From assembly GCA_030647325.1 (NCBI GenBank), contig JAUSJN010000034.1, positions 1 through 34,456 of the forward strand: a stretch of 34,456 nt of DNA, written 5' to 3'. Positions 1 through 34,456 of the stretch are shown here, piece by piece (the first letter of the stretch is position 1; every line of letters starts with the position of its first letter). The stretch comes from Nanobdellota archaeon. GTDB taxonomy: Archaea > Nanobdellota > Nanobdellia > Woesearchaeales > GW2011-AR9. Made by a program: the position numbers and the translations under genes. The notes under the pieces are model-generated. The model saw nothing but the letters and a program-made list of their open reading frames with translations, had not been told where the DNA came from and made no database searches.

Positions 1-2
1 AA

Positions 3-368
3 AAAGGAACTCCACATAATTATCTAAAAGATGAAGTATACTTTGCCAGATGTATTCAAGATGGATTTGTAAAGAAAAAAGGAGTTAGAAAAGAAAGCAC
101 AAAAGTCAGAAATATGCTTGAAGAAATCAAGGAAGAACTAAAGCAATTCGCAATATTAGGAAAAACTCCTGAAGTCAAAAACATACCTGAATTTAAAAAA
201 ATATGTTTACTTGATAAAAATGATAAAGAATGTGAGCTTGTAGCAGAAGCTTATATCGAGAGCTCAATACCTTCAGTTAAGGAGTTAGAGCAAGGATTAG
301 ATGAAATGATACGAGAAGCAATCGCCTTCAAAATAAAATACAATCATAAATTAGGAGAAGCCAAATGA
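3..368 (+). CDS. C-terminal fragment of N-6 DNA methylase (HsdM-like), truncated by window start
   Basis: Frame is open to the window edge (KGTPHNYLKDEVYFARCIQDGFVKKKGVRK...), so the listed ATG at 114 is probably internal. Stop overlaps the start of the downstream HsdS-like ORF. Confidence 0.6.
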   Translation, partial: KGTPHNYLKDEVYFARCIQDGFVKKKGVRKESTKVRNMLEEIKEELKQFAILGKTPEVKNIPEFKKICLLDKNDKECELVAEAYIESSIPSVKELEQGLDEMIREAIAFKIKYNHKLGEAK

Positions 369-1300
369 TACAGACAATAGATGAATTGTTTACTGTTCAA
401 TACGGTCAACCAGAGTACGAAACGAAAGAAGCACTAGATGAAGGAAATACCATTCTAATAGCTTCAGGAGGGTTAGATAATGGCGTTTATGGATTCTGTA
501 ATATTCCACCTTTTTTTAAAGATACAATTATCTCAGTGCCAAGGACTGGTTCAATAGGTCAAGCATTTGTGCAACAAGTAGAATGTTGTGTAAGTAGCGA
601 TGCTTTAGTTCTAATTCCGAGAAAGAAAATGGATTTAGAAACTTTGTTTCAAATTGCCTATCAAATAAGGCGTATCAAATGGAAGTTTTGTTATGGTAGA
701 AAAATTACACCAGACAGATTGAAGCGAGAAAAAATTAGGATTGAAAGTTCAAAAATAGATTATAAATTATACTCAAAAAAGTATTTTCCTAAAACTCTTC
801 AGAAAGAGAAAATTAAATTAAATGGTAAAATGAAGCTTGTGCCCCTTATTGATTTGTGTGATATTGAGAGAAAAACTGCCATTCCCCAAAATGCTATGGC
901 TTTAAATGGTAAAATCCCTTATGTTACAACAAGCTCAAAAGATAATGGTGTATCTGAATTTGTAAGTGAAGAACCAAATAGCAAAGGCAAATGTTTGACT
1001 GTCGCTCTTAATGGAAGTTGTGGTCAAGTTTTTTTCCAGTTCGACGATTTTATAACAAGTGGAGACAATGCTATTTTGAAGTTGAAAGAAAGCTATAATC
1101 CTCATTTACTGTTTTATATTGGCTATCAAGTTTATCATCAAAAGTGGGGCTTCAACTATTACCGCAAACTTTCAGAGGTCAGATTAAGAAAATTTATGAT
1201 TCCTATGCCTATAAACAAAAAAGGCGAATATGATTTTGAGTTTATAGAAAAGTTAGTTAAGAATTGTTTTGGATATGAAGACTTAAAGAAATTCTTTTGA
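365..1300 (+). CDS. Type I-like restriction-modification specificity (S) subunit, two target-recognition halves
   Basis: 311 aa; 4-nt overlap with the methylase fragment; S-subunit-like motifs in each half (VPRTGSIGQAF.. / VALNGSCGQVFF..., LLFYIGYQVYHQKWGFNYYRKLSEVRLRKFMIPMP). Confidence 0.75.
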   Translation: MIQTIDELFTVQYGQPEYETKEALDEGNTILIASGGLDNGVYGFCNIPPFFKDTIISVPRTGSIGQAFVQQVECCVSSDALVLIPRKKMDLETLFQIAYQIRRIKWKFCYGRKITPDRLKREKIRIESSKIDYKLYSKKYFPKTLQKEKIKLNGKMKLVPLIDLCDIERKTAIPQNAMALNGKIPYVTTSSKDNGVSEFVSEEPNSKGKCLTVALNGSCGQVFFQFDDFITSGDNAILKLKESYNPHLLFYIGYQVYHQKWGFNYYRKLSEVRLRKFMIPMPINKKGEYDFEFIEKLVKNCFGYEDLKKFF

Positions 1301-1462
1301 CTTAAAATAAGGACAAGCTAAGTTACTGACTTTGGTAGATTCTCTTGTATGCTGTTTTTTCTTATCCTTGTTTGGTAACAAACAAGCATGCCAATCCTCC
1401 ATAAAAGGAAATTCATGAAGCCAATGACAATTACTACACTTATTCTTGCAAAACTTAGCCAT
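1283..1462 (-). CDS. small Cys-rich (possible zinc-binding) protein, 59 aa, absent from the ORF track
   Basis: Translated by hand: MAKFCKNKCSNCHWLHEFPFMEDWHACLLPNKDKKKQHTRESTKVSNLACPYFKSKEFL*; CX3CX2C plus two further Cys; fills an otherwise empty gap. Confidence 0.5.
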   Translation of the reverse strand: MAKFCKNKCSNCHWLHEFPFMEDWHACLLPNKDKKKQHTRESTKVSNLACPYFKSKEFL

Positions 1463-1544
1463 AAAAATTCGAGATTGACGTGGTTAATATACCCTCCTTC
1501 TGAATTTCCGTAAATTTTATTAAATTAAGTACGTAACCAAAGAT

Positions 1545-1952
1545 ATGGATACAACACCTATATTTGAAAGTAATTTTGTCAAAGCCTTTGATTGTGGCTC
1601 AAGTTCTTACAAAGATGTTGTTGCTTTAGGAAACAATAGGTTTTGTGGCTTTAAACTCGTTAATACAACTGGTTCTGAAATTACTAAAAATACCACGACG
1701 CAAGAAGGAGAGATAAGCGTTAATATTTGGAACTCAACAGGGTCAGACCCTGAGTTTGTAACAGATAAGCACGGCACACTTGCCCGTGTTGATAACTATC
1801 ATTTAGGAAGTTCGGGAAACCGTGTAACTGATGCCCATTCCGGAGATGAAAGGTTTGATAATTGGCAACACGGAAATACATTAGGAACTTTGTATCTTAC
1901 CGGTTCTGTAGCTTTAGCCTCTGAACTTAATGGCTTAATGAAACCCAAATGA
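1545..1952 (+). CDS. hypothetical protein
   Basis: 135-aa ORF with protein-like composition; no family recognised. Confidence 0.5.
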   Translation: MDTTPIFESNFVKAFDCGSSSYKDVVALGNNRFCGFKLVNTTGSEITKNTTTQEGEISVNIWNSTGSDPEFVTDKHGTLARVDNYHLGSSGNRVTDAHSGDERFDNWQHGNTLGTLYLTGSVALASELNGLMKPK

Positions 1953-2006
1953 CTTTTCGGACAGAACCTTCACTTTTCGGTCAGGAACGACTATTCGGAC
2001 AAAGCC
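1952..2006 (+). repeat. three direct repeats of 19-nt period (copy A)
   Basis: cttttcggacagaacc / cttttcggtcaggaac / ctattcggacaaagcc start at 1953, 1972 and 1991. Confidence 0.7.
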
Positions 2007-2028
2007 AAAGAAATCGGAGGCTAAAACT

Positions 2029-2232
2029 ATGGACATGTATCCAGATGTAATGAGGAAGCAAATTGATGATTTAAATAAAAATTTGGAGAATCTGAACAAC
2101 CAAATAAAAGAATCTTCTAAGTCTTCAGAGAAACTTCAGGAGAGGCTTGTTTTTTGGACAAAGATAATGGCTGGAGCAATAATTATACAAGTAATTGCCA
2201 TAGGGGTTCAAATTTATTTGAGTTTAAGCTAA
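2029..2232 (+). CDS. small coiled-coil protein with C-terminal TM helix
   Basis: DLNKNLENLNNQIKESSKSSEKLQERL followed by AGAIIIQVIAIGVQIYLSL. Confidence 0.6.
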   Translation: MDMYPDVMRKQIDDLNKNLENLNNQIKESSKSSEKLQERLVFWTKIMAGAIIIQVIAIGVQIYLSLS

Positions 2233-2245
2233 CAAAGAATTTTAT

Positions 2246-2300
2246 ACTTTTTGGGCAGAATCTCTACTTTTTAGGCAAGAACCACTTCTAAGGCAAAGCC
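2246..2300 (+). repeat. three direct repeats of 19-nt period (copy B)
   Basis: ctttttgggcagaatc / ctttttaggcaagaac / cttctaaggcaaagcc start at 2247, 2266 and 2285; 40/55 identical to copy A by hand alignment. Confidence 0.65.
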
Positions 2301-2345
2301 CCTTATACCACAATCCTTTTAAATCCCTATACTCTACCGTAAGAT

Positions 2346-2834
2346 ATGGCTAAAAAGGCAGTAGCTAAAAAGACAGTAAAGAAGAAAGCCAAAGCGCCAT
2401 TAAAGGCTACTTCTCAAAAAAAATCTCAAAAAAGAAAAGAACCTCTTGAAGTAGAGATAAATCCAACCATCCATGCCAAGGAAGAGGATGACCTGTATCC
2501 TGAAGAGGAACAAGGGATACTTCCGGAAGAGACTTCAGAAGAACATGAGTTAGCCATGGCTGTCGGCGATGAAGATGAAGATATCTATACTGAAGAAGGA
2601 AGAAAGAAGCTGGAAGAGGATGACGAGATCACGCCTTGGGAAGAAGGGCTGATGGAAGGCGCTTCCGGCCTAGGCCAATTAGGAAAAGATGCCCTGAGCG
2701 GAAAACCGATCATAGATGCTGATGAAGTCATCGAGATGGAACTGGACGGGAAATTGTATCGCTTTGTCTCTACCAAGAACGCCGAGAAGTTCCGCGAGAA
2801 GATGATGAAGCAGAAGAGTAAAGGAAAGAAGTGA
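2346..2834 (+). CDS. hypothetical protein with Lys-rich N-terminus and acidic middle
   Basis: 162-aa ORF; TTTTAAAT TATA-like element about 22 nt upstream of ATG. Confidence 0.65.
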   Translation: MAKKAVAKKTVKKKAKAPLKATSQKKSQKRKEPLEVEINPTIHAKEEDDLYPEEEQGILPEETSEEHELAMAVGDEDEDIYTEEGRKKLEEDDEITPWEEGLMEGASGLGQLGKDALSGKPIIDADEVIEMELDGKLYRFVSTKNAEKFREKMMKQKSKGKK

Positions 2835-2861
2835 AGATTTTTTGAGTTTTTTAAATTTATT

Positions 2862-3740
2862 TTAAGTTGCGCTTACCATAGATTCTTTTTTTGACAAGAA
2901 GTAAATCCCTACCATCATCAATACGATCCCAAATAGTTGCATGATGGTCACCAATTCGCCTAAAAATAACAGTCCCAGGAAGGCAGCAAAAAAGGGACTG
3001 GATAATTCTAATGCCGTAACCTGCGCTGCCTTGATCCTTTTCAGGCCTTCATAATATAAGATGATCCCGATGCCGACCACAACCCCCACAATCACCTGAT
3101 AGATGTTGGATACGACTATTGACGAGGGAGAGAGATAGATGATAAATACTATCGAGGCGATCAGAAATCTGTAAAAAGTCAATACTCCGGCATTTACATC
3201 TTTCAGATATTTTCGCATCACGATCGCGGTTGTCGCCCAGGCAAAAGCAGCCAACAGCACCAGCAGATCTCCCTTTGTGCCTAATTGCAACGCAGAAAGA
3301 TTCTGGAATGTTTTTGTCGTCACTAAAAGACCCGCGGCCATCATGATGGCTATCCCAATATAATCATATTTAGTCAATTTGTCTTCTTTAAGAACAAAGA
3401 AACCGATCAAGATGATGAAGATCGGCTGCAGGTGACCGATCAGGACAGCATTGAGTACTGAAATTTTGGTCAGGGAAAAGAAATAAAGCAGATCCGCGAT
3501 CACCGTCCCGACAATACCGAGGTAGATCAGTTTGGGGATCTGTTTTCTTGTGACTTGAAATTGAGATCGGTTTGTGAATATAACATAGATCGCTGCAACC
3601 AAAGCAACAACGATAGCCCTGATCACAGAGGTCTGGAGAAAATCAGAATTGCCATAGGCGAACTTGGCAAAAATAGACTCCAGAGCCCACATTATACTTG
3701 CACCAAGAATCGCAAGCACACCGATTTTTTTTGCGTCCAT
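2862..3740 (-). CDS. EamA/DMT-superfamily transporter
   Basis: 292 aa, about 10 hydrophobic helices, two EamA-like halves (GASIMWALESIFAKFAYG.. / AAFAWATTAIVMRKYLK..). Confidence 0.85.
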   Translation of the reverse strand: MDAKKIGVLAILGASIMWALESIFAKFAYGNSDFLQTSVIRAIVVALVAAIYVIFTNRSQFQVTRKQIPKLIYLGIVGTVIADLLYFFSLTKISVLNAVLIGHLQPIFIILIGFFVLKEDKLTKYDYIGIAIMMAAGLLVTTKTFQNLSALQLGTKGDLLVLLAAFAWATTAIVMRKYLKDVNAGVLTFYRFLIASIVFIIYLSPSSIVVSNIYQVIVGVVVGIGIILYYEGLKRIKAAQVTALELSSPFFAAFLGLLFLGELVTIMQLFGIVLMMVGIYFLSKKESMVSAT

Positions 3741-4691
3741 TTAATAACCATTTAGAAATGATATTACCGCCTTATACGCATCTACCCTTTTATCCAGCGC
3801 AATATCAGCATCCGGAGTCTCTAAGACAAATGCTCTTGCTGCTCCCGGTCCTGGGACTATTTTTCCATCTATGATAATTTTTCTCGCACTGATCAACTCG
3901 TCGATGGATCCATCTTCCTGCGGTCCGACTTTTCCATTTACAATATCTTCTCCAAAACGGGTTTTCCCTTCCCATTGGATAGGGATTCCATTAGTCTCTA
4001 AAATTTTTAGAATTTGAGAAGCCACGGTATCTTTTTCTCCATCTTTTCCTATTGAATAGATATATCCTTTTGGTACTAAAACATCTCCATGAAAATCAAG
4101 ACTCATAGTGGGAGGATAATCCCGACTAACCTGTAAGATATAATTAGATAAGGCTGCACATTCAGCATTGGCCGGTTTCTCTGCCCTAGCCTTTGTTTTA
4201 TCCTTTGGATCTATTAAATAGTGTTCAGAATCCCCTACACTCATCCCTACTGATCCAGGAAGATCAGTATACTCTTTTTTGTTGAGATATCTCCAATTTC
4301 GAAGATATCCTAAAGGATTACAGAGGGGAATCAAAACAATAGATTTTTTCTGTCCCATCTCGCTCAAGGTATCGATACTTTCTGCGATGGCATTCGGGCC
4401 GGTAGGCTCTTCTCCATGTATCCCGGAAAGGACGTAAGTAGCTGAGCCTTTGATCTTAGTTGTAAATGCTAAAATGGGATAAGAAACTGCTTGGCCATGC
4501 CACGTAGTCTTGGAATCAGCTACCTTTTCCACTTCCCATTCTTTATTCTTTAATAAGTTTAGGTAACTTATATAGAGTTCTTCTATTTTTTTTCTTCCGT
4601 CTGCTTGATAGGTTTCTACCTGGTTATCATTGACCTGCGCTAGAATACTGGTAATGTCCGGGCGGTATCCGTCTGGTGGTTCTGGGGCCAT
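3741..4691 (-). CDS. M14-like zinc carboxypeptidase / succinylglutamate desuccinylase-like
   Basis: GIHGEEPTGPNAI (HxxE), IPLCNPLGYLRNWRYLN, SLDFHGD motifs. Confidence 0.7.
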   Translation of the reverse strand: MAPEPPDGYRPDITSILAQVNDNQVETYQADGRKKIEELYISYLNLLKNKEWEVEKVADSKTTWHGQAVSYPILAFTTKIKGSATYVLSGIHGEEPTGPNAIAESIDTLSEMGQKKSIVLIPLCNPLGYLRNWRYLNKKEYTDLPGSVGMSVGDSEHYLIDPKDKTKARAEKPANAECAALSNYILQVSRDYPPTMSLDFHGDVLVPKGYIYSIGKDGEKDTVASQILKILETNGIPIQWEGKTRFGEDIVNGKVGPQEDGSIDELISARKIIIDGKIVPGPGAARAFVLETPDADIALDKRVDAYKAVISFLNGY

Positions 4692-4785
4692 TGTATGATC
4701 ACTATTTATAGAATAAAAGCAGACTATTTTAGATTTAAATGGTTATTGGAACTAGAGAACATATTATTGTATGGGGCGAGCGATT

Positions 4786-5124
4786 TTATGCAAATCGAGA
4801 TAGGATTATTAAAGAAATGATTGCAAGAGCAATGCCAAATATTTCTAGAGAAGTTATTTTCTCTTTAAAATAAAACACGCTTACTAAAGTCAAAAGAACT
4901 ACACAACTAACCCCATACAAAACGCCGATGGTTGATAATTTTATTTTTCTCATCACAAAAAACCAGCCAAATGCGGTAAATCCAAAAATGACCGCACCTA
5001 AAATTAGCATTTGCCAACCTGAAAAAGCGTTTTGTAATGAAGCGTGTTTTATGAGAACATCAGCAATAACAGTTATAACACTTAATCCTATCCCGATTAA
5101 AAATGCAATCAATATTGTGTTCAT
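4786..5124 (-). CDS. small EamA/SMR-like multidrug transporter-type protein (4 TM)
   Basis: 112 aa, four hydrophobic segments, IGVLYGVSCVVLLTLVSVFYFKEKIT. Confidence 0.7.
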   Translation of the reverse strand: MNTILIAFLIGIGLSVITVIADVLIKHASLQNAFSGWQMLILGAVIFGFTAFGWFFVMRKIKLSTIGVLYGVSCVVLLTLVSVFYFKEKITSLEIFGIALAIISLIILSRFA

Positions 5125-5216
5125 AATAGATAAATAATTGTTCGGCTTTAATAATTTTACTAGGCCGCTCGCTTATTGAACATAACAACTATGAAGTTAA
5201 AAAAAAATAATCTCCC

Positions 5217-6386
5217 TCAAAACACTTTCTTTCTGCTCTTCTCGCCCTTCAACTTCCGTTTCAAGACGTTCTTAGCATTTTCAAAGATCTTATGGATGGC
5301 TGTTTCAATGCGCCAATCGTAATCAGTGACCGTAATGCTCTGTCCGGGGGCATCGACGCGCAGGGAGATTGAATACTTGCGCTCTCGATCACCTTTGCTA
5401 TGTTCTTTAAGGTGCACCACCATGGAAAATTCGTCCTGGATCTCCCGCTGCAACTTGAACGCTTCATTGGAAGCGATTTTTTGTACTGCTTCCTTCTGAT
5501 GCGGAAGCAGGCCGACATCATTCAATCCTACGAAACGGATGTTGAAATTTTCTGGGATCTCTAAACTGGCGATCAATCTCAGGATGTTCTTCAAGGTGAG
5601 CAAGCCTTCAAATTTACTTCCTTCCATGACGATGGCGCTGGAAACATTATTCTTGACCATGAGATTTACGGCTTCGGATAAAGAGGCTTTCTTGCTGACG
5701 GTGACCATATTCTGATTAGTACTGAAAGATTTAATCGGCAGCATTGACAAATTGGGCCGATCAGCTTCTGAACTTTTAGAGCCGCCACTCATCTTGCTAA
5801 ACTTGGTAGAAAATTCACGATTAGGCGCCCAGGCCAGATATTTCTGCAATAAGTCGCGGAAGCTGATGATGCCATACAATTCTTTGCCGTCAAAGATAGG
5901 AACCTGATCCACCTTAGCTTTGTGCATCAATTCCGCAGCTTTGCTGACCGGATCATCTTTTTCAAGTTTTTCACCTTTCACCAGCTTGACATCAGCCAGG
6001 GAAAATGATTTTGTCTCCGGAAGATCAGCAGCTAATTTCGCCAGATCCAACGCGGAAAGGACGCCCACTATCTTTTTATTGCTTTCGACCGGTACGAAAT
6101 CGCTGTCCGCCTTGAATAAAGCATAGGCGGTCTCTATGACATCAGCATGCTCATTCACCAAAGGAGCGCGATGGATAAAATTACTTATCTTTGCTTTGGA
6201 GACATCCACCCTAAAGCGCAGCAACCCTTTCTTTTCGATAACGCCAAGATATTTATCTTTCTTGAAGATCAATCCATGCCGCTCTTCAAATTTGCGCAGC
6301 TGCCCGATCATCTCTGACACCGGCTGTTCAGAATCAAACGAAAGAAATTCAGATTTTATCGCTGGAGTTATTTCCATGTCATCCAC
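5217..6386 (-). CDS. CBS-domain protein with C-terminal HPF/RaiA-like ribosome-hibernation domain
   Basis: CBS-like motifs (DPVSKAAELMHKAKVDQVPIFDGKELYGIISFRDLL; ASLSEAVNLMVKNNVSSAIVMEGSKFEGLLTLKNIL). The C-terminal ~110 aa has an HPF-like beta-alpha pattern ending ETAIHKIFENAKNVLKRKLKGEKSRKK. GTG start; TATTTAAA 25 nt upstream. Confidence 0.75.
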   Translation of the reverse strand: MDDMEITPAIKSEFLSFDSEQPVSEMIGQLRKFEERHGLIFKKDKYLGVIEKKGLLRFRVDVSKAKISNFIHRAPLVNEHADVIETAYALFKADSDFVPVESNKKIVGVLSALDLAKLAADLPETKSFSLADVKLVKGEKLEKDDPVSKAAELMHKAKVDQVPIFDGKELYGIISFRDLLQKYLAWAPNREFSTKFSKMSGGSKSSEADRPNLSMLPIKSFSTNQNMVTVSKKASLSEAVNLMVKNNVSSAIVMEGSKFEGLLTLKNILRLIASLEIPENFNIRFVGLNDVGLLPHQKEAVQKIASNEAFKLQREIQDEFSMVVHLKEHSKGDRERKYSISLRVDAPGQSITVTDYDWRIETAIHKIFENAKNVLKRKLKGEKSRKKVF

Positions 6387-6449
6387 CTCTGCAAGAATAA
6401 GAGTTTAGTAATATTTAAATCTGCCTATCCTTACTTCTATATCAAAAAA

Positions 6450-7178
6450 TCAGCTTAAAATATACTCTATTTCCTTTTTCCCATACGCCTGGAATAAGAT
6501 TGATTTGATAGTCACAGTAGTCTCAAGATTACCGTAGGTAAAGCTGCCGCCTTCCGTAATCCAATCGCTTTTGATCTCATCAATTTTGATTATCACCCTG
6601 TCGACTTCAAGATTATAGATTTTTATGGTATGAGCAGCTCCATCAATCTCAATCTGTGCTTCTTCCCCTAATTGCAAAGTATAGAGCGGACCTTCTGGCA
6701 CAGTTTCATTTTCTTCTGCATTTTCAGCTATGGCAGAGTATCCTGAACCTGAAGTGGTAGTTGTTGTATTAGTGACGCTGGTATTCGTGACGTTGGTAGG
6801 TTTTTCCTTGCACTTCCCTGCTGCGCAGCCCCATTCACAGTCTGTCTTAGTGGCGAAAGAGCAATCTTCCTTCTGATAGCCTTTTCTATTTTCATCGATG
6901 CATTTGAAGCCGACAGTACATACTTCTGCCGGGCGGCATTCACCGTCAACGCAGCCACGTTCACATTTGGTTGGACTTACTCTGGTGCAATTTTCAAGAA
7001 CTTGCACTTTATAATTTTCATCTGCACATTCCCATTGGGGAGCGCAACCATCAATGGAAACTTCTGTGGGCGTGATATTTGCGCTTTCTGCAGTTTTTGT
7101 CTGAGGTAGGCAGGAGACGATAAGCAGTAAAACTGCCATTAAAATTATTATAACACCGTTTCTACCTATTTTACTCAT
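6450..7178 (-). CDS. predicted lipoprotein with two Cys-rich repeats
   Basis: VLLLIVSC lipobox; CAPQWECADENYKVQVLENCTRVSPTKCERGCVDGEC / CTVGFKCIDENRKGYQKEDCSFATKTDCEWGCAAGKC. Confidence 0.75.
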   Translation of the reverse strand: MSKIGRNGVIIILMAVLLLIVSCLPQTKTAESANITPTEVSIDGCAPQWECADENYKVQVLENCTRVSPTKCERGCVDGECRPAEVCTVGFKCIDENRKGYQKEDCSFATKTDCEWGCAAGKCKEKPTNVTNTSVTNTTTTTSGSGYSAIAENAEENETVPEGPLYTLQLGEEAQIEIDGAAHTIKIYNLEVDRVIIKIDEIKSDWITEGGSFTYGNLETTVTIKSILFQAYGKKEIEYILS

Positions 7179-7215
7179 GATGAGGAATGAAGCTGATAGT
7201 ATATATAAAGATTTT

Positions 7216-10200
7216 TTATTCTGCGGCTATCGGATCGATTTCAATAGATACTGGAACTTCTTCGATAGGAATATTCAACCTGGTGTTATCAAGTCGGGCA
7301 ATAATTTCCGGATCCGTCACCTGATTCTTGCCGAAGCGCAGAGGACCTACTCCCGTCCCTCTAGTGGTCCAGATCTGCTTCACTGCATCATAATCATATT
7401 CTTGGTCAGCTAAGCTAAAGACTCCTGTTTTTGTTTCTACCGCAACCGTCCTCGGAGTCGGTAAACCGATACTTTCAAGCATCTGCAGCTCTTGCGGCGA
7501 GGGCGAGAATTTAAAGTTGGAAGTAGCATCTCCATAGATGTGGTAATCATAACGGAATGCCAGCATCTCATCAGCAAGGCGACCGTCGTCAAGATGACCG
7601 TAATTCGGAGTGGATTTCAGATAATCCCAGGCTTTCCGCATGCCTGGATCATTAGTTGTCCGGACATAATTCACCCAAGCATCTCTCTGTGTCTGATCCA
7701 ATAATGTAGCAAAAGCATGGTGTGTTGTCTCATGTCCGGCCAAGAGCTTCAATTGTTCCTGCGCCAATAATCTTTTAGCCTCTTCCACATCAGTACCTTT
7801 ATATTTGTGAGCGGCTTTTGCCTGATCCAAGACCGATTTTTCATCGGTGAAAATCTGATATCTGATACCTCCTATATCATCTCCTATTTCTTCATAAGCA
7901 CCTAGCACAGAGCTCTGTCTCACACTCACTTGATTGTGGGTCAATCGCAGAGGCTCTACCCCTCTTTTCTTGAACCTTTGATGCAATTCTTTCAAGATAG
8001 GATTAGTCTCAATTCCTTGTACTTCTGGACCTAAGCCGCTTAGGGCGTTATAAGAATCTACAAACCCTTGATGCGATCCGTGGACATTGACGCCTATATC
8101 ATCAAAGTCCGGACCTGCAGCGAGGATGGTGACCTTTTTATCGTTTGCAATCTCATGCAGATATAGTTTTCCTTTAGATACATCATCTATCACTTTAGGT
8201 GAAAGCTTACTGACATCGTTGAGAAATCTCTCTTTAAGCTGGGGATTGGTATTTAGTGCCCCTATGATCAGGTCTTTATCTACACCTTCTGGTACACTGC
8301 CGGTAGCACCTCCAACAAATTTTCCTCTGACTGAATAAATATCACCTGCTTCATCAATGATGTAGAAGTTTGCTTCCGAGCGGACTAAGATACCGCCATC
8401 ATGCCGGTAAGCTTCAAGAACATTTATAGCACCAGTATACCATTCAGGAGCGACATATTCGCTGAAATAAAATCTCTGCCTTGGCGCGCCAAACTCTGTA
8501 AGAGGAACGTTTAGCCTGGCCGCCTCCAAGTGCGCCAGATCCTGTGGATTAATGACTTGCTTTTTTCCAAAGCCAAGAAGTCCTTTGGTGGTCCAGCCTT
8601 CATCTGTAGAATACAGATATTCTTTGCCTCCCAACGTAAAAGCATTATCCTCCTTTCTGGCAGCAAAGGTGCTCCCTAGAGGAACAGTCTCTCCTCTTCC
8701 CACTACATCGAGTAAATTATCCTTTACTTTGCCTGGATCTACTTTTGCACCGGTGCGTTTTATACTTACAGCACCGACAAAATCCTCTACCACGAGCTTT
8801 TCAATTGCTGTTTGATCCAGTGTTGTCATACTGGAGATGGTAGGAATAAGTTCTGTCTTAGTAGTCGCGCCGCTGCTTATGTCTACAGTGGTCAAATATT
8901 TTTTATTCCCTTCAATGGTGACTAAACCTACCTGCTCTACGCCTTCTTTAGTTCTGGTGATCCGAAGCACTTCCCCATTCTCGAGGCTGTCATAGGCTCT
9001 TTGAGCAGCGATGTAATTACTAACAAATCCTTCCGGCCCTTCCTTAAATTTTCCTAAATTTTGTTCTGCAGCAGGTGCTCTTTCAGGGAAATGCGTCTCC
9101 GTCTTTGGAACCTCTCCGACGCCAGAGATTGTCGGAGTAGGAGCTTCAGGAATTTCCGGAACTCTGCAGGCAGCTCCGTAAATCGCTCCGCCGGCAATCA
9201 CGCAACCCTCAACTGTTGTTGATACTCCCTCTGGTTCAAACCGCCAGTCAGCGACATCAATCACAACTATATCGCCTGCTTCATGTTGTACTCCCCTGAT
9301 CAATTGAGGTTCAGTGAGGACTAAAGCTTGTTGATCTCCAGTGATCCAGCCCGCTTCCACTGCGTTCTGAACCTCGGTGTTAAACTTATTCAATTTCGCT
9401 TCTATATCATACTGAAACATTTCATCAGTAGTTAACTCAAAGAGCGGTTTTCCTTCAACTTTCTGAGAAACAAGATACGGGATTCCATCAACTTCATAGA
9501 TACCATAATATTCAGGACAAGAAAAGAATTGACAAACTTCCCGCGCATTTTCAAATTCCGTGAAAAGGCCGTCTACATTGTCACGCACATTTCCTCGCAG
9601 AGGTATTTCTCCAGCTTTTGTTTTGGCGGTCTTGAAAGCAAGATCTTCGCCTACACCGGGCAGGTTGCCTTCAAAGACTACTCCCACTGAACCTTCCCCT
9701 ATTTTTCCTGTAAAGGCAGCATCCGCAGTTTTTACTTCAACGGTGGGGTGATTTCTTTTTATTGATTCTACATCCACGCGCTGCTGGGTATATCCTCGCT
9801 TTATGACTGAAACCTCATCGGCAACCGCAGCCTGATACGCTGGACTAGTGGAAGGAATGCAGGCAGCTCCTCCAGCCAATGCACCACCGATGGAACAGGC
9901 TGGCAGCTCAATACCAAGATCTTCCGGAAGCTGGTCAGGAACTCCGATGATTTCTTTCTCTGGGAAAGCGTTCAGCTCTTCGATAAATAATTCTTGTATG
10001 ATCTCGTTATCATCGACTTCTTTGTTAAACCATAACTTTCTTTCCTGTTTCCAATTGCCGTCGGCACCTCGGAAATATCTTTTTCCTTCCAGCTCGTACA
10101 CCCCTTCTCCAAGATGGGTCGCTTTGGTAGGCCGTTTATAGCCAGGAGGAAGAACACCCATCTCTTTCAACAATTTTAATTCATCATTACTGGGAGTAAA

Positions 10201-13200
10201 AGCAAATTCAGTCAACTCTGGTTTGCCAAAAGCGTGACCGTCCATTCTATATGTAAAGAGCTCTTCTACAATGTGATCTTCCGAAAATCCTAACTCACGA
10301 AGGCCTTGCGCGGCATTCTGGAAGTTAGGATCGCGTCGTACAAAATTAGACCAAACTTCCTTCTGCGCGGGAGGAAGGTGGGTTTGGAAAGCATGGTGAT
10401 AGGTCTCATGTCCTGCCAACGTTTTAATCTGCTTTTGCGCGATAAGCTGTTTCGCTTCTTCAAGGTTATTTCCTGTATAGCCAAAGAATTCCTTTGCATG
10501 GACAAATACTTCGTCATCGTTCTTGAACTGCCTATAGAACATACCTCCATTTTCATAGAAACCCACTACTCCGGATTTACTCGCGCTGCTGGTGCTAAGA
10601 CCAGGATTAGTCAAACGTGGTTCAGGAGTTCCTGTCGCCGCAAACTGTTGATGTAAATATTGAAGAACTGGATTTTCTTGGGTGGTTCTTTCATAGCTTT
10701 GTATGTATTGAGCATGGGAACCATGGGCATTGATCAACTGGTCATCAAAAGCAGGATTTGCTCCATGGACAGGTAAACCTTCCGTTGCAGGATCACGCAG
10801 TAATTCTTCTACATCATTATAATACCCCTCTGGCGCTGCATCCAGAGTAACAGCAGGAGTTACCGCTCTTGCTCCAGAAACAGGTGCTTCTGGAATAGCA
10901 ACTTCCGGAACTCTGCAGGCAGCTCCATAAATCGCTCCGCCGGCAATTACGCAAGCATCTACCTGATCGGATACTCCTATTCCTGTTCTTTCATTTTTTA
11001 TCTGCCAAATCTCACGACCATTTATTTCAAAGCCCTCGCCGGCCATGATATCACCCAATTTATTATTGTAAACTTCATCAATCGTAGCAGGATCTCCAGG
11101 GACGGCAAAGCCGGCATCAATAAGTTTTGCTTGCAATTTCCCTTCCGGTGTTGTGATGACTATAACATTATTCCAATGGAAATCAGCAATTTCAATATTT
11201 TCTGATTTGAGTACCTCAATAAGTTCTTCTACAGCATTTTGTACATCATCTAATTCTCCTTCATTCCTTGCTCTCCTAAGGACTCTTTGCGCTTCCTTAA
11301 GTTCCGCTGGATTTTTAGAAGTTCTATAACGAGAAGAATAGGTCTCGTATTCTGCTCTGGCATCTAGAGATAATCTATCTAAAATCGTTTCTTCCAGGCT
11401 TTTTCCTTCTAATTTTTCAGCGATGTAATATGTTTCTTCTGCCTGATACACCCGCGGAGCAGCGTCTCTCTCAGCAAGGCGATTTAAGTAATCAGACTGC
11501 TCGGGAAAAGAGTTGACGATGCCTTCCAGCCCTGGGTCAGTGTTCCGTACTTTTATGATAGCCGGCTTATCAACTCCGGGCAGGTTTACACGCGCTGCTT
11601 CTGGGATTTCCAGAACGACACCTTCTCCGCCGCGGCCGACAAACAATTCTTCTTTTTTGACGAGCGTTTCCAAAGCAGATTCTTCTAGACGCACACCTTG
11701 GCGTGTATCTAACACATCAACAATATCATTCCAATCATCTTGTCCTGGGACGCGCGGAGGAAGCTTAATTTCAGGAGCTTCTTCAAGTTTAGCTGATGGA
11801 GTTTCTGCAACAGTTCTGCAGGCAGCCAATCCATAAATCGCAGCAGCAGCAAGACTGCAACTATCGACAGCATCAGAGACTAAACTCTCTGGAGTTACTT
11901 CGCCGACTGCTTCCAATCTTCTTGCTTTCACATCATTAGCAGCTGCATACTCGCTGTCGGCAAGAACTTCGAAAAGCTGATCTTCCAATTCCGCCTCTGC
12001 ACGTGCATCGCTGGTGTCCATTCTCAGCAGGAGCTGATTTCCTTCTTCAACCTCTATCCGCAGCTGCGCAGGAGCTTCTTCAGGAACTTCAAATTTTAAT
12101 CCTGTTCCTTCCGGCTCTAGACGTACGGCAGGATTGCTGGCTAGGTCATCAATCTTCCAGACTCCATCTGCGCCGACCGCATCATATACTTCATCCCCGC
12201 TTCCGGAAACTTGCGCCTGCTGTAATCTCTCTCGGATCGCATTTTTACTTCGTTCAACTTTTCTATCAAGATATGCGTCATCTAATTTTTCCGCAGCAAC
12301 TTCCAAACTTTCTTTTGCCGCATCTAATCTTGCTCGGGAAAGAACTGCTTCCGGCGTGTCACCTACTAGTCTGGCCTTGCCGCTCGCGTCAGCGAAATTA
12401 TCTGCTGCTTTTCTGAAATCATTTTCTGCGGTAAGCACTTCTTCGCCTGGGCCGGCGCCAAATACTGTTCCAAAAGTAGCATCCCAACCTTTACGCACTA
12501 CGCCGCGGTTTGGTCCGGCGAGATTGGAAACCCGCAACAGAGCATTCAGCTCATCAATGTTGTTAGCGGATTGCGTTATCGCTTGCTGTGCATCAGAAAT
12601 TGTGACTAACGATTGCCCTTCCGCAAGAGTATCTCCGCTGGCGCGTGCAGCGGTTAATTCCCGCTGCGCTTGGTTAAGATTTTGAGTTTGCGCAGCGATA
12701 GTATCAATTTCAAGATTTCTTGCTTTAGCAACATCACGGTCAAATTTTCCCAAAGGAGTATTCACTGCTCTCTTGATCTTTTGATATTTACTGGCCTGCT
12801 GTCCGGCTTTAATCTCAGCATCAAGAGCGGCTTTCGCAGCCTCTACTGCTTTCCTTGCTTCCGCGGCAGCTTCTACGGTATCGGCTGCTCTCTCTGCTGC
12901 TTTTGCTGCGGCAAATATTTCTCTGGAACCTTTCGAAGCAAATCTATATGCATCAACTGCTGTTCCAGCGGCATCGACTGCTTTCCTTACTTTACTTATT
13001 TTCTGTAAGAGATCAAATGCCACTAGGGGAGCGCCTACTACCACTTCGGCAACATCAAAGACAGCAAGCGCATCAAAACTGGCGATGGCCATATCCCTAA
13101 ATGTTTCTTCTGTCTCTCTTGTATATGTAACGCCGGTTCTCTCCAGACCGCCAGCAATAGATTTTCCAATCGTTTCACCAGTATAAACACCGATGATGTC

Positions 13201-16200
13201 CCCTAAAACATTCTGCTTTAGAGTATCAAGTTGAAGTTGCACATTCTTAGCTCCCGCGCAGTCAGGACAGGCCGCAACCGCTTCCTGATATTTTGCTGCC
13301 GCTTCTCCCGCAAGTTTACCCCGATTAAATCGCTGCACAGTCTCCGCATCTCTGGCGATGACGCTAAATTCAAGTTCACGCCGTTCTGCGGCATATTCTT
13401 GCTGGCGTTGATCAATAAAAGCAGACCTATCTAATACATTCATGGTCTGCATCAATTTCTTATCTCCTTCCGAAAAGATGGATCTGCTCAAGTCGAATTC
13501 TAACAAGACTACCGCCGGTTCATCACCGACACTGATCTGCAGCTGATCGGAAGAAGAAAGTACGCTCCCATCAGCGCCTCGAACAATTCCCGCTCGAGCA
13601 TCAGCAAAAGCTTGACTGGCAGAAAGACCTTTCTTTTCGTAATCTCTGAGCTTACCCCGCAAACTATGGAGCTGCTGTATTTGCCGTTCCTGTTCCTCAA
13701 AAGCTTGTTGATCAAGATCATCTCTAACTTTAGTAATACCTAACGCATCGGCAGCTGCTTTCTCTGAACTGTCAGTGAGAAAACCAAATGAGGCCTCCGC
13801 TAACCTACCTGCTCCGGTAACTGTGCCGAGAGCTCCGGCAGTACTGGTAAGATCAAAATTTAATCCTTTCCAAGCTCGGGAAATTTCTTTTCCTGCTCCA
13901 AGATCTTCTGCCTCTGTTTTCAACCGCGCTTGATGAGCAGCTTTTTCTAAGTCCTTTTCACGCTGTTCTAACACCCGGTTAGCATAGTCAGTCCGGGCCA
14001 GCCGCGCTTTTTTCAATTTCACTAACTCTGGATCCAGCAACGCTTCAGGGACTTCCTCAATCCCTTTCAGCTTTTGCGCCAATTCGGGATTATCTGCTTC
14101 AATTCCTTGTAACATCGCGCCGGCTTCGTTGCCGTAACCATAATTGTACAGCAAGGCTACCTGATCAAGGGTTTCATCTCTTTGCTGGCGTACTGCGCGC
14201 CCGGCAATATCTTGAGAAACCTTATCTGATATTACGCTTTGTCCTGCTAAAACAGATACATCTATGGTCTCAAGCACGACTACATTTCCATCTTTATCTT
14301 TCCCTAATCTTACTACTTCCTTGATGCCCTCTTGCGTCGCTAGGTTCGGTCCGCTGAGGATAGTATTCACTTCTTGGTATTTTCCTGCCGAGAGAGCGAT
14401 TTCTGCAGCGACATCATCTTTTCCTTCTAACCGATATTTTTCTATGAGAGCCTGGTTCTGTGATTCAAATGCCTTGAGGTTGGTATTTAACTGCTCAACT
14501 TTTCTTTCAGTTTCAGTTGTAGCTTGAGCGTCGAACCGGAAATCTTCTCGAAGTTGATAAATCTCTGAATCTAATTTATTATCAAAAAAATCGCGGGGCG
14601 CATGTTTATTGATGAGGGAGATGACATACCCTGGATCGGCCTCATACCTCTCCCAATCAATTGCTTTGAATACTGCTCCTCCACCACCGCCACCCAACCA
14701 TTCTTTTTCTAACTTAGCGCGAATCTCAGAACGATAACCATTCACTCTTCCCTTCTGGACTCCTAAAGTATGAGATAAACCTACTTTTCTTTTTTCACCA
14801 CTATCAATTCTTCTTTTAGTATCTTCCAGTTCTTTTTTATCCGTGGCATCAATACCTTTATCTTCCCTTTTTGCTCTCTCATCAGCTTCTCTCTTCAGCT
14901 TATCTATTTCCGCTTTTACAACCAAGGCTTTCCAGCGGTTGTAATTTGCCGTCCTGGTCTTCAGGATTTTATTCTCTTCTTCTTTAGCGGCCTTGAGATC
15001 TTTTTCACTGACTGAACAGTATGATGTACCTTGACAGGCAGCCAGAAGACCTTCAACTTCCTTCACCCGCATCCGGGATAAATCCCATTTTGCCCTGGTA
15101 AGCTCATCCACATCTGCGCCCAAGCCTTTGTTGACGATCTGCTGGTATTTCTCAGCATCTTCCCTAGTCTTAAAATTCCCAAAGGCATCCAGTTCAATTC
15201 CGTATTTCTTATACGACTCTTTCGCTTTCTGAGTTGTTTCAATAATAGTCTGAAGTTCCCGTGCATATTTCTGATCAGAGATAGCATCAAGGTTCAAGCC
15301 ACTTTCCAGCAGGAATTTTTTCTTTAACGCTGCATATCCCGGATCATCTTTCTCAAACGAAAGCGTCGATAATTCATTGAATTTTCCTTCTTCAATCAAG
15401 CCAGCCAAGCGGTTGACTTCAGCAGCATTCTGTTCTGATACCAGGACTGCTTCGTTGCCTAAGGCCTTACCGATGGTAAGCGGATATTCTATTTTTTTGA
15501 CGGCGGCTTCAGGATTTTTTGGATCAACAAACTCATAAGCAGCTCCTAATTCAGCCGTGCTTGGATCGCGGGAGAGTTTAAAATTACATTCTAATTCTCC
15601 GCAAGGAACAGAAACCAACAGATTGTTGCCGATGGAAACTTCTTGACCATCTTGTAGAATCTGCTTGCTCAGAAATCCTAAGTCCTGTCGGCTTGGCTCA
15701 AATTTTATTTTTCCCTTTTCATCCACATCTACAGTGAGCCGCACACTGCCGCGATTTGCTCCAGTAAAAACTCCCTGGATCCCCGTTTCCTGAGCGATAT
15801 GGATTGATTTCTGAATGACCATCGCTTCCCCGGCGTGACAATCAAAGCATTCTGCTCTCAGTACATCGGCTTGATCCGGACGGAAATTATCGTGGGTGAC
15901 TTTAATTACCGCTCCGTCTTGATTGGTAGATATACCTTCCTTGAATTGATCATTCTTAAATTCGGCCTGGCCGCGGACATTGGTCTGGGTTCTCGCCGAA
16001 AACTGGGCATCTAATTCTGACAGGCCATTTAGACCTCGGTAACTGAAGGTATCTTGGAGCGGTTTGGCGGAATTGCCACGAGCATCGTAAAGACTTACTG
16101 CTACGGCACCTTTGGAAGTGACGGTTATCGCTTTAGAATCAGTATCCTTGTTGATCCATACTTCAGCATTATTTCCTTGCAATGGCGGCTGGGCTGGCTT

Positions 16201-17427
16201 GCGTAATTGTCGAGCTTGTTCACGAAGCTGTTCTGCTTTGTTTTCTTCAGTAGGCTGAGGCTTGCTCGGATCTAGATAAAATGAAGAAGCAGAAGAGACT
16301 TGATCAAGATTTATTTTTAAGATACTTGCTTTGCTTTTATCTTTATCAGCCAGATAACGAGCATCCCATTGCCCTTGCGTAGATACGCCGATACAAGCTC
16401 CTGCTTCCGGACAAGCATTCTTATCGACGACGACGGTCTGTTTTCCTCCGAGACCGACATCCCATGCTTGAATTTTGGTTTCTTTTTTGCTATAACGTCC
16501 GTCCAAGAATAATCTGGAGGTGATTACCTCAGCATTCTCAGCATCAAGATCGCCATTGTAACTTATGATCAACTTTCCGTCATGATTGATAAACTGCGCA
16601 TAATCCCCTTTGGTGTTGACTAATCCTGAGGCAGGCCCATCAACAGTCACTTTTCCTGCATCAAAGGTGAAGGTGACTTGCGCGTCAGCAGGAATCTCAA
16701 ATCGCTGCTGCCCGGTAGGGAGTTGAAAGGTAAAGCTTCCTTTTTCCCGATCATAAGAGACAGTTTTAGCCTCAGCGCCGGCGACAGAAACTTTTTGTTC
16801 TTTCTCTTCAATTTTTCTGGAGATCTCAAAACCGCCGGCGGTGGAAGTGATGCCGGTGATCGATTGATCGTCCTTAAATTCAGCCAGCACTAAATTGGTC
16901 AATCCATTCTTGAGCATCCCTTTTTCCTGGTCAAAGGAAAAATCATCAGCGATCTGATCAAATTTATAGGGAGCGCTGAAGGTGTTGATGAAATATTGCT
17001 GCGCCGCGTTTTTTTCAGCAGTTCCTTTCTGTAAAAAATCGTGTAATCCAGTCGGCTGTTTAAAGAAAACCGTATCTGCTTGCCCATTCGCTCCCCAGTT
17101 GGCAGGGTCAGCATAATATTGTTCAGCAAATTCTTGCTGGTAATTTTTTAGGTCTCCTAAATATATTCCCTGCTGCTGTGGCGGCAAGTGATTGAAATTT
17201 TCCAGAGTCGGATTGGGCACCTTGGCTAGATCCGCCGCGGTAGGGTTAGGTAGATTATTGAAATTTTCCGGAGTCGGATCATTATTGAAGGCATTTTCAT
17301 ATTGAACTTCCTGATCCTGTGGAGAAGATTGATCCGAGGGAAATTCATCCACTGCCAGAGAGAAAGGACTGATAAACATAAGATAGATGAAAAATAGTGC
17401 AGCTAATTGGTTTATTTTATTTTTCAT
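7216..17427 (-). CDS. giant secreted multidomain protein (3403 aa): coiled-coil regions, kinase-like domain(s), two HExxH zincin-like domains, repeated modules
   Basis: Uninterrupted ORF; signal peptide MKNKINQLAALFFIYLMFISPFSLAVDE; HETYHH and HETTHH motifs; GRGGEGVV...IADFHWNNVIV...LIDAG kinase-like motifs; overlaps the upstream CDS by 11 nt. Confidence 0.9.
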   Translation of the reverse strand: MKNKINQLAALFFIYLMFISPFSLAVDEFPSDQSSPQDQEVQYENAFNNDPTPENFNNLPNPTAADLAKVPNPTLENFNHLPPQQQGIYLGDLKNYQQEFAEQYYADPANWGANGQADTVFFKQPTGLHDFLQKGTAEKNAAQQYFINTFSAPYKFDQIADDFSFDQEKGMLKNGLTNLVLAEFKDDQSITGITSTAGGFEISRKIEEKEQKVSVAGAEAKTVSYDREKGSFTFQLPTGQQRFEIPADAQVTFTFDAGKVTVDGPASGLVNTKGDYAQFINHDGKLIISYNGDLDAENAEVITSRLFLDGRYSKKETKIQAWDVGLGGKQTVVVDKNACPEAGACIGVSTQGQWDARYLADKDKSKASILKINLDQVSSASSFYLDPSKPQPTEENKAEQLREQARQLRKPAQPPLQGNNAEVWINKDTDSKAITVTSKGAVAVSLYDARGNSAKPLQDTFSYRGLNGLSELDAQFSARTQTNVRGQAEFKNDQFKEGISTNQDGAVIKVTHDNFRPDQADVLRAECFDCHAGEAMVIQKSIHIAQETGIQGVFTGANRGSVRLTVDVDEKGKIKFEPSRQDLGFLSKQILQDGQEVSIGNNLLVSVPCGELECNFKLSRDPSTAELGAAYEFVDPKNPEAAVKKIEYPLTIGKALGNEAVLVSEQNAAEVNRLAGLIEEGKFNELSTLSFEKDDPGYAALKKKFLLESGLNLDAISDQKYARELQTIIETTQKAKESYKKYGIELDAFGNFKTREDAEKYQQIVNKGLGADVDELTRAKWDLSRMRVKEVEGLLAACQGTSYCSVSEKDLKAAKEEENKILKTRTANYNRWKALVVKAEIDKLKREADERAKREDKGIDATDKKELEDTKRRIDSGEKRKVGLSHTLGVQKGRVNGYRSEIRAKLEKEWLGGGGGGAVFKAIDWERYEADPGYVISLINKHAPRDFFDNKLDSEIYQLREDFRFDAQATTETERKVEQLNTNLKAFESQNQALIEKYRLEGKDDVAAEIALSAGKYQEVNTILSGPNLATQEGIKEVVRLGKDKDGNVVVLETIDVSVLAGQSVISDKVSQDIAGRAVRQQRDETLDQVALLYNYGYGNEAGAMLQGIEADNPELAQKLKGIEEVPEALLDPELVKLKKARLARTDYANRVLEQREKDLEKAAHQARLKTEAEDLGAGKEISRAWKGLNFDLTSTAGALGTVTGAGRLAEASFGFLTDSSEKAAADALGITKVRDDLDQQAFEEQERQIQQLHSLRGKLRDYEKKGLSASQAFADARAGIVRGADGSVLSSSDQLQISVGDEPAVVLLEFDLSRSIFSEGDKKLMQTMNVLDRSAFIDQRQQEYAAERRELEFSVIARDAETVQRFNRGKLAGEAAAKYQEAVAACPDCAGAKNVQLQLDTLKQNVLGDIIGVYTGETIGKSIAGGLERTGVTYTRETEETFRDMAIASFDALAVFDVAEVVVGAPLVAFDLLQKISKVRKAVDAAGTAVDAYRFASKGSREIFAAAKAAERAADTVEAAAEARKAVEAAKAALDAEIKAGQQASKYQKIKRAVNTPLGKFDRDVAKARNLEIDTIAAQTQNLNQAQRELTAARASGDTLAEGQSLVTISDAQQAITQSANNIDELNALLRVSNLAGPNRGVVRKGWDATFGTVFGAGPGEEVLTAENDFRKAADNFADASGKARLVGDTPEAVLSRARLDAAKESLEVAAEKLDDAYLDRKVERSKNAIRERLQQAQVSGSGDEVYDAVGADGVWKIDDLASNPAVRLEPEGTGLKFEVPEEAPAQLRIEVEEGNQLLLRMDTSDARAEAELEDQLFEVLADSEYAAANDVKARRLEAVGEVTPESLVSDAVDSCSLAAAAIYGLAACRTVAETPSAKLEEAPEIKLPPRVPGQDDWNDIVDVLDTRQGVRLEESALETLVKKEELFVGRGGEGVVLEIPEAARVNLPGVDKPAIIKVRNTDPGLEGIVNSFPEQSDYLNRLAERDAAPRVYQAEETYYIAEKLEGKSLEETILDRLSLDARAEYETYSSRYRTSKNPAELKEAQRVLRRARNEGELDDVQNAVEELIEVLKSENIEIADFHWNNVIVITTPEGKLQAKLIDAGFAVPGDPATIDEVYNNKLGDIMAGEGFEINGREIWQIKNERTGIGVSDQVDACVIAGGAIYGAACRVPEVAIPEAPVSGARAVTPAVTLDAAPEGYYNDVEELLRDPATEGLPVHGANPAFDDQLINAHGSHAQYIQSYERTTQENPVLQYLHQQFAATGTPEPRLTNPGLSTSSASKSGVVGFYENGGMFYRQFKNDDEVFVHAKEFFGYTGNNLEEAKQLIAQKQIKTLAGHETYHHAFQTHLPPAQKEVWSNFVRRDPNFQNAAQGLRELGFSEDHIVEELFTYRMDGHAFGKPELTEFAFTPSNDELKLLKEMGVLPPGYKRPTKATHLGEGVYELEGKRYFRGADGNWKQERKLWFNKEVDDNEIIQELFIEELNAFPEKEIIGVPDQLPEDLGIELPACSIGGALAGGAACIPSTSPAYQAAVADEVSVIKRGYTQQRVDVESIKRNHPTVEVKTADAAFTGKIGEGSVGVVFEGNLPGVGEDLAFKTAKTKAGEIPLRGNVRDNVDGLFTEFENAREVCQFFSCPEYYGIYEVDGIPYLVSQKVEGKPLFELTTDEMFQYDIEAKLNKFNTEVQNAVEAGWITGDQQALVLTEPQLIRGVQHEAGDIVVIDVADWRFEPEGVSTTVEGCVIAGGAIYGAACRVPEIPEAPTPTISGVGEVPKTETHFPERAPAAEQNLGKFKEGPEGFVSNYIAAQRAYDSLENGEVLRITRTKEGVEQVGLVTIEGNKKYLTTVDISSGATTKTELIPTISSMTTLDQTAIEKLVVEDFVGAVSIKRTGAKVDPGKVKDNLLDVVGRGETVPLGSTFAARKEDNAFTLGGKEYLYSTDEGWTTKGLLGFGKKQVINPQDLAHLEAARLNVPLTEFGAPRQRFYFSEYVAPEWYTGAINVLEAYRHDGGILVRSEANFYIIDEAGDIYSVRGKFVGGATGSVPEGVDKDLIIGALNTNPQLKERFLNDVSKLSPKVIDDVSKGKLYLHEIANDKKVTILAAGPDFDDIGVNVHGSHQGFVDSYNALSGLGPEVQGIETNPILKELHQRFKKRGVEPLRLTHNQVSVRQSSVLGAYEEIGDDIGGIRYQIFTDEKSVLDQAKAAHKYKGTDVEEAKRLLAQEQLKLLAGHETTHHAFATLLDQTQRDAWVNYVRTTNDPGMRKAWDYLKSTPNYGHLDDGRLADEMLAFRYDYHIYGDATSNFKFSPSPQELQMLESIGLPTPRTVAVETKTGVFSLADQEYDYDAVKQIWTTRGTGVGPLRFGKNQVTDPEIIARLDNTRLNIPIEEVPVSIEIDPIAAE

Positions 17428-18439
17428 TCTTTTCTAGGACTAAAATACTAACTTCTTGCTCATCTTTTCCGTTACGACCATCCTCGACGGTAAAGGTGAC
17501 GTCAAAGATCCCGGCAGTAGTGATCTCTAGATCGATGGTTCCGTCTTCAGTGATAGTGAATTCATCTGAATCAGAAGAATACCGCAAGATATCCTGATCA
17601 GGATCATCGGAAATAAGTTCTTCCTGCCAGCGGTCTCCCACCCGAAAGGTCTGGTCGGGGATGAAGGCTAATTGCGGCGGTTTATTTTCAGGGAAATCAT
17701 TGCGGACCGCAAACATGAAGTTAAGAGGCTCGTCTGGTTCATTTTTGGATAAAGAATATATCACCACTGATTCATCAAAAGGCAACACTGCCGGTTGATA
17801 GGGGAGAGAGAAAAAATCCTCAGGGCTTAGGTCAGGAAATTGCAAAGCTTCTATCACTTCGACCATGGTTCCCAGACTACTGCTTAGCTGGGTACTGAAG
17901 GTATCAAGAGATTGTTCATCACCATTGGAAAGAAGCAGTCGAAGCGGCAAGGTCAGCTTTGTTCTTATCGCTGATTTTTGGATAGTGATCTGAGCATCCA
18001 TATTTTTGTAATTTGGGGTAACCAGAATATCCTGTTTTTCAAAAGTCTCAAAGCGCCCCAGGCAGAAATCAATATTTTTTTCTAAATACGTAGCTAAATC
18101 TTCTTCCATCTTTTCTCTGGAAATTCCGTCAATACCATTCATCCAGGCGTAATTGACCAAGCCATGATCAGTCAAAAGGATAAGATTGTTTTCTTTCGGA
18201 TAAATCACGCCCCCTTGGATGGCTAATAAGTAAATGGCGGGATCAAGCGTATCTTCCATGCATTTCTCTACAAAACTTTGCACTGACCCAGCCACTCCCA
18301 GATACTTGACCGCTTCTTCTTCCTCCACTTCCAAGGGCGCTTCGGTAAGCCGGCCGAAGAGGTAAAAGAACAACCCTGCCAAAAGCAAAATGACTATACC
18401 TACCACTAAAAAAATAGTAACCTGTCCTCTTTTTAACAT
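17417..18439 (-). CDS. membrane-anchored protein with class III signal-peptide-like N-terminus and C-terminal Ig/cadherin-like domain
   Basis: MLKRGQVTIFLVVGIVILLLAGLFFYLF; C-term PPQLAFIPDQTFRVGDRWQEELISDDPDQD...; paralog of 20737..22047. Confidence 0.8.
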   Translation of the reverse strand: MLKRGQVTIFLVVGIVILLLAGLFFYLFGRLTEAPLEVEEEEAVKYLGVAGSVQSFVEKCMEDTLDPAIYLLAIQGGVIYPKENNLILLTDHGLVNYAWMNGIDGISREKMEEDLATYLEKNIDFCLGRFETFEKQDILVTPNYKNMDAQITIQKSAIRTKLTLPLRLLLSNGDEQSLDTFSTQLSSSLGTMVEVIEALQFPDLSPEDFFSLPYQPAVLPFDESVVIYSLSKNEPDEPLNFMFAVRNDFPENKPPQLAFIPDQTFRVGDRWQEELISDDPDQDILRYSSDSDEFTITEDGTIDLEITTAGIFDVTFTVEDGRNGKDEQEVSILVLEKNEK

Positions 18440-18475
18440 CGGTCAGAATGAAGGAATTATGGTATATAAAGCTAT
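18437..18475 (-). promoter_or_regulatory. TATA-type promoter of the second anchor/giant-protein pair
   Basis: Minus strand reads AGCTTTATATACC...23 nt...ATG; block closely matches 22045..22083. Confidence 0.65.
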
Positions 18476-18544
18476 TGCTGATTTAAGATTAAAATAGTTT
18501 AAAAAAAATAACCAACTTTTTCAGTTTTCTGGCAAAGGGACAGC

Positions 18545-20767
18545 CTATTGATAGATATCTTCGGTTGTCTGTGGCAAAGGAGCAGCATCTGCATAGATAT
18601 CTTCGGTTGTCTGTGGCAAAGGAGCAGCATCTGCGTAGATATCTTCTTCCTTTGGCTGCGGTAAAGAAACAACCCTTTCATCGATATTTTGGTAGATATC
18701 TTCTTCCTTTGCCGATGGCAGAGGAACAGCTACATCCTTTCCCGTGGTAGTGAAAATATATTTATCGCCTTTTTTCACTCGCGCGCTGCGTATTCCGGTA
18801 GTTTGCTGGTAGGCAGTGAGAAATCCGCTCAATTCATCCTTGGTGGTAGGAACTTTATCAAAGGCATCATGCGCGGGCGCGGTGCCGATATATCCTATCA
18901 TGATGGCCGGGTTATATTTTCGGATGAGTTCCTGTTCTGCGGGGGAAATTAAGAAAGTTACAGAATTACAGGAACTAGAGATGACCGTCTGCACTTTATT
19001 TCCGACGGGAAGATCTTTTTTGTACAGTGCATCGATAGGTTTATGCAAACCCGGGGCAGCGCCGGGAAGATCGCGCCATTGCGCATCGCCGAAGGCTTGG
19101 GCATGATGGCCGGTCAATATTAAGGTTTGGCTATCAGTGATCGGCGGCGCATCTCTGCTATTGAGGATGTAACATCCGGCCTGCCGGCAATATGGTTCCA
19201 TGCTCTTTGCAGTATCGGCATTATCTCCTCCTACGATGATAGTGACAGTGGGCTCTTTTCCAGCCGGGGCGATCACTTTTCCGAAAGATCGGGCAAATTC
19301 TTTTTCACAGGCTGAGACTTCACAGGTCACCAAGGCATTTCTGTTCCTAGGTGAACCATCTGCATTTTGAGTGAAGTATTGGGTGTCCTTTTGATTTTCG
19401 TTAGAAGACCAATGGGTTATTTTTTTTTCCCCTTTCTCTTCAAAAGCATAATCAAACCTTCCGATAAATGTTTTAGCGACATTGCCTTTCATCTTCACCC
19501 CTTGCTGCGGATCTGCGCTAAGAGTGCTGATCTCTTTTCCAGCTTTATCCAGAGAGATGAAACTTACCTCTCCTTTCCGGAGATCATCCACTTGTACTTT
19601 ATCGTAGTATGCGGGGCTGGAAAATTCTATTTTTTCTACATTGTCTACACCGACAAATCGCAATTGGCTTCTGGCATCTGCACTCCTGAAAGGAGTGTTG
19701 ATGATGCAACTTACTCCCTTTTTGCAGAAAGAAGAGGGATCAAATCTATTCGGTCCTAAAGGCATTTCTAGTTCCTCAGTATAGTAGACCGGGCCATCGC
19801 CTCTTACAGATAATCTGCTGCCGTCATTCGCTTTAAAAGAAGTATCCTTTCCCAAGATAAATTCACCTCTCCTGGAATTAAACGGATCTATGATCGTTCC
19901 AGTGATCTCATGCTGTATTACTTCTTTTTTTGAGACTGGATATTCCCGCACTATCGGAGTGTCGGTGGAAGTGAAGGTATGATCTGTCTCAGTCTTTTCA
20001 TATTGAAAATTTCCTTTGTAGTTCACTTCCTGTATCCGCACTTCGGGAATAAAGACGTCTTCAAAATGATCTTTATCCAGACCTCTTTGCAGATATTCTG
20101 TTCTTATATATTTTATTTTGCTGGTGACCGTCACCGTTCCATCTTGTACCTTGAGATTTACAGGCTGTGCATCCACCGTCCTAAATACGCCTCCCTGCAT
20201 GGCATATATTTTTTTTCCAGAAGCATCGGTGGTCTGTGAAAATGCGGAAGTCCCTTCCACCGTCGCGCCTTCCTTCACTACTAAACTTCCGTCCTGCAGG
20301 ACCTTGGCACCTTTGACGTTCTTGACATCAAAGGCAGTCGGTTTAGCTCCCGCAGTTTTCACATTAGTGCCATCGAAGCTTTCGATCTGCGCTCCTTCAT
20401 CACTGACCTCAAATTTGGCGAACCATTCCTTTTTGATCTCGGTATTCTGGTTAAGGATGGAAGGATCTTTTTGGGTGCGCAGACTGATCTCCGAAAAGAC
20501 TTCATTTTTCCCTAATAGGGAAAGATCAGATTGCACTGCCCTAGTTAAATCAAAATTTGACAATTTGTAGGCCACCGCCGGATTTTTTTGCAATGCAGAA
20601 GCTAGCTGTTGAGGACTGGCTTGTGCAGCCAGAGAAGGATCCTCTTGCATAGCATCGGCAAAAGCATCTGGATCATTAAAGTCAACTTCGTCAGCTCTGA
20701 CTAGTACTATCGCGATCATAGCGATAAGTATGAAATTTATTGCACTTCTAATTCCCAGCGCTGCCAT
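18545..20767 (-). CDS. secreted protein with clan-CD/CHAT-like C-terminal segment and EDIY-repeat tail
   Basis: N-terminal signal peptide; LILTGHHAQAFG (His) and VQTVISSSCNSV (Cys) in caspase/CHAT-like order; tail EEDIYQNIDERVVSLPQPKEEDIYADAAPLPQTTEDIYADAAPLPQTTEDIYQ. Confidence 0.8.
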   Translation of the reverse strand: MAALGIRSAINFILIAMIAIVLVRADEVDFNDPDAFADAMQEDPSLAAQASPQQLASALQKNPAVAYKLSNFDLTRAVQSDLSLLGKNEVFSEISLRTQKDPSILNQNTEIKKEWFAKFEVSDEGAQIESFDGTNVKTAGAKPTAFDVKNVKGAKVLQDGSLVVKEGATVEGTSAFSQTTDASGKKIYAMQGGVFRTVDAQPVNLKVQDGTVTVTSKIKYIRTEYLQRGLDKDHFEDVFIPEVRIQEVNYKGNFQYEKTETDHTFTSTDTPIVREYPVSKKEVIQHEITGTIIDPFNSRRGEFILGKDTSFKANDGSRLSVRGDGPVYYTEELEMPLGPNRFDPSSFCKKGVSCIINTPFRSADARSQLRFVGVDNVEKIEFSSPAYYDKVQVDDLRKGEVSFISLDKAGKEISTLSADPQQGVKMKGNVAKTFIGRFDYAFEEKGEKKITHWSSNENQKDTQYFTQNADGSPRNRNALVTCEVSACEKEFARSFGKVIAPAGKEPTVTIIVGGDNADTAKSMEPYCRQAGCYILNSRDAPPITDSQTLILTGHHAQAFGDAQWRDLPGAAPGLHKPIDALYKKDLPVGNKVQTVISSSCNSVTFLISPAEQELIRKYNPAIMIGYIGTAPAHDAFDKVPTTKDELSGFLTAYQQTTGIRSARVKKGDKYIFTTTGKDVAVPLPSAKEEDIYQNIDERVVSLPQPKEEDIYADAAPLPQTTEDIYADAAPLPQTTEDIYQ
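18552..18712 (-). repeat. tandem repeats encoding (E)EDIYADAAPLPQTT; 42-nt period, more diverged towards the N-terminal side
   Basis: tagatatctt starts at 18552, 18594, 18636 and 18693 (spacings 42, 42 and 57 nt). Confidence 0.9.
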
Positions 20768-22047
20768 GTTCCTCCTTTTTCATTCTTCGCATCGACCCTG
20801 ATAGAGTGAAGGCCTTTATTTTCATTTGACGGGGTAAAGACAATCTCTCCGCTCTGTTCATCTATCTGAAACAAATAGGTTTGAGAAGTGAAGATTACGT
20901 TATCTGCATCAAGAGTACTTACCGTATATCTAAATTCTTCTCCTGCCTTCGCGGTCTGCCTTTCGATAGGTAATATTATTGGCAGATCTCCATCATTAGC
21001 ATTGACATTGATGAGCAACGGCGCCATGGCCTGGTTTTCAAACTCATCCGACGCTTTGACATAATACAGATATTCGTCGTTGGGAAATAAGGTTGTATCT
21101 AAAGTAATAGTTCCGGTCTGGGGATCGATGGGCAAACTGTCCGGTTCAATCTCAAAGGTCAGTCCCTCGCCTTCTGCATTGAGTTGCAGGGTATGAATTC
21201 CTGTTTCAGTGATCTGCCATTCTGGAAATGCAGAAATCTCTACTGCCGCTTCCCGAGTGAGGATCATCTCTTCGCTGCTGGTCTCCCAATCAAATTGCAG
21301 CCCAAAACGGTAGATCAGCGGTTCTTTCTTCAATGGCTCATCATAGCGCAGCTCGGCCGCGATCTCTGAACTATTTACTTGCGCGAAAGTAAAAAGAGCG
21401 TTCTGTTCTGCCGCTTTTGCGGAAAGGTCGCCCCCTAGGAAATATCCTGCTGTTGTTTCCTGGGTCTGCAGATACTCTTTCACGGCATCATATTTTTTCA
21501 CAAAATTAAAAGGGATAGTTATGGTGAATTTTGTGAGGGTAGTTTCCTCCTCACCTTTTTTGATGGTGATCGGAAAATCTGCGGTCGCTATGGTTTGTCG
21601 TGACAGCACTACTTTTAGGTCCGGTTTTCCTGCGGTCACAATATAGCCCTGCTTCTCAAAACTCTCAAATCCGGCGACACATTCCAATAGTTTATCTTCC
21701 GCCGCAGCGGCGATCTCACTTTCAATGACTGATAGTTCTGGAAGCTCTGACTGCGCATCTTTAAAATAATAAGGGAGCTGGAAATATTCTCCTTGGATGT
21801 CCAATCCGAGAAGTTCCTCTTGAGGCGGGTGATAATATCCTCCTGCCGCCGATACTTTATAGATACTATCGGTGACACTTTTCTCCAGGCAGCTTTGCAC
21901 AAAAGAAGAGATAAAATCAGTGGAGATCTGTTGGGAAGGCAGTTCTTCGGTGGTGAGGCGTGAAGCGACATACAAAGAGAGCATAGTTATGGCTAAAACG
22001 AGTATTCCTACTATTATGAAAATGGTTACCTGTCCTCTTTTTAACAT
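20737..22047 (-). CDS. membrane-anchored protein with class III signal-peptide-like N-terminus and Ig/cadherin-like domains
   Basis: MLKRGQVTIFIIVGILVLAITMLSLYV; C-terminal beta-sandwich-like repeats (LPIDPQTGTITLD..., FQIDEQSGEIVFTPSNENKG). Confidence 0.8.
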   Translation of the reverse strand: MLKRGQVTIFIIVGILVLAITMLSLYVASRLTTEELPSQQISTDFISSFVQSCLEKSVTDSIYKVSAAGGYYHPPQEELLGLDIQGEYFQLPYYFKDAQSELPELSVIESEIAAAAEDKLLECVAGFESFEKQGYIVTAGKPDLKVVLSRQTIATADFPITIKKGEEETTLTKFTITIPFNFVKKYDAVKEYLQTQETTAGYFLGGDLSAKAAEQNALFTFAQVNSSEIAAELRYDEPLKKEPLIYRFGLQFDWETSSEEMILTREAAVEISAFPEWQITETGIHTLQLNAEGEGLTFEIEPDSLPIDPQTGTITLDTTLFPNDEYLYYVKASDEFENQAMAPLLINVNANDGDLPIILPIERQTAKAGEEFRYTVSTLDADNVIFTSQTYLFQIDEQSGEIVFTPSNENKGLHSIRVDAKNEKGGTWQRWELEVQ

Positions 22048-22083
22048 CGTTCAGGATGAAGAAATTATGATATATAAAGCTGT
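22045..22083 (-). promoter_or_regulatory. TATA-type promoter of the first anchor/effector-like pair
   Basis: Minus strand reads AGCTTTATATATCATAATTTCTTCATCCTGAACGATG. Confidence 0.65.
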
Positions 22084-22190
22084 TGGATGGAAAAAGGGGT
22101 TAATTCTTCTTACTATAAACGAATTTAATCCCTACCAAAGAGAATAGTATCAAAATGAATCCCGCGATATAGAGCAGAGCGCCTTTCTCA

Positions 22191-23141
22191 TCATCTGGAA
22201 GTCGGTAATTTTTTGTATTCTTCATGACCGGTCATCATCACATAGGCTTCTGCTTCGGTTATGTTCCACCAGTGCATTGAACAGTAAGGGTCTTTCGTGA
22301 TGACACATTCTAGATTGTTTATTCCATGGAACAACAAAGAAGCGGCATCCTCGCCTACCCTATAGTGAAGAGTATCTTCTAAAAAATGTAATGGTTCCGG
22401 CACTAGAAGCTGTGCCGGACGGAAGCGAACATATTGAAGCACGTGATCAAATTCATGCGCAGCAACATAGGGATACTTCTGGTCGTACACCATGACATTT
22501 CCTAAAGTATAACCTCTCTTGGTATTCTCAATGCCATTTGCTAAAGCAAAACTAGTGAGGGGATTATTAAGATCTGCAACAGAATCAAAATTAAACACGA
22601 AGGTTTGATACGAAAAGGTTTCAGACCAATTTAATTTATACCCCTGAGCGAAATTTACTATTAATCCAATAACCGGAGCGATTCTCCAATGCGTCTCAAC
22701 TCCATCAACTCCATTCTCTTTAAAATTAATCTGATACAGCATGGGACCTAATTCGTAATGCAATCGCTCAAAAGGCTCGCGACCGGCAAGAGTATTCTCA
22801 ATAATAGAAGTTCCTGTTTCTACTAATCTAAGTCCTACACCAGGCAACACCGGAATATCATGCATACCCATCTCCATGCCTACGTATTGGACTGTTCCAC
22901 CGACCATGCATTTTCTAGCATCTTTAAAGAAATTCCGCTCATCCATTGCACCCACGATCCCGCATAATAATCCGTTTACCCCCACATTTACCGCTAAAAC
23001 TCCTAAACGGGCAGTAGGGTCTACGTACCCAATCTTATACGGGTCTTTTTCTTGAGCATGGGCTGAAGAAGGAAATAAAAGAGTCGAAGCTAGACCTACG
23101 GCAGGGAGTGCTCCTTTTAGTAATTTTTCTGATTTAACCAC
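22191..23141 (-). CDS. secreted/membrane putative metallopeptidase-like protein (HEFDH); C-terminus probably continues in another frame
   Basis: GTG start, signal peptide ending AHAQ, AAHEFDHVLQYV motif. Downstream frame encodes LPDDEKGALLYIAGFILILFSLVGIKFVYSKKN*. Confidence 0.65.
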   Translation of the reverse strand: MVKSEKLLKGALPAVGLASTLLFPSSAHAQEKDPYKIGYVDPTARLGVLAVNVGVNGLLCGIVGAMDERNFFKDARKCMVGGTVQYVGMEMGMHDIPVLPGVGLRLVETGTSIIENTLAGREPFERLHYELGPMLYQINFKENGVDGVETHWRIAPVIGLIVNFAQGYKLNWSETFSYQTFVFNFDSVADLNNPLTSFALANGIENTKRGYTLGNVMVYDQKYPYVAAHEFDHVLQYVRFRPAQLLVPEPLHFLEDTLHYRVGEDAASLLFHGINNLECVITKDPYCSMHWWNITEAEAYVMMTGHEEYKKLPTSR

Positions 23142-23271
23142 TTTTGTCCCTTAGCAGGGGTTACTTATAAGGCTTTCTTCTGTTAAAAGAACTGTTAGAG
23201 ATTCTTAAAAATAAGAGATGGAAGCTAACTGAAAAAGGTAAATAAGAAAAAAGAAAAATAAAAAAAACGCC

Positions 23272-23844
23272 TTACTGCGTTCTCGAATGGGCTCTTCTAC
23301 TCGGCCGGGCTTTCTCGTAGCCTATGCCCTTGCCGCCCATACCGCGTGATTTCTTGCCCGCGGAAGTGATTCCGTGGAAAGCTCTGCTGCGGTTTTTCTG
23401 CGCGGAGATCCAGTTGATCTTTGGATCTGCCTTGATAACTGGATGTTCCGGATCTACCAGAATTATCTCATACCAGTAGTATTCTCCGTCCTGGGCGACC
23501 CAGTAGGAATTAAGCACTACTAAATTTACATATTTTTTCTGAGCTCTTTCCTCAGCGATGACCTGATAGCTCTTGTGCAAAGAAAGTCTAGTCCCAGAAC
23601 GCTTAGGTTTTCTACCGCCTTTGATCTGCGGGCGGACGTGTCCACCACGAGTGACTCGCTGTCGGACCACGATATATCCTTGTTTCGCTTTGTATCCCAG
23701 TGATCGTGCTCTATCCAGCCGGGTAGGATGTTCAACTTTTTGGGTGGTTGGCTCTTGTTTCCAAGCTAGAAGTCTTTCTCTCCATAATTCCCTATTATCG
23801 CGTGGTTTTCGCCACGCTTCACGTACGTATTTGTATAACGACAT
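23272..23844 (-). CDS. rpl15e: 50S ribosomal protein L15e
   Basis: MSLYKYVREAWRKP...RVTRGGHVRPQIKGGRKPKRSG...GLGKGIGYEKARPSRR-type archaeal/eukaryotic L15e signature (here GMGGKGIGYEKARPSRR). Confidence 0.97.
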   Translation of the reverse strand: MSLYKYVREAWRKPRDNRELWRERLLAWKQEPTTQKVEHPTRLDRARSLGYKAKQGYIVVRQRVTRGGHVRPQIKGGRKPKRSGTRLSLHKSYQVIAEERAQKKYVNLVVLNSYWVAQDGEYYWYEIILVDPEHPVIKADPKINWISAQKNRSRAFHGITSAGKKSRGMGGKGIGYEKARPSRRAHSRTQ

Positions 23845-23999
23845 TGTATTTTGCCTCCAATAGTTTGTTTTTACTCATCCCATCTTCAGGTAAGCAACTA
23901 CCCACATTGATGGTTTATTCACTATTTTGAGAGGGATTTAAAAACATTTCTTATAGAATTCATAAAATTAATAAAGTCTTGCTTAAATAAATATGTAAA

Positions 24000-24485
24000 A
24001 TGACAAAGCATTTTATCGGTGACCTGCGAAGACAACAGTCTGCTTTAGCAGAACCTATTGCCAAAACATTGTTTCATGAAGTGAAACCATACCTCGCTAA
24101 TGGAAAATATGATGCTTTGAAAGCATATGTGGGTTGGGCAGATGAACTACATTCTGCAGATGGAGTTGATGAAAGTGCTTTAGAAGCACTAGTTGAATCT
24201 GAGATAGGGCGTGATGTTCTGGGAGCAGTAATGACTTATACTGATTTAGTTGCTTCCCGTATCGTTCTCCAAGGAGATTACTCTGTTCCCTCTCCGACTG
24301 AAATAGATTTTCCTGCCCTTCAACGTAAAGCAGGTATAAAGAATAGTGAAATAGTAAAAAGAGTTATCAGCCATATGCATGCTCAGACTAAGCTTCCCTT
24401 GCTAGGAAAAATAGAAGCTGGCTATTTCAAACCAGACCATTCAGTTTTTGAAACTTGGAAATCATTTTACGATTGGAAAAAATAG
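24000..24485 (+). CDS. hypothetical protein
   Basis: 161-aa ORF; AT-rich TATA-like upstream region. Confidence 0.6.
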   Translation: MTKHFIGDLRRQQSALAEPIAKTLFHEVKPYLANGKYDALKAYVGWADELHSADGVDESALEALVESEIGRDVLGAVMTYTDLVASRIVLQGDYSVPSPTEIDFPALQRKAGIKNSEIVKRVISHMHAQTKLPLLGKIEAGYFKPDHSVFETWKSFYDWKK

Positions 24486-24506
24486 ACTAATTCTACTGCA
24501 TTTTCC

Positions 24507-24767
24507 TCAGAATCCTACAGTTTTTTGCCAGTGGCGCTGGACTAAATCTAGAATTACTTTGTAGTAAGGAGAATCATGAAGCTCGCGTAACCGCGCAGCC
24601 GTAAAATGTTTTCTTTCTTTAAGTGGAACAAAAGCTTGGCGGTACACCTCAAAATAATCTTCTGATTCCTGTACTAAACTTTCGATGCGGCTGATGTGCT
24701 TTTGCGCTTCTTCAGGCAATCTTGAAACATAGATTATTTCTCCCGACAGCAATTTGTATTCTTCCAT
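24507..24767 (-). CDS. hypothetical protein
   Basis: 86-aa ORF at the end of an apparent operon. Confidence 0.5.
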   Translation of the reverse strand: MEEYKLLSGEIIYVSRLPEEAQKHISRIESLVQESEDYFEVYRQAFVPLKERKHFTAARLRELHDSPYYKVILDLVQRHWQKTVGF

Positions 24768-24772
24768 CTTCT

Positions 24773-24973
24773 TTACTGCGCATCATAGTTCAGATAGCTC
24801 AGATATCCGGCCGCTAAAAATGCCAGGAAACTTGCCCAGACCGGCAGCGCAAAGGAGCCGATATCCAGTTCCAGGCCCAGCAAGGCTCTCCAAAGGTGCA
24901 GTACTGCTGCCGCTCCAAAGACTAAGGTATTCACTAACCACAATTTTTTTGGTATTAGATTCATCATGTTCAT
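24773..24973 (-). CDS. small two-TM membrane protein
   Basis: Two hydrophobic segments; 10 nt after the CcdA-like CDS. Confidence 0.6.
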   Translation of the reverse strand: MNMMNLIPKKLWLVNTLVFGAAAVLHLWRALLGLELDIGSFALPVWASFLAFLAAGYLSYLNYDAQ

Positions 24974-24983
24974 TTCCTCCTTT

Positions 24984-25703
24984 CTATCCGAAATTGATCG
25001 TTCCGTTAGCTATCAACATCAACAGCCAGCCCAGCCAGATCAACAATAATCCCATCAATAATCGCATATATGGTTTGTTCTGATGCTTCCAGGAATTTAT
25101 TTTTTGCAGCTTCATCCCTCCCGCTACCAGGAGAAGTATGATTATCAACGGCAATACGAAGATGATGTTATAAAGTATGAGCAATAAAAACGCAGTGAAA
25201 TCAAAATATTGCGATAGCATGGTGATGATAGCTAAGTATGGCGCGCCGGTGCAGGGAAGTTCTACCGCCGAGACGAATGCGCCGAGCAGGATCACTCCGG
25301 GAACAGTCACACGATTTGAGAGGACATGAATCTTATCAATAAATTGCCCCGGAATAGTTAAAGAAAGCCATCTTCCATACCAAAAGAAATCTTTTATCTC
25401 TAAGATTCCCGCAAATACTATCAAGATCCCCACGGCGATGGAAAGATATTCAGTGATCCAGAGCGGGATAGTAGACAGAAAATAAAGCAGACCTAATCCT
25501 GCTAAAAAATAGACTATCAACACCGAAGAAACATACAACCCTCCCAGCAGCAGCATCCTTGCTGTAGACTGCTTTGCACCGAGCATGACCGAGATCATCA
25601 GGATCAATACCCCGATAGCGCAAGGATTGATAGAATCTATCGCCGCGGTAGTGACGACCGTGATCAAAGTAGGTAGCGTCGCTTCAACTGCCATGTAATT
25701 CAC
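24984..25703 (-). CDS. CcdA/DsbD-like thiol-disulfide transmembrane protein
   Basis: SINPCAIGVLILM and VELPCTGAPYLAI: two conserved TM Cys-Pro contexts; six hydrophobic helices. Confidence 0.85.
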   Translation of the reverse strand: MNYMAVEATLPTLITVVTTAAIDSINPCAIGVLILMISVMLGAKQSTARMLLLGGLYVSSVLIVYFLAGLGLLYFLSTIPLWITEYLSIAVGILIVFAGILEIKDFFWYGRWLSLTIPGQFIDKIHVLSNRVTVPGVILLGAFVSAVELPCTGAPYLAIITMLSQYFDFTAFLLLILYNIIFVLPLIIILLLVAGGMKLQKINSWKHQNKPYMRLLMGLLLIWLGWLLMLIANGTINFG

Positions 25704-26490
25704 CCTGATCTATCGCAACCTGATAAGTAGTGCAGATCTTATCAGTTTTTTCCTTTTCCTGATCGAACTCTATGATGATGCAATCTCCCGGCGGCACTAA
25801 AGAATAAGGAGAGAGCAGGTAAGAAGAATGATCCTCAATTTTTTGCTGAGTGAAAATCCAGTCGCCGTGTTCTTCTGGATTATCTATCTTATACGCAAAT
25901 ACCTGGATCTTTCCAGGCTTTCCATCACATAGATCGCCATCATTTGAAAGGACCACGCCCTTATTAGTAGGGACTTGTAAAGTGTCTTGGGTCAATGTTC
26001 CGCCTGCCACATTGAAGAAATTTCCCAAAGAGACATCTTCGGTCTTTACTACCACGCCTTCCACATGGATCCGAAAATCATCATGCTCGTGGAAAACCGG
26101 CGTCCCGACACGGTTAGATAATCCTTGCGGATTACGAAAATCAACTTTTTCGCCGCAGTTCCAGACTTCAAAATCAGCATGCCAATGTACTGGTCCTTTG
26201 GTCACCGAGATCTGATTGAGATAGATAGTGGTGCCTGCTGTATAAAACGTGGCGACGATGACTGGGATGAGCATCAGCAAAAAGAGCATCCTCTTATGAT
26301 TGCCTAATTTTCTGGAGATGATGGCAAGTATCACCACCGCCGTGACTAAGATGCTGGAGACCATGATCACGGACATGGCTCTGGCTTTGAGCATCACTCC
26401 ATCATCAAAAATATTCCCATTGTCAGCAAGAACCAGAGGAAGAATACATAGTAATGCCACTACCATCGCTAGAAATTTTTTCTCTATCAC
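25684..26490 (-). CDS. membrane protein with His/Cys-rich exported domain
   Basis: Signal/TM segments, then HWHADFEVWNCGEKVDF...FHEHDDFRIHVEG; overlaps the CcdA-like CDS by 20 nt. Confidence 0.7.
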   Translation of the reverse strand: MIEKKFLAMVVALLCILPLVLADNGNIFDDGVMLKARAMSVIMVSSILVTAVVILAIISRKLGNHKRMLFLLMLIPVIVATFYTAGTTIYLNQISVTKGPVHWHADFEVWNCGEKVDFRNPQGLSNRVGTPVFHEHDDFRIHVEGVVVKTEDVSLGNFFNVAGGTLTQDTLQVPTNKGVVLSNDGDLCDGKPGKIQVFAYKIDNPEEHGDWIFTQQKIEDHSSYLLSPYSLVPPGDCIIIEFDQEKEKTDKICTTYQVAIDQGELHGS

Positions 26491-26533
26491 CTTCCAGAAG
26501 AGGGAGATTACACTATATAAGTTTTCTGTTCTC

Positions 26534-27598
26534 TCAAATCCATCTTCTCTTCCTGAAATACAACAGCAAGAAAATGATGATGCTCAGCATCCCCATCATC
26601 ACGGCATAATAACCGTATTCCCAAGTCAGAGCAGGCATGAAATCAAAGTTCATCCCATACACTCCGGTTATGAAGGTCAAAGGGATAAAAATAGTTCCGA
26701 TGATAGTCAGGACTTTCATGATCTCATTAGTCTTATTGCTGACGCTGAACAAGTACACTTCCATCATGCCAGAGAGAATATCCCGGAAAGTCTCGATCGT
26801 ATCCATGACCTGGATAGTGTGGTCGTAGACGTCGCGTAGGTAGATGGCGGTAGTTTTCTTGAGAAGTGCAGACTCTGAACGGATCATGCCGCTAACTACT
26901 TCGCGCAAAGGCCAGATGGAACGCTGTAGTGAGATGGTCTGTCGTTTAAGCAGATGCATATTTTTAATGGTCTCTGCGGTTGGGCGGGTGATGGACTCTT
27001 CCACTTCTTCGATCTCTTCTTCCAGCTTTTCCAGAACCGCGAAGTAATGGTCGACAATGGCATCGATGAGGGAATAGGCAAGATAATCAGGACCGCGTTT
27101 TCGCAGTTTTCCCTTGTTTTCCCTGATTCTTTTACGAATCGGATCAAAAATATCCCCTTCTGTTTCCTGAAAGGAGATGACAAAGTTTTTTCCGATGATG
27201 ATGCTGATCTGTTCGGTGACCACTTCCTTCTGCTCATAGTTAAGCATCTTGAGGACAATGAAAATATGGTCTTCAAAGGTCTCGATCTTGGGCCGCTGCT
27301 CATTGTTCATGATGTCTTCCAGAAGAAGGTAATGGAAGCCGAAATGTTTACCGATATCCTTGATGATGTTAGAATCGTGGACCCCATCGATGTTGATCCA
27401 GGTTATACTTTTTTTCCTTCGGAAAGGGAAACACTCCTCTACCCGCTGAGCTATCTTTTCTTGGAAATGAGTAGGATTGTAATCAATGATAGAAATTTTG
27501 GGAGTATGTTCTTTGGCTTCCCCGATGTGCATCAAGGTGCCGGGAGGAAGTCCTGCTTTTCCTGATCGGACTGAGGCGGCCATATTCTGCTCGGCCAT
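26534..27598 (-). CDS. corA: CorA-family Mg2+/Co2+ transporter
   Basis: C-terminal TGVYGMNFDFMP GMN motif and two TM helices. Confidence 0.95.
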   Translation of the reverse strand: MAEQNMAASVRSGKAGLPPGTLMHIGEAKEHTPKISIIDYNPTHFQEKIAQRVEECFPFRRKKSITWINIDGVHDSNIIKDIGKHFGFHYLLLEDIMNNEQRPKIETFEDHIFIVLKMLNYEQKEVVTEQISIIIGKNFVISFQETEGDIFDPIRKRIRENKGKLRKRGPDYLAYSLIDAIVDHYFAVLEKLEEEIEEVEESITRPTAETIKNMHLLKRQTISLQRSIWPLREVVSGMIRSESALLKKTTAIYLRDVYDHTIQVMDTIETFRDILSGMMEVYLFSVSNKTNEIMKVLTIIGTIFIPLTFITGVYGMNFDFMPALTWEYGYYAVMMGMLSIIIFLLLYFRKRRWI

Positions 27599-27684
27599 GC
27601 GAGGTTATTTAATGTTTTCTCTACCGCTGTCGCTATGTTAATCCGATACGTTAAAAAAGACTAAAACTATCCTTCTCTCAAAAG

Positions 27685-28887
27685 ATGGTGTCGCCGTTTG
27701 TGATGATTCTGGTAGCGCTCCTGCTAGCTTTCGCTATCTCAGAAGTGCTGAAAAGGGCTTTAGGAATCCCCCGAGTAGTAGGACAAGTAGGCGCAGGCCT
27801 TATTTTGGGCATCACTTTCTTCAAATCTATTTTATTTAATCAAGAAAACCTGGATGTCCTTTCTTTTCTGGCTAATCTGGGGATAATCTTGATGTTCTAT
27901 TATGTGGGATTAGAGATAAATTTCAAAGTGTTCACGGGAAATATAAAGAGGTCCATCGCTATCTCTTTCGTCAATACTACGCTTCCACTGATCGTTGGCT
28001 TTGCGGTGATGAGATATGTATTTGAGTTCAATACCATAGTGAGCTTGATCATCGGTATCGCTCTATCGGTAAGCGCCCAATCGGTCTCTCTTGGCTTTTT
28101 AGAAGAATTAAAATTGATGAAATCAAAACTAGGAGGGATCATCATCAGCGCCGGTGCAGTCGATGACATCATAGAATTAATATTAGTAAGCATCCTGCTT
28201 TCCTTCTTCCAGCTTACTATCAGTGCTGTGCCACATACCAATCTACTCCTTGGCTTGATCTTATTTGTGGTTACGGTGATGATAGCCAGAGTGTGGTTCA
28301 TCCCTTACACCCTGAAGTTTTTTGATCGGGAAAAGTCCAGCACCGCCCGCTTTACCGGAGCATTGTTGATCGTATTTTTGATCGCCTCATTATCAGAACT
28401 GTTTGGGATGGGATTTCTTATCGGAGCCATGGTCGCGGGCATGATCGTGCGCCAGACTATCTTCAAAGATGTACATATCCCCGACTGGGAAGAACATGAC
28501 ATCGCCAGATCTATCCACATCATCGCCTTTGGTTTTTTAGTCCCGCTCTTTTATGTCTGGGTCGGGCTGAATACTGATATCAGCACCATCGGAGCCAATC
28601 TCTTCTTTGTGATCATCCTTATTCTTATCGCTTTATTTGGAACGGTGGGAGGAAGTACCCTGGCAGTGATGTTTAGTGGAGGAAGCTTTCGCGAAGGTTT
28701 AATGATCGGCTGGGGGCTGACTCCGAAGGGAGACATCGAATTAGCTATCGCCACCCTGGCCTTGACCGCCGGGATAATCACTCCAGCCATTTTTACTGCT
28801 CTAGTGGTGATGGCCTTGTTCACCACACTCATCTCACCATTAGCGTTTAAGTATCTGGTCAGCAAGTCAAAGAGAAAGATCGCCTAA
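27685..28887 (+). CDS. CPA-type Na+(K+)/H+ antiporter
   Basis: 400 aa, 11-12 TM helices, SAGAVDDIIELILVSILL and GWGLTPKGDIELAIA motifs. Confidence 0.9.
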   Translation: MVSPFVMILVALLLAFAISEVLKRALGIPRVVGQVGAGLILGITFFKSILFNQENLDVLSFLANLGIILMFYYVGLEINFKVFTGNIKRSIAISFVNTTLPLIVGFAVMRYVFEFNTIVSLIIGIALSVSAQSVSLGFLEELKLMKSKLGGIIISAGAVDDIIELILVSILLSFFQLTISAVPHTNLLLGLILFVVTVMIARVWFIPYTLKFFDREKSSTARFTGALLIVFLIASLSELFGMGFLIGAMVAGMIVRQTIFKDVHIPDWEEHDIARSIHIIAFGFLVPLFYVWVGLNTDISTIGANLFFVIILILIALFGTVGGSTLAVMFSGGSFREGLMIGWGLTPKGDIELAIATLALTAGIITPAIFTALVVMALFTTLISPLAFKYLVSKSKRKIA

Positions 28888-28956
28888 GTCAATCACTCGC
28901 GACCACCCTCGGTCAATAGACCAAGAGCAGCAAGAAGATATCTGCAAAGATATTGC

Positions 28957-29718
28957 TTAAGGCACAATAGTAATTTTAGTCTTTGGATTTCCTTCTTTAT
29001 CACAACCGAGTATCAAAAAGGAATAGACCTCATCAATTGCTTTATTTTCCAAAGCAATACACCCCAGAGTCCAATCCGAAACACCCACACCGCCGCCCCT
29101 GCCATGGATTTGTATGAAACTTCCTAACTTTGTATTTTGCGGCGGCGACTTACAACCTTTAATCGCTTGCACAATGACATTATATTCTCGTTGAGTGATC
29201 AGTTCGGAAGAAAGCCCCCGTTCAGCGTGCTTGAGGTTAGGATAACTTATCTGCAATGACTTATGAAATCTACTTGGAAATGCAGTAGTGATGAAATATT
29301 CCCCTTCAGGCGTCTTTCCATCTCCTTCATACTCTTTATCGCCTTCCGGCGCAAATCCTAAAGAGATGCCGTATTCCTTAAGTAATTTTGTTTCACAATA
29401 AAGTCCTAATCTGCGCTCAGATTTATCTATGGTGATGTTATGTTTTCCCCTGCAATCATCAAGGAGGCTTTGTAATGGAATCGAGCTGTTGTAGAACCGT
29501 TCCACCTCTTGGCCATTACCTCTGGTAACTATTTCCAGGCGATCATGATCTAACTCATCAGAAATATCTTCACTTTCTTCGCGAACCTTATTTTCAAATG
29601 TCTTTTCCAGCGTAACCACTTTATCTGGCGTTTGATCACCTACTTCAACATACTCCACAGAATAGATATACGACGAACATGAAATAAGTAGTGCGCCGCC
29701 GAGGGGGAAGATCTTCAT
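28957..29718 (-). CDS. L,D-transpeptidase (YkuD)-like lipoprotein
   Basis: IQIHGRGGGVGVSDWTLGCIALEN (HG...S.GC catalytic pattern); GGALLISC lipobox. Confidence 0.85.
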   Translation of the reverse strand: MKIFPLGGALLISCSSYIYSVEYVEVGDQTPDKVVTLEKTFENKVREESEDISDELDHDRLEIVTRGNGQEVERFYNSSIPLQSLLDDCRGKHNITIDKSERRLGLYCETKLLKEYGISLGFAPEGDKEYEGDGKTPEGEYFITTAFPSRFHKSLQISYPNLKHAERGLSSELITQREYNVIVQAIKGCKSPPQNTKLGSFIQIHGRGGGVGVSDWTLGCIALENKAIDEVYSFLILGCDKEGNPKTKITIVP

Positions 29719-29815
29719 GGTTATAACTTCAAAGCATCATTTTAAAAATGTTTCTGAGAAAATCCTGTTTTATTACAGCTATCTTAATATAAGAGTTATA
29801 TCCCCGCAAGAAACC

Positions 29816-30802
29816 ATGCTGCAAAAATACCATCTGGTCTTTCTAATTGCTGTACTTCTATTTGTAAGCAGCTGCACCAGCTCTGCTAACACCATTGAAC
29901 AGCAAGCAGCTGTAGACCAAGGGAATATTAACGTCTTTTTCTGTCCCTCCGAAAATTGCGAATCGGCATTATTAGAATTTCTAGATTCTGCCGAACATTC
30001 CATCCACTGCGCCTTGTTTGATATCGGCTTGACCTCGGTACAAGAAAAATTACTGGAAAAGGAGAAGGAAATAGAAGTGATGGTAGTGACCGATGACGAT
30101 TACCTCAAGAAGTTCAATCATCCTTTTGTCAAGCCTGACTCGCACGGCCTGATGCATGACAAGTTTTGTGTCATCGACGGGAAGAAAGTGAGCACCGGCT
30201 CCATGAATCCCACCGGTAATGACGCACATAAGAACAACAACAATCTGCTGCTGATAGAATCGGTCTTGCTTGCCGAAAATTATGAGGATGAATTCCAGGA
30301 GATGTGGAATGGTGTATTTAAGAAAGGCAATAAGGTAGAAAAACCAAGCTTATTATTGAATGGTAAGCGCATCAAAAATTATTTCTGTCCGGAAGATTCC
30401 TGCGCGGAACAAGTCAAAGAAGAATTGCAGAAAGCAGAAACATCGATCTATTTCATGACTTTTTCATTCACCCATGATGGCATCGCCAATATTTTACTGC
30501 TGAAGAATCTGGATGGAGTGGAAGTGAAAGGAGTGATGGAAGTTAAACAGATCTCAGAACATTCTGAGTTCAATCGCCTAATGCAAAATCAGGTAGATGT
30601 CCGCAAAGACGGAAATAAGAATAACCTGCATCACAAGGTTTTCATCATCGATGGGAAAACGGTAGTTACCGGCTCATTCAATCCTTCCGCCAACGGCGAT
30701 CAGAAGAATGATGAGAATGTGATCATTATTGAGGATGCGGAGATGGCCAAAGAGTTTACGGAAGAGTTCTGGAAAGTGTATGGGGAAGCCGCTTCACCCT
30801 AA
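29816..30802 (+). CDS. phospholipase D-like lipoprotein with two HKD motifs
   Basis: HDKFCVIDGKKVSTGSMNPTGND and HHKVFIIDGKTVVTGSFNPSANGD. Start reassigned from 29717 to ATG 29816, which gives signal MLQKYHLVFLIAVLLFVSSC. Confidence 0.9.
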   Translation: MLQKYHLVFLIAVLLFVSSCTSSANTIEQQAAVDQGNINVFFCPSENCESALLEFLDSAEHSIHCALFDIGLTSVQEKLLEKEKEIEVMVVTDDDYLKKFNHPFVKPDSHGLMHDKFCVIDGKKVSTGSMNPTGNDAHKNNNNLLLIESVLLAENYEDEFQEMWNGVFKKGNKVEKPSLLLNGKRIKNYFCPEDSCAEQVKEELQKAETSIYFMTFSFTHDGIANILLLKNLDGVEVKGVMEVKQISEHSEFNRLMQNQVDVRKDGNKNNLHHKVFIIDGKTVVTGSFNPSANGDQKNDENVIIIEDAEMAKEFTEEFWKVYGEAASP

Positions 30803-31735
30803 ATTATCCAAGATATCATGCGCGTTAGTGGTAGAAAGATATTCTGCGATCTCTTTATTCTCCGCTTTTAATAAGATATTCATCTTTAATGATGTCTTCT
30901 CTTCATTGCTGACCCTGGCAAATCTGTCAACCGCGATCAAGCCGTAGGGATATCCTAAGAAGATCGCGTCTTTACTATTTTCAACCAGAAAAGGCAGAAA
31001 GTTTCTATTACCGGTAAATCGGAAAACATGCCTTGCCTTTTCATGCAGCTTGACAAAATAAGAATCATTTTCCACAACATAGCTCCAGCACCAGGAAGGG
31101 CTTAGTCTGTTAAGCAAAACAACCGGTGAATTTCCAGAAGCAGTAAAGAGAGAGGATGATTTGGCGATAGCACAGACCTGAGCAGGAAGTTTAGAAAGAT
31201 ATTTTTCTTCATTACGGAAGGAAGGATCTAAAATTCCATCAAGAACAATAATGTCGGCGGAGATGGTCGCAGATAAAGCTAATTCTGCAAATCTCCGGGC
31301 GAGGGCAGGGATAACTGTGATCGATGCTCTTTCTACCCCTTTTTTGATGGTGTTGTCAGTGGAAGAGATTAATAGGTCTTGTTCATCTACCAGCGGCATA
31401 CCTTCAGAGAATATTTTTGACTCATAAACAACTTCATAATGCTCATATTTAGCAGTGGTAAGAAGATAAAACTCGTGTTTTTGATTTTTGATTATTTTAT
31501 TATTTTGATATACCAAGGCCCCGACACGGATAAAACTCAGACAGAAATTTCCGGCAGAGATGATTTCTGCCTGCCCGCCATCAATGAAGGCGATTGATTT
31601 AAGAGAAGAAGATAGTGGAATTTGTTCAAAATTATTTTTGTTGATCTCAATCAGTTTATTATTAAAAAGAATCTTGTCCGAAGAAGGGAATTGTTGGATT
31701 TTTTCCTTCAGCTCTTTGGATATTTTATTTAGCAT
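30794..31735 (-). CDS. NurA-like nuclease domain protein
   Basis: AFIDGGQAEI, DIIVLDGIL, GYPYGLIAVDRFARVSNEEK motifs. Confidence 0.7.
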   Translation of the reverse strand: MLNKISKELKEKIQQFPSSDKILFNNKLIEINKNNFEQIPLSSSLKSIAFIDGGQAEIISAGNFCLSFIRVGALVYQNNKIIKNQKHEFYLLTTAKYEHYEVVYESKIFSEGMPLVDEQDLLISSTDNTIKKGVERASITVIPALARRFAELALSATISADIIVLDGILDPSFRNEEKYLSKLPAQVCAIAKSSSLFTASGNSPVVLLNRLSPSWCWSYVVENDSYFVKLHEKARHVFRFTGNRNFLPFLVENSKDAIFLGYPYGLIAVDRFARVSNEEKTSLKMNILLKAENKEIAEYLSTTNAHDILDNLG

Positions 31736-31801
31736 GTAAGAATTGAACTGGATATGTTATTAACAATTATTGTTCTTAATCATATGATAAAGGGCTAAGT
31801 A

Positions 31802-32248
31802 TTATTTGTATTTACCCTTCAAATATGCTCTTACTTCCATCAGGATCTGACCCATCATATTCTTACCTGACCCATCTTTACCTTCTCCCCAAAAGTAGTC
31901 ATCTGGATTTGCCTCAATCAATTCCTCTTCTCCTGTTGAAAGGAGTAATTTTTCCAGGCTAGGATATGATTCAAATTTAGTCCTTACTGCCTCTCTTAAT
32001 ATATCTACTTTTAGATTATCCCAATCATCAGGGTAATTTTTATTTTGCAGACTCAAGATCTTAGCATCTCTTGGCGTGGGTGTTTCTTTAATCCTTTGCG
32101 CATATTCAGGATCGGATCTTTCAAATTTTCTAAATTGATAATAATGTTCTGTAGATCCCCATACTTCTCCATGTAATTCTATAGGATAAGGAGCCAAATT
32201 AGAAAAATCTTTCCATTCCGCTATTTTACTTAAGAATCTGATTGCCAT
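31802..32248 (-). CDS. NADAR (YbiA-like) family protein
   Basis: FSNLAPYPIELHGEVWGSTEHYYQFRKF...DDYFWGEGKDGSGKNMMGQILMEVR. Confidence 0.95.
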   Translation of the reverse strand: MAIRFLSKIAEWKDFSNLAPYPIELHGEVWGSTEHYYQFRKFERSDPEYAQRIKETPTPRDAKILSLQNKNYPDDWDNLKVDILREAVRTKFESYPSLEKLLLSTGEEELIEANPDDYFWGEGKDGSGKNMMGQILMEVRAYLKGKYK

Positions 32249-32322
32249 AGGTTATAAATAAAAAGCCCTCGGCGAGCAAACAAAAGGACTTTGCCTTTTG
32301 AGCTCACCTCAGTCTTTGTCAA

Positions 32323-32427
32323 AGCCCTCGGCGAGGATTGAACTCGCGACCTCGTCCTTACCAAGGACGCGCCCTATTGCGCTTCGCGCAAACTTTACTG
32401 CGCAAAGTACCGCTAGGCCACGAGGGC
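32323..32427 (-). tRNA. tRNA-Thr(GGT) with ~31-nt insertion in the D-loop
   Basis: Acceptor GCCCTCG/CGAGGGC; anticodon arm CGTCC-TTGGTAA-GGACG; T-arm GCGAG-TTCAATC-CTCGC. Removing 32377..32407 restores D-arm GGCCTAGCGGTATAGGGC. Confidence 0.85.
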
Positions 32428-32431
32428 ATGG

Positions 32432-32563
32432 TGCCGGGGAAGGGACTTTCAAGCCACAACCACAGTTGCAGGCAATTTGAACCCCCGAACCCACTAAGAG
32501 ACAGGATGACTTATGTTTTGCAACTTAAGTCCTGCGCATTTGGCCAAGCTTTGCTACCCCGGC
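32432..32563 (-). tRNA. tRNA-Leu(TAA) with anticodon-loop intron (32508..32523) and ~30-nt T-arm insertion (32445..32474)
   Basis: Acceptor GCCGGGG/CCCCGGC-A; anticodon stem CAGGA/TCCTG with CTTAAG^A; T-arm GGGGG-TTCAAAT-[insertion]-CCCTT; followed by CCA in the DNA. Confidence 0.8.
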
Positions 32564-32660
32564 GAATAGCTGACCCACGCAGTGCCTCATTACATAGTAG
32601 GTTAAAACTAAAACAAGCCTTTCATTTATAAATTTTCTTTTAATATATACTATATCAATA

Positions 32661-33305
32661 ATGATTATAAAGTTGTTAACCCTAACCAGAGCCATGACCA
32701 AAGTAGAGGTATTTCCTACCCTTAAGGAAGCAGACGAAAAATTACTGATACATTTTTCCAGAAATAGGGATTTAGTCATCAGCATCTTCCATGAACTACA
32801 GGCCCGCGCCGAGGTCTACAAGCAAAGCGCTGACTTCCAGAAACTCCATCCAGAAGAGGAGGAGACTGGTTTTACAATTGAAGAGATTTTACTTCTCAGC
32901 AAAGGACTAGGCCGCGGAGAAACGGCGACCGCGCTGGTCAAATTATACTCCTTCGACCTTAACCTCTATGGTTTTGATCAGATGGTCTTTAATCCAAGTA
33001 ATATCCTCACTTTTGCTCCTTATGATTCCATAGATATATTAGCAGAAAATGTCCTTGAACAAGTTAAACAAGAGAAAAGCAAACATCTCGACTTTCGGGT
33101 CGAACCTGTTTTTTACACTGTACTCGAGCCCTTTAGCTACTCTGAGCAGGATAAATTGGAATCCCGAGAAGCTTTGGGCTACAAAGCATTCTCCCGGGAA
33201 GATAAGCTGATTTTTGATAAACATATAAATGACTATGTAGAGCGAGCGCTTACTTCGGCAGAGATCAAGAGATTTATCTCCGCCTATACTAAATTCTTAA
33301 ACTAA
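32661..33305 (+). CDS. hypothetical protein (start may be ATG at 32694)
   Basis: 214-aa ORF with protein-like composition; no family recognised. Confidence 0.6.
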   Translation: MIIKLLTLTRAMTKVEVFPTLKEADEKLLIHFSRNRDLVISIFHELQARAEVYKQSADFQKLHPEEEETGFTIEEILLLSKGLGRGETATALVKLYSFDLNLYGFDQMVFNPSNILTFAPYDSIDILAENVLEQVKQEKSKHLDFRVEPVFYTVLEPFSYSEQDKLESREALGYKAFSREDKLIFDKHINDYVERALTSAEIKRFISAYTKFLN

Positions 33306-33328
33306 ATGCCAGGGAACAGCTTTTTGAA

Positions 33329-33403
33329 ACGCGGAGAATTCCACCACTTTATAGAGTGGTGGTTTGCAAGCAAACCACTTATCAATGTGTGGAATTCTTG
33401 CGT
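33329..33403. repeat. compound hairpin / three-way-junction-like inverted repeats
   Basis: Outer AGAATTCCAC/GTGGAATTCT; inner CCACCACT-TTATAG-AGTGGTGG; GGTTTGC-AA-GCAAACC. Confidence 0.75.
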
Positions 33404-33405
33404 GC

Positions 33406-33536
33406 TCAAAATTAGGCTGGGTGGTGAGCGAAGCGAACATGCCATCGGTCCACTCGAAAACATAGTTTCCGGTGTGCCAGAGAAATAGCTGTTTCTCTGT
33501 GCATATTGACCGATGGTCCGCCCAGTCCTATTTTGA
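33406..33536. repeat. long imperfect inverted repeat (structured RNA or MITE-like)
   Basis: TCAAAATTAGGCTGGGTGG ... revcomp of CCGCCCAGTCCTATTTTGA; inner CCATCGGTC/GACCGATGG; apical CAGAGAAA/TTTCTCTG. Confidence 0.75.
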
Positions 33537-33587
33537 CACAGCCACAGAAACAATAATCGTCAATCACTCACTCGGTTCGTTCGGACC

Positions 33588-33614
33588 CTGACTATTCCTT
33601 CATGGAACAGTCAG
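33588..33614. repeat. near-perfect dyad just upstream of TATA box (operator-like or terminator)
   Basis: CTGACTaTTCC-TTCAT-GGAAcAGTCAG. Confidence 0.7.
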
Positions 33615-33615
33615 A

Positions 33616-33623
33616 TTTAAATA
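33616..33623 (+). promoter_or_regulatory. TATA box of leader peptide/DAHP synthase transcript
   Basis: TTTAAATA followed by 24 nt then ATG; same geometry as the promoter of the CBS-HPF gene and others in this window. Confidence 0.65.
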
Positions 33624-33647
33624 TCTGTACTATTTTTGGGAGTAACT

Positions 33648-33725
33648 ATGGCTTGGGCTAGCGTTAAAGGAACTGAAATGAATGCTAGCTTTTTCTCTGC
33701 ATTTTATTTTTACTTTTATCTGTAA
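33648..33725 (+). CDS. aromatic-rich leader peptide, 25 aa, MAWASVKGTEMNASFFSAFYFYFYL
   Basis: Hand translation: 5 Phe, 3 Tyr, 1 Trp; located between a TATA box and the DAHP synthase ORF. Confidence 0.65.
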   Translation: MAWASVKGTEMNASFFSAFYFYFYL

Positions 33726-33779
33726 ATCCGGATTCGCTTCCCGGGTTTACGATGAATAAGTTTCATCACACCGGTTTTT
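33722..33779 (+). promoter_or_regulatory. putative attenuator: antiterminator hairpin versus terminator-like hairpin plus T-tract
   Basis: GTAAATCCGG(33722-33731)/CCGGGTTTAC(33741-33750) competes with CCGG(33741-33744)...GATGAA/TTCATC...CCGG(33771-33774) followed by TTTTT. Confidence 0.5.
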
Positions 33780-33836
33780 CGCGAATCCCAACCAAAAGTG
33801 TAGAAGGAAGGCCAGTGAAAGAAGGAGGCCCATAAC

Positions 33837-34456
33837 ATGTTAGGACTGGAAATAATGACTGAAGAACAACTGGAGACAAGAGCTGCTCAAGCGCAGGAAA
33901 ACGGATATTGGCTGGTAGCCAGGGAAAGATTTGATGAGTATAAAGATAATCTTAAAACCATGCGATTCACTATCGGCAGGGTAGAGATAGGGACAGCAAA
34001 ACCAGTGATCATCGCCGGGCCATGCACGGTTCATTCACGAGAACAGACTATAGAGACTGCCTTACAGGTGAAGGCAGGAGGCGCAGACCTGCTCCGCGGC
34101 GGCGCTTATAAGCCCAGAACATCACCGTATTCTTTTCAGGGTTTGGGGTTGGAAGGGTTGAAAATACTAGCCGAAGCAAGCGAACTAACTGGCCTTCCCA
34201 TTGTGAGCGAAGTGTTGGACCAATATAAGGTAGAAGAAGTTGGATTTTATGCTGAGGTGCTGCAGATTGGTGCTCGTAATATGCAGAACTTCGCCTTGCT
34301 TCAAGAGGTAGGAAAATACGCTGCAAAACATGATAAAGCAGTGCTACTGAAAACTGGTCCCAAGCCGAAACTTAAAGAAGTGTTATGCGCAGCAGAATAT
34401 CTGGCCCTAGAGTATGACCAGCAAGGAAAAAAACCTAAAATAATCCTCTGCGAACG
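33837..34456 (+). CDS. 3-deoxy-7-phosphoheptulonate (DAHP) synthase, 5' part, runs off window
   Basis: Open frame to window end, so missing from ORF track. [53 protein letters not shown] 8 nt before ATG. Confidence 0.92.

Follow-up and report, generated by a model that had tools for sequence, protein, structure and literature searches.

The window, that is the whole 34,456-nucleotide stretch of DNA that was analysed, carries a tRNA-Leu(UAA) gene on its minus strand, near the end of the 34-kb contig (C67 of the genome). The assembly comprises 958 kb in 74 contigs and is 90% complete; an L15e-like protein encoded in the window is 88% identical to that of a MAG named 'Nanoarchaeota archaeon' and 83% identical to that of a Ca. 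Woesearchaeota MAG, which marks the host as a DPANN archaeon of woesearchaeal affinity. Read from the sequence, the tRNA gene begins with the acceptor strand GCCGGGG, the D arm and CAGGA-CTTAAG, is interrupted by a 16-nt intron, resumes with A-TCCTG and a long variable arm, and closes with GGGGG-TTCAAA, a 30-nt insert, T-CCCTT and CCCCGGC-A-CCA. Two bases past this CCA starts a tRNA-Thr(GGU) gene. The features are as follows, with their basis in brackets:

32429..32563, minus strand: tRNA-Leu(UAA) gene with two predicted introns (sequence reading; ARAGORN 89-nt tRNA-Leu(taa) once both are out)
32525-32527, minus strand: anticodon TAA of tRNA-Leu(UAA) (sequence reading)
32508..32523, minus strand: predicted anticodon-loop intron of 16 nt, TTGCAAAACATAAGTC, position 37/38 (ARAGORN i(41,16) with only the T insert removed)
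32476..32486, minus strand: 5' exon half of the putative splice motif, T stem GGGGG (32482-32486) and T loop TTCAAA (32476-32481) (sequence)
32446..32475, minus strand: predicted T-loop intron of 30 nt, TTGCCTGCAACTGTGGTTGTGGCTTGAAAG, position 59/60 (fold, ARAGORN, orthologues, covariation)
32433..32445, minus strand: 3' exon half of the putative splice motif, T60 (32445), T stem CCCTT (32440-32444) and acceptor CCCCGGC (32433-32439) (sequence, ARAGORN)
32432, minus strand: discriminator A of tRNA-Leu(UAA) (sequence reading)
32429-32431, minus strand: encoded CCA of tRNA-Leu(UAA) (sequence reading)
32323..32427, minus strand: tRNA-Thr(GGU) with a predicted D-loop intron at about 32375-32407 (partial Rfam match 32329-32386; relatives)

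The tRNA-Leu(UAA) gene and its two introns

An earlier, sequence-only reading had proposed that about 30 nt interrupt the gene between the T loop and the 3' strand of the T stem, and that a second intron lies in the same tRNA. The interruption is indeed seen in the minus-strand sequence, with both helices ascribed to it (GCC-t-GCAAC/GTTGT-GGC and TTCAA/TTGAA), and the two-intron gene is borne out by ARAGORN, which needs both inserts taken out before it reports a complete 89-nt tRNA-Leu(taa). With the T insert alone removed, it returns a 105-nt gene that includes the 16-nt intron, whose central helix is CTTA/TAAG with the bulges AG^T and TC^A; with the T insert retained, ARAGORN gives no complete tRNA. 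The unspliced gene in the window was accordingly missed by ARAGORN, as it was by Rfam at the gathering threshold; a very permissive ARAGORN setting yielded 120 calls on the window, mostly spurious. The window's own genes make frequent use of UUA (138 of 7,300 codons), so that a tRNA-Leu(UAA) is needed.

The sequence-only reading was right about the insert and one base off about its boundary. It had been placed at 32445-32474 (position 60/61), but a repeated T allows two placements one base apart, 60/61 or 59/60. The latter placement, 32446-32475, fits better: each cut then follows the first two bases of a bulge (AA^T and AG^T), and the product matches intron-free relatives (TTCAAATCCC). The comparison with related genomes, which had been recommended as a check, supplied the intron-free orthologues that fix this boundary.

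The T stem and T loop serve as the exon half of a bulge-helix-bulge (BHB)-like motif formed with the insert. The minimum free energy (MFE) structure of the T arm with its insert is a BHB-like fold at -16.7 kcal/mol (z = -2.1), matched by 7 of 200 shuffles, and the thermodynamic support taken alone is modest; as folding by itself is too weak (z about -2), the far stronger comparative evidence was used in its place. In MFE folding of the whole pre-tRNA the cloverleaf was not obtained, which weakens the case little, because intron-containing tRNAs often misfold in such predictions. The junctions form a relaxed version of the motif, as judged from the MFE fold and from the R57:Y covariation described below. 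On its 3' side the Leu intron conforms to the strict hBHBh' arrangement (4-bp central helix, 3-nt bulges, nothing unpaired opposite), from which its relaxed 5' side departs: there the bulge is faced by one base or, as A58 is able to pair as well, the helix has 5 bp.

Two other explanations of the insert were tried and dropped. A permuted or split tRNA was set aside since all gene parts are in order and adjacent, and a group I self-splicing intron since the insert has 30 nt, against a core of a few hundred, and the window gave no Rfam intron match.

Orthologues of the gene

When 60 related genomes were searched with the Leu(UAA) gene, 30 loci emerged. The T arm is interrupted in ten of them, namely in this genome, the two same-genus relatives and seven more, and reads through in 20, some with the sequence TTCAAATCCC; one locus (L105), which a script had scored as interrupted owing to a single T-stem mismatch, was counted by eye as uninterrupted. 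The anticodon intron is present in 21 of the 30 and missing from nine. As the presence patterns differ across the orthologues, the two introns come and go independently. The same-genus relatives G001 and G002 possess the same gene with the same two introns at 92-93% identity, and the hairpin of the T-loop insert shows compensatory changes, with GCAAC/GTTGT in this genome, GCTAC/GTAGT in G001 and GCAAT/GTTGC in G002.

These relatives also bear on the possibility that the gene is a decayed copy, the functional tRNA-Leu(UAA) lying in the missing tenth of the genome. An assembly of such completeness, in so many contigs, leaves room for this; decay is hardly to be reconciled with a gene whose two introns and compensatory changes are shared within the genus, and whose acceptor, D, anticodon and T stems are all intact after splicing (ARAGORN). 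The sequence-only reading had named an uninterrupted Leu(UAA) copy as the finding that would speak against it. A search of the 90%-complete assembly with the gene found none, the sole other match being 19 nt long, and no second full match turned up in this genome, G001 or G002. A decayed copy is thus highly improbable.

T-loop introns across the order

Inserts of the same kind were sought in 145 related genomes with the pattern GTTCRAAN{8,38}YGAAAGTC, the reversed pattern serving as control. In the window's family 134 matches stand against 23 for the control, and in a phylum-wide sample the order gave 283 against 109 in 124 genomes. The other orders of the class, pooled, showed no enrichment (26 against 35 in 69 genomes) for this strict pattern, which is blind to introns with other 3' ends; repeated related inserts do occur nonetheless in three of their genomes (G149, G216 and G240). 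A separate observation concerns L221, L222 and other matches in G216 and G149, two genomes that belong to another order of the class: T-loop inserts built around a similar ATAAGG...CCTTATCAACC core, about 40-50 nt long, are found there several times over.

A perfect five-pair T stem surrounds 23 of 30 pattern-found inserts, and the loci are tRNAs of many kinds. Among the 150 matches listed, exon R57 co-varies with the Y near the intron 3' end: 144 are paired (A:T 103, G:C 30, G:T 11, with A:C in the remaining 6; Fisher p = 1e-16). In a separate filtered set, which includes a few chance matches, R57:Y is Watson-Crick in 37 of 38. With a central helix of T54-R57 and YGAA, cutting behind the first two bases of either bulge (AA^i1 and AG^T60) gives the correct product. 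The 3' side of these predicted introns is regular and the 5' side often relaxed, the commonest layout there being three unpaired bases against one; elsewhere the intron pairs with A58 and A59, which brings the 5' site within a helix. Taken together, candidate T-loop introns recur in many tRNAs across the order.

It can be asked whether the insert is instead kept in the mature tRNA as an enlarged but tolerated T arm. Such an arm would be split within the universal T loop, is absent at the exact 59/60 boundary from 20 of the 30 orthologues, and would have to explain why its 3' end co-varies with exon R57, as expected of a splice helix, and why its length ranges between tRNAs from about 20 to >70 nt. 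Retention is accordingly very improbable. Removal of the insert, in turn, restores a normal tRNA by the measure of both ARAGORN and the intron-free orthologues, and the host has genes for EndA and RtcB. From these lines of sequence evidence the insert is almost certainly an archaeal protein-spliced tRNA intron at position 59/60 in the T loop of tRNA-Leu(UAA).

Splicing enzymes and proposed pathway

The genome encodes one EndA with both Pfam domains and one RtcB. A PF01974 match was found in 58 of 60 relatives, nearly always exactly one, mostly in open frames of 175-275 aa; in nearly all of the 60 genomes no second EndA subunit was found with PF01974, a query sensitive enough to recover the diverged N. 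equitans beta chain from its sequence. By its sequence the enzyme would be of the alpha4 type, a single gene of about 180-200 aa with N- and C-terminal domains and no second subunit; the marks of (alpha-beta)2 or epsilon2 enzymes, namely a second subunit or a fused three-unit protein and a CSL or ASL lysine loop, are lacking. The best full-length structural match is the M. jannaschii alpha4 enzyme (PDB 1a79), with the same domain order, and the N. equitans enzyme comes near it. Where 3p1y_A, in our view the AFU enzyme with its inserted loop, has an insert, the woesearchaeal enzyme is just 2 aa longer than that of M. jannaschii. An Arg within RVAHS and a C-terminal Trp are invariant in eight woesearchaeal sequences, the Trp aligning with that of N. 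equitans and of 2cv8_A. The AlphaFold model has a mean pLDDT of 62.7, with a poor C-terminal half.

As to the pathway, we infer cleavage and ligation in the following order. In the pre-tRNA the T stem would form the outer helix, and exon bases T54 T55 C56 R57 would pair with the intron 3' end Y-G-A-A as the central helix; A58 A59^i1 and A G^T60 would be the bulges and the remainder of the intron a hairpin. Cleavage by the single EndA would follow the second base of either bulge, ligation of the exons by RtcB would restore TTCAAATCCC, and the 37/38 intron would be removed by the same enzymes. Since the T loop is near-invariant among tRNAs, one intron design ending in YGAAAG^T fits many of them, which, we think, explains both the recurrence across the order and the apparent copying between tRNAs.

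The point against this pathway is that the 5' splice site is often off the strict BHB, while alpha4 and alpha'2 enzymes are reported to accept the canonical BHB only (PMC4033280, PMC6379350), efficient processing of relaxed motifs being ascribed to (alpha-beta)2 and epsilon2 enzymes alone (PMC6379350, PMC4033280). One may therefore suppose that the inserts are introns removed not by EndA alone, with an undetected second subunit or a different nuclease at work, as a single EndA of alpha4 appearance confronted with many relaxed T-loop motifs would invite. The T-stem outer helix, the 4-bp central helix and the two-sided bulges have the geometry of an EndA substrate, and the near-universal single PF01974 gene, found with so sensitive a query, makes a hidden subunit unlikely. 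Such another remover is improbable on balance, and processing by the single EndA is preferred. Its Arg and Trp resemble the pair reported for broad-specificity types, at a position described as variable (PMC12397907); compensation for the missing loop by these residues is only a lead.

Introns in other tRNAs, copying and nearby repeats

The sequence-only reading had also placed a tRNA with a noncanonical intron beside the Leu gene and suggested expanded intron use in this genome, and both points held. The neighbour is tRNA-Thr(GGU) with its D-loop intron; the insert is absent from the G001 orthologue and present at the same place in that of G012. In a partial inventory of 18 tRNA genes only Phe and Cys are intron-free, and at least 8 genes appear by eye to have noncanonical introns: Leu(UAA), Thr(GGU), Thr(UGU), Gly(UCC), Val(UAC), Glu(UUC), Gln(UUG), Pro(UGG) and the tRNA at L014. 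Those of the 59/60 kind measure 30 nt in Leu, 50 nt in Val(UAC), 71 nt in Gly(UCC) and roughly 170 nt at L014. The tRNA-Thr(UGU) gene (L011, G000:C57) has an apparent canonical intron together with a 20-nt intron at about 53/54, the junction of T stem and T loop.

One relative (G029) has T-loop introns that are 86-95% identical in its Arg, Pro, Ser and Gln tRNAs (isotypes assigned by eye from the anticodon loop), against 47-57% for the tRNA bodies, and related intron sequences recur between tRNAs in G001, G002 and G011. Judged by sequence identity alone and in few genomes, T-loop introns thus appear to have been copied between tRNAs.

Several further observations concern these and other tRNA genes. 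At L196 (G002:C6) a T arm with a T-loop intron is closely preceded by an otherwise similar one that is intron-free, which suggests a tRNA duplication in which one copy has the intron and the other lacks it. The D-loop intron of tRNA-Thr (32375-32407) begins CTTTGCG, and similar inserts follow GGTA in the D loops of other tRNAs from relatives (L112, L113, L142), so D-loop introns may be copied between tRNAs too. A 15-bp direct repeat of the tRNA-Thr 3' end, AAAGCCCTCGGCGAG, stands at 32262-32276 and 32321-32335, the extra copy 59 bases downstream, an arrangement of the kind that a short element would leave on inserting at the end of a tRNA and duplicating that end. Fragments of tRNA 3' ends and similar short sequences (GTCACGCC... 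and AACGAT...TTTTC) follow several tRNA genes (L003, downstream of L017, L103, L119) and occur also inside the long L014 intron; these tRNA-linked sequences are possibly a small repeated element. Elsewhere in the window, 7216-17427 on the minus strand is a single 3,403-aa open frame with repeated blocks that adjoins related shorter frames.

Relation to known introns and implications

Position 59/60 is among the known noncanonical archaeal tRNA intron sites, and canonical and noncanonical introns are known to coexist in one tRNA (PMC4090602). The Leu(UAA) gene shares this site and this combination with the noncanonical BHB introns of Crenarchaeota and Nanoarchaeota, and differs from them in its woesearchaeal DPANN host and in the shared 3' splice consensus YGAAAG^T. 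The locus itself is thus ordinary archaeal biology in a little-studied lineage, its class of site being known from Crenarchaeota. In the literature searched, mostly outside subscription journals, no description of woesearchaeal tRNA introns was found, Woesearchaeota and tRNA introns being mentioned together only with regard to group I introns. Intron transposition was described for Thermoproteales in 2010 and, so far as it is cited in PMC4090602 and PMC4033280, it likewise involves near-identical introns shared by tRNAs of differing isotype in a single genome; the present case differs in its T-loop site and unrelated lineage, and concerns few genomes and sequence identity alone.

As to the enzymes, (alpha-beta)2 with its Crenarchaea-specific loop and epsilon2 with its ARMAN-specific loop likewise occur in genomes rich in irregular introns (PMC6379350, PMC12397907). 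The woesearchaeal EndA is like these broad-specificity types in its Arg and C-terminal Trp, and unlike them in that it is one short subunit, with no second one found, and is without the inserted loop. M. jannaschii-type alpha4 is reported to act on canonical BHB only (PMC4033280), whereas its woesearchaeal counterpart would need to serve many relaxed motifs. The order-wide intron pattern and this enzyme puzzle are the points of specialist interest.

A broader proposal is tentatively put forward here, with a little less than even confidence: that Woesearchaeales harbour an order-wide, copying class of relaxed-motif T-loop introns, processed by a single-subunit, loop-less, alpha4-like EndA. The intron models of tRNAscan-SE 2.0 were trained on Crenarchaeota/Euryarchaeota and Thaumarchaeota (PMC8450103); given this training scope, and since standard finders miss such genes, tRNAs seemingly absent from reduced DPANN genomes may be interrupted. 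If true, the proposal would break the accepted link of irregular tRNA introns with enzymes bearing the Crenarchaea- or ARMAN-specific loop, perhaps with Arg and Trp clamping the bulge, or with the T stem itself being recognised. One loop-less EndA alongside many relaxed introns in a single order would allow a direct test of the proposed co-evolution between enzyme loop and intron variety, EndA and intron co-evolution being reportedly the subject of work by Kaneta et al. in 2018.
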